DNA of 64,000 nt from Haloplanus sp. CK5-1 (lineage in GTDB: Archaea > Halobacteriota > Halobacteria > Halobacteriales > Haloferacaceae), in assembly GCF_037201915.1 (NCBI RefSeq), contig NZ_CP147505.1, forward strand, positions 2,356,001 to 2,420,000. Reading direction: 5' to 3'. Positions 1-64,000 of the stretch are shown here, in pieces. Within the stretch, counting starts at the first letter, position 1, and every line of letters begins with the position of its first letter. The notes under the pieces are model-generated. The model ran no database searches and was not told where the DNA came from. It saw only the letters and a program-made list of their open reading frames with translations. The position numbers were made by a program, and so were the translations under genes.

Positions 1-1418
1 CGGTTGATCCCCGTCGACTCAATCCATATCCACGACCCGTCGTCGTGCTGGAACCGGTACTCGACCGTCGCACGAGAACCTGGCGTGGCTATCAACTCTG
101 CTAACTGCTCTGAGACCGCCTCTCGGTCAGCCGGGTGCACATGTTCGATTGCCTCCGTTCCGACTAACTCCTCGGGTTCATGCCCCGAGACGTGACTGGA
201 CGCTGGACTTACATACTCGACTGTTCCATCATCGCTGATTATTGTAATCACGTCGGAGGTATTTTCGACAAAGGCCCGGTACCGGGAGAGTTCCTTCTCC
301 CGTTCTTTCCGCTCGGTGATGTCCCGCCCAAGTGCGAGATACTGCGACTCGCCCGACATGTCTGTTCTCGACACCCACATTTCGACCGGGAACGTCGAGC
401 CATCTTTGCGCTGGTGTAGTCCTTCTACTTTATGCGTCTCCTCGCTGTCCATCTCTGCCCAGGTGTTCTGTGCTGTTGCGGGGTCGAGCTCTACCGCGAA
501 GTCCGTGACATTCATTTCGAGCAGTTTGTCGCGGGTATATCCGAGCTCGTCGACGGTCTGCTCGTTGACATCGAGGATGTTGCCATCTGCGTCGTGGATG
601 GTGATGGAATCCGGTGCCTCGTCGAACAGCGCTTGCAGTCGTGTTCTGGCCTGTTCGAGTTCCCGCTCTCTGTTTTTCAGTTCGGTAATCTCTCGGCCCG
701 ACCCAACGATTCGCTCGACTGTCCCGTCGACGACAATCGGTGTCAGTTTGGTCTGCCAGGTTGTCGTCTTGTCGTTGAGGTCGAGTTCCTCCTCGTAGAT
801 GACGGCCTCCTGGCGTTCAAGACACTCTCTGTAGTTGGCCGCCAGTTCCGACCCGAGTTCGTCGCCGAATACCTCGGTCGGCGTCTTCCCGCGGACTTCC
901 TCGGTGGATTTGCCGGTAAACGCTTCCTCGCGTTTGTTGAACCACTGGAATCGAACAGTCCCGTCGTCGACATCGAGCAAAAAGAGTGCGTCCTGCACAT
1001 GATCGAAGACCGATTCGTACTCCCGCTTGAGCTCGTCCAAACCCTCTTCTCGTTCCTTTTGCTCGGTGATGTCACGACAGAATGCGACGACCGCTGGTTC
1101 CCCGTCGTAGGATATCTCAGTCACGGAAAACTCGATTGGAATTTGGTCACCCGACTTGGTCTCGAGAGTGACCTCATACTGATCCGGGACGTCTTCGCCG
1201 CTCGTGCGAGCACTGTGATACTGCTCGACGAGGGCTGCATCGTCGTCTGTGACAAGCATCGTCTTCGGTGCGCCCACGAGTGTTGCTTCGGCGTATCCTG
1301 TCAGTTCCTGTAATCGCTCGTTGGCGTAGACAATTTCGCCGTTTCGAGCAACGAGAATACCGTCGTTGCTCTCTTCGACGATTGACTCGTAGGGGACATC
1401 GTCCATCGTTGACTTCAT
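1..1418 (-). CDS. multi-PAS sensor protein (partial, C-terminus beyond window)
   Basis: Reading the minus strand from the ATG at 1418 gives an open frame of about 472 codons that runs off the left edge without a stop. It contains at least four consecutive PAS units, each closing with a PAC-type ending (FCRDITEQKERE, GSGREITELKNRE, LGRDITERKERE), and the fourth is cut by the edge. Asn-rich openings such as GILVARNGEIVYANE are typical of haloarchaeal PAS sensors. Such arrays usually end in a histidine kinase or a bacterioopsin-activator HTH, but the output domain is not in the window. No membrane segment is seen, so it is probably a soluble redox/energy or light-related sensor. The ligand cannot be told. 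Confidence 0.85.
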   Translation of the reverse strand, partial: MKSTMDDVPYESIVEESNDGILVARNGEIVYANERLQELTGYAEATLVGAPKTMLVTDDDAALVEQYHSARTSGEDVPDQYEVTLETKSGDQIPIEFSVTEISYDGEPAVVAFCRDITEQKEREEGLDELKREYESVFDHVQDALFLLDVDDGTVRFQWFNKREEAFTGKSTEEVRGKTPTEVFGDELGSELAANYRECLERQEAVIYEEELDLNDKTTTWQTKLTPIVVDGTVERIVGSGREITELKNRERELEQARTRLQALFDEAPDSITIHDADGNILDVNEQTVDELGYTRDKLLEMNVTDFAVELDPATAQNTWAEMDSEETHKVEGLHQRKDGSTFPVEMWVSRTDMSGESQYLALGRDITERKEREKELSRYRAFVENTSDVITIISDDGTVEYVSPASSHVSGHEPEELVGTEAIEHVHPADREAVSEQLAELIATPGSRATVEYRFQHDDGSWIWIESTGIN

Positions 1419-1550
1419 ATTCAGGTGACGCTCTGATAAAGTTTCAAAAGAGTGTTAGTTCGATTGAGAGGTCAATGTCTCTATAGGTGTTGTACGGCAG
1501 CAAACCAACCGCTGAATAGATATTTTTTGTCCTCTCCATCTCGACCGACA

Positions 1551-1631
1551 ATGAGTGACAATAGCATAATACCGTCAGCAGCATTCGCAGCAGTAGACCC
1601 ATCGCAGGAGACTCGGGGCGAACAATGGTGA
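1551..1631 (+). CDS. possible 26-aa peptide or truncated gene start
   Basis: An ATG about 30 nt downstream of an AT-rich TATA-like stretch (near 1521-1529) opens a 26-codon frame, MSDNSIIPSAAF... to a TGA. It could be a mini-protein or the N-terminal stub of a gene destroyed by the rearrangements downstream. I do not recognise it. Confidence 0.2.
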   Translation: MSDNSIIPSAAFAAVDPSQETRGEQW

Positions 1632-1769
1632 GTTGCTGCAGATCTCTGTACTGAGCGATTGTGACTCATACCAACTCGGAATCCGCAGGGCGAGATATGC
1701 GCCTTCCGTTCAGCGTTCACTGAACGAACTGCTCGATTACTACCAGAATTGTTGTGACCGATTCAGAGC

Positions 1770-1856
1770 GTGTAGTCAGCGCGTGAACTGCGTTATTTTC
1801 TCTATCTGGATCCTGAATCAGCCGATAGAACGAGTCTGCGTATTGACAGCCGGACC
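1770..1856 (-). repeat. degenerate coding repeat, copy A (FYRLIQ...ENNAV)
   Basis: About 85 bp closely resembles 7881-7965; both share the run gaactgcgttattttctc and the run ctgaatcagccgatagaa. On the minus strand both translate to a peptide containing FYRLIQ, then ENNAV, then LT, so they look like decayed copies of one protein-coding segment, perhaps from a mobile element. This copy is interrupted by stops. Confidence 0.6.
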
Positions 1857-1914
1857 GTATAGGAGACTCTCATTACTCGGAACCACTTTCAATGTCGGCA
1901 GAAGACGTGGCACA

Positions 1915-2070
1915 ATGACCAACATTCGTCGTCCTCTCGTATCTGGTTTCGCCATCGCCATCGGCACATTAATTGGACTTGTCTTCCTTGGTGACAGCTC
2001 AGTTGAAGTCGGATTAGTGGGTGCAGTTAGCGCGTTCGTCGTTATGTTCGTTCTGAGGGCCTATTTTTGA
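1915..2070 (+). CDS. small two-helix membrane protein (51 aa)
   Basis: The frame from ATG 1915 gives 51 residues, with a hydrophobic helix at about residues 8-25 and another at about 32-50, separated by a short polar turn with GDSS. A basic N-terminus (NIRRP) suggests a cytoplasmic start. Small hydrophobic proteins of this kind are common in haloarchaea and usually uncharacterised. A longer upstream frame exists, but it lacks hydrophobic or acidic haloarchaeal character, so the internal ATG is preferred. No function is proposed. Confidence 0.5.
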   Translation: MTNIRRPLVSGFAIAIGTLIGLVFLGDSSVEVGLVGAVSAFVVMFVLRAYF

Positions 2071-2125
2071 TAAGAGCATACCCTGTGTTGACCGATCCAC
2101 TCTGATCGAACGGGAGAATGATTCT

Positions 2126-2479
2126 GTGCAAGATACGCGCGCTGTATTCAGCACGGTCTCAACAAACTATCAGAAACTGAGGGTTTCAACAGAGGGGTCC
2201 GTGGGTATCTCAACCCCAAAGACGGTTTGGTGGGCTGTTTTCTCTAGTCTCCCCCAACCAGTTGGTGCGGTCCTCGCGTTCGCTTTCGTTCGGATCGCGC
2301 TAGAATTCCTTCCGGCTGGGTTCGGATTCGCTGCAGGTGCGATGATTTACCTCGTACTGTCGGAATTCATTCCTGAAGCACTTGAACTCGGGCGACCGCT
2401 CGAAAACAACGGCTATCCTGAACTCGGCATTTCGTTCGTTCTCGGTATTTTGGCGATGGTTCCGTTGGCATTCATCTAA
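2126..2479 (+). pseudogene. C-terminal fragment of a ZIP-family metal transporter
   Basis: From about residue 35 of this frame the sequence matches the last third of ZupT/ZIP proteins: SLPQPVGAVLAF, then a helix ending LPAGFGFAAGAMIYLV with LSEFIPEALE, then a final helix. The metal-binding HN.PEG helix and everything before it are absent. The first about 30 residues (ending YQKLRVSTE) belong instead to a repeated peptide also found near 7860 on the other strand, so the fragment has been joined to unrelated DNA. A full ZIP is about 260-280 aa and would carry zinc or other divalent metals across the membrane. This remnant is almost certainly inactive. Confidence 0.7.
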
Positions 2480-2735
2480 GCCATCGACGGTTCTATCGAC
2501 CTATAGTAAACCCGGAGACTTCATTGGCAACGGAGAGGTCTTCAAGTTCATCCTTGCTTGCGGTCTAGAAGAAGAGATTGACCGCCCAGAGCCTCGGACT
2601 AGATGGAGAACCGTATACATTGAGACGACCAATCTCAACTACTGTGGACGGTTGGTCCCTCCAAGATTCAGTTGGCATCCTCATCGTCCTATAGTAACCG
2701 TTAGAATTTTTTGCTCGGAGACTGTTGTGGGTGGT

Positions 2736-3737
2736 AGTGGATCATCTCGACGAGATCTCCGTCGAGGAATTGCAAGACGCTCTCGACAACGTGGACGAAA
2801 AGAAGCCGACACAACGGCTCTTAGCGGCAATTGCGTACAAGAATGGTGTAACGCAGACCGAGCTAGCTGAGTGGTACGACGTTCAGCGACGGACCATCTA
2901 CAGCTGGCTCAAGCGACTCGACACCGACGAGTCGCTTGAGCAAGCCGTGTCTGACGATAAACGAACTGGGAGAAAACGTAAACTTTCAGAATTACAGCAA
3001 GAAGAATTCGAGGAAACCGTTCACGATCCACCTGAAAAGGTCGGGATCGACGCGCCGGCGTGGACGCCGGCGCTTGCCCAAGAGTATCTCGAAGAAACGT
3101 ACGGCGTTGAGTATTCACTCCCGAGTTGTCGGCGGTTGCTGAAAGAAGCGGGATTGAGCTATCAAAAACCACGCCGTTCAGCCGCCGAGGCTGACGAAGA
3201 CGAGCAAGAAGCGTTCCACGACGAGCTCAAAAAAAGCGGCGGGAAATGGACGCCACCGTAGTTTGTATTGACCAAACCAAGAAATCCGTGCAAGTTGAGC
3301 CGCGTGCCGCGTGGTTTCCGCGCGGCACGCGGCCCTCGGTCGAGCTTTCAGGCCAACGTGATTGGACGTGTCTGCTGGGCGCGATCACCGAGGACGGTGA
3401 TCGCTTCTTCTCTCGATTTACCGAGTACGTCACGGCCGAACACGCAAAGCATTTCATTTTAGCATTATGTAAAGAATTCGAAGATGACTTGATCGTCGTG
3501 TTGGACGGAGCGCCGTATTTCCAGGCGTCGGCCGTCACGGACCTAGCGGCCCGTGACGACCTCGCCTTCGTGACGTTACCCTCGTATTCACCGGAGTTGA
3601 ATCCAGTCGAAGAATGCTGGAGACAGCTGCAAAAGGCTCTGAGCAACCGCTTTTTTGACTCGCTTGATGAGCTAACAACAGCGATCGACACCGCTCTCGA
3701 CAAACTCTCTGTTCCTAAAATAAGCAATTACTTCTAA
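2736..3737 (+). CDS. IS630-family transposase, joined by -1 frameshift
   Basis: The first frame (GTG near 2736, to 3261) encodes an N-terminal helix-turn-helix region (TELAEWYDVQRRTIYSWLKR) and the linker to the catalytic core. The second frame (to 3737) encodes the DDE part: CIDQTK for the first Asp, VVLDGAPYF for the second, and the SPELNPVEECW box with the catalytic Glu. The frames overlap at a run of seven A (3229-3235). A -1 slip there yields ...DELKKKRREMDATVV..., a continuous protein of about 334 aa, the normal IS630 size. The start could also be a GTG or TTG a few codons upstream. The frameshift is inferred; an inactivating deletion is the alternative. Confidence 0.85.
3229..3235 (+). 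other. A7 slippery site between IS630 transposase frames
   Basis: Seven consecutive A residues occur where the two transposase frames overlap. In the zero frame they are read as AAA AAA followed by AGC and lead to a stop 26 nt further on. Slipping back one base converts the next codon to AAG and enters the catalytic frame. Confidence 0.6.
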
Positions 3738-3807
3738 TGCCTACTATAGTCCGTTGATTCAGTCGCGCCGCTAAAGACTTAACACTCGGTGAACCCTACT
3801 CTGAGGT

Positions 3808-4029
3808 ATGAGCCTGAGTATCTGGGAAGTATTTCAGACCCTGTTTCGGTGGGGCGGGAGTACAGATGAGGCTCCCAGTGAAGAGGCAGATGAGGGTCGC
3901 TTTGTTCCGTCGCCATTGGATCTTTCCGTACGAGTCGCCCACGGCGGGTCGGACGATACCGTCGTACGTGAACTCTCCAAGGTAGACGAACAAGCGCGCG
4001 AACTCGAGAATACGGACCACAACAACTAG
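3808..4029 (+). CDS. small acidic hypothetical protein (73 aa)
   Basis: This 73-residue acidic protein (MSLSIWEVFQ... ending ENTDHNN) has a short amphipathic start, an acidic linker and a segment FVPSPLDLSVRVAHGG followed by a charged helix. Composition is haloarchaeal and the ATG is well placed after an AT-rich stretch. It lies between the IS630 element and the decayed 3' end of the M48-like gene. I recognise no domain. Confidence 0.55.
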   Translation: MSLSIWEVFQTLFRWGGSTDEAPSEEADEGRFVPSPLDLSVRVAHGGSDDTVVRELSKVDEQARELENTDHNN

Positions 4030-4088
4030 CCCCTCTGTATGTTGTGGTCGGACACAAGATACAGGCCGTGCGGGCTGTAGTGGCACCT

Positions 4089-4193
4089 ATGGAACAGTCA
4101 CGCCCTGATAGCGATAGAAAGGAAGACGATGAAAAGAAAATCAACGAGCGACTGGATCGGATTATCAACTTCCTTGCAACGTACCTCCCGTGA
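4089..4193 (+). CDS. possible 34-aa charged mini-protein
   Basis: ATG 4089 to TGA 4193 encodes a 34-residue highly charged peptide (MEQSRPDSDRKEDDEKKI...) ending in a short hydrophobic helix NFLATYLP. It is the same strand as the 73-aa gene upstream and could be co-transcribed. Composition suits a haloarchaeal protein, but there is no other support. Confidence 0.35.
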   Translation: MEQSRPDSDRKEDDEKKINERLDRIINFLATYLP

Positions 4194-4251
4194 AGCTCTT
4201 CACACCCCAGACGGGGTGAGTGCTTGATTCTAGTCGCTACCGTCTGTGGCC

Positions 4252-4341
4252 TCATTTGTCAGTTGGTCGACGGATATGATCGATTCGGTCCCCAAGAGAA
4301 ACATTGGCCGAAAGCGGATTCGAAAACCGTCGACGTGTTGG
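4252..4341 (-). pseudogene. severed 3' end of the M48-like membrane protein gene
   Basis: If the IS at 4350-5289 and one copy of its 8-bp duplication are removed, the frame of the gene at 5290-6312 continues directly into this stretch. It runs ...FHAIE then PTRRRFSNPLSANVSLG... and ends at the TGA 4252-4254, adding about 30 residues. This is therefore the original C-terminus, now separated by the insertion. Confidence 0.8.
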
Positions 4342-4349
4342 TTCGATCG

Positions 4350-5289
4350 GGCTGTGTTGAATCGCTGTAAGGCGTAAAGATTCACTGTTTGACGAAGCGC
4401 TTGATGTTATAGACGACACACATCAGCGCGATTTCTCGGAACTCACGAAACCATGACCGCGCTCGCACGGCGAAGCCGAGCGAGCGCTTCACAGCAGAGT
4501 TCACGGTTTCGGTCATAGAGCGCTGATTGTAGCGGTTATCGTCGATTCTGGCGTTGTGTGCGTGGTCGTACGGAGCGAAGATGCGGTGCTTGATCAGTGG
4601 TCTGATGCCGAGATCGCGTAATCCTTCACGAAGCGATTGCTTGTCATAGCCTTTATCGGCGGCAAGAGACCGCAGATCGCCCGCGTTCCGGCGGGCGATC
4701 TGCTCAGCAAGGTCTGCGTCGCTTCCTTTTCGATTCGTTGAGCAGTGAACGTCAAGAACGGCTTGAGACGCTGTATCGACGAGTTTCGTGACTTTGAGCT
4801 TTTGAACGCGGTAGCTGATTCGCTGGCAGTAGTGGCGGCTGGCTGGTGAGCGGTCGTAAAACGTGGCGTCGATCGCGGCGTGTTCAGAGAGTTCGTGCAG
4901 CTGCGCCGACTGGCGCAGCAGCACTCGACAGATGCTCATGCTGATCCGGTCGAACGCCTTACACAACGTGGACGGCGCGGGGAGATCGGCCGCGTTGAGG
5001 CCGATCTCTCCGGTTATTTGTGGCATTTCTTTGAGCAGGTCGATCGTCATGCGGTACGACGAATCGAGGTAAATCCGCAGACAGTGAAGGGAAACGAGTG
5101 CATAGTCGGCGAATCCGCCGCCACCTTCCGGGGCGGCGGATTCGCCTCCATCGCCAGTAACTCTTTGAGCAACCGGTACAACCTCCCCGATGAAGCGGGA
5201 GATTTGCGTCATAGACAACCGCACTCTCTCGCTTCAACTCCTTTGATTTAGCGGCCTACCTCGCTGCTGTATGGCGATTCAACACAGCC
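4350..5289 (-). mobile_element. IS5-type (ISH1-like) insertion sequence, complete, with 8-bp TSD
   Basis: The element is 940 bp. The inverted repeats match over 16 of 17 bases (left GGCTGTGTTGAATCGCT, complement of right GGCTGTGTTGAATCGCC). The 8-bp direct duplication TTCGATCG lies at 4342-4349 and 5290-5297. Duplicated 8-mers are what ISH1-group IS5 elements make. It interrupts the M48-like gene near its 3' end, and the clean TSD points to a recent event. Confidence 0.93.
4382..5224 (-). CDS. IS5-family (ISH1-like) transposase
   Basis: A 280-aa DDE transposase. The three catalytic positions are visible: Asp in AAIDATFYDRSP, Asp in SLAADKGYDKQ, and Glu in RSMTETVNSAVKRS, with the Y-(2)-R-(3)-E-like spacing of IS5 enzymes. 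Length is normal for ISH1-type elements and no frame damage is seen, so the copy is probably active. A related but shortened enzyme lies at 8617-9237, with conserved IKHR and FREF/FREL blocks. Start is the ATG at 5224; the ATG five codons on is an alternative. Confidence 0.9.
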   Translation of the reverse strand: MRLSMTQISRFIGEVVPVAQRVTGDGGESAAPEGGGGFADYALVSLHCLRIYLDSSYRMTIDLLKEMPQITGEIGLNAADLPAPSTLCKAFDRISMSICRVLLRQSAQLHELSEHAAIDATFYDRSPASRHYCQRISYRVQKLKVTKLVDTASQAVLDVHCSTNRKGSDADLAEQIARRNAGDLRSLAADKGYDKQSLREGLRDLGIRPLIKHRIFAPYDHAHNARIDDNRYNQRSMTETVNSAVKRSLGFAVRARSWFREFREIALMCVVYNIKRFVKQ

Positions 5290-6312
5290 TTCGATCGCGT
5301 GAAAATCGGCATATCGAGTGAGAGCGTCAGAGAGCGCGGCTGTATCTACCTGCTCAGCGGCGTACTCATCGGCTGCCCGAATCTGTCGCCGAGACAGCCA
5401 GAATCCGATGAGTACCACGCCGATCGAAAACCCAAGTAACGGCCAACGTGGCCCGACGCCGATCAGAGACGCGATGAGGGCGATGCCGGCGACGACCACA
5501 GTGCTCACCCTGATTTCGAAAACGTGCATTTCGAGCCGTCCTGCCTCGATCGCCAGGAGTGTAGCTGCAGTCTCATCGTCGAAGACGTCCAGAAACGTGC
5601 TCGTGAGGAACAGGCGGCGATAGTTCGGTGGTCCACGGACCAGAGAGTTGGCTGTTTCTTCGTCGTCTGTGTCGAGTATTCGGATGTCCCTAACGTCGAG
5701 GCAGGCTCGAGAACAGAGCGTCGCAATTCGGTTCGTAACCTCATCGGTCGGTTCCTGTGTCGATCGGAGCAGGGGAATGAGCCACGGGGAGGTATAGAGG
5801 AAGATAACGGCGATAGCCGCGAGTCCCATTACCAGAACAAGGGGCGAGGTTTCAGGCGGGAATACTTCGAGCGGTGCGATGACCACCGCAAGGGTGGCGC
5901 TCAAGCCGATTACGTATCGACTCATCTTCCAGAGCGCCGCGCTCGATGACAGTTCCACATCGCGCACGTCGCGGACGCCTCGTACCGTGGGTGCGTAGAT
6001 CGCGAGCCAGACGATACCCGTAGCGAGGAAGCTACTGAAATTGGCGAGGAGGCGGCTGAGGAAATGCGGCATAGCTGGAAGAAGGGCAACGATTGCCGCA
6101 CCGACCCCAAGGACAGCTAAAATGCCGTAGGACAGTAACGTGAATGGAAAGAGTACGGCACCATACAGCAAGCGGTACTTTGCGACGGGGTTCGAGAGAC
6201 GACGGACGACAGCACTCCCCACTGCTCCGACAACCCCCCCGACGAGAACGAGAGCGACGAGTGCAGCGACTGGGGGGCCAAGTGAAGATGACGTGGTCTG
6301 GAGGGCAAGCAT
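5248..6312 (-). CDS. M48-like membrane protein lacking HExxH, C-terminus altered by IS
   Basis: The frame from ATG 6312 encodes about 354 aa with two N-terminal helices, two further helix pairs and a late pair, in the layout of haloarchaeal HtpX/M48-like membrane proteases. The region where the zinc motif HExxH should be reads LLAIEAGRLEMH, so both zinc histidines are missing and it is likely a pseudo-protease. A conserved tail DEYAAEQVDTAALSDALTRY resembles the M48 region that follows the active site. An IS5 insertion replaces the last about 30 codons with 13 IS-derived residues (GCVESPYSSEVGR). A TTG upstream (6339) extends the frame but ATG 6312 fits the signal-anchor better. Function is unknown. 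Confidence 0.72.
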   Translation of the reverse strand: MLALQTTSSSLGPPVAALVALVLVGGVVGAVGSAVVRRLSNPVAKYRLLYGAVLFPFTLLSYGILAVLGVGAAIVALLPAMPHFLSRLLANFSSFLATGIVWLAIYAPTVRGVRDVRDVELSSSAALWKMSRYVIGLSATLAVVIAPLEVFPPETSPLVLVMGLAAIAVIFLYTSPWLIPLLRSTQEPTDEVTNRIATLCSRACLDVRDIRILDTDDEETANSLVRGPPNYRRLFLTSTFLDVFDDETAATLLAIEAGRLEMHVFEIRVSTVVVAGIALIASLIGVGPRWPLLGFSIGVVLIGFWLSRRQIRAADEYAAEQVDTAALSDALTRYADFHAIEGCVESPYSSEVGR

Positions 6313-6608
6313 ACAGATGTGTTCCTGAAACGAGCCCAAAATTGTGTCGAAGAACGAAGTAGTGATCGTGTTTGTATACTCGATACTTGCTGCGCTTAAT
6401 AGTTCTGCGACCGGTCTGGTTGATCTTCTCGTGTACCGTCAATACGTCGCGGACACCGGTTCGGGGACATCCGGGACCGACCGGCATCCGGACCTCGTCC
6501 GCCCCTTCTTCTGATGCTGGTGGTGTTTGTCGTCTCCACATTCAACTACGCGCTGGTTACGTTCTGCTGCAGGAACTCGTTACCGATCATTGTGTAATCT
6601 GATCTGAT

Positions 6609-7202
6609 TCAATTATCTTGGATAGCATCAATAACGACTGTCCCTGCCAAGATCAGATCTATTGGGACCGAACTGTTGTCATTAATCGTAATATCATATT
6701 GATCACGAATTGCGAAATCGCTCTCAATAGTACCAACGGAATTGTCTTCTACATCAGCGATCTCAAACCTGTGGGCAATAAATTGTCCCACGGGCAGGAG
6801 CTTTCGACCCACCGTGATGAGTCCCCCACGCGACATGATCTTGGCGATGAGGGATCCGTCTTCTGCGTCGCGGATTCGCCAGGTGTCCTGTAAAAGTGAG
6901 AGGTCATTGTCCAAGACGACGAGATCTTCTCCGGTATGAGTATCTGTCAGAACATAGTTGCCAGCGATATCCAACGTGCCCTTTGCCTCTACAGAAGCCA
7001 ACTTGTTGCCCTCCTGATCAACGAAGGGGAATGTGTCCTTCCCCTCGTACATATTGTAGGTGCAGCGGAAGATTGTATCGCCAGCCACATTCCGGGCTTC
7101 GTACTCGGGTCGAAGGTTCTCGTCTCGTCCCGTCTGCTCAACAGCATACTGGGAGCCAGACAGGCCAAGCTCGGTGATCTCGTATTGCTGTGGTGTTCCC
7201 AT
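6609..7202 (-). CDS. LURP-one-related / tubby-like beta-barrel protein
   Basis: A 197-aa protein starting MGTPQQYEITELGL. It is made of short alternating strands with repeated patterns such as GNKLASVEAKGTLDIAGNYVL, DTWRIRDAEDGSLIAKI and HRFEIADVEDNSVGTIESD. This is the scramblase/tubby-C/LURP-one-related fold found in many haloarchaea at 180-200 aa. The biochemical role in archaea is unknown; membrane-lipid binding is a guess from the fold. An upstream extension in the same frame lacks coding character, so the ATG at 7202 is chosen. It stands alone, flanked by gene-poor DNA. Confidence 0.75.
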   Translation of the reverse strand: MGTPQQYEITELGLSGSQYAVEQTGRDENLRPEYEARNVAGDTIFRCTYNMYEGKDTFPFVDQEGNKLASVEAKGTLDIAGNYVLTDTHTGEDLVVLDNDLSLLQDTWRIRDAEDGSLIAKIMSRGGLITVGRKLLPVGQFIAHRFEIADVEDNSVGTIESDFAIRDQYDITINDNSSVPIDLILAGTVVIDAIQDN

Positions 7203-7671
7203 CTTAGCAGTTTTATCGAGACGACAGATAAATTCAGTACATCTCCACGATTCAAAGTGTTGCCGCTCAGCTCGTCTCTGTTGTCTCTGAGAAAAGTCTG
7301 AAGCATACGCATACCGTGTCATAAAATCCATGATGAGTACCGTACTTGCTGGCTGAAGAATCACGTAATTCGATGACCGATTCTGACAGGTCCAGACGGC
7401 TGGGAGGCCGACGACGGTATGAACACCTACGACGAATGGTTGGGTCAGGAATCCGCACCCAGCGACGGACTGTCCACCCACATGTGTCCATACGTGGAGA
7501 TAGAACCGAAACCGCCTCAGCACGATTATGCCGGAGTCACCCAGCGAGTCCTATGCGGCCTCCTCGACATCTGTATCGACGGCAGGCACCCACCTGTTAT
7601 CACAGCGTCGAGAGGCCCTCGCCTGAACGGCGTTGCACCATATTTTCACACGGCCTGCGCAATACATTCAG
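7203..7671. other. gene-poor interval
   Basis: About 470 bases without a convincing gene. Several overlapping frames exist on both strands but none has haloarchaeal acidic composition, a recognisable domain or a persuasive start. Confidence 0.4.
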
Positions 7672-7854
7672 ATGAAGAACAACGCGATAGCGGCCATTCT
7701 GTTTACTATTACGGGAGTCGTCGGACTTGTCTACTTCGTGGTAGCCGACGGCACACTCGAGAGCAATCTGTTCAAAGGACTCACCGCACTTTCGTTCATA
7801 CTCGTGGGTCGGTTGATATATTCGGGAGGCCTTGTTGAAACCCTCAATCGGTAA
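7672..7854 (+). CDS. small two-helix membrane protein (60 aa)
   Basis: ATG 7672 to TAA 7854 gives a 60-residue protein with a helix at about residues 5-25 (AIAAILFTITGVVGLVYFVV) and a second at about 35-52, joined by a polar loop DGTLESNLF. This is the usual design of tiny haloarchaeal membrane proteins. It ends inside the zone of repeated fragments that starts at 7853. Function unknown. Confidence 0.55.
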   Translation: MKNNAIAAILFTITGVVGLVYFVVADGTLESNLFKGLTALSFILVGRLIYSGGLVETLNR

Positions 7855-7880
7855 TATGATTCAGCGGCCGTGCTGAATAC

Positions 7881-7965
7881 AGAGAATACAGTCAGCACGG
7901 GAACTGCGTTATTTTCTCCAAATAACTCCTGAATCAGCCGATAGAATGCGCTTGCGGACTGACCG
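7881..7965 (-). repeat. degenerate coding repeat, copy B
   Basis: This is the second copy of the segment at 1770-1856. The minus-strand reading is the better preserved, with FYRLIQELFGENNAVPVLT followed by VFSVFSTA and then YYRLRVST. The last part resembles the peptide AVFSTVSTNYQKLRVSTE at the head of the ZIP fragment (from 2126). The parent gene is not identified. Confidence 0.6.
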
Positions 7966-8018
7966 CCCCGAAACTGTAGTCCACAAAACAAAAATACGTG
8001 GCCCCGGATGTTTGGCGT

Positions 8019-8525
8019 ATGCAATTTGATATCGGTGATAAAATTCGTGATGGACTCGGCCGATCAAAGGAATCGAACGACTCCGGGACATCATTTACCG
8101 ATGTAGACCGGCCGGAAGACGTGACTGTTGAGCGTGTCAGGTCGGATCTCACGGATGCTATAGCGAGCGGAGACCTCGCCGTTGAGGATACCGAATTCAA
8201 AGATGAGTCGGCTCTTCTTGGAGCCGTCGAACCGATAATCCGGGACTACTGTGAGTACCACAACTTGATCGCCTCGGCGAACGAGATCCAAACGGCAATG
8301 GGGACTGATACCGATGACACGGACTCAGCTACGATCAATGAGCTGGAGACTGACGAGGCCGTCCGAGCGATCAATCGACACACTCCAAAGGTCGTGTCGG
8401 TGCTGGAAGGATTCGGAGAGACTGAACCATTCGCCTGGACGACCAGTTACGTCAACCAATACCCCTATTTCGGTTGTCTCGTCGAATACGTCTTTGCGTA
8501 CAGCGAACTCGAAGATCAAGAGTAG
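8019..8525 (+). CDS. acidic hypothetical protein (168 aa)
   Basis: A soluble, strongly acidic protein of 168 aa, starting MQFDIGDKIRDGLGRS. It has two helical regions (about residues 35-90 and 110-165) and no cysteine motif or membrane segment. The start at ATG 8019 is preferred over an upstream GTG because the acidic composition begins there. It lies between the repeat at 7881 and a truncated IS5-type transposase, so it may be cargo of an old insertion. I do not recognise a family. Confidence 0.6.
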   Translation: MQFDIGDKIRDGLGRSKESNDSGTSFTDVDRPEDVTVERVRSDLTDAIASGDLAVEDTEFKDESALLGAVEPIIRDYCEYHNLIASANEIQTAMGTDTDDTDSATINELETDEAVRAINRHTPKVVSVLEGFGETEPFAWTTSYVNQYPYFGCLVEYVFAYSELEDQE

Positions 8526-8616
8526 TTCGAGTACTCGAGTGTTGGCTCGAAATCTACAGCTTGTTGGACCTCAGTATGGGCCGACGACCGATCTACCCCT
8601 CTACTGTATTGACCTC

Positions 8617-9237
8617 TCAGAGTGATCGGTCTACATTATGAATGGGACAGGCGATGGTGAGTTCACGGAACTGCTTCCACCATCGTCGTGAGCGAACGAA
8701 CGCGCCGTGCTTCCGCTTGAGCGTTGAGTTGACTGTCTCAGATTGACTCCGTTGCCCGTAGAGATCAGTGTCTGGGCGTGCGTTCCATGTCCGGTGGAGT
8801 GACGTGAACTCACGATGCTTAATCAGTGGCCGAACCTCGTGTTGACGTGCAAGTCGTCTGATCTTCTGGTCGTCGTAGCCCTTGTCACCGAGTAGAATGT
8901 CAATATCCTCGGGGTTGCGCTTGATCGACAACGGAGCAATCTGGCTATCGTGTTTTCGTGTCGTCGTCACGTGTAAATCGAGGATTGCGTTCACCTTCGC
9001 ATCGACCAATAGCGTCATTTTGAGTTGCTGAATCGTGAGTTCAGCGCGTTTCGTATAGTGTTTCGAAGCGTGACTACGGTCGAATCCTGACGCATCAACA
9101 CCAACAACTCCGCTTGTCGGAAGTAGCACCGCTGAGAGAGTCAATATAACACGCCACACAGCCATATCAAGCCGGTCGAACGCCTTACTATTATAAGTCC
9201 AGCTGGTTGCTTGCGGTCGCCAGTTCGCGCTGTCCAC
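8617..9237 (-). pseudogene. N-terminally truncated IS5-type (ISH1-like) transposase
   Basis: The 206-aa frame keeps the catalytic core of an ISH1-like enzyme: Asp in GVDASGFDRSH, Asp in LLGDKGYDDQ and Glu in RSQSETVNSTLKRK. Relative to the complete enzyme at 4382-5224 (280 aa) it lacks about 75-95 N-terminal residues, and its first about 12 residues look like readthrough from unrelated sequence. No matching inverted repeat is seen on the left. About 35 bases to the right, 9287-9299 contains gctatgacaccct, like the terminal repeat of the IS at 37119-38189. It is probably an internally deleted, inactive copy. Confidence 0.75.
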
Positions 9238-9468
9238 CGAATTCTCTGTGAGTAGCGATTCTCAGGAGCGGTATACGTATGCCAACTGTGCTATGACACC
9301 CTACTGTAAGCTAACATTCGAAAGAACTCGTCTACCGAGCGTTCTCGACAGAAGCAGCCAAACTCTATTGATATACCAAATCGAATGACAGCAAGAGAGT
9401 TTCAAATAAGCCCAAAGAGCAAAAATTTGAGCCGGTATATTATTGTGATCACCGAATTGAATTCCTGT

Positions 9469-9573
9469 ATGGTTGGGTCTGCAACTCTTATTATTGTAAT
9501 TACGATCACCGTTGCGATGGTGCTGACCCTAGCTATGCTGCTACGGTTGTTTAAAGACGCTGAGGGCTTGTGA
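9469..9573 (+). CDS. possible 34-aa single-helix membrane peptide
   Basis: ATG 9469 opens a 34-residue frame that is almost entirely one transmembrane helix (ATLIIVITITVAMVLTLAML) followed by a charged tail. A longer frame from 9385 (62 aa) is possible. Such peptides are common in haloarchaea but hard to prove. Confidence 0.35.
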   Translation: MVGSATLIIVITITVAMVLTLAMLLRLFKDAEGL

Positions 9574-9989
9574 CCGGCAGTTCAATTGTATTGGCCGCTC
9601 CAGCCTAATCGAATTTGCAGCTAATTTCGTGCGAGATACACGTTCTGTATGCGGTATGCCCACCGGAATTCTGCTGAACTTCTTGAACGTCATTCACCCC
9701 GCCGACAGAGATGCCGTCACGGACAAGAGAGCACGCACATTCCCCAAACAGAACGGTTGGGTGAAATTTGTTAAATAGATGACGAAGTACGGAGTCACTA
9801 TAATCAATGTTTTACTCTACAGCAGTATTTTGCTGCCCTCTGTTCAAGGATTTGATGTAGTGATCTGCCAGTATCGACCTCCCCGTGTCGGGTGTCGTCT
9901 ACGGACCAGTGTGACGACGCCGATCAGTCGTATCAGAGTACGGAACTAACTAGATCTTCCGCTAGCTAATCGGCTACCAAAATAAGACC
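9574..9989. other. gene-free interval
   Basis: About 415 bases with no convincing gene. A motif gtgcgagatacacgttctgtat at 9629-9650 resembles gtgcaagatacgcgcgctgtat at 2126-2147, so another trace of the dispersed repeat may be present. The last part is AT-rich and probably holds the promoter of the operon starting at 9990. Confidence 0.4.
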
Positions 9990-11378
9990 ATGACAGCGCA
10001 GACCAACATCTCGCGTCGACAAGTCGCCAAGGCGGCTGGCCTTGCAAGTATTAACGCGCTCGCTGGTTGTACAATCAACGATAATGGCGGTCCGGAGAAC
10101 GTAACACCCACATCGATGCCCTCGGACAAAACACGGACCAGCGCTGACAGGACGGATTCTCTCATTAATGCGATCGAGCACGTAGCAGTCACGTTCGAAC
10201 TGAGTGGATCATCAGACCAACTCGATACTGTCGCTACGCAACTTGCGCAGTCATCGATCATCGGTATCGGCGAGAATTCGCATGGTATTGCTGCGTTCAA
10301 GCAAATTCCCTCGTTCCTGGTCCAACGCCTCGTTAGGGACCACGGGTACCGGTTAGTGGCGCTTGAGGGGACGCTCGGCGACTTTTCCTCCGTCAATCAG
10401 TATATCCACGGTGATTCGGATGATCTTGACGCGGCGATATCTTCGCTCGAATTCTACTTCTGGCGGACGGGAGCTATCAAACAGCTGTTCGAGTGGCTCC
10501 GTAAGTTCAACAGGGGCCGTCCCGACGCGGATGGGGTGGAAGTTCGAGGATACGACGCTCAGTTTCACGATATAAATGCCGGAGCGATTCAGTCGTACCT
10601 TGATCGTGTTGATCCGGAGTATTTGGCCGAAATCAACGCTTCCCTAGATCCACTCACCCATCCGCTCTACGAACGGTCGGATGCCTCCTTCATGACGGAG
10701 TCACACGTCACTCTTATCGATAATCTGCGGACGCGTTTCCAGAATCGGAAGTCGAAATACATCAACGAGAGTTCGGAATCGGAATGGCAACTCGTAAGAC
10801 GGCACATCTGGACGCTTGAGCGAGGGTTACAGTTCCTGAAAGAGTCGTCTGCCGAAAATTACACGCGCGGAAAGCGGATCCGTGATGAGGCGATGGCTGA
10901 GAACGTCTCGTGGCTGCGTGACTGGACGGATTCGGACCGCGTCGTGGTGATGGGAAACTCGAACCACACCATGCGTGGCGGCGGTGGGCAACATGCCACT
11001 CGAATGGGCGAGCACTTGACCGATGAATTCGGGACGGAGTATTACTCACTGGGTATGCTGTTTGGCAGCGGAGAATTTTCCGCGCCAGCTCACCAACGAG
11101 GTGACTTCACGACCTACGAAATCGGCTCGACTGTCGACGACACGCTCGAGTCGACGCTCGTCTCAGTTTCGCAGCCGCCGTTTTTCCTCGATTTCGAGAG
11201 GGTACGTGATCGACCCCAACTGAGTGCCTGGTTAGATAACACGGCAAAAACCCAGTTCACGGTTCCTCGTACCGCTGATCGTGGTGCTATAGGATTACCA
11301 GAGCCACCTGGAGAGCTGTTCGATGGAATCGTGTTCGTACGTGATGCGACTCCTGCAGCCATCATGTCTCAGTCATGA
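9990..11378 (+). CDS. exported erythromycin-esterase-like lipoprotein
   Basis: A 462-aa protein. The N-terminus has a Tat-type signal (SRRQVAK at residues 8-14) and a lipobox LAGC with Cys27, so it is expected to be exported folded and lipid-anchored outside the cell. The body matches the erythromycin esterase/succinoglycan-biosynthesis fold: GIGENSHG (about 92-99, equivalent to GExTHG with the catalytic His), LVALEGTLGD, RGYDAQ, RDEAMAENVSWL and GNSNH. EreA-type members hydrolyse macrolide lactones; many archaeal members have unknown substrates. It is the first gene of a five-gene operon whose members overlap by 4 nt. The substrate here is not known; macrolide resistance is only an inference from the family. 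Confidence 0.85.
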   Translation: MTAQTNISRRQVAKAAGLASINALAGCTINDNGGPENVTPTSMPSDKTRTSADRTDSLINAIEHVAVTFELSGSSDQLDTVATQLAQSSIIGIGENSHGIAAFKQIPSFLVQRLVRDHGYRLVALEGTLGDFSSVNQYIHGDSDDLDAAISSLEFYFWRTGAIKQLFEWLRKFNRGRPDADGVEVRGYDAQFHDINAGAIQSYLDRVDPEYLAEINASLDPLTHPLYERSDASFMTESHVTLIDNLRTRFQNRKSKYINESSESEWQLVRRHIWTLERGLQFLKESSAENYTRGKRIRDEAMAENVSWLRDWTDSDRVVVMGNSNHTMRGGGGQHATRMGEHLTDEFGTEYYSLGMLFGSGEFSAPAHQRGDFTTYEIGSTVDDTLESTLVSVSQPPFFLDFERVRDRPQLSAWLDNTAKTQFTVPRTADRGAIGLPEPPGELFDGIVFVRDATPAAIMSQS

Positions 11379-11995
11379 ATATTCAACAGCTCCTCACGGA
11401 CGGCCGTAGCGGTGGGTCGAGACCGTCCGATAATCTCCCGTCCATGCGGCGTCGCGGTCTGCTTGGATCCATCGGAACGGTTATCAGTACGACTGTCGCC
11501 GGGTGTTCAGGTGGATACGCAGCCGACGAACCACCTACTGCTACGCCAACGACGCCGACGGAGCGATCACTGGCCCTTCCATCGGTCGTCACGCGGGGTG
11601 ACTTGCCTGACGGCCGTGTCGAACTCCGTCCAGAGAGGTCGGTGACCCTTTTGAACTTCTTCGCTACGTGGTGTAAACCCTGTCAGGAGGAGATGCCAGA
11701 CTTCCGGCGTCTCCGCGCGGAGTATGATCCGGACTCACTACATATGGTATCCATTACACCCGAAGTTGACGAGACACTCATCCGGGAGTTCTGGGAGAAA
11801 TACGGTGGGACTTGGCCGGTCGTGAAGGATCCGTCATTGAAAGCGACCGAAAAGTGGGACGCGAACAGCTATCCGACAAACCTTCTGTTCGATCGTAACG
11901 GGAATCCGACTGAGGGAGACTCACCCGAGATTAGAGCCAGGGAGTTCAGTGAACTAAAATCGCTGATCGATCCACTGATCGAGGAGTCGAAATGA
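11375..11995 (+). CDS. TlpA/ResA-like thioredoxin-fold lipoprotein
   Basis: A 206-aa protein with Tat motif (MRRRGLLGS) and lipobox VAGC (Cys44), then a thioredoxin fold with active site FFATWCKPCQEEMPDF (Cys100 and Cys103) and a cis-Pro region NSYPTNLLFDRNG. Proteins of this type reduce or rearrange disulfides on the outer face of the membrane. It overlaps the esterase gene by ATGA and the CcdA gene by 4 nt. CcdA is its usual electron donor, so the pair should form an extracytoplasmic thiol system. The partner proteins it reduces may be encoded in the same operon. Confidence 0.9.
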   Translation: MNIQQLLTDGRSGGSRPSDNLPSMRRRGLLGSIGTVISTTVAGCSGGYAADEPPTATPTTPTERSLALPSVVTRGDLPDGRVELRPERSVTLLNFFATWCKPCQEEMPDFRRLRAEYDPDSLHMVSITPEVDETLIREFWEKYGGTWPVVKDPSLKATEKWDANSYPTNLLFDRNGNPTEGDSPEIRAREFSELKSLIDPLIEESK

Positions 11996-12729
11996 TGGTT
12001 GACCTCGGCTCAATTGCTCTGTTAACCTTGGCGTTCTCAGCGGGGGCTGCAACCTTCTTCGCTCCATGTGCGTTTCCGCTCCTCCCTGGCTATCTTTCGT
12101 ATTTTTTGAGCGACAGCATCTCCGCAGTCGCCAACACCGGTCGAACGACTGACAGCGGAGTCGTCGAGCGTAGTCGGCGTCCGCTCGGACGGGCTGCCTT
12201 GGTGAGTGTTGCTGCGTGTCTCGGCATGACACTCGTCTACGTCGGACTCGCGGGGACGACGATTGCGCTGGGGGCGCAGGCGCTCACGGATATCGCGGTT
12301 CTCGAGTTAGTCGTTGGTTCAGTGTTTATCGTCGCGGGAGGGATGATGGCTGCTGGCTGGACCGTCGAGCGATCGCTCATTCAGTTGCCCGAGCGGCGTC
12401 GGTCTATCGGCGGCTTCTTTGCCTTCGGAGCCCTGTACGCTGGAGCCGCTGCGGGTTGTACAGCACCGTTGTTCATCGCGATCGTCGTGAGGGGAATCGC
12501 GGCGGGGCCAGCGCTCGGAGTCGGACTGGCCGTCTCCTATGCGTTCGGCATGAGTGCAGTGTTGGTCGTGCTGACAGTGCTATCGGCGCTCGGTGGGTCG
12601 TCGATTGCTTCGACAGTGAGCCAGTATACCCGGAAGATATATCGTCTTGCTGGAATCCTGCTTGTTCTGTCGGGCGGTGCCGAGATTTATTATTACTTGT
12701 ATGGATTTCCGGAGGTGATCCTCCGATGA
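11992..12729 (+). CDS. ccdA: CcdA-like thiol-disulfide membrane transporter
   Basis: A 245-aa membrane protein with six predicted helices. The two conserved cysteines of CcdA/DsbD-beta proteins are present: Cys26 in FFAPCAFPLLPGY and Cys156 in AAAGCTAPL. CcdA passes electrons from cytoplasmic thioredoxin through the membrane to an outer thioredoxin-like protein, here most likely the overlapping TlpA-like gene product. Length is normal. A short acidic/basic loop between helices 1 and 2 (SRRPLGR) is expected in the cytoplasm. Confidence 0.88.
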   Translation: MMVDLGSIALLTLAFSAGAATFFAPCAFPLLPGYLSYFLSDSISAVANTGRTTDSGVVERSRRPLGRAALVSVAACLGMTLVYVGLAGTTIALGAQALTDIAVLELVVGSVFIVAGGMMAAGWTVERSLIQLPERRRSIGGFFAFGALYAGAAAGCTAPLFIAIVVRGIAAGPALGVGLAVSYAFGMSAVLVVLTVLSALGGSSIASTVSQYTRKIYRLAGILLVLSGGAEIYYYLYGFPEVILR

Positions 12730-13481
12730 ATCCACAGCCGGCCCTCTCGCTACTCGTCGTTGGGTTGCTGCTCACCGCCGGGTGTGCTACATCGCCGGCA
12801 CCGGCGTCACCACCAAGAATCTCGGGCGGAGAGGTGATTGATGCGACTAGCCTGGTACAGTCGCACACGGACGCTCTTGAGGACGGTACGTTTACCGTTC
12901 GATCGACGACAACTATGCGTGGCGTCGAACGTGAGTTTCGGGTGACGACCAACCGAACGTGGCGGGTGGATCCAACTGGCCCGGTTCGTGGGTCGGTGGT
13001 GCGGACGACCACGACGGAGGGGGACGTACCCGATCGATATACTCGGACACCCGACAGAGTGGATACCTGGCGGAATGGGACGACCACCGTTCAGCGTGTT
13101 CGGAGGGAGAACGGATATCGGCACCAGCGCATAGATCTATTTAATTCGTCAGTCAAGCTGAATCCCGCTCTTCAGCGAAAGAACATCTATCGGCTCACAA
13201 CCCGGTCGAACGCAACTGTCGAGCGAATCTCTCGGGATGGAAGCCCGTTTTACCGAATTTCGGCGAAGTTGAACGAAACCCGTGTGACGACCAACGCCTC
13301 GATGACGTTGCTTGTAGACCCGGACGGGGTCGTTCACGAGATACGGACTGCCCAGACGGTCCGCTATAGATCCGGTCCACGGCGGATTACTGAGCGGATC
13401 CGTATCGTTGCCGTTGGTACGACAGGCGTCGACCGGCCCAACTGGGTTAGAAACGCTACCGAGCAGTATTCTCATCGATGA
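12726..13481 (+). CDS. haloarchaeal lipoprotein with beta-rich body
   Basis: A 251-aa protein. The start ATG overlaps the ccdA stop (ATGA), and residues 1-20 are a lipoprotein signal ending in LLLTAGCATS. The body alternates strands of the form TFTVRSTTTMRG, REFRVTTNRTWRV, RYTRTPDRVDTW and ENGYRHQ, as in haloarchaeal lipoproteins of the LolA/outer-surface lipid-binding type. There are no cysteines other than the lipobox, so it is not an obvious substrate of the thiol system. Function is unknown; operon position suggests a cell-surface role with the neighbouring hydrolases. Confidence 0.75.
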   Translation: MNPQPALSLLVVGLLLTAGCATSPAPASPPRISGGEVIDATSLVQSHTDALEDGTFTVRSTTTMRGVEREFRVTTNRTWRVDPTGPVRGSVVRTTTTEGDVPDRYTRTPDRVDTWRNGTTTVQRVRRENGYRHQRIDLFNSSVKLNPALQRKNIYRLTTRSNATVERISRDGSPFYRISAKLNETRVTTNASMTLLVDPDGVVHEIRTAQTVRYRSGPRRITERIRIVAVGTTGVDRPNWVRNATEQYSHR

Positions 13482-14293
13482 ATCGAACCGAATCGTATTC
13501 GTCTAATATTCACACGCTCACTGACGGCCGAACGCTCGCCTACACCTGCAGTGGGGCCTCCGATGGAACTCCCGTCGTCGTCCACCACGGAACCCCTGGG
13601 TCTCGGTTATTCGCAGGACCCCTCTCGGACGTTGCAGCTACCGAAGGAGTCCGACTCATCACTCCGGACCGTCCGGGATACGGTCGATCCTCGACGCCAC
13701 CCAGCGACTGGACGTGGTGGGACTGGCAGAGTGATCTGACGGAGCTTCTCGACTCGATGTCGATCGACCGGGCCGCACTGCTGGGCTTCTCCGGGGGTGG
13801 CCCCTTCGCGATTGCCGCCGCGACCAGCGAGTGGGCGAGTCGTCTCGGACTCGTCAGTACTGTGATCCCGCCAGCTGAGACCGGACTTGCAACACTCTCG
13901 AAGGTCCCGTTCGCAGTACGTCTGCTCTTTTGGGTATCAAGCGTGATCGCGACCGTTGCAGGACCCGAGACCGTCGTCCAACAGTATACCGATCGGACAG
14001 TATCGGCTACGATTGCGCAGGCGGTCGCCGAGGACTTCGATGAGGCGCTTCGACAGGACACACGGGCTGTCGCGCGTGAGTGTCGGGCGTTCGCGGCCAA
14101 TACTCTCGATTCCAAGCGAGTGTCCATTCCCGTCCACGCTTGGCACGGCACCGAGGATGCGAATACGCCACTCGCGCCCGTACAGGCATTCATGAACTCC
14201 ACTGGTGGACCGCTGGAGATCACCGAAGCCGACCATCTCGGGACGTTACTCGATCACAGAGAGGACACGTTCAGGTGGCTGGATTCCGGATAG
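13478..14293 (+). CDS. alpha/beta hydrolase
   Basis: A 271-aa alpha/beta-hydrolase. The oxyanion segment HHGTPGS (about 36-42), nucleophile elbow GFSGGG (Ser105), acid DANTP and the catalytic His in EADHLG are all visible, with a cap rich in hydrophobic residues between about 150 and 190. No signal peptide is seen, so it acts in the cytoplasm. It overlaps the lipoprotein gene by ATGA and is the last gene of the operon. Together with the exported esterase-like first gene it suggests two successive hydrolytic steps on an ester or lactone, but the substrate is unknown. Confidence 0.88.
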   Translation: MNRTESYSSNIHTLTDGRTLAYTCSGASDGTPVVVHHGTPGSRLFAGPLSDVAATEGVRLITPDRPGYGRSSTPPSDWTWWDWQSDLTELLDSMSIDRAALLGFSGGGPFAIAAATSEWASRLGLVSTVIPPAETGLATLSKVPFAVRLLFWVSSVIATVAGPETVVQQYTDRTVSATIAQAVAEDFDEALRQDTRAVARECRAFAANTLDSKRVSIPVHAWHGTEDANTPLAPVQAFMNSTGGPLEITEADHLGTLLDHREDTFRWLDSG

Positions 14294-14746
14294 TCATCGT
14301 TCGATTGCCGAACAGGATTGTACCGATTGAGTGGGAATTTGTCGGATCTAAAGATGTGCTACCGATTAGCTGTATTCGAACCTGTATATGATCATTCGAG
14401 GGATACGGAGTGCATACTATCGACGGTCGCGGGAATCTTTCATCGTGAGCGTCGATGGTGACCGGGGCTATGGAGGGGTGACAGAGAGTAACAAGAACTG
14501 AATTGTTCCAATATATCCCTCCGCTGCGTCTGTAGCTCATTTAGGGATTTGAGCGCCGATTACTGTCTCTGTATCCCGACCTCACCGCTGGTCCGAGGGA
14601 ATGAGTTGGAGAAAATACCACACGTTCTTCGTCGACTATAGAAGATGTAATCAGCATAGGATTACTGACAACACTCCAATAAGTCACTTAGACACCGCTG
14701 AGTAGGGACTGATGCGGATCGGCTACTCAGTCGAGCGTCTACTCGT
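14294..14746. other. gene-free interval
   Basis: About 450 bases between the hydrolase operon and the IS6 element. No frame on either strand shows coding character, and I see no RNA gene. It is AT-richer than its surroundings. Confidence 0.45.
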
Positions 14747-15437
14747 GGTCGCGTTAACTTTGGCGTGAGTTGTGCCGGACGGCGAGGGCTTTGAGCCACG
14801 ATTCTGCTGTCTGCGGTTCGACATGACTGAAACTAGTTGCGAACGATGAGGTTCGTTGTTCTATCTCCCAAAAGACACGTTCGATGGCATTCCGATTCCC
14901 GTGTGAAATCATCTGGAATCGGTACCCATCTTCGTCGAGGACGTTCACTAGATAATCGGCGTCATCGACGAGAAATTCGACGCCATCTAGCCGATATTGC
15001 CGATGCAGCTCGGTCAGAAACCATCGCGTCGTCTGTTTCGTCGTCGCTGGAAACAGCCTGAACTGCAGGATTTCGTTTGTTTGGGGATCGACGGCACCGT
15101 ACAGCCAGTAGTCGTCGCCGTTGATGCGGATCACTTTCTCGTCGACCGCAAGTTGATCCGCACTCACCGTCGACATCGGCTGTAGATCGGCCTTGTGCAC
15201 CCAGTTGTGAACCGCGACGTGACTACGTTTGACTCCCAACTCATCGAGAAACTGACTGGCATCCCTTGTTGACATACCGGCGAGATGACACCGGATGCCC
15301 ACTTGAATCGCCCACTCGGGAGTCCGCTTTCGCTCCACAAACGACAAGTCGATCCACTCGATACATCCGTTGAGGCGGTCGAATTCTGCCATAAGCACTC
15401 AGAACTCGTCCGCCTCATCCTCTAACTTAACGCGACC
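14747..15437 (-). mobile_element. IS6-family insertion sequence
   Basis: The transposase gene is bounded by an inverted repeat: GGTCGCGTTAA at 14747-14757 and its complement at 15427-15437, with further partial identity. I found no clear 8-bp duplication outside these ends, which fits a copy left by replicative cointegration or deletion. The size (about 690 bp) is right for haloarchaeal IS6 elements. Confidence 0.65.
14754..15392 (-). CDS. IS6-family transposase
   Basis: A 212-aa enzyme from ATG 15392 (MAEFDRLNGCIEW). It has an N-terminal helix region with SFVERKRTPEWA and GMSTRDASQFL, then the catalytic domain: Asp in LAVDEKVIRINGDDYWLYGAVD, Asp in FLVDDADYL and Glu in NAIERVFWEI. Length and motif spacing match haloarchaeal IS6 proteins. 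The third block reads VDDADYL where most relatives have VDGA, a mild divergence. It is probably intact. Confidence 0.88.
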   Translation of the reverse strand: MAEFDRLNGCIEWIDLSFVERKRTPEWAIQVGIRCHLAGMSTRDASQFLDELGVKRSHVAVHNWVHKADLQPMSTVSADQLAVDEKVIRINGDDYWLYGAVDPQTNEILQFRLFPATTKQTTRWFLTELHRQYRLDGVEFLVDDADYLVNVLDEDGYRFQMISHGNRNAIERVFWEIEQRTSSFATSFSHVEPQTAESWLKALAVRHNSRQS

Positions 15438-15973
15438 GCGACGACCGCCCCGAGCGTTATGTTCTCCGGGGACCGCCACACTTCGAGCGCGGTGAACGGG
15501 ATCTCGCACGTCGGACACGATAACTGATTCATCTCCTGTCGTGTCAATATGTGTTGTGCCGTTCCAAGCGTTCTGTCTAACTTCAGTCAGTGAAGCCGCC
15601 ACGAACTGCCATTCGTCTATACGCTCATTGTTCAGGAACAGATGTCGGGAAGACGGACTGTATTGCGGACTGTCGTACAGATACTCCTCGGAAGCTTCGT
15701 CGTGTTCCTGACCGTCCCGACCGGAATCGGTCCGGTCGCTGGTTGCTGGCTCGCAAGCCGCGAAACCCAGCGCTATCGTCGTAGGTCCCCTTATGAATCC
15801 CTTAAGCCGGCGTGCTGGGGGGGCATTGCCTTGGACGGCAGTGACGTTTCTTTGAGAGGGACGGGTTCGGATACAATCACCCGAAAATCGCACCTCATTT
15901 GCGGCCGACGCCCGACCACCGATGATGCGTCCGAAATTATATCCACGACCTATCACAACCAATCGGTAGCTGT
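15438..15973. other. interval with a possible broken minus-strand gene
   Basis: About 535 bases. On the minus strand 15411-15640 reads as a plausible acidic protein fragment (NNERIDEWQFVAASLTEVRQ, then TGDESVIVSDVRDPVHRA) that runs straight into the IS6 end, so a gene may have been cut there. On the plus strand, 15642 starts a frame with one hydrophobic helix (ILLGSFVVFLTVPTGIGPVAG) that soon loses coding character. Neither can be named. Confidence 0.3.
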
Positions 15974-17740
15974 ATGTCACCCTACGGGACCTCTCTCTCT
16001 CACTCACTGCTTGGCGCCGCCACTTTGTTGATCGCAGCTGCGCTCACCCGATCGGCGTGGAATCGACGAAGCAGGCCCGGAGCCAGAGCGCTAGCTACTG
16101 TCGGGGGTTTGCTCACGCTCGGTAGTATCGTTTTCATAATTATGTTCGTCTACCCGGCACGGTATCAGGGACTTTGGATCGTAGCGTTGTACAACACCTC
16201 CGGTTTCGTCGCCGTTTTCGCGTTCCTGTTCGCTATTAGGTTTACCGGGCGTGGCCAGTGGCTCACGCGGCCGGTTCGAACTCTCTTGATATCGCTGCCA
16301 GTTACGTTGCTGATAGTAAGTTTCCTCCCGTTCGAACTGGGTATCGAGACGACATCGCAGGCGGGTATCCTCACTCAGCGCGTAATCGGACTCATCTCTG
16401 GAGTGCTCACTCCGCTGTACGCTATCGCCGCAGCCATCCTTCTCTGGGCGGCAATCTCTCGAGACGCCGTGCCGTATGGACAGGGGCTCTTACCGGCTGG
16501 GTCACTTCTCGTGTTGGCTCTGGCCCCGATCCTGTCGTCGGTATTTGCCTACTCGGAACGGATCTTTCCTGTCGTCCTGCTCCTTGCAGGCGGGGGGCTC
16601 TTGGCCACGCTGCACTGGTACCGGCCGCTAGAACAGCTTCCGGTTGCCCGGCCGGTAGTCCAGAGTCGTATCGTCGATGAGTTGTCGGAACCGGTCGTGG
16701 CGATCGACCGTAAGGACAGGGTTGTCGATCTCAACACTGCCGCCGAAGACACGTTCGGCTGCGAGCAGGCGGCCGTGGTCGGACGGCCTGTCAAACGTAT
16801 CTTCGACGATGCGGTGCTGGCACACGAGGAGCGACAACTGATTCGAGTGAGTGATGGAGTCTTGACCGTCGTTCCGGAGGCTGTTGACGACACCGACGGC
16901 ATTCCCCTCGGCACGGTACTGCTGTTCAGAGACACGACCGACCAGCGGCTCCGCGAGCGGCAAACGCGCATGCTGACCGACCTCCTCTCCGAAGTGATCG
17001 GCGTCCAGCTCAACGAAATCGCAAGGCTCGCATCGTCGGTTGAAGGACAGGATAGTTGTAACACACCCGGAGTCGCGCTGAGCGACGCGCGGACCGACCC
17101 CGAGGATGTGGGCGAACGAATCCGGACACGTAGCGACCTCCTGCTCACAGTCGGGAAGCGTGCAAGAGAGATAGAACAAGCGCTCGCCGGGACCTCCTTG
17201 GGAGAATCAAGCGAGCTGCTAACGGGAATTCGGACCGCCGCGGCGCGCAGTTCGATACAGGCAGACGAGAACACCATCCAAGCGACCGGAGAGTCGTACA
17301 CCGTCGCAGTCCCACAGCCGCTCTTGATTTCGGGGTTCGCGGCCGTTTTCGACGCTGTCACGATCCGGAACCGTTCGGTGACCATCTCGTTCGAGGCCGA
17401 CATCGGAGGGCGGGGCGCAAACAACGGATCGATCGTTGGCTCCGAGTCGAGAACCGGATCCGATACGGACGGATCGAATCGACAGCCGGGTCCACGACTA
17501 GCCGTTATGAGAGCCGACGGTCACGGGTACGACGGAGTCGTATACGTCGATATACGAACGGACTCCCGTGACGAGGACGCCGATCCGGTGGCAGAACCCA
17601 CCGCGGAGCATCCCGCAGCGAAGCTGCTCTCGTTGATTGCCATCGATGCTGGCGGGAGCGTGGGTGTCGACGGAACCGCTTGGGAGCATCTCCGCTTGGC
17701 GCTTCCCGTACGCAAGACCCGGTTTGAGGGTGAGCGGTGA
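15974..17740 (+). CDS. membrane PAS sensor with degenerate kinase region
   Basis: A 588-aa protein. Residues about 10-215 form seven to eight helices of the haloarchaeal 7TM sensor type. They are followed by a PAS domain (about 225-330: LSEPVVAIDRKDRVVDLN ... LFRDTTDQRLRERQ). The C-terminal about 250 residues sit where a histidine kinase should be, but there is no H-box and no clear N, G1 or G2 ATP-binding boxes; GGRGANNG and GAWEH-like stretches do not fit. It therefore looks like a sensor that has lost catalysis. The next gene, a full kinase with the same architecture, begins with a GTG overlapping its stop, so the two probably work as a pair. Confidence 0.8.
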   Translation: MSPYGTSLSHSLLGAATLLIAAALTRSAWNRRSRPGARALATVGGLLTLGSIVFIIMFVYPARYQGLWIVALYNTSGFVAVFAFLFAIRFTGRGQWLTRPVRTLLISLPVTLLIVSFLPFELGIETTSQAGILTQRVIGLISGVLTPLYAIAAAILLWAAISRDAVPYGQGLLPAGSLLVLALAPILSSVFAYSERIFPVVLLLAGGGLLATLHWYRPLEQLPVARPVVQSRIVDELSEPVVAIDRKDRVVDLNTAAEDTFGCEQAAVVGRPVKRIFDDAVLAHEERQLIRVSDGVLTVVPEAVDDTDGIPLGTVLLFRDTTDQRLRERQTRMLTDLLSEVIGVQLNEIARLASSVEGQDSCNTPGVALSDARTDPEDVGERIRTRSDLLLTVGKRAREIEQALAGTSLGESSELLTGIRTAAARSSIQADENTIQATGESYTVAVPQPLLISGFAAVFDAVTIRNRSVTISFEADIGGRGANNGSIVGSESRTGSDTDGSNRQPGPRLAVMRADGHGYDGVVYVDIRTDSRDEDADPVAEPTAEHPAAKLLSLIAIDAGGSVGVDGTAWEHLRLALPVRKTRFEGER

Positions 17741-19365
17741 TCGACCCGCTCGTCATCGCCGATGTCCTGCTCGTCGTGTCCCTGGTCACAGCCGGAATCA
17801 CGGCCGTCGCCCGTCGACCGGAACTCGGGACGACCGGTCTCGGTATCACTGCCGGGTGTCTCGCCGTGGTCGCCGTCCTTGACGTGGCCGTCCGTCTGAG
17901 GGTCGCTGACATCGAGACGCTGTTCAGCGGTGTGAGAGTCGCTCTGTTTGGGGCGTCGATAGCCTGGTTGTGGTTCGCAGTCGGACACACCGGTCGCGGT
18001 CCAGAACTCACGCGCAGGCGACTTTTCCGTGGCACCGGGACGGCTGTCGCCCTCGTGTTCGCGACGCAACTACCGGTGTCAGTGATCCAGGACGTCTCGA
18101 TGGCCATCATCAATATCTCAGCAACGTACGGGAGCGTCGCCGGAACCTTTCTGCTCTCACAGGCGACACTCAAGCGCAAATTGGTCCCCCTGTGGCAAGG
18201 CGTTCTGCTTCCAATCAGCGGTAGCAGTCTCGTTATGATCGGGTTCGTCGTGTCACTCACACCCCTGCAAAACAGTGTCGTCCAGAATCTCATCTTGGCC
18301 ACCGTCCTCGGCTCTGGAGTGCCATTAGCGGCGAGCGTGTTCACCGAAGCAGCCGAAGACACCACGAAACAGGCACGGTTGGCCCGCGGCGTGGTTCTCG
18401 AAGAAGTTTCGGAAGCCGTGGTCGTAACGGACACGCGCGGAAATATTATTTATACGAACGAAACCGCGAGTCAGGTGTTTCTCGGGACACAGTCTCGAGA
18501 CGCCTTCGGACGCGATTTCGAGTCACTCATCGGGGTTGGGCCCGATGAACTCCGCGATGCTCCCGTTGACCGTGAGCTGACTACCGAAATCGGGCGCCGG
18601 TGGTTCGAGGTGACACACAGCCCGATGACGGAACGGAACGGTGACCGAACCGGAGACATCTACATCTTCCGTGACGTTACAGCGCGGCGGAGCAACCAGC
18701 AACGGAGAAACGTCCTCGTGAGGCTCTTGCGTCACAATCTCCGTAACAAAGTAGACGTGATCCGTGCCCACGCGGAACTCCTTGATGACCAGCCGGAACG
18801 CGGTAAACAGATCGCAAATTCCGCCAGAGAGCTCGCGACGGTGAGCGAAACCGTCACCGAGATGGACCAACTCCTCTCTCAGGAGCACATCGACCGGAAA
18901 CGGATCGAAATAGGAGAACTCATCCGGAAGGTAGGAGAACAGGTCGCCGACGATTTCGGAGGGACCGTGACCGTCAACGCGGAGCCGGTAACGCTGTACA
19001 CCAGTCGTGAGGCTGTCCGGACCGTTGTGGCCGAACTTATCAGCAACGGCATGAAACACGCCGAGATGGATGAGCCACCTGTTCGCATCTCAATTCGTGC
19101 ATCCGCCGAACACGCTGTGGTTACGATCGAAGACGAGGGACCAGGCATCCCTGAACAGGAGTACGCGGTGCTTGGGTCTGTCGAACAGTCACAGCTCCGT
19201 CATGGGCGGGGACTGGGCATCTGGATGGTGCAGTGGATCGTCACCCGACTCGGTGGTACGCTCTCGTTCGACGCCGACAGCTCCGGAACCGTTGTAACTG
19301 TTCAACTTCCACGCGGTGAGGGCAAACGTGACGCTCGATATAGCCCTCATCACACGCAAGATTGA
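17737..19365 (+). CDS. membrane sensor histidine kinase with PAS domain
   Basis: A 542-aa kinase with an N-terminal membrane sensor of seven helices (about 1-205) and a PAS domain (about 215-325: LEEVSEAVVVTDTRGNIIYT ... IFRDVTARRS). The dimerisation helix has H-box LLRHNLRNKVDVIRAHAELL with phospho-acceptor His. The ATPase domain has ELISNGMKHA (N), IEDEGPGIP (G1) and GRGLGIWMV (G2). The GTG start overlaps the stop of the preceding degenerate sensor. No response regulator is encoded nearby, as often in haloarchaea. The signal is unknown. Confidence 0.9.
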   Translation: MIDPLVIADVLLVVSLVTAGITAVARRPELGTTGLGITAGCLAVVAVLDVAVRLRVADIETLFSGVRVALFGASIAWLWFAVGHTGRGPELTRRRLFRGTGTAVALVFATQLPVSVIQDVSMAIINISATYGSVAGTFLLSQATLKRKLVPLWQGVLLPISGSSLVMIGFVVSLTPLQNSVVQNLILATVLGSGVPLAASVFTEAAEDTTKQARLARGVVLEEVSEAVVVTDTRGNIIYTNETASQVFLGTQSRDAFGRDFESLIGVGPDELRDAPVDRELTTEIGRRWFEVTHSPMTERNGDRTGDIYIFRDVTARRSNQQRRNVLVRLLRHNLRNKVDVIRAHAELLDDQPERGKQIANSARELATVSETVTEMDQLLSQEHIDRKRIEIGELIRKVGEQVADDFGGTVTVNAEPVTLYTSREAVRTVVAELISNGMKHAEMDEPPVRISIRASAEHAVVTIEDEGPGIPEQEYAVLGSVEQSQLRHGRGLGIWMVQWIVTRLGGTLSFDADSSGTVVTVQLPRGEGKRDARYSPHHTQD

Positions 19366-19554
19366 TACCCGACGGTTGGGTCGGCATATTAGTTCATGAT
19401 CGCGTCGATATTAGATCGGAATGGCTCGGAAACGAACGTATTAGCGGCTAACGACTGAATCGAACTGAACTGTCATTTGTCGAGCCGTCGTATCATCGTG
19501 AACGAATATTTCAATTTCAATCACAATTATAAACGCCGCTGGACGACTGAGGAT

Positions 19555-19827
19555 ATGCAGCGCCGCTCAGGCTTTGGGCTATCGATGCTGCTTATGAGTC
19601 TCTGGATGGGGCAGACTGCTCTTACCGAATCAAGGACCGTATCGCTGGCTATGGGTATTTCCGCAATCACATTAGCATTCTTCGGCGGTGGACTACTCTC
19701 GGGGTACTTCAAACCGGAAGCGATTCCCGACGAAAAAATGAGTCCTCTCGCGAGTCGTATCCTTGTGACAATGCTCGTTGTCGGCATGATGGCCTTTCTG
19801 TTGATACTTGCGCTGCAGTACCGTTGA
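19555..19827 (+). CDS. small three-helix membrane protein (90 aa)
   Basis: ATG 19555, preceded by GAGG, opens a 90-residue protein with three hydrophobic stretches (about 8-22, 28-45 and 68-88) and a polar loop with KPEAIPDEKM. It starts a set of tiny membrane proteins that run on the same strand. Function unknown. Confidence 0.55.
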   Translation: MQRRSGFGLSMLLMSLWMGQTALTESRTVSLAMGISAITLAFFGGGLLSGYFKPEAIPDEKMSPLASRILVTMLVVGMMAFLLILALQYR

Positions 19828-19832
19828 TCTAT

Positions 19833-20060
19833 ATGCGCCATCAATTGCGGCTACTGAAATCGTTCGGGGGATACATACAGGTCGGCGACCAGAGACTCCG
19901 TATGAAATATAAGGGGCTGCTCGTCACCCTCTGGATGATTGGCTCATTTGCTGTCAGTACAGTGGTATTTTCACCGCTGAATGGGATAGCACTTTCTTTC
20001 TCGACCACGTTCATATTCTGGGCCTTACTCGAATTGCGGGACATGAGGGGTACTCAGTGA
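19833..20060 (+). CDS. small two-helix membrane protein (75 aa)
   Basis: ATG 19833 lies 5 nt after the previous stop. The 75-aa product has a basic amphipathic head (MRHQLRLLKSFGGYIQVG) and a hydrophobic hairpin (about 33-65) ending in ELRDMRGTQ. The short gap suggests one transcript with the flanking genes. Function unknown. Confidence 0.5.
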   Translation: MRHQLRLLKSFGGYIQVGDQRLRMKYKGLLVTLWMIGSFAVSTVVFSPLNGIALSFSTTFIFWALLELRDMRGTQ

Positions 20061-20063
20061 AGC

Positions 20064-20279
20064 ATGAGCAGAATCTCGAAGAGCCGACTGTTGGTATCCG
20101 GCGGCAGTCTTCTGTTGGTATTCCAACTTATCGTGTTTCAGAGAGCGTTTAATATAGTCGAACCCCCCGGAGTTCCAAGCACCCTCAGAGGTGCTATCAG
20201 CGGCGGGTTGTTGCTTATCGCCACTGTCTGTATCGCCGGCGGAGCGTATCTCCGGTATCAGTGCTCTTCGGTCAGGTAA
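20064..20279 (+). CDS. small two-helix membrane protein (71 aa)
   Basis: ATG 20064 follows the previous stop by 3 nt. The 71-residue product has helices at about 8-26 and 44-62 with a loop containing EPPGVPSTLRG. It is the third of three contiguous tiny membrane proteins. Function unknown. Confidence 0.5.
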   Translation: MSRISKSRLLVSGGSLLLVFQLIVFQRAFNIVEPPGVPSTLRGAISGGLLLIATVCIAGGAYLRYQCSSVR

Positions 20280-20534
20280 GCGTTGCACTGAGCGACGAAG
20301 AGCTGAAACACTGATGTGATAACAGCTTGACAACATCGTGACGGAAGGGCACCTCTCGAACGGACCTACCAGTGCGTGGTGAATACAAAATACGGAACAG
20401 GGATCGCCTGAAAACGTTCGAACCAGCAAAACTCTGTCCTTTAGTAGCCAGGTGTGATGATCATCCACAGTATGACCTCAATTACTCATTAAGTCAAAGA
20501 CAAAAATATACAGTAGCCAACGCTCACAAGCACT

Positions 20535-21017
20535 GTGATTCCGTATTCGTCCATCGGAGAGATCACGACGACGCTGTTGCAGTATCTGGCAGTAATCGGC
20601 GTTGTTGCCCTCGGGTGTCTCCCATCACTCACGGTGTCGGACTTTCGTGCCCGACTCGATAGCTGGCCAACTGACCGATTCCCGGTGAACTATTTGCTAC
20701 TGGTCGGTGTTATCGCACTCGGTCAGGGGGTCGCCATCGTTGCTGGGTGGCAGGTGCTTCACATCGGGTCCACGCAGAGCGATCCGCAGTTTCGGGAATT
20801 TCGACTTATCGCGGTGCTCATAGCCTACCCGATAGCGGTGTGGGGACTTGGAACGATAGGTGTTCGTCTGTATTGTTGGCAACAATCGATGGAACAGTGG
20901 TTGACGCTTCGGACTATCGCCGGCCTCGGAGTCGCTGCTGGGATGTATATTGTAACGCTCATGGGAGCAGCGATCGTCCTCTTTATTGCCGCGCTGTTTT
21001 TCGCGTTGCCGACCTGA
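20535..21017 (+). CDS. four-helix membrane protein (160 aa)
   Basis: A GTG at 20535 opens a 160-aa hydrophobic protein with four helices (about 12-30, 48-68, 88-108 and 128-157). The second loop is polar (HIGSTQSDPQFREFR). No catalytic motif is seen. It may belong with the three small membrane proteins upstream, but 255 bases without a gene separate them. I do not recognise the family. Confidence 0.6.
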   Translation: MIPYSSIGEITTTLLQYLAVIGVVALGCLPSLTVSDFRARLDSWPTDRFPVNYLLLVGVIALGQGVAIVAGWQVLHIGSTQSDPQFREFRLIAVLIAYPIAVWGLGTIGVRLYCWQQSMEQWLTLRTIAGLGVAAGMYIVTLMGAAIVLFIAALFFALPT

Positions 21018-21572
21018 AACCGCCGGTTCAGACTTCAACATAGTTCTTCGGGGCAGGGATGTCCGAATATACGACCCCGTGACAGGAGGTGAAACGTATC
21101 GTGGTAGACAGTAGCGGTCCGAAGTAGACTCGCTGCGATGTTCAGCCACCGATTCTGCCGACCCGTTCGACGGTTCGGACGAGCGTGTGAGGACCCACCG
21201 GGGTCACGACGAGTGACTTCTCGCCAACCCGCGCGAGTCTGATTCGACTAGTGTATTCAGAATACTTGATTTCGACCGGCTCAGGCCCAACGAGGGACTT
21301 CGTTCACCGATCGACCGAGCGCCTGCAGCGCCCATCGCCGATTTCTCAGTCGTAATCGCACGACAGCGGCGGGGTAATCGTCGATGTCATCGGCTCTGAA
21401 TGCACTGCCGTTGCTTTCGTTCAGCCACTGAACGGTTCCGATTGACGGCGGTTTCGTCCTCTGGTTCGCTGTCTCCACGGCGTGGTGCACTCCATCTAAT
21501 CATTGGCTCGTTGAACGTCTCTCGATCACGAGCAACTGTCCCCCCAGCAAAACGAGAGTCAGTGGGCTTTGG
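21018..21572. other. interval with a decayed minus-strand coding fragment
   Basis: About 555 bases. On the minus strand 21142-21300 reads KSLVGPEPVEIKYSEYT then RIRLARVGEKSLVVTPVG and ends GRIGG before a TGA, which looks like the C-terminus of a lost gene. Its 5' part (21270-21342) is repeated at 23070-23140. The intervening frame has stops, so no intact gene is called. Confidence 0.4.
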
Positions 21573-22064
21573 TTAGGAATCGAGTCCGACGGGTCGTCCC
21601 TGCTCCCACTCGACCGTGAGAATCACATCTCGGAGCGAGGTGAATCTCCGCTCGATGACATCTAACGGATGTGAGTCGATGAACTGCGCCGGTTCGTGCG
21701 CGACGGGCGTCGCGCCGTCGTTCACCTGCAGATGAACCGGGCCGAGATCATCGTGGGTCTCGTCCTGATGCCACCCGACGAGCAGACTACGCTCCGGTTC
21801 GATCCAGTTGAGCCAGTAGTACTCGTACGGATGGCCAGTCTGCAGTTGGAACCCGATTTCGACCCGCGCGCTCGTCACCGGATACTCGTCGTCATCGAGA
21901 AACTGGCGTGGGTCTACCTCAGCGACGACACGGTACGGGCCCGCTTCGCGCGGTTCAGCACGCCGGCGTCGAACGTTCTCGAATTCGCCGCTGAGCCGGT
22001 TCTGGATGCGGTCGTGGAGCCGCTTACTCTGCAAGTTCGCTCGATTAGCGAGGAAGACGACCAT
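21573..22064 (-). CDS. TumE-like (DUF6516-type) protein, candidate toxin
   Basis: A 163-aa protein. The central part has a strand-rich core YEYYWLNWIEPERSLLVGWH then QDETHDDLGPVHLQ, and later FIDSHPLDVIERRF. The W-H-x3-TH and GP-H pattern is that of the TumE/DUF6516 family, annotated as toxins of a toxin-antitoxin family in bacteria and archaea. Its ATG overlaps the stop of the DUF7342-type HTH gene upstream (TGATG), the usual antitoxin-toxin arrangement. Toxicity is inferred from family and context, not shown. Confidence 0.6.
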   Translation of the reverse strand: MVVFLANRANLQSKRLHDRIQNRLSGEFENVRRRRAEPREAGPYRVVAEVDPRQFLDDDEYPVTSARVEIGFQLQTGHPYEYYWLNWIEPERSLLVGWHQDETHDDLGPVHLQVNDGATPVAHEPAQFIDSHPLDVIERRFTSLRDVILTVEWEQGRPVGLDS

Positions 22065-22603
22065 CAGGCGAGCGTCGAGGGAGAGTCAGTCCGTGGTGAC
22101 GAGAGTTCGCTGACATCGTCGTACAGTTGGAGAGAGTGCTTCACGAGCCCGAGTTCCGTATTGATCGCATCCCACGTCGCGATCACGTTGCGACGTTCAC
22201 GGAGTTCCTCTGCAGAGAGTTCCTCGTCAGCGAGTCGTTCTCGGAACTCGTCGAGTGAACTGACGTCGTACTCCGTCGCCAGCTCTTCCTGTTCCTCCTT
22301 CAGCTCCGTGAGCTGGCTCTCCAGTTCGTCACGCGAGTGGGCCTCGATCAAGTCCGTCACTTCGTCGAAGAGCATCCGGACCGGGTTCAGGTCGTACGCC
22401 TTCGTCCCGTCAAGCGTCGTCTCAGTGACCCAATCGTCACTCTTCAAGCGCTGGAGTTCATCGTCGGCCGTCGTGCGCGAGACATCTGCCCGGTCTGCGA
22501 TCTCCTGCACCGGCGTTGGCTCGTCCAGCAATTCCACGACGTGCCGGACGCGCTCACGCCCGCTCATACTCCCCGTCCACGATTCCGGATTCGGTTCGGT
22601 CAT
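22064..22603 (-). CDS. DUF7342-like winged-HTH protein, candidate antitoxin/regulator
   Basis: From ATG 22603 (MTEPNPESWTGSMSGRERV) the product has 179 aa. It has a winged helix-turn-helix (about 14-75: ELLDEPTPVQEIADRADVSR, then TTADDELQRL and WVTETTLDG) and a long acidic coiled-coil tail (about 85-165) likely for dimerisation. The MSGRERV opening is characteristic of DUF7342 haloarchaeal proteins. An upstream ATG at 22651 exists but the conserved MTEP start is favoured. It overlaps the TumE-like gene and probably regulates the pair. Confidence 0.75.
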   Translation of the reverse strand: MTEPNPESWTGSMSGRERVRHVVELLDEPTPVQEIADRADVSRTTADDELQRLKSDDWVTETTLDGTKAYDLNPVRMLFDEVTDLIEAHSRDELESQLTELKEEQEELATEYDVSSLDEFRERLADEELSAEELRERRNVIATWDAINTELGLVKHSLQLYDDVSELSSPRTDSPSTLA

Positions 22604-22742
22604 CGTACTAGCTCTCACACTGCGAGACTCAAATAATTTGTCTCTGTTCAAATATTCAAAACGACGGGCGGTTACCTGCGGAGGTGTCCCTCAGCAACCA
22701 CCCGAAACAGGGATAGCAGTGCTTGCTACAGTTCTCGCCGAA

Positions 22743-23015
22743 TCACCGTATCGATCCGGTAATTATCGCTGCCCCATCCTCCTCACGCTCCCTTTCGGAC
22801 CTCGTCGACGCGCTCGCGTCCGCGCTCGTTGTGTCGGCGATGTCCTGCACGTCGCTCTCGGTGAGTTCGCTCCCACTGGTGAGTTCGTCCATCACTTCGA
22901 GCGCGTCGATCTTCTCTTCGATCGCCTGCCGCGTGACCTCGCTCCAGTTGATCTCCGGATGCTCCTCCATGCGATCTTTGAGGTCGTCGTCCACGTTGAC
23001 CGTGATCGAAGGCAT
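22743..23015 (-). CDS. VapB-like ribbon-helix-helix antitoxin without a toxin partner
   Basis: Residues 1-60 follow VapB/CopG-type RHH antitoxins: beta strand MPSITVNVDDDLKDRM, then INWSEVTRQAIEEKIDALEV and a linker ELTESDVQDIA. The last about 30 residues (ASASTRSEREREEDGAAI...) look like out-of-frame sequence; another frame gives VDEVRKGA and a stop, a more usual antitoxin tail. No PIN-domain VapC follows; the next 90 bases downstream are empty. It is probably the survivor of a broken vapBC pair. Confidence 0.7.
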   Translation of the reverse strand: MPSITVNVDDDLKDRMEEHPEINWSEVTRQAIEEKIDALEVMDELTSGSELTESDVQDIADTTSADASASTRSEREREEDGAAIITGSIR

Positions 23016-23023
23016 ACAGGATA

Positions 23024-23251
23024 CTATGGAGACACAGAATACTGTGTTTTCGGTTCATTCAGTACCCCCTCGACTTTAACCGTTTCAAGCCCAGCAAGGG
23101 ACTTTATTTGCCGACCGAACGAGCGCCAGCAGCGCCCATCATTCTGCGTGACGGGAAACATTTGGCAGACTGCGGTACGGCGTTTATAAAGGAACCCCTC
23201 CTCGGACGTTTGGATTTCATCACGCTGCGGAACGGGGGTCGCCGGTTTCAT
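23024..23251 (-). CDS. small hypothetical protein (75 aa)
   Basis: ATG 23251 opens MKPATPVPQRDEIQTSEEGF, continuing to a basic segment DGRCWRSFGRQIKSLAGLET. It lies upstream of the VapB-like gene with a 9-nt gap. The segment around 23070-23140 is repeated at 21270-21342, where it is decayed. Two cysteines are present. The family is unknown to me and the start is tentative. Confidence 0.4.
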   Translation of the reverse strand: MKPATPVPQRDEIQTSEEGFLYKRRTAVCQMFPVTQNDGRCWRSFGRQIKSLAGLETVKVEGVLNEPKTQYSVSP

Positions 23252-23411
23252 GCGATTCGCCTGCATTCGAATGACACCGCGAGGACGTAATACTTGCGTA
23301 GAGAGTGTAATTGGCGGCGCGCGCGAGAGACTTTGGTCGTCTTCCCGCCACTCAACTCAGCAATTCAGAGGGTCTGTCGGAACTGAAGCAAGCCAGAATC
23401 CCCTCAGGAAA

Positions 23412-23495
23412 TATAGTAGCCTTTGTAAGTCATCACACACCTGATCGCATGACTGCGTTCGATCAGGTGTGCGGACAGTTACAAACGCTACTATA
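23412..23495. repeat. 84-bp palindromic MITE-like element
   Basis: The two halves are imperfect inverted repeats about 38 bp long. The left half begins TATAGTAGCCTTTGTAAG and reaches CACACCTGATCG; the complement of the right half begins TATAGTAGCGTTTGTAAC and reaches the same CACACCTGATCG. The ends are TA, consistent with TA target duplication, and the outer TAGTA matches the IS630 ends at 2692-3746. No coding frame is present, so this is a non-autonomous miniature element or a stem-loop. Confidence 0.8.
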
Positions 23496-23552
23496 ACTAT
23501 CTGATGTTGATTCTCCGTCGTATTGCGTTCCCTTGGATTAGTAGCGAAGCAC

Positions 23553-24944
23553 TTAGGACGGCGTGAGTAGGTCGTCGATGTCCGCTACAGTAAACAAGGA
23601 CCACGAGTCATCGAGTTGTGCTTCGAGTCCGTCGACGAACCCGTTTTTCGAGAACAGGGCGAACTGCTCGTCTCGATCCGACGGTCCCCATCGGACGTTC
23701 TCTGCCTTTGCTCGCAGACTCTCGACGAGGTCTTCCCCGACCGGATCCGTCGTCCACTTACATTCGGCGAGGAGGACTCGGTCGTCGTTCGGTGCCAGCC
23801 CGACGATGTCGATTTCCTCTTCTCCGTACCACCACCGACCGACTTCGGAGTACGGTTCGAATTCGCCGCGTCGAATCCCTTCCCAGACGGCTTCTTGGCA
23901 GACATCCTCGAACGTGGTTGCGACGTGCGTTGGGAGGTCCGGTTCAATCGTCCCGTCGTACACGATCTCCGGTGCTTCCTCGATACTGGATCGATGCGGC
24001 TCGACGTACCGAAACCAGAACCGAAGGAACTCGTCCGCAACCCGGTACCGTGACCGCTTCGATTTCTTCCCCGAGGCCGTGACTGGGACATCTCGTTCGA
24101 TGAGGCGGAGTCGGCGAAGTGTCTGTAGGTACTTCGAGAGCGGTCCCGAATCGATCCCCGTTGCGCCGGAGATCTCGTTCGGTGTCGTATGGCCCAGTGC
24201 GACTGCTTCGAGGATACTCATGTACCGGGCTGGGTTTCGGAGCTCGGTGCGCAGGAGAAACTCGGGTTCGTTATACAGTACCGCAGATGGTGATAGGACG
24301 TGTGATCGAATGTTCGCCGCGAGCGACTGGTCGTAGTCGAACAGCGTGAGGTACATCGGGGTACCACCCGTGACGGCATACGAGCGAACCGCGTCCCTGA
24401 AGTCGTACGAGATGACCTCTCGGGCCTGTTGAAACGAGAACGGCGTTACGTCGAGTTGTGCCGTTCGTCGCCCGTATAGTGGGCTCTCGTGTCCCAGGAT
24501 CTCTGACTCCATCGTGCTCACGCTCGACCCACAGAGCACCAGCATCGAGTCCGTTCCGTCGAGCGCCTGGTCAACGAACGCTTGTATGTACGATGGGAGC
24601 GAGTCGTTCTCTTCGACGAGATACGGGAACTCGTCGATGACGACGACGAGATCCTCTCGCTGGAGGTTCTCCCCGAGGTATTCGAACGCTTCGTCCCAAC
24701 TGTCGATTCGAGGGACGCGCTCGTCGAAGTAGTCCGCAACTTGGTCGAGAAACTTCTCGCGCTGTCGATGCTCGGCTTCCTGCGCGGCAAGGAAGTAAAT
24801 GTGGGGACGGTCAGCACAGAATTCTTTGAGGAGTTCCGTTTTCCCCACCCGACGCCGGCCATAGACGACAACGAAGTCCGAACCGGGTGACTCCACCGCA
24901 GCGGTGAGTGTATCGAGTTCTTCCTCCCGGTCGTAGAAGGTCAT
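23553..24944 (-). CDS. archaeal DUF234 ATPase with restriction-fold C-terminus
   Basis: A 463-aa P-loop ATPase. Walker A is GRRRVGKT (29-36) and Walker B is VVVIDEFPYL (Asp104, Glu105). An SSVSTME sensor region and a winged helix (about 240-290: AVALGHTTPNEISGATGIDS) follow. The C-terminal DUF234 part has EEEIDIVG ... LLAECKW (about 372-395), a PD-(D/E)XK-like core. This family is widespread in archaea and mobile regions and its role is unsettled. It lies 160 bp downstream of the AddA-like operon on the same strand, so it may be read with it or be a separate island member. Confidence 0.85.
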   Translation of the reverse strand: MTFYDREEELDTLTAAVESPGSDFVVVYGRRRVGKTELLKEFCADRPHIYFLAAQEAEHRQREKFLDQVADYFDERVPRIDSWDEAFEYLGENLQREDLVVVIDEFPYLVEENDSLPSYIQAFVDQALDGTDSMLVLCGSSVSTMESEILGHESPLYGRRTAQLDVTPFSFQQAREVISYDFRDAVRSYAVTGGTPMYLTLFDYDQSLAANIRSHVLSPSAVLYNEPEFLLRTELRNPARYMSILEAVALGHTTPNEISGATGIDSGPLSKYLQTLRRLRLIERDVPVTASGKKSKRSRYRVADEFLRFWFRYVEPHRSSIEEAPEIVYDGTIEPDLPTHVATTFEDVCQEAVWEGIRRGEFEPYSEVGRWWYGEEEIDIVGLAPNDDRVLLAECKWTTDPVGEDLVESLRAKAENVRWGPSDRDEQFALFSKNGFVDGLEAQLDDSWSLFTVADIDDLLTPS

Positions 24945-25104
24945 ACTTAGGATAATGATTACTGCGATAATGACTTAAGAATTCGGGTGGCCACCCCCAC
25001 CGAAGTGTTTCTCGCACTGCGACCAAGACACCGAATCTGACGAGGGATGCAGGCGGGATGGGAACTGGATCTACGGCAAACTGTTTTCGCGTGGTGTCGA
25101 CTAT

Positions 25105-28100
25105 TCACTCCTCGGACCCGGGACCGACGGTAAACGAGGCCGGCGCGCAGGGAAGTTGGTTGTGCTGACACCACCGGCAGTGCTCACCCGAAGTGTACCG
25201 ACTGAACGAGAACTCAGCAATATCGTTCATCGACGACGTCACGTCATCTCTGACTGCTTCCAGATCACTTTCGCTGAACGTTCGGGATTCGACTTTCGGC
25301 CCAATGTCACCGACGTAGGCATATCCCGCGCGTGCGACAGGCTCATCGTACAGGTCACGGCACGCTAACAGGTAGATCGGGAGTTGCTTATCGTTCTCCA
25401 AGTCGCGGTGACGTTCGGTCGCCTTGTAGTCGATGACGACCAGTTCGTCGTCAGGTGTCCGGTAGACCGCGTCAATGTAGCCGACGAGTTCGTGCCCATC
25501 GATAGTGAGTTCGAACTCTCGCTCCGCGTCGATGATCTCATAACTGGGGAGATCTAACTCGAAGTACCGATTGATACACTGTTTTGCCGCCGAGAGAGCG
25601 TCGTCAGCGCGGCGCTGACTGGCGAGTCGCTCGCAAATCTCGTACCACTCCTCACGACGTTCCACCCCTTGATTCGCGGCTTGCTCAGCGGTATCGTGGA
25701 ACAGCAATCCGATCTCACGTTGCGATACACCTCCCTTCGCATCGCTCGTGGCCTCGGTCTCCTGATAGTCGGGGAACGCGTTGACCACGTAGTCCAGATG
25801 GTGACTCCGTGGGCATTCTTCGTAGGCCGCCAGCGACGTGTAGCTGTGAGAGAGCGACGGCGACGGTGTCGACGGGCCAGTCAGCGACCCAACCTGGAGG
25901 ATTTCCCGCTCGGCTCTCGGTGAGAGACTCCCATCGAGAGTGGCCGTTGTCAGGTTCAGCACACGGTCGCGTGCAACCCCAACCGCGAGCTCTTCCCCAT
26001 CGTGCCTGACGGTACCGCCGATACTTCCGATGGTCTCGTTGGCCAGCGTGTTCGTCCAGTCTACTGCGTCGTCCGGGAGACACTCTTGGACGTCGGTCCA
26101 AAGCGGGAGCTGTCCTCGCTCCGGCTGCCATGGGATTCGAGATGGGAGTATTTCGTCAACCAGCTCTGAAACAGTGTTCTCGTCCGCAGCATCGTCACCT
26201 TCGTCGCTGCCACCCTGCAGGACGAGGATGTCCTCGGCTCGCGTGATCCCGACGTGGAACACGCGGCGGGTCTCACGAGCATCACGCTCGACGAAGTCCT
26301 GCGCGAACGCTGCTTCTGGGCCATCCGAGAGGCTGGTTTCGAGCGCGTCGTACGTGCGTGAACTTGGTGCCCACTCGTCGGCGGTAACTTGTGGGATGAG
26401 GACGACCGGGAAGTCCAGGCCCTTGCTTTTGTGGATGGTCATCACGTTGACCGCGTCGTCGGCGACGTCCGGCTGACTCGTGGGTGTGGTGCCACTTTCG
26501 TCGAACAGGGAGTCGTAGTGTTCGAGCGAGTCGATAAACTCCGGAGTCAGCGGAGGTTGGACGGCACTATCCCCGTACCCCTCGATGACGTCCTCCAGTT
26601 GGATGAGATCCCGGCGCTCCTGCTCGCTGAGATACCACTCGATGTTCGTGCGGTCCGTGAGTTCGCGGTACAGATGGCTGAGCGACGCCGAATCACGAAT
26701 ATCGAGCAGTTCCGTGGCGTGCTCACGGGCTTCTGCGATGCGGTCGGGCTCCTCGAACTCGTCGAGCGGCGTCTCGCGCAGTGTGTCCACGAGCGGGTCG
26801 TCGCCCGCGTTGAGCGTGCGGAGGTCCGCGTCGCAGAGCCGGTACCGCATTAGGAGGATGCGATTCCAACTCACCTCGTCTTCGGGCCGTGCGAGTGCCT
26901 TCAGGTAGGCGGTGACGGTGCCGACGCCGACCGATTCCGTGGCCAGATCCCCAGCAACTTGGTACGGGATGCCGGCGTCTTCGAATTCCTCGATGACGGG
27001 AGTGGCGTGGTCGTTCTTCCGGACGAGTAACGCGATGTCGCCTGGATCGTACGCCTCATCGAGGGTTTCTGCTGCACCGCTCAGTAGGTTCTGGACGACG
27101 GTCCGAAGTTGGGGTGGCCCGTCCGAGTCGTCGTCTTCGTCCGGTAGTTCGACGGTAGCGACGGTGTCGCCGTCGTACGCGGGTTCGTCGACGCGAGTGA
27201 GTGTCTTGTGCCGTTCACGGTGGTCGAGTTTCCGAATCGCCTCGTTTGCCAGGTTGAGAATCGGCTGTCGGGAGCGGAAGTTCTCCTCCAGCGGTTCGTC
27301 CGTGAGCGCCGCGAACGCGCGGTCGAGTTCGTCGGTGATGTTTCCGACGTTCGCGCCGCGCCACTCGTAGATCGCCTGATCGTCGTCGCCGACGACGAAC
27401 AGGTTGTCGTCGGTGACGAGTGACGTGACGAGGTCGAACTGGAGACGATCCGTGTCCTGGAACTCGTCGCAGAACACGTAGTCCCACCGCTCGGCGATTT
27501 CCTCGCCGACCGACGAGTCCATCAGCGCAGCCGTCTCGACCACCAGGCCGTCGAAGTCGATGAGATTTCGCTCGTCCAGTTCTCGCTCGTACGCCGCGTA
27601 CCCGGCGGTGAGATCTCGGGCAGTAAGGCAGTCGGAAACGAACGAGTCGAGATGGTCCGTGAGTTCAAGAGCCAGATCGTCCGGGATCCCTTTCGGAGCA
27701 CCGCTTGCGTATCCGCCGAACAGGTACTTCGGGAGTTTGTACGCGTTGTCCGGCAGATCACGCTCGCCAGCTTCGTGGGCCTGGAACGCGGTCTCAAGCG
27801 CATCACACAGGTCGACGAGCCGGTCGAGGAGATCCCGAACACTGGCCTCGATCCCGTCCGTTCCCAACCCGTCGCGTTCCGCGGTGAGTTCATCGCGCAC
27901 CTCGGGAAGTGAATCCAGCACGCTTGCCACGGACCGGCCACCGAGATGGTCGCTGGCGATTGCTTCGACGCGCTCCGGCAGGTCGGCGAGGTCATAGACG
28001 CGGTCGGCGGGCCCGAGGAACGCGTCGACGTCCTCGGGCGTGATGCCGCTGCGCTTCATCGACCCGATGAAGTTGAGCAAGTTCGACGCGGCTCCGGACA

Positions 28101-28566
28101 CGTACCCGTCGCTGCCGTACACGTTCGGTTTGACCGACCGGTACTCGATGTCGTCGAGAACGTCCAGTACGATAGCGTACTTCTCGGCGTCCGTGGCGAC
28201 CTCGAAGTCCGGGTCGATCCCGGCTTCGTAGGCGTAGTCGGCGAGGATCTCGTTACAGATCGAGTGGTACGTGTACGCGTCGATGTCGTACCCTGCTGTC
28301 CCGAGTTTCGCGTTGAGTTTCTCCCGCATCGAGTCCGCCGCGTTGTTCGTGAACGTCAACGCGAGAATCCGGTCCGGCGAGACGTCTTCCTCGTCGATGA
28401 GGTGCTCGATCTTCCGCACCATCGTGAACGTCTTCCCTGTCCCTGCACCGGCGAGCACGCGCATCGGGTACGCGTCGGAGTTGATGATCTCCCGTTGCTG
28501 GGGCTCCGGGGACACGTCTTCCTCCGGAACGGGGAACCACGACGGGTACTCCGTCTCGTCGCTCAT
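25105..28566 (-). CDS. AddA-like UvrD-family helicase with RecB nuclease and Fe-S cysteines
   Basis: A 1153-aa SF1 helicase. Walker A is GAGTGKT (40-46), motif Ia LTFTNNAADSM, Walker B VFCDEFQDTD (364-373), motif III VVGDDDQAIYEWRGA, motif V VMTIHKSKGLDFPVV and motif VI FHVGITRAED. The last about 240 residues form a PD-(D/E)XK nuclease (GYIDAVYR ... LVVIDYKAT) framed by cysteines: one in YEECPRSH and three at the end (CRWCQHNQLPC), the AddB-type iron-sulfur pattern. The start overlaps the upstream nuclease gene by ATGA. It should unwind and resect DNA ends with the other operon products. Size and order resemble bacterial AddA plus a Fe-S nuclease. Confidence 0.9.
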   Translation of the reverse strand: MSDETEYPSWFPVPEEDVSPEPQQREIINSDAYPMRVLAGAGTGKTFTMVRKIEHLIDEEDVSPDRILALTFTNNAADSMREKLNAKLGTAGYDIDAYTYHSICNEILADYAYEAGIDPDFEVATDAEKYAIVLDVLDDIEYRSVKPNVYGSDGYVSGAASNLLNFIGSMKRSGITPEDVDAFLGPADRVYDLADLPERVEAIASDHLGGRSVASVLDSLPEVRDELTAERDGLGTDGIEASVRDLLDRLVDLCDALETAFQAHEAGERDLPDNAYKLPKYLFGGYASGAPKGIPDDLALELTDHLDSFVSDCLTARDLTAGYAAYERELDERNLIDFDGLVVETAALMDSSVGEEIAERWDYVFCDEFQDTDRLQFDLVTSLVTDDNLFVVGDDDQAIYEWRGANVGNITDELDRAFAALTDEPLEENFRSRQPILNLANEAIRKLDHRERHKTLTRVDEPAYDGDTVATVELPDEDDDSDGPPQLRTVVQNLLSGAAETLDEAYDPGDIALLVRKNDHATPVIEEFEDAGIPYQVAGDLATESVGVGTVTAYLKALARPEDEVSWNRILLMRYRLCDADLRTLNAGDDPLVDTLRETPLDEFEEPDRIAEAREHATELLDIRDSASLSHLYRELTDRTNIEWYLSEQERRDLIQLEDVIEGYGDSAVQPPLTPEFIDSLEHYDSLFDESGTTPTSQPDVADDAVNVMTIHKSKGLDFPVVLIPQVTADEWAPSSRTYDALETSLSDGPEAAFAQDFVERDARETRRVFHVGITRAEDILVLQGGSDEGDDAADENTVSELVDEILPSRIPWQPERGQLPLWTDVQECLPDDAVDWTNTLANETIGSIGGTVRHDGEELAVGVARDRVLNLTTATLDGSLSPRAEREILQVGSLTGPSTPSPSLSHSYTSLAAYEECPRSHHLDYVVNAFPDYQETEATSDAKGGVSQREIGLLFHDTAEQAANQGVERREEWYEICERLASQRRADDALSAAKQCINRYFELDLPSYEIIDAEREFELTIDGHELVGYIDAVYRTPDDELVVIDYKATERHRDLENDKQLPIYLLACRDLYDEPVARAGYAYVGDIGPKVESRTFSESDLEAVRDDVTSSMNDIAEFSFSRYTSGEHCRWCQHNQLPCAPASFTVGPGSEE

Positions 28567-29468
28567 CGTCGCACCTCCGTCGACAGGCGATCAGCACACA
28601 TCTCTCGATAGTCACAATCCGGGCACGCCTCGTCGGTGATGAGGTCGAACGGCTCCGGCTCGTAGGCCTCACCCGTGATGCCGTCGTGCGCGGCACGGAT
28701 GAGCTCCCAGATCGTGTCGTAGTGCTCCGCGTAGATCTCCGTGGTTTCTCGTGGATATCCACGGGCAGACACCTCGTACCCGGCTGGAGTGCTCTCGAAC
28801 GACGTGCTGTTGAGCAGGCCGTAGAAACTGAACCGAACCGTCATCCCGTCCTCGTAGAACGGTTCGTTCTTCACGCCCTCGATGTACGTCGCCGTCTGGA
28901 ACGCGTTCCGCACACGCTTTGGCTCGTGTGCCTCTCCGTCGCGGTGCTCGCCGAGATACTCGGCCGTCCCGGACGAGAGGACTCCGCTCGTGTTCCGCTT
29001 GTAATCGAATACGTGTAGCCCCTCGTCCGTCCGAACGACGTTGTCAGCTTTCCCGTGGAGGCCGCGGCCATCGCGTTCGCATTCCACCCAGCACTCCGTG
29101 GCGACCGAGTGACGCGCGTGCTCGATCCCGTCACCACCATCCGGGTCGAAGAACGCCTCGACGGCAGCCCGGTTCTCACGCCGCTGGTACTCCTGATGGG
29201 CGTCGGATTCGTAGTCGTCCGAGTTGCTGTGTTCCGCCCACTTCGCCGCAAAAACGTCCATCGCGCGGTCGTGAATCGTCTCTGCATCATCATCACGTTC
29301 AGTCACATCACACACGTCCTCGATAGTCTCGTGGTAGATCGTCCCTTGGTTGAGATACAGCTCCGTACGATCCGGTGTGTTCACATCCTGTACATACCGG
29401 TAATCGTACAACCGCGGACACGTCGCGTAGTTCGCCAACCGCGACGGGGAGAGCGATTCGGAGCTCAT
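28563..29468 (-). CDS. PD-(D/E)XK (RecB/Cas4-fold) nuclease with Fe-S cysteines
   Basis: A 301-aa nuclease. The N-terminal LSPSRLANYATCPRLYDYRY holds the first cluster cysteine. The catalytic core is GLHGKADNVVR ... GLHVFDYKRN (Asp and DxK), then QTATY. The C-terminal CPDCDYREMC gives the other three cysteines. This is the RecB/Cas4 arrangement, equivalent to the AddB C-terminal nuclease but as a separate protein. No cas genes or CRISPR array are nearby, so a CRISPR Cas4 role is unlikely. It overlaps both neighbours by 4 nt. Confidence 0.88.
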   Translation of the reverse strand: MSSESLSPSRLANYATCPRLYDYRYVQDVNTPDRTELYLNQGTIYHETIEDVCDVTERDDDAETIHDRAMDVFAAKWAEHSNSDDYESDAHQEYQRRENRAAVEAFFDPDGGDGIEHARHSVATECWVECERDGRGLHGKADNVVRTDEGLHVFDYKRNTSGVLSSGTAEYLGEHRDGEAHEPKRVRNAFQTATYIEGVKNEPFYEDGMTVRFSFYGLLNSTSFESTPAGYEVSARGYPRETTEIYAEHYDTIWELIRAAHDGITGEAYEPEPFDLITDEACPDCDYREMCADRLSTEVRR

Positions 29469-31522
29469 CGCCGCACCTCCCCGGTAGCGAACTCGACACG
29501 TGCACGCAATGCCTTCCGGAGTTCCTCCCCACGCGCCCCGCTCTTATCGAGCACGTCCTGAATCTCTCCGAGTTCCGCCTCGACCTCATCGAGCGACACC
29601 GTCACGTCCTGACTGTTCGCGCGCCGCACCTCCGAAAGCGCGTCGTCGACCCGCGACAGCAGGTACTGCTCCGCCGCTTGCTCGCTCGTGACCTGTGGCT
29701 CATCGGCCTCGGTCACCCACGGAAGATCAGCATACGCCGCCGTGAGGAACCGCGATGCCTGTGCACGCTCTTCGAGCGCCGTGTCTTCGTACTCGTAGAG
29801 ACAACAGTAGAGCCGCTCCGCCGCCGCACCCGCCCCGACAGCCAATCGTCGCCGCGCGTGCTCCGCGTGGTACCGCGCGAACGGTCGTCCTGACGCCGTC
29901 GACGTCGTCGGGAACGTCGCATCCATATCCGCTCCATCCAGTTCCGTAACACCGGGATAGTCCGGCATCGACGCGACTCGCTCGCTCGGGAACAACCGTG
30001 TCAGGAACGGGTCGCCCGGGTACTCGCTGTCGACGAGATTCACGAGGAACACCGCGCGGAACGACTCGTTCTTAATCGCTTGCAAGTGATCGACGCGAAC
30101 GCCGCCGTCGAGGTCCGTCGCACTCGTCTGATTCTGCTGCGGTGCGTACTCGTGAGCGCGTTCGAGCATCTGCTTGAACGACTCCCACGTCGCATCCACG
30201 AACTCGGTCTCTTCGAGGAACTCGGCCATCCGGAACGCCCGTCGGACGTTCCCAAACTGCGCCCGTGCATCCAACGGGGCCGCCCGTTCCGCGATCCGCT
30301 CTTTCAACCCAGCGTCCGTGGCCCACCAGTGAATCGCGTCTTCGAGGCTGTCCGTCTCGCTGACTCGGTCCAAGCGGTCCGTATCGAGTTCCGAACCGTG
30401 GTCGGGTCCATCGTCTTCATCGTCAGCGAGATACCGAACGGCCGCGAGGAGTTCCCGAATCGCAGGATCGTCACCGAACCCGGTGACGGTTGTCGATTCC
30501 GTCGGAATCCCGGTGCCTTCGAACGCTTCGATAGCGTCCGTCACAGCACTCCCGCTTTGCTTCGTGGCGACAGCGATATCATCGTACTTCCAGTCCGGCC
30601 GTGCGACGAGGTCTTCGATCTCGTTCGCAATCTCGGCGAGTTGTTCGTCACCGGAGTCTGTGGCAAGAACGGAAACCGACCCGGATTCTGGATCTTCCGG
30701 GACCGTTTCGTCGGCGAAATACGCTGCCGTCGCGGCTGGTCGCGTCGACGGCGTCCCCGATGCCCCACGTCGGGATTCGCTGAACGAGACGTAGTCCGTA
30801 ACGGGTCCGGTCTCGACCCACGTCCGGCGTACACTCGCGTTCTCCTCGGCAACACAGACGAGATCGCAGTCTCCCGCGAGCGCGTCGAGATACGCGCGAT
30901 CAAGCGGGAAGAACTCCTCAAACTCGACTGCAAGTACCGCGTCGAAATCAACGACCTCGTCGCGGGCATCCCCCGTGAGGACATCGAGCGCTTCCGAGAT
31001 GAGTTGTCCACGCTCCATGTGCCCGTGCTCGGCGAGCCAGTCGTGGAACCCGTCGAGCGCAGCCGTGATGTCACGGAGTTCCGGAGTCTCGTCAGGCCTG
31101 ACCGTCTGCCAGGAGATCGTGCCCATCACCGCATCCACGTCCTCGATGAACGACGGCTGCGCAGACGCCCGTTGGAGGTACTCCGTTTCCCACTCGTAGT
31201 CTTCGAGGAACCGGTACAGGAGTTCCCGCCGCAGGGCGTCGGAGAGAATGACGCGGTCATCGGTCTGGTTGAGGACATCGGTCGCGTGCACCACCGACGA
31301 CGTCACGTACGGCGTCGCCGCACCCGGCAGTTCCTCACCTAACGCTTCACGGAACGCGTCTGCGCTCGTCGGTGCACCCGTGATGACGAGCACATCCTCA
31401 GAATCGTGCTCGTCGAGAAGCATTCGGTATTCGTTTCGTGCTGTCCGTTCGACGTTTTCGCCCCCGAACGGTACCGTGACTAACGTCCCGTCGAACCGCC
31501 GGTGAGATGAGTGATCAGACAT
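29465..31522 (-). CDS. AddB-like inactivated helicase
   Basis: A 685-aa protein. The N-terminus LVTVPFGGENVERTARNEYR occupies the AddB Walker A position but lacks GKT. The middle contains VDFDAVLAVEFEEFFPLDRAYLDALAG, as in the UvrD-like second domain. About residue 510, VRVDHLQAIKNESFRAVFLV then NLVDSEYPGDPF matches the UvrD-C helicase core of AddB/RecC. No nuclease motif is present, because that function sits on the next gene. It is probably the structural partner of the AddA-like helicase. ATGA overlap with the nuclease; a 5-nt gap to the PLD-ATPase upstream. Confidence 0.78.
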   Translation of the reverse strand: MSDHSSHRRFDGTLVTVPFGGENVERTARNEYRMLLDEHDSEDVLVITGAPTSADAFREALGEELPGAATPYVTSSVVHATDVLNQTDDRVILSDALRRELLYRFLEDYEWETEYLQRASAQPSFIEDVDAVMGTISWQTVRPDETPELRDITAALDGFHDWLAEHGHMERGQLISEALDVLTGDARDEVVDFDAVLAVEFEEFFPLDRAYLDALAGDCDLVCVAEENASVRRTWVETGPVTDYVSFSESRRGASGTPSTRPAATAAYFADETVPEDPESGSVSVLATDSGDEQLAEIANEIEDLVARPDWKYDDIAVATKQSGSAVTDAIEAFEGTGIPTESTTVTGFGDDPAIRELLAAVRYLADDEDDGPDHGSELDTDRLDRVSETDSLEDAIHWWATDAGLKERIAERAAPLDARAQFGNVRRAFRMAEFLEETEFVDATWESFKQMLERAHEYAPQQNQTSATDLDGGVRVDHLQAIKNESFRAVFLVNLVDSEYPGDPFLTRLFPSERVASMPDYPGVTELDGADMDATFPTTSTASGRPFARYHAEHARRRLAVGAGAAAERLYCCLYEYEDTALEERAQASRFLTAAYADLPWVTEADEPQVTSEQAAEQYLLSRVDDALSEVRRANSQDVTVSLDEVEAELGEIQDVLDKSGARGEELRKALRARVEFATGEVRR

Positions 31523-31527
31523 GTCTA

Positions 31528-33648
31528 TTACCCGCGGACGAGCCGCGTGACCCGAGACAGCACACCGGTGTCGTCAGCGGCTGTCTCGGTATCGCGTCGT
31601 GCATCTTCAATCACACTGGGCTCATCAATCCAATTCTGGAACCTGTTCGCGCTTTCAAACTGAACCGCCGGCCCGTAAATACCCGCCCGGATATGGGCTG
31701 GCGTGGTCTTCTGGAACTCCCAGCATTGCTGCTGGTCCAGATGTGCCGAGAAATCGGCGACGATCCGTCCGTCATCCTTGAAATCGAGTTCGCACAGTCC
31801 GTCGGACAGCGCACTGATCCACTTCCGACGCCCCGGATCGTGCTTCTGCTCGGCGGGTTTCTCCAGTGGCACGTACTCTGGTGGTTCCTTTTCGGCATAC
31901 GCGTACAGCTCTGCGAACACGTCCCGAGCATCCGCGAGCCGATCCGACTGGTCCGGAAGCGAGATATCCCGCTGTAAGAACAGGTGGGCGAACCACGGGA
32001 ACAGGTTACAACTGTCTGCCTGCCCCGCGATCTGCGCGGCTGCTTCGCGTTCGTCCTTCTTCAGTTCGGAGAAGTTGACGTTGAAATCCAGCGTCTTCAT
32101 CCGAGTGCGGAGTTCGGATTTCGGCTTCGTGGAGTCGTTCGAGGAGAAAATGAACGTCGGCATCTGGATAGACCCGTCCCACTTCCCCTCCCAGTAGGAC
32201 TTGATGATGTCCCGGTCGATTTTCGACTTCGCCACGTCGTCAACGATGTACGGGAAAACGGTGTCCGACGCACGATCCCGCTCGATGTTGTCTTTGACGA
32301 AGTCGTCTCCGGTCGTAACTTCCTGTACGTACCCGTTCGAGATGAGACGCGTCCCGAACCGCAGGAACATGCCTTTTCCGCTGTCATTGTCACCGTGGAG
32401 GAACAGGAACGGTAGATCCTTGTCCAGCTCTGCAGACTCGTATTCGGCGTAGCGATAAGCGCAGTAGTCAGCAAACGGAGCCCAGCAGAGGTAGATAATT
32501 CCTTCGTGGAAATGTACCCGCGTCTCCTTTGGTGTTCGCGTTTCACCGAACTCGCCGACAGTTTCGATGTACTGCTCGATCAGGTCGAGTGTGTCAGCGA
32601 CTTCCTGCGGATCGTCCGGCAGCGGTGCTGTTAGTTCAAGGACGGAGTCGTCAACCCGCAATTCGACATTGTTCTCGTCTCTATCGACGTTGAGGTCTGG
32701 ATACCCTGTGAAGGTCTCTTTGTACCGCGCGATGCCGGCGAGTGTCGCTACGATTTCGCCGTCGTTGATTCGGATGTTATTGGCAGACAGCGTGTCGTCC
32801 AGATTCGAGATTGCGTCTTCGAGGCCCTGCGGGGAGAGGCGGGCACGCTTGTCCGGACTGATTTCGGTTGGATCGGTGTCTGTATCTTCAGCGGCGAAAA
32901 CCGCTTTCTCTGCTTCTTCGGCGTCGGTGACGACGTTGTACGTATTGACTTGGTCGTCGTCAACTGCTTCGTCGAGCCGGGCGTTCAGCTCGGCGACCGG
33001 GTCGTCACTGAACTCGTCGCCACCCAGCCAGATATCGTAGATCTTCGCCTCCTGTTCTGCCGTTTCGGCGTCCTCGATCTCCTCGGTGAGATCCTCCATG
33101 AACGGCATCGCGTAGTCCTTGTGGAACGCGTATAGCCGTTCGAACCACTCGTCGACGGGCGTGTCTCCATCGGTACGCCAGGCGATGTTGACGTTGGTTT
33201 GCTTGCTCCCCTGCCAAGCCTGCTTGGAGAGGTTCGCCGACCCACAGATGAGTGTGCGAGACCAGTCTTGGTTCTCGACGATGTAGAGTTTCGTGTGAAG
33301 CAGGACGCGTGCGGAATCGACGGTGTGGATGAGTAGATCACCGTCTTGGCGCAGTGATTCCAGTTGCGCGGCGATTTTCTTTGCGTTGTTCGTGTTCTTC
33401 AGCGAGCGCCGGTAGTCGTCGTGCTGGTTGTCCCCGACGATGACCTCCAGCGAGTCCACTGCGAGATCCTGATTCTGAAACATCTTGTAGATGAATGCCG
33501 GGGACTGACTGTACGTGACGCAGTAGACGTGCTGGGCGTCACCGAAGTAGTTCAGGAAACTATCCCATGATTTGTCGGCAGCCATCTCCAGATCGGCGGT
33601 GCTGCCGTCATCGAACTCGACTGTTGCTTCGAATTCTCTCTTGGTCAT
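31528..33648 (-). CDS. PLD-like nuclease fused to SF3-like ATPase
   Basis: A 706-aa two-part protein. Residues about 30-200 are a phospholipase-D-like domain with HTKLYIVE (His118, Lys120) and LICGSANLSKQAW, the HxK and GSxN halves of one PLD motif; the Asp is absent. Residues about 340-560 form a helicase-type AAA+ domain: Walker A-like FLHGDNDSGKGMFLRF (about 419-426), PYIVDDV (Walker B), and TFIFSSNDSTKPKSELRTRM as sensor 1 and arginine finger. A charged linker (about 200-300) separates the halves. PLD enzymes with an ATPase occur in several defence systems. It lies 63 nt downstream of the Argonaute remnant. Confidence 0.82.
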   Translation of the reverse strand: MTKREFEATVEFDDGSTADLEMAADKSWDSFLNYFGDAQHVYCVTYSQSPAFIYKMFQNQDLAVDSLEVIVGDNQHDDYRRSLKNTNNAKKIAAQLESLRQDGDLLIHTVDSARVLLHTKLYIVENQDWSRTLICGSANLSKQAWQGSKQTNVNIAWRTDGDTPVDEWFERLYAFHKDYAMPFMEDLTEEIEDAETAEQEAKIYDIWLGGDEFSDDPVAELNARLDEAVDDDQVNTYNVVTDAEEAEKAVFAAEDTDTDPTEISPDKRARLSPQGLEDAISNLDDTLSANNIRINDGEIVATLAGIARYKETFTGYPDLNVDRDENNVELRVDDSVLELTAPLPDDPQEVADTLDLIEQYIETVGEFGETRTPKETRVHFHEGIIYLCWAPFADYCAYRYAEYESAELDKDLPFLFLHGDNDSGKGMFLRFGTRLISNGYVQEVTTGDDFVKDNIERDRASDTVFPYIVDDVAKSKIDRDIIKSYWEGKWDGSIQMPTFIFSSNDSTKPKSELRTRMKTLDFNVNFSELKKDEREAAAQIAGQADSCNLFPWFAHLFLQRDISLPDQSDRLADARDVFAELYAYAEKEPPEYVPLEKPAEQKHDPGRRKWISALSDGLCELDFKDDGRIVADFSAHLDQQQCWEFQKTTPAHIRAGIYGPAVQFESANRFQNWIDEPSVIEDARRDTETAADDTGVLSRVTRLVRG

Positions 33649-33711
33649 GCGAGGGTCACCGGTGTGTTGACTGGTACGTGAGTGGTTGCGTGGGGCTGTG
33701 CCGATGCATGG

Positions 33712-34505
33712 TCAGATGTACGGGACGCCGCGGATGACGCTGCCTTTGGTGAGGTAGCCCTTCATCGCGAAGTCGGCGCACTTGTCGGCGTAGTACGTGG
33801 TGATGGGGAGCCGAGTGGAGCGGCTCAGCGATCCGACGTGCGCTTCCGATAGCCAGTAGGTTTGCTCCGCGAGCGTGTCGAGATCTGTTGATCCGTGCCG
33901 TTTCACGATCTGTAGCGGTCGCAGCGTGCCAAGGCTTTCCTCCTTCCCCTAGTCGTGGTCAGGTAGGAGTGGTCGCCGTTGTGGACGTGGAAGGCGACAC
34001 CTTTGTCCGCGATATCGAACCGTGATTTCGATTCGTCGTATTCGGCGATGCGGGGATTCCCGGATTCCGGATCTCAACGAGGTCGAACCGCTGAATGAGA
34101 TCCCGGGCTTTGTCGAGACGGTTGATGAGACTCTCGACGTCGAGGTAGAATTTCCCGTCACGATGAATCACGACGTGCTGCGGTGGCCGGCCTTCCTCTT
34201 CGGCGAACATTTCCAGAACGTGCTTGATGACGTTCGCTACGTCGTCCTCGTCGAACGTCTCGCCAGCCTGCTTCGTGACAGCCTCGGACGCGAGGATGGT
34301 TCCGTCAGCCATAATGACGTTCGCGGCTGCGCCGAGGTGTAGATCCGTATCGTGCTCAACGGTCACATCGGCGATGTCCTGTCCGCGTTGCACCCACTCG
34401 GCGGCGGACCGTCTCCAGTTGCTCAGATGGTTGTCGTTCTATGGGTCGGTCACGTACGCGGGGAGATCCCGGAGAAAGTCATATCACGAATCTGTCCGTG
34501 GTGTC
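33712..34505 (-). pseudogene. prokaryotic Argonaute PIWI-domain remnant (frameshifted, N-terminally truncated)
   Basis: Three minus-strand frames together spell a PIWI domain. Upstream, WVQRGQDIADVTVEHDTD and GAAANVIMADGTILASE hold the probable first Asp, and AGETFDEDD may hold the Glu finger. PPQHVVIHRDGKFYLD gives the third Asp, then VEIRNPGIP. After a shift near 34052 comes RIAEYDESKSRFDIADKGVA and FHVHNGDHSYLTTT. After a second shift near 33950 comes GKEESLGTLRPLQIVKRHGS and TRLPITTYYADKCADFAMKG (fourth Asp), ending VIRGVPYI. Stops TAG (34439-34441) and TGA (34484-34486) lie further upstream. The N, PAZ and MID domains are missing. It is the head of the PLD-ATPase/AddAB-like operon. Identification is by motif recall, not by search. 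Confidence 0.75.
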
Positions 34506-34509
34506 GGAT

Positions 34510-35217
34510 ATGCGCACTGGACTGGGGGAATTCTTCAGAGGCCTTCTCTCCGACAGTACCTACACGCATTCCGACTGGGACGAACGACACTTGCTGAACC
34601 GTGACTGGCGGCAGTTCGAGGAACTGATCGCGGTGCTGTGGGAGGATATGGGCTACGACACACGACTACAGCAAGGAAGGAAGGACGGGGGTGTCGACGT
34701 CATCGCCGAAGCGACCAACCGGATCCCGTTTTCCGATCCCCCGAAGATAGCGATCCAGGCGAAACGATGGACACAGAAGGTCGAAGAGCCCCTGGTTCGG
34801 GATCTGTTCGGTGTCCAGTGTGGGGGGCACCGTCACTCGAGTACGGACGTGTTCGACGAATCGGTCTTGGTGACCAGTTCGGGACGCACTGACGATAGGT
34901 CCGGATTCACTCAGGGTGCACGGCAGTTCGCGGAGGAGAACGGCGTGGAACTGATCGACGGGGAAACGCTGCTAGAGCTACTGAACGAGTCGAACCTCAG
35001 TCCGTTGCGACTCGGGCGGAAGCCGGGGAACAAGTGGCACCTTCGGGAATCGCCACGCTGTGGGTGGTCACACAAGTTTGACGAGAACCGATCGTATGCT
35101 CACACGGCCGAAAAGGTGTTCAACACGGAGGAGCGTCTGATCGAAGCCACCGACACGTACGTCTCGGTCACGACCGACGAGGTCTGTGAGGCCTGTCTGA
35201 ACCTGCGTCGCGAGTAA
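34510..35217 (+). CDS. Mrr-type restriction endonuclease
   Basis: From ATG 34510 the product has 235 aa. The Mrr_cat PD-(D/E)XK core is complete: WRQFEELIAVLWEDMGYDT (Glu), KDGGVDVIA (Asp63) and KIAIQAKRW (Gln83, Lys85), then VRDLFG. The C-terminal part has scattered cysteines (PRCGWSH and VCEACL) that may bind zinc. Upstream frames extend to 34441 but run into the Argonaute remnant, so the ATG near 34510 is favoured. It is transcribed divergently from the Argonaute/AddAB-like operon, whose 5' end it may have truncated. Confidence 0.85.
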   Translation: MRTGLGEFFRGLLSDSTYTHSDWDERHLLNRDWRQFEELIAVLWEDMGYDTRLQQGRKDGGVDVIAEATNRIPFSDPPKIAIQAKRWTQKVEEPLVRDLFGVQCGGHRHSSTDVFDESVLVTSSGRTDDRSGFTQGARQFAEENGVELIDGETLLELLNESNLSPLRLGRKPGNKWHLRESPRCGWSHKFDENRSYAHTAEKVFNTEERLIEATDTYVSVTTDEVCEACLNLRRE

Positions 35218-35475
35218 TCCCGACGGCCTCGCAAACCCCAGTCGTCCAGAGAGGCGTGTGCGCCGACGGTAGTGAGACGAGTCCCGGCTGCCGGCGTCAC
35301 CGACGCGAACCACGCCGTCCCCAGTCCGACGAGACCACCGACTCGTCGGAGGAGGTGGACCGCACCGAACGGGACGAGGCGGCCGACCGCCGGGCCGTCC
35401 GGGTACCGCATGTGCCGTCGGTTGGTCGGGATCGATACCGTGGGGCCACGGGAGAGGGTCCGTGGTCGTGGTGGT
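35218..35475. other. interval at the edge of the accessory region
   Basis: About 255 bases between mrr and trkA. The minus strand around 35240-35410 has a hydrophobic stretch (VGRLVPFGAVHLLRRVGGLV) starting at an ATG, but no sensible stop, so it may be a residue of a membrane-protein gene. GC content rises sharply here. Confidence 0.3.
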
Positions 35476-36813
35476 TTACAGTTTGTCGCTCGCCTCGTCC
35501 AGACAGGCGGTGTCGACGAACAGGACGACGTGATCGCCACGCTCGATCACGGTGTCCCCGCGTGGGATCACGAACGTGCCGTCGCGGGTGATCGCCCCGA
35601 TGACCGCACCCGCCGGCAGGTCGGCGACCGACTCGCGGATGGGTCGGTCCACGAGGATGCTGTCGGCGTCGATCTCGATCTCCAGCACTTCGGCGCGGTC
35701 GTCTTCGAGGATGGCGACGCTCTCGGCGCGGTGTTCGCGGGTGAACCGCGTGAGTTCCTCCGCAGCGGCCTCGCGCGGGTTGATCGCCACGTCGACGCCG
35801 ACCTCCTCGAAGAGGTCGACGTACTCGGGCGCTTCGACGGTCGCGACGGTCCGATCGGCCCCGAGTCGTTCGGCCAACAGTGCGGCGAGGAGGTTCTTCT
35901 CGTCGCTGTCCAGGGCCGTGACGGCGACGTCGACGTCCTCGACACGCTCCCGTTCGAGGAACCCTCGGTCGGTCGCGTCGCTCTCCAGGACCGTCGTGCC
36001 GGCGAGGTCCTCGGCAATCTCGCGGGCGCGGTCGGGGTCACGCTCGACGAGTCGGGGTGTCAGCCCCTGCTCTTGGAGGAGTCTGGCCGTGTGGTACCCG
36101 ACGTCGCTCCCGCCGATGACGAGGACGTTCTCCGCGCTCTCGACTCCCGGTGCGACCGCGTGGGCGAACGTGCGGACGCTCTCCGGGCTGCCGATGACGA
36201 CGACGTCGTCGCCGGCCTGCAGGACGGTGTCCCCACGCGGGATCACGACCTCGTCCTCGGTGTCGCGGAACACGGCCGCGAACGTCAGTGACTCGTAGCG
36301 ATCGGCGTCCTCGACGGTCTGGCCCGCGATCGGACTCGTCGGATCGATCTCGAACTCCGCCATCTGGACGAGGCCGCCGGCGAACGTCTCGACGTCCTCC
36401 GCGGCGGGGAGCCCGACGATCCGAGTGATCGTCTCGGCGGCCAAGAGGTTCGTCGCGACCATGTGGTCGACCCCGAACGCCCCCATCGACGCCTCCCACG
36501 TCCGGACGAACTTGTCGCGTTTGACCCGCGCGATCGCGAGGGGATCGCCGATGGTCTTCGCCGTCCCGCAGACGACGAGGTTGGTCTCGTCGTCGTCGGT
36601 GCTGGCGATGACGATGTCGGCCCGGCCGATGTCCGCCTCCCGCAGGACACCGACGTCGGTGCCGTCCCCGGTGATCCCGAGGATGTCGGCGTCGTACATC
36701 AGTGAGTCGATCAGGCTGCCGTCAAGGTCGACGACGGCCACGTCGTGGGTGTCCGAGAGACTCCGAGCGATCGACGACCCGACCGTCCCGGCACCCACGA
36801 TCACGACGTACAT
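35476..36813 (-). CDS. trkA: TrkA potassium-uptake regulatory subunit
   Basis: A 445-aa protein with two repeated halves, each an NAD-binding RCK-N domain (MYVVIVGAGTVGSSIA at 1-16 and NVLVIGGSDVGYHTA at about 228) and an RCK-C domain with VVIPRGDTVLQAGDDVVVIG and FVIPRGDTVIERGDHVVLF. This is the duplicated TrkA of archaea and bacteria. It gates a TrkH/TrkG-type K+ channel by binding NAD(H) or nucleotides at the cytoplasmic face. No trkH is adjacent; the broken universal-stress gene just upstream is the kind of neighbour often seen with transport regulators. Confidence 0.95.
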   Translation of the reverse strand: MYVVIVGAGTVGSSIARSLSDTHDVAVVDLDGSLIDSLMYDADILGITGDGTDVGVLREADIGRADIVIASTDDDETNLVVCGTAKTIGDPLAIARVKRDKFVRTWEASMGAFGVDHMVATNLLAAETITRIVGLPAAEDVETFAGGLVQMAEFEIDPTSPIAGQTVEDADRYESLTFAAVFRDTEDEVVIPRGDTVLQAGDDVVVIGSPESVRTFAHAVAPGVESAENVLVIGGSDVGYHTARLLQEQGLTPRLVERDPDRAREIAEDLAGTTVLESDATDRGFLERERVEDVDVAVTALDSDEKNLLAALLAERLGADRTVATVEAPEYVDLFEEVGVDVAINPREAAAEELTRFTREHRAESVAILEDDRAEVLEIEIDADSILVDRPIRESVADLPAGAVIGAITRDGTFVIPRGDTVIERGDHVVLFVDTACLDEASDKL

Positions 36814-36965
36814 CTCCGACCTCCCGCGTCGTACATGCTCGGCCGGTTTACTCGGCGGGGTGAAGTGTATTTCCCTCGACCGCGGGCGAGGCGTGGATCG
36901 GGGTCACGAGGTGGCGGGCCGATCGGTGGCGTCGCGGCCACGGCCGCCGTGATGATGGTCGGCGC

Positions 36966-37118
36966 GGACGTCTCGCTCTTTCGATCCGGGGACGGAAGAG
37001 CGCGGCCGCGCGTTCCTGACCGACTGGGCCGAAAGTCACGGACTGGACGACGCGGCACACCTCGTCGAGGTGGGGGACGTGGAGGCGACCATCGGCCGGG
37101 TCGGTTCCGAGTACAGCC
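36966..37118 (+). pseudogene. universal-stress-protein fragment, 5' part
   Basis: In this frame FDPGTEERGRAFLTDWAESH, then GLDDAAHLVEVGDVEATIGR and VGSEYS read as the middle of a UspA domain. They run straight into the IS at 37119. The sequence before it (IGGVAATAAVMMVG, in another frame) looks like a decayed membrane helix, perhaps of a permease-UspA fusion. The other half lies beyond the IS at 38190. Confidence 0.65.
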
Positions 37119-38189
37119 TGAGGGTGTCATAGAACTCTTCTCACACCGTGATGATTGTGCTTCCCGGATTGTCTCCGCGTTCGTAGTTGGTGATTGCGAC
37201 GACGAGGCGCAGACACAACGCGAGGAACACCTGCGCTCGTGCATGGACGCGGCCTCGGGCGTGCGTTCGCCCGAGGCCGCAGCCCTTGACTGATTCGTTG
37301 GTTCGTTCGACGCCACTCCGGCGGTTGTACGTCTCGTCTAGCGTTGATTGCTTCAGCTGAACGTCGTTGCTGTGTTTTTCAATGCGGTCTTCTACCCTGT
37401 ACTCGATATCTTTCGGGTCGTCGGTGTTTCGTGGATTGTACGGAGCGACTGGCACGACCCCTGCGGCCAGCAGGTGGTCGTGCCAGTCGAGCGTGTCGTA
37501 GGCACTGTCTCCAAGCATCCACATCGGTTTCCCGACGGCGAGCGCGTCACGCGTGACGCGCATCGCCGTCTCTTCTGGTGCTTGTTTGCTCTCGGTGAAC
37601 TCGGCTGCAATCGGGATCTTTTGCCCGGTTGAGACGATCGTGCAGCCGTAGCCGTAGTAGTACTCGTCATCGGTTGGATCATAGCACTTCGATGCGTCTG
37701 GATCGGCGGGCATCGCTCTCACGTCGGTTGAATCGATAGAATACGTCAAGTCGAGCAGGCCCCGCAAGGCGGCCTGCTCGACGAGATGGTCGAAGACCCG
37801 GTCAACAACGTGCTCAAGATCAGTGAGGAATCGATCGACCGCGTCTCTCGACGGCGGTCGATCGAAGCTACAGCTGAGCCAGACAACGGTGTTGTTCAGT
37901 TCTCGTGCAACCGGACGGATACCGTAGATGTTCTTGTAATAGCAATGGAGAAAGCCACGCATCATCTCGGGCGGCTCAAGATCTCGTGTTCGCCCCGTCT
38001 CCGCCGGGGCGAACACGTCGAACCCTTCAAGAAACTCGAAGGAGAGGTGCTCGAACAACGCCAACGTCTCCGTTTCCACGGCATTGAAGAACGATTCTAC
38101 CGAAGGATCATCTTGCAGGGTCGCTGAACTCATTCCACCTCAGCGTTCACCCTGCTCTTTGGTATGCGAACTGTTCTATGACACCCTCA
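37119..38189 (-). mobile_element. IS5-type insertion sequence, complete, with 8-bp TSD
   Basis: The element is 1071 bp. Its ends are inverted repeats (left TGAGGGTGTCATAGAAC, complement of right TGAGGGTGTCATAGAAC) and it is flanked by the 8-bp duplication GTACAGCC at 37111-37118 and 38190-38197. It carries one intact transposase on the minus strand and interrupts a universal-stress gene. Confidence 0.92.
37141..38133 (-). CDS. IS5-type DDE transposase
   Basis: A 330-aa DDE enzyme. Catalytic positions are Asp in YSIDSTDVRA, Asp in WMLGDSAYDTLDW and Glu in SGVERTNESVKG, with a C-terminal basic helix. An N-terminal region contains PPEMMRGFLHCYYKN, typical of IS5 transposases that carry a long N-terminal helical part. 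It differs from the ISH1-like enzymes at 4382 and 8617 and so is a separate lineage. The frame is complete, so the element may still move. Confidence 0.88.
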   Translation of the reverse strand: MSSATLQDDPSVESFFNAVETETLALFEHLSFEFLEGFDVFAPAETGRTRDLEPPEMMRGFLHCYYKNIYGIRPVARELNNTVVWLSCSFDRPPSRDAVDRFLTDLEHVVDRVFDHLVEQAALRGLLDLTYSIDSTDVRAMPADPDASKCYDPTDDEYYYGYGCTIVSTGQKIPIAAEFTESKQAPEETAMRVTRDALAVGKPMWMLGDSAYDTLDWHDHLLAAGVVPVAPYNPRNTDDPKDIEYRVEDRIEKHSNDVQLKQSTLDETYNRRSGVERTNESVKGCGLGRTHARGRVHARAQVFLALCLRLVVAITNYERGDNPGSTIITV

Positions 38190-38197
38190 GTACAGCC

Positions 38198-38352
38198 TAG
38201 TTATCATCGGCGCGACCGAGCGCGGGTTGCTGTCGCGGATCGTCCGTGGCTCGCTCGTCTTCGAGACGATCGACCCCTCGAGACACCCGTCCTCCTGACC
38301 GAACGGCCGTCGTCTCGGTCGCTCCGGGAACGGCTGTTCGCTCGACGGTAAC
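38198..38352 (+). pseudogene. universal-stress-protein fragment, 3' part (frameshifted)
   Basis: Joining the codons before the IS to those after it restores EYSLVIIGATERGLLSRIVR then GSLVFETID, the classic end of a UspA domain with the nucleotide-binding G-x2-x9-G-S pattern. One base is missing soon after (near 38270); shifting frame gives LETPVLLTERPSSRSLRERL up to a TAA near 38350. The gene was therefore damaged by both an insertion and a small deletion. Confidence 0.7.
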
Positions 38353-38422
38353 GTCCGGTCGCCGATCCGATCCGATTCCGTCGACGGAAACCTTTTCGGC
38401 TCTCTGCGCCGACGGAGCGCAC

Positions 38423-40771
38423 ATGGGTTCCGCCAGTCCCTCGCTCGCGACCGTTCGAGAGGTCGTCGAGTCACTCGGACCGCCGGGAACGCCGGTGACG
38501 ACCGCCGAAGTCGCCGCGGAGTTCGACTGCACCGCCCGGACCGTCTACAACAAGTTGGACGCACTGGTCGAGGACGGTGCCATCGAGACGAAAAAGGTCG
38601 GCGCTCGCGGCCGCGTCTGGTGGCAGCCGCCGTCCGCAGTCGGTGGATCGGGTGACCGAGGGCCGGCCACCGGATCGACGGCGCGAGCGGATCGGGTCAG
38701 GCGGCGACTCGAAGAGGAGCGCGACATGTTCGCCGACGGCCCGGCGGTCGTCTTCCGGTGGACGCCCGACGCCGACGCGGGGTGGCCCGTCGAGTACGTC
38801 ACCGAGAACGTCGAGGACGTCCTAGGGTACACGCCCGAAGCGTTCGTGTCGGGCGCGGTCACGTACGCCGACCTGTTGCTGGACGAGGACGCCGATCGGG
38901 TCGCGCGGGAGGTCGAAACCCACACCGAGCGGATGGCCGACCGGTTCAGCCACGACCCCTACCGAGTGCGGACCCGGGACGGGGAGACGAAGTGGGTCGA
39001 GGACACGACGAAGATCGTCCGCGACGACGACGGAGAGGTCGTCAACTACCTGGGGTATCTGATCGACATCACCGAGCGAAAGTGCAACGAGGTAGCACTC
39101 CAGCGGACGAACGACGCCCTCCACCGTCTCACGGAGGCGAGTCGGGAGCTCCTGAACACCGACACGGCGGCGTTCGACCGTCGCGCGGCGGCGGTCACCG
39201 AAGCCGTCCTCGACGTCGACCACGCGACGGTGTGGCGATACGACGGGGACACGGGCGAACTCCTCGCGGAGACGACGGACGACACATCCGGAACGGTGGC
39301 GGAGCGGTCCCCCCGCACCGACTGGCTCGCCGATCCGGTCCGGGAAGCGTTCCTCGCGAACGAGGTCGACGTCGTGCACGACGTCGACGAGGACGGCTCG
39401 ACACTGGGAAGTTACGTGCTCCTCCCACTGGGACGACACGGGGTGGTCTGTGCCGGATCGACCGACCCAGACCGGTTCGACCGCCGGTGGCTCGATCTCG
39501 CGGAGACGCTCGGGGCGACGATCGAGGCGGCGTGGGACCGTGTCGAAAGTGAGCGGCGACTGGCCGATCGAAACGACAAACTCCAGGCGCTCGACCGGTT
39601 GAACAGCCTGATCCGCGAAATCGATCAGGCGCTGGTGGAGGCCGACACCGTCGACGCGATCGACGAAGCCGTCTGTGAGACACTGGCGGCGGCCGACGAG
39701 TACGCGTTCGCGTGGATCGGCGAGCGCGACCTAGAGAGCGGGGCGGTCGTCCCGCGGGAGTGGGCCGGCGTCGACGAGGGGTATCTCCGGAGCCTCGAGA
39801 TCGGAACGGGAGCGTCGGGGATCGAGCCGGATCCGATCGCCGCCGCCCTGGAGCGGCGGGAGGTACAGGTCGTCTCCGATGTCGCCATCGACTCCCGGGC
39901 GACGGCCTGGCGGGACGCGACCCTGGAACGTGGGGCGCGTTCGTGTATCGCCATTCCACTCGTGTACAACGAGTCGCTGTGTGGCGTCCTGGCAGTGTAC
40001 TCCGATCGCCCCCAACCCGACGGACGGGACCACACCGTTCTGACTGAACTGGGGGAGACGATCGCTCACGCCATCGACGCGGTCGAGACCAAGCGGACGC
40101 TGTTGACCGACGACGTCACCGAGGTGACGGTAGCGATACGGGACGCCGGCAACCCCTTCGTGGCCCTCTCGCGAGCCACGGGAGGAGAGCTCGAATTCGA
40201 CGGGCTCGTCCCTCGACACGACGGCGGAAGTCGGCTGTTCTGGACGGCCCGGGACGTCGCCACCGGGGACGTGTGCGACGCGGCACGGAGCCACCCGGAC
40301 GTCACGGAGATCGCCGCCCGTCGCGACGACGCGGACTCCCTATTCGACGCGAGTGTCGCCGGCCCGACCGTCGTGTCGCGTGTCGTCGACGGCGGTGGCG
40401 TCGTCCGCTCGCTCACCGCCGCGCCCGAGGGAACGGTCTCCGCCGTCGTCGACCTTCCCACGTCGACGACCGTTCGATCGTTCGTCGAACACCTGCGAAC
40501 CGTCTACCCGGAGGTCGACCTCGTGAAACGACGGACACGGGACCGACCGATCGCGACACGCCGGGATCTGCGAGAGTCGCTCGCGGACCGCCTCACCGAC
40601 CGACAATGGGAGGTCCTCGAAACCGCGTATCAGGGTGGCTTCTTCGAATCCCCCCGCGTCCGAACCGGCGAGGAGTTGGCCGAGACACTGGGTATCGCAC
40701 CGTCGACGTTCTCCTACCACCTCCGGGAGGCGGAGCGGCGGCTCTCGGCGTTCGTGTTCGAGCGTGTCTGA
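38423..40771 (+). CDS. bacterioopsin-activator-like regulator (HTH-PAS-GAF-GAF-HTH_10)
   Basis: From ATG 38423 the product has 782 aa. It has an N-terminal winged HTH (about 15-75: VTTAEVAAEFDCTARTVYNK), a PAS domain (about 95-215, ending YLGYLIDITERK), two GAF domains (about 240-365 and 385-525) and a C-terminal HTH_10 (about 715-775: LTDRQWEVLETAYQGGFFES and ELAETLGIAPSTFSYHLREA). This is the layout of haloarchaeal Bat-like proteins, which sense redox, light or small molecules and bind promoters. The N-terminal HTH is an additional DNA-binding unit. The upstream in-frame extension overlaps the UspA remnant and is rejected. Confidence 0.9.
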   Translation: MGSASPSLATVREVVESLGPPGTPVTTAEVAAEFDCTARTVYNKLDALVEDGAIETKKVGARGRVWWQPPSAVGGSGDRGPATGSTARADRVRRRLEEERDMFADGPAVVFRWTPDADAGWPVEYVTENVEDVLGYTPEAFVSGAVTYADLLLDEDADRVAREVETHTERMADRFSHDPYRVRTRDGETKWVEDTTKIVRDDDGEVVNYLGYLIDITERKCNEVALQRTNDALHRLTEASRELLNTDTAAFDRRAAAVTEAVLDVDHATVWRYDGDTGELLAETTDDTSGTVAERSPRTDWLADPVREAFLANEVDVVHDVDEDGSTLGSYVLLPLGRHGVVCAGSTDPDRFDRRWLDLAETLGATIEAAWDRVESERRLADRNDKLQALDRLNSLIREIDQALVEADTVDAIDEAVCETLAAADEYAFAWIGERDLESGAVVPREWAGVDEGYLRSLEIGTGASGIEPDPIAAALERREVQVVSDVAIDSRATAWRDATLERGARSCIAIPLVYNESLCGVLAVYSDRPQPDGRDHTVLTELGETIAHAIDAVETKRTLLTDDVTEVTVAIRDAGNPFVALSRATGGELEFDGLVPRHDGGSRLFWTARDVATGDVCDAARSHPDVTEIAARRDDADSLFDASVAGPTVVSRVVDGGGVVRSLTAAPEGTVSAVVDLPTSTTVRSFVEHLRTVYPEVDLVKRRTRDRPIATRRDLRESLADRLTDRQWEVLETAYQGGFFESPRVRTGEELAETLGIAPSTFSYHLREAERRLSAFVFERV

Positions 40772-40780
40772 GCCAGCGAT

Positions 40781-40824
40781 TCGAACTATTTCGATGCGCG
40801 GCCGACAAGAGTCGAATTATTTCG
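40781..40824 (+). promoter_or_regulatory. pair of direct repeats upstream of the DUF7344-like gene
   Basis: Two near-identical 13-mers, TCGAACTATTTCG (40781-40793) and TCGAATTATTTCG (40812-40824), lie 31 nt apart, about three helical turns, between a Bat-like regulator and the small gene at 40872. They could bind a regulator; no proof. Confidence 0.35.
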
Positions 40825-40871
40825 GGAGCATCCTTTCCAATACGCATTCGGCTACTAGTAGCCGGTATCGA

Positions 40872-41177
40872 ATGACACAACGAACAGTCGACTCGTCGCT
40901 GGATGTAACGTTCGACGTACTCGGGGACGGATACCGTCGACGGCTGTTGGTCACCCTGTCGGAGCGGGAGCCACGGCACGCGACGGATGCTCTCGACTCC
41001 GCCGAGAACGCCGAGGCGCGAATCGACGTCCGACACCGGCACCTCCCGAAACTCGTCGATGCGGGGTTCGTCGAGTGGGACCGGGAGACGGACGAACTGT
41101 GGCGTGGGAAACACTTCGACGAGGTACGCCCACTGCTCGAACTGCTGTCGACCGACGACGACGACGACCGGCTCTGA
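40872..41177 (+). CDS. DUF7344-like small winged-HTH protein
   Basis: A 101-aa protein: LDVTFDVLGDGYRRRLLVTL then a variable helix, DVRHRHLPKLVDAGFVEWDR and a C-terminal helix FDEVRPLLELLSTDDDD. It is the compact winged helix of DUF7344, common in haloarchaea and usually annotated as a transcriptional regulator. It follows the Bat-like regulator on the same strand after 100 nt with two 13-bp repeats, and may be controlled by or partner it. Confidence 0.8.
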   Translation: MTQRTVDSSLDVTFDVLGDGYRRRLLVTLSEREPRHATDALDSAENAEARIDVRHRHLPKLVDAGFVEWDRETDELWRGKHFDEVRPLLELLSTDDDDDRL

Positions 41178-41311
41178 TCGGTTCGTCGGGCGCCGGGTGT
41201 TTCGGTCCCCTGCGGTCCGTGGGTCCTTTTGGAGACCGGACACGCGTGACTCGGCGCGGCGGCGAGGCTGGGCGCCGGTCGGGTATCGACGAAATCAGGA
41301 ATCCGTGAGCG

Positions 41312-41437
41312 TTACTTCGGGACGTAGTCGCAGGCGTCGTCGCGACCACCTTCACAGAGTCGTTCGAGCGTGTTGCAGGCTCGGTCGTTGCCGTCGGTGC
41401 ATTCCTCTTGGAGCAGCGCCATGTCTTCTTGTTTCAT
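41312..41437 (-). CDS. 41-aa four-cysteine mini-protein
   Basis: MKQEDMALLQEECTDGNDRA then CNTLERLCEGGRDDACDYV. Four cysteines in a C-x7-C-x6-C-x7-C array repeat a Sel1-like phrase (C..G.D.AC). The start lies 34 nt downstream (minus strand) of a TATA box ATATATAAT at 41471-41480, giving a short or absent leader. Acidic and small; function unknown. Confidence 0.6.
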   Translation of the reverse strand: MKQEDMALLQEECTDGNDRACNTLERLCEGGRDDACDYVPK

Positions 41438-41470
41438 TGTTTCCTCGTACCATGTTAACGAGTACCATGT

Positions 41471-41480
41471 ATTATATATC
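41471..41480 (-). promoter_or_regulatory. TATA box of the four-cysteine mini-protein gene
   Basis: On the minus strand the sequence reads GATATATAAT, a strong archaeal TATA box, 34 nt before the ATG at 41437. A start site about 26 nt downstream would give a near-leaderless mRNA. Confidence 0.5.
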
Positions 41481-41908
41481 TGCCGGTCCCTCGCGACGGT
41501 GGTGCAGGAGCGGCCGAGAGTACAGTCGCTCGCGACGAGAATGAATGTGGACGACGGGTTTGCCCGGCGTTCCAATCCGGGGAGTCCCGGTCGCCTCCTC
41601 CACCCCGCGATCCGTCGAGCGACGGGCGTCCGGCGGTGGGCTGCTCGCTTCCGCGCCTGGCCCGATGTCGCCGGCGAACCACGACGGAGCGTCCCTGCGG
41701 ACGCGCGCCGTGGACCGCTGTCCCCGAAGGACGAGGCTTCCACGTTGGCTCCCGAGGCCCGAACCGGTCTGACCGGACGCCCCCGAGTTCGGTCCCCGCT
41801 GAAGACCGTAGTGCGGGTTGCGAGCAGGGCCTAACTGCCCGACCTAGTCCGTCCCGACGTACGCCAGTTCGTCTTAAGGGCCTTTCGACTCGGCGCGCCG
41901 TCCCGTGG
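41481..41908. other. gene-free GC-rich interval
   Basis: About 430 bases with many open frames on both strands because of high GC, but none with acidic composition, a domain or a promoter. I see no RNA gene. Confidence 0.4.
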
Positions 41909-42322
41909 TCAGGACGCCAGCACCGACCGGGCGTACAGTGCGGCCGCGAGGGGGACGACGGCCGTCGCAGCGACGACGATCCAGCGGTGGTCGGTGATCC
42001 ACGATCCGGGGTATCCGAAGAGCGGGTCGAGCGATACCGACAGCGCCCACACGAGCGCGATCAGGAGGGCGACGACGCCGATGGCGAGGGCGATGCCAGC
42101 CGCAGTCGTCGGGTCGGTTCGACCGCGGATCCCGGCGAGGAACACGACGACACCCACCAGCGCCAGGAAGACCAGTCCCCAGACCCCGAGGGGACCGGCG
42201 GCGTAGTACCGCCCGAGTGCGGCCCCCCATCCGGAGGCGGTCACGTAGGGGAGGACGAGCGAGACGACGACCGCGACACAGCCGGCGATACCCAGCGCGG
42301 CGGCGGCCTGCTCGGTGCGCAT
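41909..42322 (-). CDS. four-helix membrane protein (137 aa)
   Basis: Helices at about 5-27, 43-63, 74-96 and 114-134 with short polar loops; the second loop has GRTDPTTAAG. The ATG at 42322 is near a small AT-rich stretch. The family is not known to me. It is convergent with nothing and divergent from the NYN gene at 42428. Confidence 0.7.
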   Translation of the reverse strand: MRTEQAAAALGIAGCVAVVVSLVLPYVTASGWGAALGRYYAAGPLGVWGLVFLALVGVVVFLAGIRGRTDPTTAAGIALAIGVVALLIALVWALSVSLDPLFGYPGSWITDHRWIVVAATAVVPLAAALYARSVLAS

Positions 42323-42427
42323 ACCCGTTCGTGATTCCGCCGAGCGGTTAAATGGCCCGCGTTCGCTCGACCGTGGCGGCGTCGATGAGCAAGGAATTTA
42401 GTCGCTGGCCGCCCACGTCGTGGTAAC

Positions 42428-42925
42428 GTGACGGATATTCACACCAACCAGCGCGTCGCGGTGCTCGCGGACGCGCAGAACCTATATCACTCCGCACAGA
42501 GTCTCTACTCTCGGAACATCGACTACTCGGCCCTGCTGTCGAAGGCAGCCTCGGACCGGGAACTCGTCCGTGCCATCGCCTACGTCATCCGGGCGGACTC
42601 CCCCGAGGAGGAGCGCTTCTTCGAGGCGCTCCAGGATATCGGCTTCGAGACGAAGATCAAGAATATCAAGACGTTCGGCGACGGGAGCAAGAAGGCCGAC
42701 TGGGACGTGGGGATCAGCCTCGACGCCGTGACGCTCGCGAACCACGTCGACGTCGTCGTGTTGTGTACCGGCGACGGCGACTTCTCACGCCTCTGTTCGC
42801 ACCTGCGTCACGAGGGGGTTCGCGTCGAAGTGATGGCGTTTGGCTCCTCGACGGCCGACGAACTCGTCGCCGCCGCGGACTCCTTCCTCGACCTGGCCGA
42901 ACGCGAAGAGACGTTCCTACTCTAA
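42428..42925 (+). CDS. NYN-domain (LabA/DUF88-like) nuclease-fold protein
   Basis: A 165-aa protein with GTG start. It has the LabA-type NYN fold: VAVLADAQNLYHSAQ (Asp), KKADWDVGISLDAV (Asp) and VVLCTGDGDFSRLCSHLRHE (Asp), the acidic triad of PIN-like RNases. LabA proteins are found in many archaea and are thought to act on RNA. The stop overlaps by 9 nt with the convergent gene at 42917. No partner gene is obvious. Confidence 0.88.
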   Translation: MTDIHTNQRVAVLADAQNLYHSAQSLYSRNIDYSALLSKAASDRELVRAIAYVIRADSPEEERFFEALQDIGFETKIKNIKTFGDGSKKADWDVGISLDAVTLANHVDVVVLCTGDGDFSRLCSHLRHEGVRVEVMAFGSSTADELVAAADSFLDLAEREETFLL

Positions 42926-43840
42926 GTCGTCCGCACCGAGGACGCGCTCCTCGACGGATCGCCCGTGCCGTCGGTAGAAGGCGGTCGCGTAGGTGTGTCG
43001 GAACGCGAAGAAGAGTGCCGTCGTCGCCACCGACACCAGCGAGATGGCGACGATTTCGGGCGTGGATAGGCCCAGTTCCATCCCGCCGGCGAACAGGTCC
43101 CCGAGCGGCGGCGCCGCGCTTTCGTTCCCACCGGGACCCATCCCGCCGCCGAAGGGGTTGGGTTCGGATGAGGGCTCACCTCCGCCCACCGGTTCCGAAT
43201 CGCTCGTGAGCGTTTGGTAGCCGACGAATCCGGTGATCGGGAGTGCGGCGAGACTCCCCAGTACGAACGTGATGGCCGAGTATCCCAGCGTGCTGAGGAG
43301 GTTGTTCCGGACGAACGAGACGCTCTCGGTGATGCCGCCGACGGGACCCGCCTCGTCGACGACGACGGCCACGGGGTAGAACTGGATCAGGAAGAGGACG
43401 GCGACGTAGACGAGCATGAGCAGGACGACGACGGCGACCCCGACGAAGAAGACCGGGCCGCCGCCCGCGGACCCGACGACCATCGCGAGCACGGCGGCGA
43501 TGAGGAAGACGATTCCGAACGTCAACTGGATGCCGACCTCGAGGATCGTCGCGAGCAGGAGGTCGACGTATCGATCCTTGCCAACGGCCGTCAGATCGGC
43601 GAGCGACGACTCGCCGTCGAGCGCCGACTGCGCCATCCCGACGACGCCCGCGACGACGAAGGGCGTCACGAAGAACGTGAGCAACTGGAGCAGGGCGGGG
43701 ACTATTGGGACGCCGGCCAACTGTAGGGCGCGTTGCGGGAGGAGCACCAGCGCGTAGACGAGTGCGCCGAGGACGACGACGGGATTGCGCGAGAGCGCGT
43801 CGACCGCCGTTCGGAGGGACCCGGTGGCTGTCATACCCAT
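42917..43840 (-). CDS. polytopic membrane protein, DUF7847-like
   Basis: A 307-aa protein with about six hydrophobic segments, starting GSLRTAVDALSRNPVVVLGA. A long glycine-rich loop (SEPVGGGEPSSEPNPFGGGM...) separates the last two helices, and the tail is acidic with RRHGRSVEERVLGADDLE. The fold resembles haloarchaeal DUF7847/glycerophosphoryl-type membrane proteins. Start at either of two ATGs (43840 or 43834). Function unknown. Confidence 0.7.
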   Translation of the reverse strand: MGMTATGSLRTAVDALSRNPVVVLGALVYALVLLPQRALQLAGVPIVPALLQLLTFFVTPFVVAGVVGMAQSALDGESSLADLTAVGKDRYVDLLLATILEVGIQLTFGIVFLIAAVLAMVVGSAGGGPVFFVGVAVVVLLMLVYVAVLFLIQFYPVAVVVDEAGPVGGITESVSFVRNNLLSTLGYSAITFVLGSLAALPITGFVGYQTLTSDSEPVGGGEPSSEPNPFGGGMGPGGNESAAPPLGDLFAGGMELGLSTPEIVAISLVSVATTALFFAFRHTYATAFYRRHGRSVEERVLGADDLE

Positions 43841-43930
43841 GACGGGGCGCAGCCATCACATAAAGGTGGTGTGTCGACCACCGGCCTCCCAGCACTGAAC
43901 TATACGTGGCTGTGTCTTCAACGGGGTGTT

Positions 43931-44158
43931 ATGTCCGCCCTCGACGCCGACTCCACGCCCGAGTTCGACCCCGGCCGGCGGGAACACGATCACCCTCGTC
44001 CGCCACACGGCGGAACTCGGACGGAGACGCCGGCTCCCGAGACACCGATCGCACTCGGTGCCGGCGTCCGGACCCCGGTGGCGGCGGTCGGGGTCGCTAG
44101 GAACGGCACGGCGTGCCTCGCCTTCCAGCGTTCCCTAGTGGGTCGTCCGCAACCATGA
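43931..44158 (+). CDS. doubtful 75-aa proline-rich reading frame
   Basis: The frame MSALDADSTPEFDPGRREHD... is rich in Pro and Arg and overlaps the next gene's start. It begins near an AT-rich stretch, but the composition is atypical for a haloarchaeal protein, so it may be non-coding. Confidence 0.2.
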   Translation: MSALDADSTPEFDPGRREHDHPRPPHGGTRTETPAPETPIALGAGVRTPVAAVGVARNGTACLAFQRSLVGRPQP

Positions 44159-45180
44159 CCGACGAGACGGTGTCCGGAACTGCGGACACGATGCGGGCAC
44201 GGGCCGACGACAGCGGATCGATACTCTGGCTCCTGTTGCGTGCGGATCGTCTCCTCGTCGCCGCCGGCCTGACTCTCACCGTCTTCGTCGGATTCGTGGT
44301 CGCGGTCGACGCCGTCGTCCCCTCTTTCGCCACCCGCGTCGAGTCGGGTGATCCGATCGAGACGATATTTTCGACGATGATCTCCGTCGTCGTCACCGGC
44401 ACGACGCTCGTCGTCACGATCGGACAACTCGTCCTCACGCAGGAGAACGGCCCACTCGGAGACCAGCGCGGACGCATGGACGGTGCGATGGAGTTCCGAC
44501 GGGACGCCGAGGCGCTGCTCGACTCGCCGGTGTCCGCGGAGCCCTCGGCGTTTCTCGGCGACCTGGTCGGTGCCGCCACAGACCGATCACAGGCTCTCCG
44601 GCAGTCCACCGACGCCGCCAGCACCGACACCGGGAGCGATCCCGACGTTCTGACGGAACTCGACGCGTTCACCGAAAGCGTCGTGGAGAACGCCGACAAC
44701 GTTCGTGGACGGCTCGACGGCGCGCAGTTCGGCACCTTCGACGTGCTGTTCGCTGCCCTCGACTTCGACTACGGCCCGAAGATCGCCCGGATCGAACGTC
44801 TCGTCGACGCCCACGACGACGCACTCACCGCCCACCAGCGTGAGATGCTCGACGAACTGAAGGCGACGCTGTCGCTGTTCGGCCCCGCCCGTGAACACGT
44901 CAAGACGCTGTACTTCCAGTGGGCGCTGATCGAACTCTCGCGACGGATCCTCTACGCGGCGATCCCTGCCCTGATCGTCGCGAGCGTCGCACTCGTCGGC
45001 GTCGACGCCGGCACCGCACCCGGACACACCCTCGGAGTGGACCACCTCGTCGTCGTCGTGGGTGGCGCGTTCGCCGTGACGCTCGTCCCCTTCATGCTGT
45101 TCGTCGCCTACATCCTCCGGATCCTCACCGTCGCCGAGCGGACGCTCGCCATCGGACCACTGATCCTCCGGGACTCGTGA
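44155..45180 (+). CDS. membrane protein with three to four helices (341 aa)
   Basis: Hydrophobic helices at about 30-55, 70-95, 265-290 and 300-325, with a large soluble domain of about 165 residues between the second and third (rich in Asp, with VLTELDAFTESVVENADNVR). The ATG at 44155 is chosen over an upstream ATG because the earlier codons are atypical. Haloarchaeal homologues are hypothetical membrane proteins. Function unknown. Confidence 0.72.
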   Translation: MTDETVSGTADTMRARADDSGSILWLLLRADRLLVAAGLTLTVFVGFVVAVDAVVPSFATRVESGDPIETIFSTMISVVVTGTTLVVTIGQLVLTQENGPLGDQRGRMDGAMEFRRDAEALLDSPVSAEPSAFLGDLVGAATDRSQALRQSTDAASTDTGSDPDVLTELDAFTESVVENADNVRGRLDGAQFGTFDVLFAALDFDYGPKIARIERLVDAHDDALTAHQREMLDELKATLSLFGPAREHVKTLYFQWALIELSRRILYAAIPALIVASVALVGVDAGTAPGHTLGVDHLVVVVGGAFAVTLVPFMLFVAYILRILTVAERTLAIGPLILRDS

Positions 45181-45270
45181 TCGTCGCTGCCCGTAGACCG
45201 AGACACGGTCGTCGCGCCGCTTGGCCCGCACCGACGGAAGTCATACCCCGGTGAAGACCGTCAGTACCGT

Positions 45271-46056
45271 ATGGAGCTCCACCACGTCCGGCGTGGCGCG
45301 GGCGAACCGCTCGTCCTCGTCCACGGTCTGGGCGGCAGTTGGCGCACGTGGGACCCCGTCATCGACGAACTGGCCGCCGACCGCGACGTGATCGCGGTCG
45401 ACCTCCCCGGGCACGGCGAGACGCCACCTCCGCCCGGCGAGACGTCGATCGACGGCCTCGCCGACGCGGTCGAGTCGTTCCTCGGCGACGAGGGCCTCAA
45501 GGGCGTCGACGTGGTCGGCAACTCGATGGGCGGACGGCTCGTCCTCGAACTCGCCCGCCGCGGTGCCGTCGGCGCGACGGTGGCACTCGCTCCCGGTGGC
45601 TTCTGGGAAGGGTGGGAGCGACACTTCTTCTACGCGACGCTCGCCCCCTCCATCCGACTCGTCCGCCTCCTCCAGCCCGTGATGGGTCGGATCACGGACA
45701 GCGCCGTGGGCCGAACGCTACTCTTGCTCCAACTCTCGGCCCGACCGTGGGACCTGCCGCCCGACGTTGCCCGGGAGGAGATGCGGACCTTCGCCGACTC
45801 TCCCTCGTTCGACGAACTCCTGTACGGGCTTGCCTTCGGCCCCGGCCAATCCGGGAGCGACTCCACGCCCGGACCGGTCGTGATCGGGTGGGGACGCTCG
45901 GATCGGGTCACCCTTCCCAGGCAGGCGAAGCGGGCGGCAGCTCGCTTCCCCGAGGCGCGCTTTCACTGGTTCGAGGACGCCGGCCACTACCCCCACTGGG
46001 ACGCCCCCGCGGAGGCCGTCGACCTGATCCTCACGGCGACCGGCGACGACGCGTGA
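45271..46056 (+). CDS. alpha/beta hydrolase
   Basis: A 261-aa hydrolase. The oxyanion region is LVHGLGGSWRTW, the nucleophile elbow VVGNSMGG, the acid lies in IGWGRSDRVTLP, and the His is in EDAGHYPHWDAP. A cap of about 60 residues (FWEGWERHFFYATL...) covers the active site. No signal peptide. It looks like a haloarchaeal esterase/lipase or haloperoxidase-type enzyme, but the substrate is unknown. Confidence 0.88.
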   Translation: MELHHVRRGAGEPLVLVHGLGGSWRTWDPVIDELAADRDVIAVDLPGHGETPPPPGETSIDGLADAVESFLGDEGLKGVDVVGNSMGGRLVLELARRGAVGATVALAPGGFWEGWERHFFYATLAPSIRLVRLLQPVMGRITDSAVGRTLLLLQLSARPWDLPPDVAREEMRTFADSPSFDELLYGLAFGPGQSGSDSTPGPVVIGWGRSDRVTLPRQAKRAAARFPEARFHWFEDAGHYPHWDAPAEAVDLILTATGDDA

Positions 46057-46075
46057 CCGGTCATCAGGTCCGGAA

Positions 46076-46215
46076 TCACGCCCGTTCGTGGTCGGCGAAC
46101 GGCGCGCGGGAGACCCGGAGTCGCGGCTCTCGGTCGCCGAGTACCAGTTCGTCGTGTTCGCCCAGCGTGTGACGACCCGCCCGCGGAACTGTCGGCGACT
46201 ACCCTCGAACACGAG
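46076..46215 (-). pseudogene. second, degraded 3' end of mutY
   Basis: On the minus strand this stretch reads FEGSRRQFRGRVV and, after a one-base frame change, LGEHDELVLGDREPRLRVSR, then ADHERA and a TGA. It parallels FEGSRRQFRGRIL ... LGEHDELPLDELGPRIRV of the intact mutY at 48128. The DNA shares cccgcggaactgtcg and gttcgtcgtgttc with 48300-48352. It is the mirror boundary of the GmrSD-like gene. Confidence 0.75.
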
Positions 46216-46284
46216 TGTGGCGGCGCGTTCGAAAGCGCCGTCGTCCCCGAAGGCGCAGTGGTGCGAAACTCCACGAGGACGGTG

Positions 46285-48054
46285 TTATTCCAGCCAGATC
46301 TCTCTGGCCTCCTCCTTCAGACGCTCGTGACGTTCCTCCACGTTATCGGGAGTCCACTCGTCGTACGCTTCAAGCTCGTTCACGAGTGGGAAATCGCTCT
46401 TTTTCTTGAAGTATTCCTCGTATTTCTCGGCGAACGGCTTGTTACTCACCTTGTAATTCTTCCGTCCGTTGAGCGGCACGAGGTTCCCCATGCGGTCGGT
46501 CCACGTGTCCCGCCAGTGGTCGTCGTCGAATCGACTCAGCCAATAGTCGTTGTTTGGCGTCTGTGGCAGGACGTGTTCGATGGTGACGTTGTTTCCATAC
46601 TCCACCTTCGAGTTGCGGTTATCGAATCGTTCGCCGTTGATGCGCATCAGGATGTACTTTGGCCACTGGTAGTTGCCTTTGCGATAGAAGTTGTTGAGGT
46701 CCAGCGCACTCTCGAACGCGTCACTCTCTTCTCCGACGTTCTCGTTGAGTACCGCGAGGGACAGCACATCGTCCGGAGTCTCGGCTTCCTCGATCTCGCG
46801 GAGGAGTGCATACACGCGACTGTATCGTCCGGTGTTCGATGACCCGGTGAGCCAGTCGACAGTCAGCCGACGCTCCAGTAGTTCGACGAACGACAACAGC
46901 GCGGACTCGTCGTCGAATTTCGCGTCGAACTGGATGAGTGCGACCATCCATTCGTCCGACGGATAGAAGTCGCGCATGAGCGAAACCAGATTGTGATAAT
47001 ACACCTCCTCGGCGTGGGTGGACGCGTCCAACTCCGCGTCGTACACGCGATGGCGATGGACGTCGAATACCGTCTCTAGATAGTCGACGAATTTCGCTCC
47101 CCTGAACGATTCGTCTTCGGGGAAGACACGATCTTTGAACTCGTCGTAGACGGATTTCTGAGACTTCTCCTTCACGAGGATGTGGCGCATGAAGCCGATG
47201 AACCGTTCCAACCCCTCGTTACCGACCTCTTCTTCCATGTCCTCCCACTTTCGCTGGTACTCCTCGCGCTCGTCGTCGTCGTCGATGTGGCTCAAGTTCT
47301 CGGATTTCAGGAGGTCCGCATTGTTGAGAGGCATTCCACGGGCGTTCGTGACGTTGAAAAGTCGGAACGCCGAACTCAGGGAGTTCGTCGAGATGCGCAC
47401 CATCACGACTCGGAGCGTGAGATACGTGGCGAAGTCGCCGAGGTCGCCGTCTTCCTCGTCTTCCCACGTGCTAAGCTCGTCGTGGAAGGTCTTGATAGCC
47501 TGTAGAATGTTCTGCTCCGGTTCCGAATCACCCGTTTCGGGTTTCGGCGCGTCTTCGGTTGCTCCTCGTGTCAAGACGTGGTCGTCAAAGAACTCCCGGT
47601 CACGTTCCCGAATTTCGAGTCGCACCGTCTCGGACTTCCCCTTTATTGGATCACTCTCCTCGTAGATGAGTCCGCCCAGCGAGTTCGCTCGGGCCTCGTC
47701 GTCGACGATATCTCTGAGAACGGCGATGAGAATCGCGAGCGAAGTCAATCGTTGTTGCCCGTCGATGATATCCGAACGTTCCCCGGAATCCTCCCCGTCG
47801 TTCAGAATGATACTGCCGAGAAAGTACGGCTCGTAGGCGCTGAGAATCCGCTTGTTCAGTTCACCCGTGTCGTCGAGTAGCGTTCCGTGTGCGTCGCGAC
47901 CGACGTCGTACGCATCGGTTAGGTCGTCGATGAGGTCGACGAAGTTCTCCTCGGTCCACGAGAACGGACGCTGGAACTTCGGGATTTTGTAGTGGTAGTC
48001 GTCGTACAGTTTGTTGAGGAACTCTTCTTTCGCGTCGATTTGACTCTCGCTCAT
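46285..48054 (-). CDS. DUF262/DUF1524 (GmrSD-like) protein
   Basis: A 589-aa protein. The N-terminal DUF262 domain has IPKFQRPFSW (24-33) and SDIIDGQQRLTS (about 94-105), the ParB/Srx-like NTPase signature. The C-terminal DUF1524 has an HNH-type site: IEHVLPQTPN and GNLVPLNGRKNYKVSNKPF (about 495-560). This is the single-chain GmrSD layout; relatives cut modified (glucosylated hydroxymethylcytosine) phage DNA or act as nickases. It stands alone, without a methyltransferase, and its insertion point is the mutY 3' end. Confidence 0.88.
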   Translation of the reverse strand: MSESQIDAKEEFLNKLYDDYHYKIPKFQRPFSWTEENFVDLIDDLTDAYDVGRDAHGTLLDDTGELNKRILSAYEPYFLGSIILNDGEDSGERSDIIDGQQRLTSLAILIAVLRDIVDDEARANSLGGLIYEESDPIKGKSETVRLEIRERDREFFDDHVLTRGATEDAPKPETGDSEPEQNILQAIKTFHDELSTWEDEEDGDLGDFATYLTLRVVMVRISTNSLSSAFRLFNVTNARGMPLNNADLLKSENLSHIDDDDEREEYQRKWEDMEEEVGNEGLERFIGFMRHILVKEKSQKSVYDEFKDRVFPEDESFRGAKFVDYLETVFDVHRHRVYDAELDASTHAEEVYYHNLVSLMRDFYPSDEWMVALIQFDAKFDDESALLSFVELLERRLTVDWLTGSSNTGRYSRVYALLREIEEAETPDDVLSLAVLNENVGEESDAFESALDLNNFYRKGNYQWPKYILMRINGERFDNRNSKVEYGNNVTIEHVLPQTPNNDYWLSRFDDDHWRDTWTDRMGNLVPLNGRKNYKVSNKPFAEKYEEYFKKKSDFPLVNELEAYDEWTPDNVEERHERLKEEAREIWLE

Positions 48055-48127
48055 CCTCTCCGAAACAGGATCACGTCTGAGTATAGTAGTGGTGGTGAAT
48101 CGTCACCCCACCGGTCGGTATCGACGG

Positions 48128-49069
48128 CTACTGGCGGAGACGAGCGAGCGTTTTCCCGTCACACTCTCGCAACTCGACGAGTCCGTCGTCCGCCAAATCC
48201 TCGACGAGGCCCCGCAGCCACTCCCGGCCGTACTCGCCGTCCGGCGTGTAGTCGACCCGAATCCGCGGTCCCAGTTCGTCTAGCGGGAGTTCGTCGTGTT
48301 CCCCGAGAACGCGCAAGATGCGCCCGCGGAACTGTCGACGACTCCCCTCGAAGTCGGGCTGTTCCGGCACGTCCGGTGCGGTGAAATCGCCCGTTTCGTA
48401 GGCGTGACACCAGCGGCGCCAGGGACAACCAGCCTCGTCGCACTTCGGCGTCTTGCCACAGGCCACGCCGCCGAGTTCCATGATCGCGTTGTTCCAGACG
48501 CGGGACTCGCCGTCGGGCATCAGTTCGCTCGCCGCCCGCTCGAACTCTTCGTCGTCGTCTGCGACGCCGAACGCCCGATACAGCACCCGCTTGACGTTGG
48601 TGTCGACGACGGCGTCGCCCGCGTCGAACGCGAAACTGGCCACGGCGTTGCCGGTGTAGGGACCGACGCCCATCAGTTCCTGTAACCCCTCGGGCGTCTC
48701 CGGGAACTCGCCGTCGAACTCCCCGGTCACCTGCTCGGCGGCCTCGTGGAGGTAGCGCGCGCGATTGTTGTAGCCGAGTCGCTGGTCGGTCCAGAACCCG
48801 ACCACCTCGCTCCGCTCGGCTGCCGCGAGTGCGTCGACGGTCGGCCAGCGATCGAGGAACGCCTCCCACGCCTCGACGACGCGGTCGAGTTGGGTCTGCT
48901 GGCTCATCACCTCCGACACCAGGATTTCGTAGGGATCCTCGGTCCGCCGCCACGGGAACGCCCGGTGGTCGGTCTCGTACCACTCGACGAGCGCCGCGCG
49001 GACGGCGTCGACGTCGGCGTCGGAGAGGACGGCGTCCGTCTCTCCGCTCTCGCTCTCCCTTTCGCTCAT
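48128..49069 (-). CDS. mutY: A/G-specific adenine DNA glycosylase
   Basis: From ATG 49069 the product has 313 aa. The catalytic Glu is in VSEVMSQQTQ (Glu53), the helix-hairpin-helix is LMGVGPYTG and the catalytic Asp is in AVVDTNVKRVL (Asp156). The iron-sulfur cysteines are Cys204, Cys210, Cys215 and Cys221 in CGKTPKCDEAGCPWRRWC. MutY removes A from A:8-oxoG pairs in base-excision repair. A winged C-terminal region ends in DGKTLARLRQ. Its 3' portion is duplicated in decayed form at 46076-46215 beyond the DUF262 gene, so the present 3' end may have arrived with that gene. Confidence 0.9.
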   Translation of the reverse strand: MSERESESGETDAVLSDADVDAVRAALVEWYETDHRAFPWRRTEDPYEILVSEVMSQQTQLDRVVEAWEAFLDRWPTVDALAAAERSEVVGFWTDQRLGYNNRARYLHEAAEQVTGEFDGEFPETPEGLQELMGVGPYTGNAVASFAFDAGDAVVDTNVKRVLYRAFGVADDDEEFERAASELMPDGESRVWNNAIMELGGVACGKTPKCDEAGCPWRRWCHAYETGDFTAPDVPEQPDFEGSRRQFRGRILRVLGEHDELPLDELGPRIRVDYTPDGEYGREWLRGLVEDLADDGLVELRECDGKTLARLRQ

Positions 49070-49199
49070 TGCCGACCGATGGCGACGCGGTCGCTTAGGG
49101 ATGGTGGTCGACCCCACGACGGGTGCGACCGACTCCGGCGTACTGCCGCTCGATCGGCCGAGCCGAAAGCCGTATTCCATCCCCGTGTCTTGTGCGGGC

Positions 49200-49523
49200 G
49201 TGAGCCTCGACGACCTCAACGCGGACGTACAGGAGGCCTACGGCGGCCTCGGAGACACGCTCGACGTCGACCTCGACCGGGAGACGCGAAACGAACTGGC
49301 GATGTTGCTCGCGGCCACCGGCGGCGACCCGGACGAACTCGTCCGGCGGGCGGTCCACTCGCTGTACCGATCGACGGTCGACACCGGTGACCTCGACTTC
49401 CACCTCCGGCAGGGGTACGACGTCACCTACGACGAGTATCTCTCCGGCGTGACCTACGACGAGATGGGCGGCGGCGGAACTTCACAGGTCGACAAGACCG
49501 ACGAGCGCCGATACCAGCAGTAG
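49200..49523 (+). CDS. haloarchaeal hypothetical protein (107 aa)
   Basis: GTG 49200 starts MSLDDLNADVQEAYGGLGDT, then a helix ETRNELAMLLAATGGDPDEL and a second half VRRAVHSLYRSTVDTG with a C-terminal TYDEYLSGVTYDEMGGGG. The region has the look of an alpha-helical small regulator or adaptor. It is divergent from mutY. The family is not recognised. Confidence 0.65.
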   Translation: MSLDDLNADVQEAYGGLGDTLDVDLDRETRNELAMLLAATGGDPDELVRRAVHSLYRSTVDTGDLDFHLRQGYDVTYDEYLSGVTYDEMGGGGTSQVDKTDERRYQQ

Positions 49524-49648
49524 TCGGCCGGCCGTCGCCGACGGGTACGGGTGTCGAACGTCGCGCCGACGACCCTCGAGTCGGGCGACTGCGGCGGAGC
49601 GGCGGAGACGCAAGTGGTATCCACCGGCCTTCGTAAGGTCGGTGCACG

Positions 49649-50107
49649 ATGGACATCGAGATCGTCTGGGGGACCGGCGAGGGAAAGGCCACCCTGAGTG
49701 CGTTCGACGAGGCGTTGAGCGTGGGTGGGATCCACAACTACAACCTGGTCACGCTCTCGTCGGTGATTCCGGAGGGGGCGACCGTCGTCGAGCGGGGCAC
49801 CCACGAGGAGCGGTGGGACGTGGGCGAACTCGTCGCCGTCGTCCTCGCCGAGAACGAATCGACGGTGGGGGACGAGACCATCGCGGCGGGGCTGGGGTGG
49901 GCAACCGCCGAGGAGGGCGGCGTCTTCTTCGAGGGGAGCGGCGAGAACGCGGCCAACGTCGAGAAGCGGATCACCCGCGGCATCGAGACGGCGAAGGGGA
50001 CGCGTGACGCCTGGGCGTGGCACGACGGTATCGAGACGAAGGTCGTCGAACACACCGTCGACCGAGCCGGTTCCGTCGTCGTCTCCGCCGTCTATCGCCC
50101 GGTGTAG
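49649..50107 (+). CDS. pdaD: pyruvoyl-dependent arginine decarboxylase
   Basis: A 152-aa protein matching the PvlArgDC family along its length (typical 150-165 aa): MDIEIVWGTGEGKATLSAFD and the self-cleavage region NLVTLSSVIP (Ser37-Ser38). The proenzyme cleaves itself between the two serines to make a pyruvoyl group. The enzyme turns arginine into agmatine, needed in archaea for polyamine synthesis and for agmatidine in tRNA-Ile2. It is followed by bolA and fumC on the same strand. Confidence 0.9.
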   Translation: MDIEIVWGTGEGKATLSAFDEALSVGGIHNYNLVTLSSVIPEGATVVERGTHEERWDVGELVAVVLAENESTVGDETIAAGLGWATAEEGGVFFEGSGENAANVEKRITRGIETAKGTRDAWAWHDGIETKVVEHTVDRAGSVVVSAVYRPV

Positions 50108-50162
50108 CCGCGTCCCTCGGCGGCAGCGGGGGGCTTTTGTGCCACGACCGCCGCGGTACGGT

Positions 50163-50432
50163 ATGGACACCGCCGAAGTCGAGCGACTCATCGAAGCAGG
50201 TATCGAGGACGCCGAAGCGACGGTCACGATGCCTCGAGTGCCCGACGAGGACCACGAGGACGAACACTTCGCCGCCGTGGTGGTCTCGCCGGCCTTCGAG
50301 GGCCTGCCGCTGGTCCAGCAACACCAACTGGTGTACGACGCCCTCGAGGAGCACATGACGACCGACATCCACGCGATGGAGATGAAGACGTACACGCCCG
50401 AGGCGTACGAGGAACACGGTCCGGACGCGTAG
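50163..50432 (+). CDS. BolA-family protein
   Basis: An 89-aa protein with the BolA pattern: MDTAEVERLIEAGIEDAEAT, then HFAAVVVSPAFEGLPLVQQH with a class-II KH fold, and the conserved QHQLVYDALEEHMTTDIHAM. BolA/IbaG proteins work with monothiol glutaredoxins in Fe-S handling. Archaea rarely carry it outside haloarchaea. It lies between pdaD and fumC with short gaps, and the fumarase is of the Fe-S-free class II. Confidence 0.85.
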   Translation: MDTAEVERLIEAGIEDAEATVTMPRVPDEDHEDEHFAAVVVSPAFEGLPLVQQHQLVYDALEEHMTTDIHAMEMKTYTPEAYEEHGPDA

Positions 50433-50469
50433 CGGTAGTTTTTACGAGGCGGCTCCCGTTCGATCGCGC

Positions 50470-51906
50470 ATGAGCGACGACCCCGACACCGATTCGGACT
50501 CGACCCACCGCGTCGAACGGGACAGCCTCGGCGAGATTCGCGTGCCCGCCGACGCCTACTGGGGGGCCCAGACCCAGCGCGCAGTCGAGAACTTCCCGAT
50601 CAGCGACGAGCGGTTCGGCCGCCGGTTCGTCCGCGCACTCGGCGTCGTCAAGAAGTCGGCTGCGCTGGCCAACCGCGATTTGGGACTGGTCGACGAGGCG
50701 GTGGCCGACGCCGTCGTCGACGCCGCCGACGAGGTGATCGCGGGCGACCACGACGGCCAGTTCCCCGTCGACGTGTTCCAGACCGGGTCGGGCACGTCCT
50801 CGAACATGAACGCCAACGAGGTGATCGCCAACCGCGCCGCCGAACTGATGGGTGCCGAAGTGGGCGACCGGGTCGTCCACCCCAACGACCACGTCAACTT
50901 CGGCCAGTCCTCCAACGACGTGATCCCCACCGCGATGCACGTCGCCGCGCTGGAGGCCGTCGAGAAGGACCTGATCCCCGCCCTCGAGACGCTCGCGGCC
51001 GAACTCGACGCGAAGGCCGAGGCGTTCGACGGCGTCGTCAAGACCGGGCGCACGCACCTCCAAGACGCCACGCCGGTCCGTCTGGGCCAAGAGTTCGGCG
51101 GCTACCGAACCCAGGTCGAGAAGGGGATCGACCGCTGTGAGTCGGTCGCCCCCCGACTCGCGGAACTCGCCCTCGGCGGCACGGCGACGGGAACGGGGCT
51201 GAACACCCACCCCGACTTTCCCGAACGCGCGGCCGAGTACATCGCCGAGGAGACCGGTCTCCCCTTCCGCGAGGCCGACGACCACTTCGAGGCACAGGCT
51301 GCCCACGACACCATGGGCGAGGCCCACGGCGCGTTGCGGACGGTGGCCGGATCGCTGAACAAGATCGCGAACGACCTTCGCCTACTCGCCTCCGGTCCCC
51401 GGAACGGTCTCGGTGAGATCGAACAGCCCGAGAATCAGCCGGGGTCGTCGATCATGCCCGGCAAGATCAACCCCGTCGTCGCCGAAGCGGTCAACCAGGT
51501 CCACACGCAGGTCGTGGGCAACGACGCCGCCGTCTCGGCCGGCGCGGCGGGCGGCCAACTCGACCTCAACCTCTACAAACCCGTCGTCGCTCACAACTTC
51601 CTGCAGTCGGCCGACCTCCTCACGAACGCCGCGGAGACCTTCGCCGAGAAGTTCGTCGCGAAACTCGAGGCGAACGAAACACACTGCGAGGCGGCCGTCG
51701 AGCGGTCGATGGCGCTCGCGACGGCGCTCAACCCCGCCATCGGCTACGACAAGGCGTCGGCGGTGGCGAAGACGGCGCTGAAACAGGACAAGACCGTCCG
51801 CGAGGTGGCCGTCGAGAAGGGGTATCTCACCGAGTCGGAGGCCGACGACGTCCTCGACCCCGAACGGATGACCCACCGCGGTATCCTGAGCGCTGACGAC
51901 GAGTAG
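50470..51906 (+). CDS. fumC: class II fumarate hydratase
   Basis: A 478-aa enzyme of full length. Signature GSSIMPGKINPV lies at about 333-344 and the catalytic loop is nearby. The Thr/Ser-Asn motifs TGSGTSSNMNANEVIANR and HPNDHVNFGQSSNDVIPT are the substrate sites, and TGRTHLQDATP the C2-site region. It converts fumarate to malate in the TCA cycle without a metal. The start ATG at 50470 precedes the acidic N-terminus typical for haloarchaea. Confidence 0.96.
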   Translation: MSDDPDTDSDSTHRVERDSLGEIRVPADAYWGAQTQRAVENFPISDERFGRRFVRALGVVKKSAALANRDLGLVDEAVADAVVDAADEVIAGDHDGQFPVDVFQTGSGTSSNMNANEVIANRAAELMGAEVGDRVVHPNDHVNFGQSSNDVIPTAMHVAALEAVEKDLIPALETLAAELDAKAEAFDGVVKTGRTHLQDATPVRLGQEFGGYRTQVEKGIDRCESVAPRLAELALGGTATGTGLNTHPDFPERAAEYIAEETGLPFREADDHFEAQAAHDTMGEAHGALRTVAGSLNKIANDLRLLASGPRNGLGEIEQPENQPGSSIMPGKINPVVAEAVNQVHTQVVGNDAAVSAGAAGGQLDLNLYKPVVAHNFLQSADLLTNAAETFAEKFVAKLEANETHCEAAVERSMALATALNPAIGYDKASAVAKTALKQDKTVREVAVEKGYLTESEADDVLDPERMTHRGILSADDE

Positions 51907-52009
51907 CCGGCCGGATCCGGTTCGTCGGCGTGTCGCCCGCTCCCCGCCGATCACGGCCACACGAGGCCGAAACGACACGTTCATCACCGAGGCGGGGGCT
52001 CCTCGAAGC

Positions 52010-52168
52010 ATGTCGCAACTGCACGCCTCTGCCGGCCGTGATATCCTCGTCTGCCGGAACTGTGACGCCGAGTTCCCGGAGGGTCGCGCCACGAAGGACG
52101 GCTGGACCTACGAGTGTCCGGAGTGTGGTGACGCGACCGGTCTCGGCGAGGGCCTGCGCCGCGTCTGA
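52010..52168 (+). CDS. small zinc-ribbon protein (52 aa)
   Basis: ATG 52010 to TGA 52168: MSQLHASAGRDILVCRNCDA ... WTYECPECGDATGL. Two CxxC knuckles (CRNC and CPEC) about 18 residues apart make a zinc ribbon. Tiny haloarchaeal zinc-finger proteins of this kind are widespread. It ends 4 nt before the convergent peptidase gene. Role unknown. Confidence 0.75.
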   Translation: MSQLHASAGRDILVCRNCDAEFPEGRATKDGWTYECPECGDATGLGEGLRRV

Positions 52169-52171
52169 CGG

Positions 52172-53794
52172 TCAGGACCGCACCCCCACCCGCACGCCGA
52201 CGAGGAGCGTCGCGACGGCCGCGACGAAGACGCCGAACCCGAACCCTGGCGCGTCGCTGTCGGTCGTCCCGGTCGGGGCCTGCGTCGCCGTCGCCGTCGC
52301 CGTCGCTCCGTCGGTCGCAGTGGGTGTCGTCCCGTCGTCGACGCTCGTAACCGTCGTGACCGTCGGCCCCTCGCCCTCGACGAATGGGTGTCTGTTGGCG
52401 TCGAGTTCCGCCCCGTTCGCCATCCCGTCGCCGTCCGAGTCGACCGAGGACGCCGCGACGTAGTACCGCGGGTTCTCGGGCAACGGCGGCAGGTCGTCCG
52501 TGGTGACGTAGCGATCCAGCCACGGGCCGAGGTCCTCGTCACCGCTCGTCTCGATCACCGCCGCACGGAACGCCTCGTAGTCCTCGAACGGTTCGGACCG
52601 CCCCTCGAACACGTCCCGGAGCGACCGCTCGCCGCCGGTCCGTCGCTGGATCTGTGCGTCCAGCGCGGCGAGGACGTGTGCGCCCTTGGTGTAGTGGGCG
52701 GTGGTCCCGCGCCACGTCTCCCCATCCGCGAGGACGACCGCCCGCCGATCCGGCGCGTACTCGGTCGCGCGGAGTCCGTCGAGGAAGGCATCGTAGCTCC
52801 CAACGCCGTCGTTGAGCGAGAAGACGCGGCCGTAGTACTCCGCGGTCGCCTCGGTCAGCCACGTCGCGTCGTCCCGGCCGGTCGGCCCGAGACGGGTGTG
52901 GACGTACTCGTGGGCGAACACCGATCCGGTCCCGTCGAGGGCGAGGCCACTCGTTCCGATCCAGAACGCGGTGTCGACGGTCGCCGCCTCGATGTCCGCC
53001 GTCTCCTCCTCGCGTAGCGGCAGGACGAACACCGTCACGCGACCCCGCTGGACCCCGAGGTCGAAATGCTCGTTTGCGGTGCGGAGGAAGTCGGCCGCCT
53101 GCGTGGGGTCGGCCCCCTCGCCCCGGAGGATGAACGTCGCGTTCTCGTCGGCGACGGTCACGTCACGCCGGTCGTGTTCGCCGAGAAACGCGAGGTGACT
53201 GTCCGCGTGTCCCGGTTCACCCTCGGCCACCTCGAAGGACTTCGTCCGGATCGGGCGCTCTGGGGCCTGCACCTGCACCCGGCTGTTCGGCTCGGAGACG
53301 AGCGCCCAGTCCTCGCGTTCGACTCCGCGGACGCCGTCGGCGAGCGAGTCACTCACCGCCAACCGCAGCGAAAAGGAAGGTGACTCCGTCTCGCCGTCCC
53401 AGCGGAACCAGCCCTGCTCGCTCCGTTCGAACCCGTCCGTCTCCCCGACCGAGATACCCGAAAGCGACGTGACGGGGACGCTTACCCGGAGTTCCTCCAC
53501 CGACGACGGGATGTCGTACTCGAAGGTGAGCGTCACGCTCCCCGGTTCGTCGTTGCGGGCGGCGACGGTTCGCTGGTGGAGGGTCGGCCGATCCGCCGTC
53601 TGTGGCGCGGTCGTGGCGTCCCCGTCGTCGACGGCAGTCACCCACCCCGCCTCGCCCCCGGCGTCGACGTCGGCGTCCACCTGATCGGCGTCCGTGCCGG
53701 CGGCGGTGACTCCCGGTGCGACCCCGGCGACGACGAGTAGTACCACCACGAACGCCACGAGCGTCCCGCCCCGGCGGGAGCGACTGTCTACCAT
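52172..53794 (-). CDS. secreted gluzincin-type metalloprotease with PGF-CTERM-like tail
   Basis: A 540-aa protein with a signal peptide (about 10-32: GGTLVAFVVVLLVVAGVAPG) and a zinc motif FAHEYVHTRL with the third ligand in WLTEATAEYYG, as in M1/M61-type gluzincins. A second domain precedes a Thr-rich linker (TDGATATATATQAPTGTTDS). The end is a single helix after PGFGFG followed by basic residues (GVRVGVRS), a PGF-CTERM-like sorting signal for archaeosortase A. The mature protein is likely anchored on the cell surface. Substrate unknown. Confidence 0.8.
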   Translation of the reverse strand: MVDSRSRRGGTLVAFVVVLLVVAGVAPGVTAAGTDADQVDADVDAGGEAGWVTAVDDGDATTAPQTADRPTLHQRTVAARNDEPGSVTLTFEYDIPSSVEELRVSVPVTSLSGISVGETDGFERSEQGWFRWDGETESPSFSLRLAVSDSLADGVRGVEREDWALVSEPNSRVQVQAPERPIRTKSFEVAEGEPGHADSHLAFLGEHDRRDVTVADENATFILRGEGADPTQAADFLRTANEHFDLGVQRGRVTVFVLPLREEETADIEAATVDTAFWIGTSGLALDGTGSVFAHEYVHTRLGPTGRDDATWLTEATAEYYGRVFSLNDGVGSYDAFLDGLRATEYAPDRRAVVLADGETWRGTTAHYTKGAHVLAALDAQIQRRTGGERSLRDVFEGRSEPFEDYEAFRAAVIETSGDEDLGPWLDRYVTTDDLPPLPENPRYYVAASSVDSDGDGMANGAELDANRHPFVEGEGPTVTTVTSVDDGTTPTATDGATATATATQAPTGTTDSDAPGFGFGVFVAAVATLLVGVRVGVRS

Positions 53795-53833
53795 GCCCGC
53801 CGTTGGGATGGGTCAATGAAGTATCTGTGGCCC

Positions 53834-54802
53834 CTACTCCAGTCGCTCGGCCGCGTCCCGGTCCAAGAGCGGTTGGGCGTTCGCCGTCGGGAGCGTCACC
53901 ACGTCCTCGCTCGTGAGGTCGTACTCGCGGTCGTCGACGCCGAAGATCTCGCCCACGTCGCGGGTGATCCGCAACATCGTCCGGTCGGTGTCGGGTGTCG
54001 CGACGGCGTCTCCCCCGTCAGTGGCCGGTCCGTCGAGCCCGGACGGGGACGGCTCCGGATCCGGATCAGGGCCCGGGTCCGACGGGTCGGTTCGGTCCTC
54101 CCCAGTCCCGACCGACGCGGCCGCCGGGACACCGCCGTCGTCCGCGGGCGCGACGGGGCCGTCAGCGTCGCCGTTGCCGTCCCCACCGCTCTCGCTCTCG
54201 CTCCCGTTTCCGCCGCCACCCATCGCCTCCGCGAGGAGGTCGTCGGGATCGGGGGCTGCCGGCGTCGGATCGTCGGTCGTCTCCACCTCCGTCGGGTCCG
54301 CGGGGGCTGCCGGCGTCGGATCGTCGGTCGTCTCCACCTCCGTCGGGTCCGCGGGGGCCGCCGGCGTCGAGTCCCGTGGACCCGTCGTATCGGCGTCGTC
54401 CTCGTCGGCGTCGGCATCGCCGACGAGATCGTCGAGCACCGCCCGGCGGTTGTCCTCGATCCGGGCGACCAAGTCCTCGAACAGGTCCCGTTCCTCGCCC
54501 GTGAGTCCCTCGTCCTCCGTAGCCATCCCCGCGGCGGCGAAGGTCGCCCGCTTGACGATCTTGCCGATTCGCCGTTCGTAGATGCTCTCGACGACCTCCT
54601 CGGCCGTCCCGATCTCGTCGCTGAGGCGGCTCACCTCGGGCGACGAGAAGGGGTCGTCGACCTCGCTCGCGACGCGTTCGCGCTCCGCCTTCCGCTCGGC
54701 GACGTACTCGGCCACGTCGCGGTAGAAGGAGTCCCGGAGGTGTTGGAGGCTGTCTTTCTGTCGTTCGGTCCGCTGGACCGTGCGCAGTTCCTCGACGTTC
54801 AT
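53834..54802 (-). CDS. GINS subunit (Gins51-like) with acidic repeat linker
   Basis: From ATG 54802 the product has 322 aa. The N-terminal GINS-like helical domain is about 1-125 (MNVEELRTVQRTERQKDSLQ ... RNRRAVLDDLV region). A long acidic/Pro-rich linker (about 130-255) includes two perfect copies of a 17-residue repeat. A C-terminal B-domain starts about 265 (MLRITRDVGEIFGVDDREYD). The replicative GINS complex binds MCM and GAN. Its ATG overlaps the stop of priS. An upstream frame extending to 55693 is antisense and rejected. Confidence 0.82.
   Translation of the reverse strand: MNVEELRTVQRTERQKDSLQHLRDSFYRDVAEYVAERKAERERVASEVDDPFSSPEVSRLSDEIGTAEEVVESIYERRIGKIVKRATFAAAGMATEDEGLTGEERDLFEDLVARIEDNRRAVLDDLVGDADADEDDADTTGPRDSTPAAPADPTEVETTDDPTPAAPADPTEVETTDDPTPAAPDPDDLLAEAMGGGGNGSESESGGDGNGDADGPVAPADDGGVPAAASVGTGEDRTDPSDPGPDPDPEPSPSGLDGPATDGGDAVATPDTDRTMLRITRDVGEIFGVDDREYDLTSEDVVTLPTANAQPLLDRDAAERLE
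54256..54357 (-). repeat. two perfect tandem 51-bp units in the Gins51-like gene
   Basis: The unit of 51 bp (54256-54306 and 54307-54357) encodes the 17-residue repeat PTPAAPADPTEVETTDD, in the linker between the A and B domains. Perfect identity suggests recent duplication or slippage and possible length variation between strains. Confidence 0.85.
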
Positions 54803-55959
54803 TCTTTGACTTTCCGGGCTCGGTCGCGCGCCATCAGGAACACCCCGACGCACTCCGGTACGGAGTGGTCGCCTGCATCGAGTGTAAAGCTGTCGCCGTT
54901 CAGTTCCACCTGCCCGGGATCGGTCACCTCGACCCGGACCGAGCGTCGCGTGAACCGCTCGGGGACCGCGTCGACCAGTGGGTCGAACGCGTCGAGGTCG
55001 TCGCGGTCGATCCGGCGGACGACCAGCCCGCTCCCGCCGTGGAGACTCCCCGGCAGGCGGATCAGCCGCCGAGTGTCGGTCGTCACCGGTTCGTCTATCG
55101 GCGCGCTCTCCGCCTCGACCGTCTCGTGGGCCAGTGCCTCGACCAAGGTGCGTGCGCCCGGCCCGCCGACCTCGACGTTGCCCTCCTCGACGGCCGCCTC
55201 GTTGCCGACGAACACGCCGAGCAGAGTCGTCGCGCGTCCCTCGCCGATGCCGTCGACGGCCATGAGCCGGTCTTTCGCCGTCGCTTCGTCGACCGACTCC
55301 AACTCCTCGACGAACGCGCGGAGGCGACGGTGGGTCCGTCGCCCCCATCCGCCACGGGTGCGGAGTTCGCGCCGGGTCGTCCCGCCGACCGCGCGCGTCC
55401 GAACCAGCCCCTCCACGTCGAGGTCGACCGCGCGGACGTAGTCGACGATTTCGCGTCTGGCGGCCGAATCCAACTCGGCGAGCCCCCCGTCGCGGACGTG
55501 GACGTGGTACCCCCGACCCCCGGAGAACACCACGGTCACGTCCTCGAACCCGAAGTCGCGTTCCAGCAGGTCGAGCAGGCGCTCGAGGGCGTCCTTGCAG
55601 TCGGCGAGCATCTCGGCGTAGGTGGCCGCCTCGGGGTCCGTTCCGGGGAGGTGGTCCGCGTCGAGGTCGAAGACGAGGTCGGCTCCCTGCCACCCCTTCT
55701 CGTCCATCGACCCCGCGCCCGGATCGTCGTACCGCGCCGCCGAAAAGTAGACGTGCCGCGGCGCGTCCCGCTGGAGGAAATCACCCAGATCCCCGAGGTC
55801 GTAGATCGACTGGTGGCGGACCATCGTCGTCTCCGCACCGCTCGTCCACGGGATGTGCCCCCACTCCCGAGACGCCGCGGCCGGCGGTCGGGTCGGCTCC
55901 GCGCTCCGGTAGTAGTCGCCGAACCGCCCCGCGAGGTACTCGCGTGTCCGTCGGTCCAT
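54799..55959 (-). CDS. priS: DNA primase small subunit
   Basis: A 386-aa primase. Catalytic acids are in DLVFDLDADHLPG (Asp98, Asp100), and the phosphate/metal site in VVFSGGRGYHVHV (His152). The third acid lies in the later region. A helical insert (about 195-255) precedes the C-terminal barrel. Size matches haloarchaeal PriS (380-400 aa). It makes RNA/DNA primers with PriL. It is followed by the Gins51 gene with a 4-nt overlap, a known replication operon. Confidence 0.92.
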   Translation of the reverse strand: MDRRTREYLAGRFGDYYRSAEPTRPPAAASREWGHIPWTSGAETTMVRHQSIYDLGDLGDFLQRDAPRHVYFSAARYDDPGAGSMDEKGWQGADLVFDLDADHLPGTDPEAATYAEMLADCKDALERLLDLLERDFGFEDVTVVFSGGRGYHVHVRDGGLAELDSAARREIVDYVRAVDLDVEGLVRTRAVGGTTRRELRTRGGWGRRTHRRLRAFVEELESVDEATAKDRLMAVDGIGEGRATTLLGVFVGNEAAVEEGNVEVGGPGARTLVEALAHETVEAESAPIDEPVTTDTRRLIRLPGSLHGGSGLVVRRIDRDDLDAFDPLVDAVPERFTRRSVRVEVTDPGQVELNGDSFTLDAGDHSVPECVGVFLMARDRARKVKE

Positions 55960-56066
55960 TCGTCACGCCCTCCGACGTCGACGGTATAGTAGCTTGTGAT
56001 CGGTCGGCCGTCGTGCCGACATAGGGTCGTGGAAACCCTTTTTTCCGGACGCCGTGAGACGTGGAC

Positions 56067-57092
56067 ATGGACACCGCGGCGGTCGCACAGACCGAATCGA
56101 CGCCGCCGACGGGGACCGCGGAGCTCTTGTCGTGGCTGTGGGGGATCACCGCCGTCCGGATCCTCGCCGCCGTGGTCGTCGTCGGACTGGCGGTCGCCGT
56201 CTCGAAACTGCTCGTCCGCCTGTTGGGTCGTCCCGTCGCACGCCGGTTCGAGCGCCAGAGCGTCGCCCAGACGGTACTCGGGCTGCTCCGTGTCACGACC
56301 GTCGTCATCGGGACACTGATCGGTGCGAGCTTCCTCGGCCTCCAGATCGGCGACATCGTCCTCTCGGTGACGGTCTTCTCGGCCGTCCTCGGTATCGTCC
56401 TCGCACCGATCGTCGGGAGCGTCATCAACGGCCTGTTCGTCCTCGCCGACAACCCTTACGAGATCGGCGACATGATCGAACTCGAGGACGGCCGTCAGGG
56501 GTTCGTCGACGATATCACGATCCGGTACACGAAGATCCTCACCCTCGACAACACGTTCCTGGTCGTCCCGAACGCCCAGATGCGCGAGCGAGACGTGACC
56601 AACTTCTCCGCGGAGGACGAACGGACTCGGCTCTCGATTCCCCTCCTCGTGACCTACGAGGGCGACCTCGACGAGGCTCGACGGATCATGGAGCGGGCGG
56701 CGAGAAACTGCGACGAAGTGATCGAGGGCGGACCGGACATCCGCATCGGGAGTGCCCGCTACCCGGCGCGGCCGACGTGTCTGATCAACTCCTACGCCGA
56801 CAGCGGGGTTCGACTCGTTCTGCGGTTCTGGGTGCAGACGCCGTACAAGATCTCCCGGATCGAATCGACGGTCCGCGAGCGGATCTGGGAGCGTCTCGAC
56901 GACTCCGACGTCGAGATCGCCTACCCCCACCAACACCTGAAGTTCGACGAGCACAGCGGTCGCGCCCGCGTCGCCCTCGAGAACGGCACCCAGCCACCGG
57001 TCGATCCGGAGGTCGCCCTCCACGACGAACCGTCGATCGACAGCGATGACCTCGATGGAAGTTGGTCCGAGGCCGCCGACGGCGGGGAGTGA
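56067..57092 (+). CDS. MscS-family mechanosensitive channel
   Basis: A 341-aa membrane protein. Three helices (about 25-50, 70-95 and 105-125) end in a pore-like stretch SAVLGIVLAPIVGSVINGLF. They are followed by the beta-domain (PYEIGDMIELEDGRQGFVDD and TFLVVPNAQMRERDVTNF) and an alpha/beta C-terminal domain. This is the MscS architecture, giving pressure release during osmotic downshock. The ATG 56067 is chosen; a GTG two codons earlier is possible. It is divergent from priS. Confidence 0.88.
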   Translation: MDTAAVAQTESTPPTGTAELLSWLWGITAVRILAAVVVVGLAVAVSKLLVRLLGRPVARRFERQSVAQTVLGLLRVTTVVIGTLIGASFLGLQIGDIVLSVTVFSAVLGIVLAPIVGSVINGLFVLADNPYEIGDMIELEDGRQGFVDDITIRYTKILTLDNTFLVVPNAQMRERDVTNFSAEDERTRLSIPLLVTYEGDLDEARRIMERAARNCDEVIEGGPDIRIGSARYPARPTCLINSYADSGVRLVLRFWVQTPYKISRIESTVRERIWERLDDSDVEIAYPHQHLKFDEHSGRARVALENGTQPPVDPEVALHDEPSIDSDDLDGSWSEAADGGE

Positions 57093-57093
57093 G

Positions 57094-57498
57094 CTATTTC
57101 GCGTCCACGGTGATGACGTCGCAGTCGACCTTCTCCCGCAGAAATCGGTCTACGTCCGGATCGTCGAGAAACCGGCCGAACGCCCGCCGCAACCGCCCGA
57201 CCTGCTTCGAGCCGACGACGACCGCGTCGGCGCTCTCGGCGGCCACCTCGTCGAGGATCGTCTCCTCGACGAGAAAGCCCCGCCGGACGACGTAGCGGGA
57301 GCGGTCGAGCGGCCCGAACTCCCGTTCGACGGCCCGCTTCAGCGCCGTCCGTGTCACCTCGCCCGTCTCTTGGTACAGATCGACGTGTAGCACCGTCAGG
57401 TCGGCGTCGCGCTCTTCGGCGACCCGGATCGCCTCGGCGAGTGTCGCCCGGGAGTGCTTGCTGAGCGGGTAGCGAACCGGTACGACGACCAACGTCAT
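57094..57498 (-). CDS. UspA-family universal stress protein
   Basis: A 134-aa single UspA domain: LVVVPVRYPLSKHSRATLAE, LTVLHVDLYQ and a late nucleotide-site DAVVVGSKQVGRLRRAFGRF then CDVITVDAK. The ATP-binding GSx9GS pattern is replaced by GSKQVGRLRRAFG, so nucleotide binding is uncertain. The stop overlaps almost directly with the MscS stop (convergent). Confidence 0.82.
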   Translation of the reverse strand: MTLVVVPVRYPLSKHSRATLAEAIRVAEERDADLTVLHVDLYQETGEVTRTALKRAVEREFGPLDRSRYVVRRGFLVEETILDEVAAESADAVVVGSKQVGRLRRAFGRFLDDPDVDRFLREKVDCDVITVDAK

Positions 57499-57586
57499 AC
57501 GCTATCGACGGCGGGGACCGGTTTCATCTATTCGGTTCGCGGCGGTCGGCTCGCTCTCCGCGCCTGGACGTCCCCAACGCGGGCGA

Positions 57587-57787
57587 TCAGTCCTCGAGTT
57601 CGAACGCCACCACGACCTCGGCTTGGTACTCGCGGTCCTCGACACCGGCAACCTCGACACCCAGTTCCTCGACCTCGATCCACTTCACCCGGTCGAGGGT
57701 CTCGGTCGCGCGGTCGATGGCGTCGTCCGCGGCGTCGTCGAAACTCTCCGAACTCCGGCCGATGAGCGTGATCTTCTTGAATACCAT
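57587..57787 (-). CDS. dodecin
   Basis: A 66-aa protein: [33 protein letters not shown] and [14 protein letters not shown]. The W in KWIEV and the E-Q pair are the flavin-contacting positions of archaeal dodecins, which form dodecamers that store riboflavin or FMN. Haloarchaeal dodecins are 65-70 aa, so this is full length. Start ATG 57787. Confidence 0.93.
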
Positions 57788-57851
57788 GGGTCTTTCTCCC
57801 TCACACACTTCCCCGACGATTGACTTAAATCTCCGCCGACACCACTCCCGA

Positions 57852-58295
57852 TCACTCCGGACGCCGGGCGACGACCCGGGGTCGGCGGTAGTCCGCAGTC
57901 CACCGTCCGTCCTCGAACAGGTCGTCCCGAAGGCGGTCCTCGACGGCCCAGACCACGTCCCGCCTGTCGGCGTCGGGAACGCTCTCGAGGAGTCCATCGC
58001 CGAACATCCCGAGCCACGAGACCAGCCCGTCCGCCCCATTCTCGAGCTCGGTCGGCCGGTCGAACAGCCTCGCGTACCGCACCTCGAACCCGTGTGACTC
58101 GAGTTTCGTCGCGTACTCACCGACGCTCGCGAAGTACCACGGGTTCTCGACGTCGGTGGTCAGCGTGAGCTAGCCGCCCGGTTCGTCGCCCTCGAGGACG
58201 AGGGGATCGAGGTCGGCGCGTGCAGCGTAGACCGCCGCCGAGAGGCCGGCAACGCCTGAACCCGCGATGACGAGGTCGTGGCTGTCCTCGGTCAT
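57852..58295 (-). pseudogene. truncated trxB fused to a methyltransferase tail
   Basis: From ATG 58295 the frame reads [20 protein letters not shown] and [21 protein letters not shown], the FAD-binding N-terminus of thioredoxin reductase. A TAG then replaces the Gln of [12 protein letters not shown]. After the stop, LTLTTDVEN continues in frame but switches to [20 protein letters not shown] and [13 protein letters not shown]..., the C-terminus of a class I SAM methyltransferase. A deletion joined the two genes at about 58150. Neither enzyme is functional. It directly follows trxA. Confidence 0.8.
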
Positions 58296-58655
58296 TTATT
58301 CGGTGTGGGTCTCGATGAGCGCTCGGAGTTGGTCTTCACTCTGGAGGCCGACGAGTTCTTCGACCTGCTCGCCGTCGGCGAACAGAACCAGCGTCGGGAC
58401 GCCCCGAACACCGTAGGCTCCTGCGAGTTGCTGGTTGGCGTCGACATCAACCTTCGCGACAGCGGCGTCGGTCTCTGCGGCCAGCGTCTCGACGACGGGC
58501 TCGAGCATCTGGCAGGGGCCACACCAGTCGGCGTAGAAATCCATGAGGACGACGTCGTGTTCTGCGACGACGTCGTCGAGTTGGGACTGCCCGTCGACGT
58601 GGAGCGGTTCGTTCGTGGTTGCGGTTCCAGCGTCGGACGCTGTATCGGTTGCCAT
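58296..58655 (-). CDS. trxA: thioredoxin
   Basis: From ATG 58655 the product has 119 aa with active site MDFYADWCGPCQMLEPVVE, cis-Pro in GVRGVPTLVLFADGEQV and a slightly long acidic head (MATDTASDAGTATTNEPLHV). It reduces protein disulfides in the cytoplasm. The stop is immediately followed by the trxB remnant start, so the pair was once an operon. A TATA box and a TACTACACAA box lie upstream. Confidence 0.93.
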   Translation of the reverse strand: MATDTASDAGTATTNEPLHVDGQSQLDDVVAEHDVVLMDFYADWCGPCQMLEPVVETLAAETDAAVAKVDVDANQQLAGAYGVRGVPTLVLFADGEQVEELVGLQSEDQLRALIETHTE

Positions 58656-58707
58656 CACCAGTACGTATGGACCCGCGACCATTAAGGATTTTGGGTGATA
58701 TATACAA

Positions 58708-58717
58708 TACTACACAA
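58708..58717 (-). promoter_or_regulatory. TACTACACAA box upstream of trxA
   Basis: The 10-mer lies just upstream (on the minus strand) of a TATA-like GTATATATC (58697-58705). The same 10-mer occurs at 60715-60724 before the DUF7512/tauE genes, and a related inverted pair occurs upstream of the winged-HTH regulator. Candidate operator. Confidence 0.5.
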
Positions 58718-58818
58718 GTTTTTCTGTCGGCGAACGTATCGGTCCGCCGCTCTATACCGCGCGAGAGTTAGCTTTTCCAGGAGAGTAACGGAATCCGGCG
58801 GGTAGAGAAGAGAGGAAA

Positions 58819-59223
58819 TTAGCTTTCGGCGGCCGGGGTCGTCGTCTCGGACTGTTCGTACTTGGTCTCGAACTCCTGGATGAGTTGTCCCATCTTCGCG
58901 TACCAGTCGTTGAGCAGTCGCTGCATGTCGTCGGCGATCTTGGAGGGGTCCGTCGGCGAGTAGACGTGGTAGTAGCCGCCTTGGTCGTAGTTGATCTGGT
59001 CTTTCTCGATGAAACCGGTCTGCAGCAACCGCTGGACGGCACGGTAGGCAGTCGAGCGTTCGCGGTCGACTGCGTCGGCGATTTCGTCGACGGTCAGCGG
59101 TTCTTCGGCCTCGACGAGCGTCTGGAAGCACTCCTTGTCGAGTTCTTTGAGGCCGTGGAAGCACTCCAGTAGCCCCTCGCACTCCATATCCCGGCGGAGT
59201 TGTTCGGACATCGAATCTGGCAT
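58819..59223 (-). CDS. winged-HTH (TrmB-like) transcriptional regulator
   Basis: A 134-aa protein starting MPDSMSEQLRRDMECEGLLE. The wHTH is about 30-85 (LTVDEIADAVDRERSTAYRA, then VQRLLQTGFIEKDQI) with a wing YYHVYSPTDP, and a C-terminal helix for dimerisation. It contains Cys15, Cys21 and Cys32, which could sense thiols or sulfur species. The setting between trxA and sulfur-transport genes suggests it controls them. Its own promoter carries a matching palindromic box. Confidence 0.8.
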   Translation of the reverse strand: MPDSMSEQLRRDMECEGLLECFHGLKELDKECFQTLVEAEEPLTVDEIADAVDRERSTAYRAVQRLLQTGFIEKDQINYDQGGYYHVYSPTDPSKIADDMQRLLNDWYAKMGQLIQEFETKYEQSETTTPAAES

Positions 59224-59264
59224 CGTTATCGTGACAACGTAGGTCTCGAGTCGTTAAAAGACTT

Positions 59265-59281
59265 TTGTGCAGTTAGTACAA
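59265..59281 (-). promoter_or_regulatory. palindromic box upstream of the winged-HTH regulator gene
   Basis: TTGTGCAGTTAGTACAA on the plus strand is an imperfect palindrome (TTGTGC / GTACAA arms). It lies just upstream of a TATA-like TTTTAACG of the regulator gene, in the same relative place as the TACTACACAA boxes of trxA and the tauE operon. Confidence 0.4.
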
Positions 59282-59405
59282 TTTTGCGGAGAGCCAACAG
59301 CGTAGTGAGAAACAACGCGTGAGCCGCTACTCGTCGCTCTGGGAACCACCACAGAGTAAACGAACGACCCGGCCCGACTGGGTAGCGGGTTGGCGCAAAC
59401 CCAGC

Positions 59406-60464
59406 TTAGTCCGTAACCGTAGTCCCCTGACGGCGCGTCCGACGGAGCGAAGCGATCGTCGTATAGAGGATCGCAAAGGCGACGACGACCGCCGCGCCGA
59501 TGACGAGCACCAACCCGAGCAGTTCGAGAGTCGGATTGCCGATGTAGGACCCGATTTCGCCGATACCCACGGCAATGGCACCGATCAGGAGCATTCCGCC
59601 GAAGTAGATTTTGATACCGTCGGCGTCGACGACGGCGGTCGCAGCGGAGCCGATACGCGCACCGAGTGCGCTCCCGAACAGCAGCGGGACGACGATACCG
59701 AGGTTCACGCCGCCGCCCTGTCCGTAGAGGTAACTTCCGAGACCGCCGGAGAAGACGATTTCGAACAGATCAGTGCCGACGGCGACGGGTACCGGGACGC
59801 CAATCGCGTAGATCATCGCCGGCATCCGGATGAAGCCACCACCGACACCGAGGAAGCCGGACAGAAGACCGGTCGCGAAGGCGACGGCAGTGATGACCCA
59901 CACGGAGACACGGACGTCGCCGCGGAGCGTCACCATCGGTGGGATCCGAACGGTCTGCTGAATCGTTTTGGCGACTTCGGGGGTCTCGTACTCGCCGAGG
60001 TCCTTGGCAGCGGCCTCGTGGTCGACCCCATCACCACCGTCACTGGTCACGGCGTCACGGGTCACCATCGCACCGACACCGCCGAGCAGGACCACGTAGG
60101 CGACACTGATGATACCGCCAGCAACTCCCAGCGATTCGAGGTAGTAGACGCTGGCACGCCCCGCCTCGATACCCATCGTCGTCCCGGTGATCATGATCGC
60201 GCCGAGCTTGTAGTCGACCTGCCCGAGGTCGTGGTGTTTCAGGGTAGCGATGACGGCCGTCCCAAAGACGAACGCCATCCCGCTCCCCACTGCGACGGGT
60301 GCCGGGTACTCCAGCATCAGTAGGGCAGGGGTGACGAGGAACGAGCCACCCATGCCGAAGAACCCGAACAGGACCCCGACAACGAGACCGAACCCGACGA
60401 ACAGCGCCAGCATCTCGGGGCTGGTCCCCAAGATGCCCAGCCCCCCGAGGAGACTATCGAACAT
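59406..60464 (-). CDS. TauE/SafE-family sulfite/anion exporter
   Basis: From ATG 60464 the product has 352 aa and about eight helices in two repeats: GFGLVVGVLFGFFGMGGSFL and the matching GLLSGFLGVGGGFIRMPAMI. The GFxGxGGG motif in both halves defines the family. A charged 35-residue loop (TSDGGDGVDHEAAAKDLG) lies in the middle. It exports sulfite, thiosulfate or organosulfonates. It overlaps the small DUF7512-like gene and is near thioredoxin and YeeE genes, which fits a sulfur-handling cluster. Confidence 0.9.
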   Translation of the reverse strand: MFDSLLGGLGILGTSPEMLALFVGFGLVVGVLFGFFGMGGSFLVTPALLMLEYPAPVAVGSGMAFVFGTAVIATLKHHDLGQVDYKLGAIMITGTTMGIEAGRASVYYLESLGVAGGIISVAYVVLLGGVGAMVTRDAVTSDGGDGVDHEAAAKDLGEYETPEVAKTIQQTVRIPPMVTLRGDVRVSVWVITAVAFATGLLSGFLGVGGGFIRMPAMIYAIGVPVPVAVGTDLFEIVFSGGLGSYLYGQGGGVNLGIVVPLLFGSALGARIGSAATAVVDADGIKIYFGGMLLIGAIAVGIGEIGSYIGNPTLELLGLVLVIGAAVVVAFAILYTTIASLRRTRRQGTTVTD

Positions 60465-60618
60465 CCGTTTCACCACCGATCAGGAGCTTCATCAGATAGG
60501 GACCGAAGAGCCGTTCGAGGCCGCCGTAGCCCACGTACAGCACGACAGCTTCCAGTAGAATCGTGCCGATAAGCCAGGCCGTCTCCGGGTCCCACGTGGG
60601 AACCTCTAGTCCTGCCAT
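60454..60618 (-). CDS. DUF7512-like small membrane protein
   Basis: From ATG 60618 the product has 54 aa: MAGLEVPTWDPETAWLIGTI, one helix (LLEAVVLYVGYGG), then LERLFGPYLMKLLIGGETDV. A GTG at 60663 would add 15 residues and lies close to the TATA box, so it is an alternative start. Genes of this kind accompany TauE/SafE in haloarchaea; the stop overlaps the tauE start. It may be an accessory subunit. Confidence 0.75.
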   Translation of the reverse strand: MAGLEVPTWDPETAWLIGTILLEAVVLYVGYGGLERLFGPYLMKLLIGGETDVR

Positions 60619-60714
60619 CGGTTCGTCCTCCGACGTCCAAAGACGGTGATTCGCTGTTGCCACATTTCTGCTCAGTATCCCCTACCCGCTTCGATCTTAT
60701 AACAATTTTGGGGT

Positions 60715-60724
60715 TACTACACAA
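60715..60724 (-). promoter_or_regulatory. TACTACACAA box upstream of the DUF7512/tauE operon
   Basis: Same 10-mer as before trxA, lying upstream (minus strand) of a TATA box GTTATAAG at 60696-60703, with an overlapping CAATACTA at 60722-60729 that also occurs at 58705-58712. Confidence 0.5.
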
Positions 60725-60881
60725 TACTATATTCGGGTAACCTCGGCGGGAGTATCGATAACTTACGGAGAACATACGGATGCTGGCAGCTCGAGAAATC
60801 GCTCAGCGGCGCTGTCGGTGTCGACTATCCCGACGAAATCGAACGAAACCGTGTTGTGGACGCTCGACAAAAATCGTCGAT

Positions 60882-61727
60882 ATGCGGGCCCTGTGCGCGA
60901 CCGATCTGTCGGCTGCAAGTGAGGCCGCAATAGAGAACGAAACCTGCCTCGACTGCTTGGGCCGTATCGGCGTCGAGACGATCCATCTCGTGACGGTCGT
61001 TCCGGCGAACGTCCACTCCGGCATGCCCGGCGTGAATTTCGAGGAGCGACGCCGACGGGCGCTCGACGAGTATCGGGCGGTGATCGAAGCCGCCGGGTTC
61101 GACGTCGAGACCCACGTCGTCCGTGGAACCCCCTATCGACGTATCAACGGCCTCGCTGAGGCTGTCCACGCTGACCTCTCGGTCGTCGGCTCACGGGGGC
61201 AGAGCCCCTTGGACAATCGTGTCGTTGGGTCGACCGCCCGCAACCTCGCTCGGACGACTGTCGTCCCGTTACTGGTCAACCGCATCGAGCGAGCGACCGA
61301 CGACCCCGAGGTTCTCCGAGAACACCTCTTTCAGCGGCTGCTCTTCGCGACGGACTTCTCCGAGAACGCCGACCGAGCGTTCGACGCCTGCTCCTACCTT
61401 CATCACGCGACCGAGGAAGCCACGCTCGTCCACGTTCGGTCGCGGAAAGACGAGGGCGTCGACACCGATGTCGACCCCCGGGAGCAGCTCGCCGAGCACG
61501 CAAGCACGCTGGAAAACTGGGGCGTCGAGACGCGGATCGAGGTCCGGCACGGCGATCCCGCCGACGAAATCCTCGCCGTCGAAGCGGAGGTAACGCCCTC
61601 GACGATCCTCGTCGGGTCGAAGGGACGAAGCCGCATCCGACGACTCCTGTTGGGGAGTGTCTCCGAAGAACTCGTCGCACAGGCGACGGGGAACGTCTTC
61701 CTCGTTCCGCCGCCCCGGGCAGTCTGA
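60882..61727 (+). CDS. two-domain universal stress protein
   Basis: From ATG 60882 the product has 281 aa with two UspA domains: MRALCATDLSAASEAAIENE ... LSVVGSRGQSPLDNRVVGST (1-145) and LFATDFSENADRAFDA ... ILVGSKGRSRIRRLLLGSVS (155-280). The second keeps the G-x2-G-x9-G-S ATP motif. UspA pairs like this act in stress response; the sulfur/redox neighbours suggest a link. Divergent from the tauE operon. Confidence 0.88.
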   Translation: MRALCATDLSAASEAAIENETCLDCLGRIGVETIHLVTVVPANVHSGMPGVNFEERRRRALDEYRAVIEAAGFDVETHVVRGTPYRRINGLAEAVHADLSVVGSRGQSPLDNRVVGSTARNLARTTVVPLLVNRIERATDDPEVLREHLFQRLLFATDFSENADRAFDACSYLHHATEEATLVHVRSRKDEGVDTDVDPREQLAEHASTLENWGVETRIEVRHGDPADEILAVEAEVTPSTILVGSKGRSRIRRLLLGSVSEELVAQATGNVFLVPPPRAV

Positions 61728-61804
61728 GGAAGTCGACGACCAGCACCACGGCCGCCACACCGGCGAGATGCGTCAAAGAACACCGAACAGTACCTCGGTG
61801 CCAC

Positions 61805-62980
61805 CTACAAGAGGAGGAACGCGGTTGCGTACGCAAGCCCGAACGCGAGGAGGAACGACCCTGCCCACGCCCCCACCGTCAGGAGAATCTTTCTGGCATC
61901 CACCGCCGCCCGCCCGCCAACCGCGGCGCCGCTCCCGATGATGGCGCTGACGACGATTTCGTTGAACGAGACCGGGACGCCCAGCAGGACGGCCAGCTGT
62001 GCGATCAGGAACGACGGCACGAGCGCCGAGATGGAGCGACGCGGACCGAGCGACGAGTAGTCTTGGGCGAGCGACTTGATCATCCGCGGCGCTCCCGTCC
62101 ACGAGCCAACGAGCATCCCCAAACCGCCTCCGACGAGCACGGCAAACGTCGAGACCACCCCGACGTCGTCGAGTAGCGGGAGCAGCGGTCCAACTGCGAG
62201 GCCGACCTGACTTCCCCCCGCGGAGAACGCCACGAGCGATCCGAGCACCAGTAGTACCCGACGCAGGCCGCCGCGTTCGTCACGGCTGATGTCCCACCAG
62301 ACGACGGCCGCGACGGCCAGTGCCGCGAAGCCGGTGATCCCGACCGCCGACGCGGGTCCGTCGACCGCCAGTACCCGCTGTCCGAGCCCGCGGGCAGTTC
62401 CCGCCACGCTCCCCTCTCCGAGAAAGCTGAACCGAACGTTCACGAGGACAGCACCGACGAGGCCGGCGAGGACGGGAACACTGTACCGTTCGGGGACGTC
62501 GGAACGCGGGAGGAGGCTCGCGATGGTGAACGCGATGCCGCCGCCGACGAACGGCGTCAACACCCAGACAGCGGCGATCTGCTGGTACTTCGACCAGACC
62601 GGCGTTCCGCCGAGCGCGAGACCAACGCCGATGACCGCGCCGGTCACGGTGAACGCAGTCGCGATCGGATAGCCGGTCGTGATGCCGACCGCCATCAGCC
62701 CCGCGCCCAACACGAGTACGAGGATGACCCCGGCGACGGGAAGGCTGATGCCGCCGACGAGGCCACTGCCGATGGCTTCCGAGACGTTGTTACCCTGGGT
62801 AACGGCACCGGCGAAGCCGAAAACCCCGACGAGCAGCGCGGCGCGCATCGTCGTGATAGCGTTCGCGCCGACGACGGGGGCGTACGGCGTGGCGCCGCTC
62901 GACCCGGCGCCGATGACCCACGCCATGAACAAACTGGCGAGCGCTGCACCGACGAAGAGGGCGATGAGAGCGAGGTCCAT
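61805..62980 (-). CDS. PiT-family anion permease
   Basis: A 391-aa protein with about ten helices. Both PiT repeats are visible: ALFVGAALASLFMAWVIGAG ... PVVGANAITTMRAALLVGVF and GLVAFSAGGSQVGLAVGPLL with the GANNVS-like stretch AVTQGNNVSEAIGSGLVG. PiT proteins carry phosphate or, in the CysP branch, sulfate. Given the sulfur neighbours, sulfate or phosphate remain equally possible. It is followed by the YeeE genes upstream with small gaps. Confidence 0.85.
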   Translation of the reverse strand: MDLALIALFVGAALASLFMAWVIGAGSSGATPYAPVVGANAITTMRAALLVGVFGFAGAVTQGNNVSEAIGSGLVGGISLPVAGVILVLVLGAGLMAVGITTGYPIATAFTVTGAVIGVGLALGGTPVWSKYQQIAAVWVLTPFVGGGIAFTIASLLPRSDVPERYSVPVLAGLVGAVLVNVRFSFLGEGSVAGTARGLGQRVLAVDGPASAVGITGFAALAVAAVVWWDISRDERGGLRRVLLVLGSLVAFSAGGSQVGLAVGPLLPLLDDVGVVSTFAVLVGGGLGMLVGSWTGAPRMIKSLAQDYSSLGPRRSISALVPSFLIAQLAVLLGVPVSFNEIVVSAIIGSGAAVGGRAAVDARKILLTVGAWAGSFLLAFGLAYATAFLLL

Positions 62981-62994
62981 AGAAGTGAAACGAG

Positions 62995-63456
62995 TTAGTC
63001 TGCGCCCGTCGCGGCGGTGTTACGCGCCCGACGCTGGCTCCGCCAGTAGCCCTGGGCGTACGCGCCGACGAACATTCCGGCGAGCGCCCAGAGGATGGTG
63101 ACGTTGCCGACGCCGAGGCTCGCGTACGCCGCGCCCGGACAGATGCCCGAGAGCCCCCAGCCGACGCCGAAGACGGTGCCGCCGACGAGTACGTTTCGGT
63201 CGAACGGCTTCAAGCGGCGCTCGTAGGGGGTGCCCGTGAGGGGCGCAGCGTCTCGGATCCGTGGCAGCAGGGCGAACGCGATCCCGGAGACGATTGCGGC
63301 GCCGAACATCACGAACGGGAGACCGAGGTCGTCGAACTGGAGGAAGTTCAGTACGACCTCCGGTCGCGCCATGTGGCTGAATCCGAGCCCGAACCCGAAG
63401 ATCAGGCCACCGACGAAGATCAGCGGCTCGAACAGCGGGTGCCGGTCGTCGCTCAC
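62995..63456 (-). CDS. YeeE/YedE-like (DUF6691) membrane protein
   Basis: A 153-aa protein with four helices: PLIFVGGLIFGFGLGFSHMA and NVLVGGTVFGVGWGLSGICP then GAAYASLG. The GWGLSGxCPG motif and Cys in it are the thiosulfate-transport signature of the family. Half of a two-component YeeE pair, the other half being the partial gene at 63515. Confidence 0.88.
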   Translation of the reverse strand: MSDDRHPLFEPLIFVGGLIFGFGLGFSHMARPEVVLNFLQFDDLGLPFVMFGAAIVSGIAFALLPRIRDAAPLTGTPYERRLKPFDRNVLVGGTVFGVGWGLSGICPGAAYASLGVGNVTILWALAGMFVGAYAQGYWRSQRRARNTAATGAD

Positions 63457-63514
63457 GAGTCGCTCCCTCCAGTCGCTCCCGTTCGCGCGGTTCGAGACGC
63501 GAGCGTCTCGTAGC

Positions 63515-64000
63515 TCACGGGCTCACCCCCAGCGCGGCGACGACCTGTGCGGTCCCGATCGCGACGGTCAGGAACGTCAGCACGCCGACCAGCGACGTCT
63601 TCGACGCCGAACCGACGCCACAGACGCCGTGCCCGGACGTACAGCCCTTGCCGATCCGAGTGCCGATACCGACCAGAATACCGCCGACGAACAGCCGCCA
63701 CGGTTGGACGTCGGTCGTCCAGAACGTCACACCGGCGACCTCGTACAGTTGGCCGGTCGTTCCGGGTTCGTACAGCGAACTCGTGACCAGACCGGACTGG
63801 AACGTCGCCGCGAACGCCAGCCCGCCCAAGATGATGCCGGCCGTGAACACGAGCCGCCAGTCACGCGAGCCGACGTACTGCTGGAACCGCGACTGGTCGG
63901 AGGCGTACGACAGCGTCGACTCCAGGAACGTGCTCGCTCCGGCCGGGATACCCGTTCCGACGTAGATCAGGACGGTCCCGAGGCCGACGAGCAGTCCGCC
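63515..64000 (-). CDS. YeeE/YedE-family protein (partial, N-terminus beyond window)
   Basis: The frame continues to the right edge in phase: LLVGLGTVLIYVGTGIPAGA ... SRDWRLVFTAGIILGGLAFA. The motif GIGTRIGKGCTSGHGVCGVG carries the two cysteines of the thiosulfate/sulfur YeeE family. The start lies outside the window. With the DUF6691 gene it should make a two-subunit thiosulfate or sulfur-compound importer. Confidence 0.88.
   Translation of the reverse strand, partial: GGLLVGLGTVLIYVGTGIPAGASTFLESTLSYASDQSRFQQYVGSRDWRLVFTAGIILGGLAFAATFQSGLVTSSLYEPGTTGQLYEVAGVTFWTTDVQPWRLFVGGILVGIGTRIGKGCTSGHGVCGVGSASKTSLVGVLTFLTVAIGTAQVVAALGVSP

Follow-up and report, generated by a model that had tools for sequence, protein, structure and literature searches.

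A decayed long-A Argonaute gene beside an open agaP gene in a defense cassette of Haloplanus sp. CK5-1

RESULTS AND DISCUSSION

An Argonaute remnant and its gene neighborhood

The window analyzed here is a 64,000-nt stretch of the Haloplanus sp. CK5-1 chromosome (contig NZ_CP147505.1, positions 2,356,001 to 2,420,000 of the forward strand). It contains a remnant of a prokaryotic Argonaute (pAgo) gene, ago, followed in the same direction by four protein-coding genes (Table 1). The frame-0 piece of the remnant, which is open for 144 to 159 codons, matches the PADLOC pAgo profile PDLC02388 (E = 3e-44; the match starts at piece residue 23, past the motif IADVT) and Pfam Piwi (3e-5). The similarity is therefore not due to chance, and the minus-strand PIWI domain that the first-pass annotation had read from the sequence alone, ending at VIRGVPYI, is borne out. 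The host genome is a single 3.24-Mb contig (99.78% complete), in which a Piwi search found no second copy; the remnant was the sole match.

Table 1. Features of the ago remnant and its neighborhood (window coordinates)
Feature	Position	Strand	Length	Remarks
ago PIWI remnant	33712-34408	-		PIWI-type coding similarity spread over three frames, ending at VIRGVPYI (33712)
Ago fragment A	34340..34408	-	~23 codons	Mid-protein (L021 codons ~343-364); holds the decoy IADVT
Ago fragment B	33712..34339	-		PIWI, from HLGAAANV to the natural stop (L014 codons 684-892)
963-bp in-frame deletion junction	34339..34342	-		Joins Ago codons ~343-364 to ~684-892
First frameshift, one-base loss	34064..34067 (~34066)	-		GGAAATCC to GGAATCC
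Second frameshift, one-base loss and adjacent substitutions	33946..33950 (~33948)	-		ACCGGTGGG to ACTAGGGG
Decayed small-gene 5' remnant	34409..34474	-		Unrelated haloarchaeal gene, fused to the Ago remnant
Mrr-type restriction endonuclease gene	34441..35217	+		Divergent; Pfam Mrr_cat 2.4e-23
AgaP, PLD-nuclease partner with C-terminal P-loop ATPase	31528..33648	-	706 aa	Open
AddB-like protein	29465..31522	-	685 aa	Name inferred from position and a weak UvrD_C match
PD-(D/E)XK nuclease, Cas4-like	28563..29468	-	301 aa	
UvrD-family helicase fused to PD-(D/E)XK nuclease (AddA/RecB-like)	25105..28566	-	1153 aa	

The family is the published haloarchaeal pAgo-PLD (APAP) system, in which a long-A pAgo is accompanied by an adjacent PLD protein, AgaP (Cheng et al. 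2024, PMC11442185), and the pseudogene itself is of a known kind. As in APAP, the host is a haloarchaeon, agaP lies directly after ago (66 bp apart in the intact relatives), AgaP has an N-terminal PLD domain, and the PIWI domain is of the long-A type, with a full catalytic tetrad in the relatives of the window ago. Unlike in the description of APAP, in which a helicase gene was noted near some operons (PMC11442185), three AddAB-like genes follow in the window operon. These genes resemble AddAB/RecBCD in that a UvrD helicase with a C-terminal PD-(D/E)XK nuclease is joined by a second large partner. They differ in forming a haloarchaeal three-gene set, the AddB-like member of which is unmatched in Pfam above the cut-off (i.e., its UvrD_C match is subthreshold), in NCBIfam, and in sequence searches of solved structures in the PDB, where AgaP also found no match.

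Several haloarchaeal families contain full-length Ago homologues (~880 to 900 aa; 80 to 97% identical to the L014 protein). Intact homologues were found at eleven further named haloarchaeal genome loci, the hosts including Halorussus marinus, Halorubrum sp. 48-1-W, Halogeometricum limi, Haloferax profundi, Natribaculum breve, Halosimplex, Halostella pelagica, and Natronomonas gomsonensis. The intact cassette reads AAA/DUF4143 (divergent), ago, agaP, addB-like, PD-(D/E)XK, and uvrD-like; wherever checked, neither the partners nor their order differed. Since the cassettes are ~90% similar across distant families, their sequences suggest recent transfer between lineages. In the window, the Mrr-type gene occupies the site expected for the 5' part of the cassette (i.e., the start of ago and the AAA/DUF4143 gene); it was not found at that place in the intact-Ago cassettes examined. 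Farther to the right, the gene after trkA (35217-35420), which is longer in G004 (L084:6595-7176), loses similarity at ~35304, seems to be cut off soon after, and probably marks the right-hand border of an inserted island. At the other end, an ATPase_2/DUF234 gene downstream of the uvrD-like gene (23553-24944) also flanks the AddAB-like set in G009 (86% nucleotide identity) and is possibly part of the cassette.

Two large junctions and two one-base losses in ago

Only Ago codons ~343 to 364 and 684 to 892 survive, and the N, PAZ, MID, and PIWI domains do not stand in one uninterrupted frame. Fragment A is 97% identical at the nucleotide level to nt 1027-1094 of the L021 Ago, and fragment B is 91 to 93% identical to close intact homologues (93% for the nearest relative). 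The N-terminal half had been described as missing; that loss is real but larger, since of all the sequence preceding PIWI only ~23 codons remain. Going upstream, Ago gives way at ~34409 to the 5' part of a small unrelated gene (82% nucleotide identity over ~100 bp to L083:3824-3922), the intact form of which is a 124-aa ORF in that same-genus genome. When both partners are aligned, the joint falls at ~34409-34400, by way of CGCCGCC microhomology, and the first ~340 Ago codons are removed. Two stops noted earlier are present in frame 0 (34439-34441 and 34484-34486), but they are not lesions of the Ago frame, since the sequence beyond ~34409 belongs to the small gene.

At the second junction, alignment to three relatives gave a gap of 963 bp in every case, a length divisible by three. 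The deletion took the rest of the mid-protein, MID, and the start of PIWI, including FVGLDVT (Asp674). In addition, the remnant lacks two single bases relative to every intact relative, one of them in a short A run. These are the two one-base shifts already proposed, the first lying at ~34066, slightly upstream of the 34052 originally given; the second creates an in-frame TAG in the downstream frame. Conserved PIWI residues are altered as well (R54Q, G135E, P137L, and P140L, numbered from HLGA). The private changes of the PIWI remnant (4 amino-acid-changing to 2 silent) are too few for a separate test.

The first catalytic aspartate

The tetrad of the intact homologue was assigned by alignment to the solved CpAgo and CbAgo chains and comprises, in L014 numbering, D674 (FVGLDVT), E710 (AGETF), D744 (VIHRDG), and D869 (YYADK); all four are invariant in nine aligned haloarchaeal Agos. 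Among solved structures, CbAgo and CpAgo (PDB 6qzk and 9jh7) are closest in sequence to the intact homologue, and their tetrad positions align; unlike the window gene, they are bacterial and intact, and the similarity is at the 140-bit level and covers MID-PIWI only. The window retains E710 and D744 in frame 0 and D869 in frame 1, i.e., three of the four positions, in two frames. The first-pass annotation had counted all four as kept, taking the Asp of IADVT as the first, and this is refuted. IADVT aligns to L014 codons 351-355, and its Asp corresponds to D353, a column in which relatives carry D, G, or E and which is unconserved even among close ones. The true FVGLDVT lay just upstream of the PIWI-side joint of the deletion and hence inside the deleted segment; because the 963-bp deletion spans it, the remnant has lost the authentic Asp674. 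With DIADVTVEHDTDL now running directly into HLGAAANV, a chance DVT stands roughly at the place expected for GLDVT. The Asp of IADVT is a decoy, a by-product of the deletion. Judged as a long-A pAgo, the remnant thus shows PIWI homology and lacks a complete DEDX tetrad and a single frame.

Decay rather than sequencing artifact

We conclude that what is left of ago is a pseudogene, derived from a haloarchaeal long-A pAgo of the APAP kind and lying within a defense cassette (estimated probability, about 0.93). Recent inactivation, as first proposed, is supported at the sequence level by the 93% nucleotide identity to the nearest relative, the few lesions, and the open partner genes. It is extremely improbable that sequencing or assembly errors alone broke the frame and that the strain owns a working pAgo. 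The position of one of the one-base losses in a short A run would fit such errors, but two large illegitimate junctions are beyond any base-calling error, conserved residues are changed too, and the single-contig genome holds no other Piwi copy. Moreover, the operon aligns to L012, L013, and L014 over 8 to 9 kb, and outside the Ago remnant all gaps keep the frame (e.g., at the UvrD start, 4-base and 1-base gaps against L014 sum to three); the four lesions are restricted to one gene. The assembly error offered earlier as an option is therefore unsupported, since homopolymer errors could not produce the large junctions and the downstream operon is frame-intact. Real decay is by far the better reading, while each single-base loss, taken alone, is a putative lesion. 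In the course of this decay, one illegitimate joint took away the first ~340 codons and placed the rest of the gene next to an unrelated, decayed one; the in-frame 963-bp deletion eliminated the region through the first catalytic Asp and left the look-alike; and the two one-base losses break up the remaining PIWI. We infer that no Argonaute activity arises from the locus. A literature search returned no report of a haloarchaeal pseudogene Argonaute among its top matches.

AgaP is open but shows an excess of amino-acid changes

The window AgaP contains no stop or frameshift and keeps HxK (H118 and K120), GSxN (G136, S137, and N139), and the P-loop; H118, K120, S137, and N139 are invariant in 12 aligned AgaP relatives. 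The protein is 94 to 96% identical to the AgaPs of close intact cassettes, of which the L014 member matches Pfam PLDc_2, and its predicted model (pLDDT, 78.7) matches PLD nucleases, including that of the NgoAVII R protein. Unlike in Natrinema pellirubrum AgaP, where HxK and GSxN are ~50 residues apart, HTK (118-120) and GSAN (136-139) are separated by ~15 residues, as in close relatives; the L017 AgaP has a long insertion between the two motifs in the alignment. Given its open frame, the window AgaP could still be functional. With respect to APAP, the adjacent same-direction gene for an AgaP-type PLD protein is thus present and a functional pAgo partner is absent.

We compared private substitutions, i.e., changes unique to one sequence, which are a rough measure because silent sites are partly saturated and cassettes may recombine. 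The window AgaP carries 17 amino-acid-changing (N) and 4 silent (S) private substitutions, against 80 N and 160 S in fourteen aligned intact-Ago cassettes (17:4 versus 85:162 in all others; Fisher P = 6e-5). The AgaP of G026, the ago gene of which is cut by a transposon, tilts the same way (5 N to 2 S; Fisher P = 0.049 against the intact-Ago cassettes), and these two have the highest N:S among the 16 AgaPs. Private-substitution counts showed no such shift in the AddB-like, PD-(D/E)XK, and UvrD-like genes. Pairwise dN/dS values for the window AgaP are low overall (0.05 to 0.11 against three relatives), as they average over a long common history; the signal lies in the private counts. A span of 22 residues (378-399) holds six of the 17 private changes; these six are all transitions and could be one event, such as a small conversion tract or a local mutation burst; without this cluster, P is 0.004. 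Since private N:S is raised in both cassettes with a damaged ago, the sequences suggest that constraint on AgaP was relaxed after ago loss, a correlation drawn from two lineages. The reverse test, on the Ago of the G353 (L022) cassette with its broken AgaP, was not significant (13 N to 4 S versus 196:147; P = 0.14).

The N. pellirubrum AgaP, a distant homologue of the window protein, is reportedly toxic without its pAgo, the active site of which is dispensable against a plasmid and needed against a single-stranded DNA virus (PMC11442185). In the window, unlike in that system, ago is dead and AgaP persists without it. Because pAgo suppression of AgaP toxicity is reported (PMC11442185), AgaP is still open, and the 963-bp deletion kept the frame, leaving a frame-0 piece of up to 159 open codons, the piece might be thought a reduced but still useful PIWI protein that, for example, restrains AgaP. 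We consider this very unlikely: MID is gone, and a MID double mutant could not be combined with AgaP (PMC11442185); PIWI is cut by frameshifts and a stop; the first catalytic Asp is absent; and relaxed change in AgaP is unexpected beside a working antidote. Truncated long pAgos without PAZ (e.g., AfAgo; Ryazansky et al. 2018, PMC6299218) share with the window a long-pAgo PIWI without N and PAZ but have an open MID-PIWI, whereas the window remnant lacks MID and has a frameshifted PIWI. Closer to that class is the G026 relative, open over codons ~430 to 892. In this closest cassette (L013, G026:C2; Ago at 8816-10201), a DDE transposase lies just upstream of codon ~430, and the 491-codon open frame is MID-PIWI sized, keeps the tetrad, and represents a short-pAgo-like natural truncation.

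Related cassettes in the class

Among the 391 genomes of the class surveyed, 14 cassettes carry a full-length AgaP: 12 with full-length Ago, one with a cut Ago (G026), and one, in the window, with a broken Ago. In G353, Ago is intact and AgaP broken; in G082, G092, G361, and G003, scraps of AgaP alone remain upstream of an intact AddB-like gene; and G009, G062, G013, and others have AddAB-like genes without a trace of adjacent Ago or AgaP. In G009, the three-gene set has a 1626-aa sacsin-like ATPase (L044:8022-12899) in the upstream place instead of pAgo-AgaP. The genome of the window itself has a second AddAB-like copy without Ago, adjoining a 2001-aa protein (L050:42-6044) that shares the ATP-binding domain of the G009 ATPase. 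Since AddAB-like sets stand by themselves or beside different genes, the helicase-nuclease module can be separated from pAgo-AgaP.

More distant AgaP relatives (46 to 47% identity; L032, L033, and L034) have Mre11-, Rad50-, and NurA-like genes as neighbors, and no Ago was detected within about 8 kb of them (by Pfam scan for L032 and by gene order and protein starts for L033 and L034). The idea that an AgaP is an orphan whenever tblastn shows no Ago nearby was rejected for G008 (L035), in the same genus, where a 762-aa divergent Piwi protein (L035:3860-6145; Pfam 3e-5, below the cut-off and easily missed) neighbors an AgaP relative and a Mre11-like gene. The very similar neighbor in G296 (L036) is presumably a divergent Piwi protein too. 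The AgaP relatives of G005, G350, and G246, one of which is of the same genus, are still without a detectable Ago.

Such relatives in three genomes, together with the kept catalytic motifs and the open frame, would fit an AgaP that was freed rather than relaxed, its excess changes being adaptation to act without pAgo and with the AddAB-like enzyme; ago would be dead either way. We regard this as unlikely, because the changes are scattered over the protein and strike conserved positions (e.g., G129W and A378V) and because AgaP scraps alone by an intact AddB-like gene in four other genomes are the expected endpoint of decay. Under relaxed constraint, AgaP may be little used after the death of ago, may have been silenced when the upstream promoter was lost, or may be decaying. 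The AddAB-like genes are presumably still working, since their substitution pattern is that of intact cassettes and they are found elsewhere by themselves or beside different partners.

CONCLUSIONS

The active site that seemed whole in this Argonaute remnant is corrected to a by-product of a deletion, and the locus is a natural ago knockout beside an open agaP, a state in which published work in another branch predicts toxicity. It is conceivable, though doubtful, that the three AddAB-like genes serve as an interchangeable chassis for several defense front ends (pAgo-AgaP, the sacsin-like ATPase, and others) and that AgaP outlives Argonaute and acts with the helicase-nuclease alone. If so, the locus would offer a natural test of what AgaP does, and whether it is toxic, when pAgo is missing. 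The apparent relaxation of AgaP in both cassettes with a damaged ago supports a functional coupling of ago and agaP and the independence of the AddAB-like genes.
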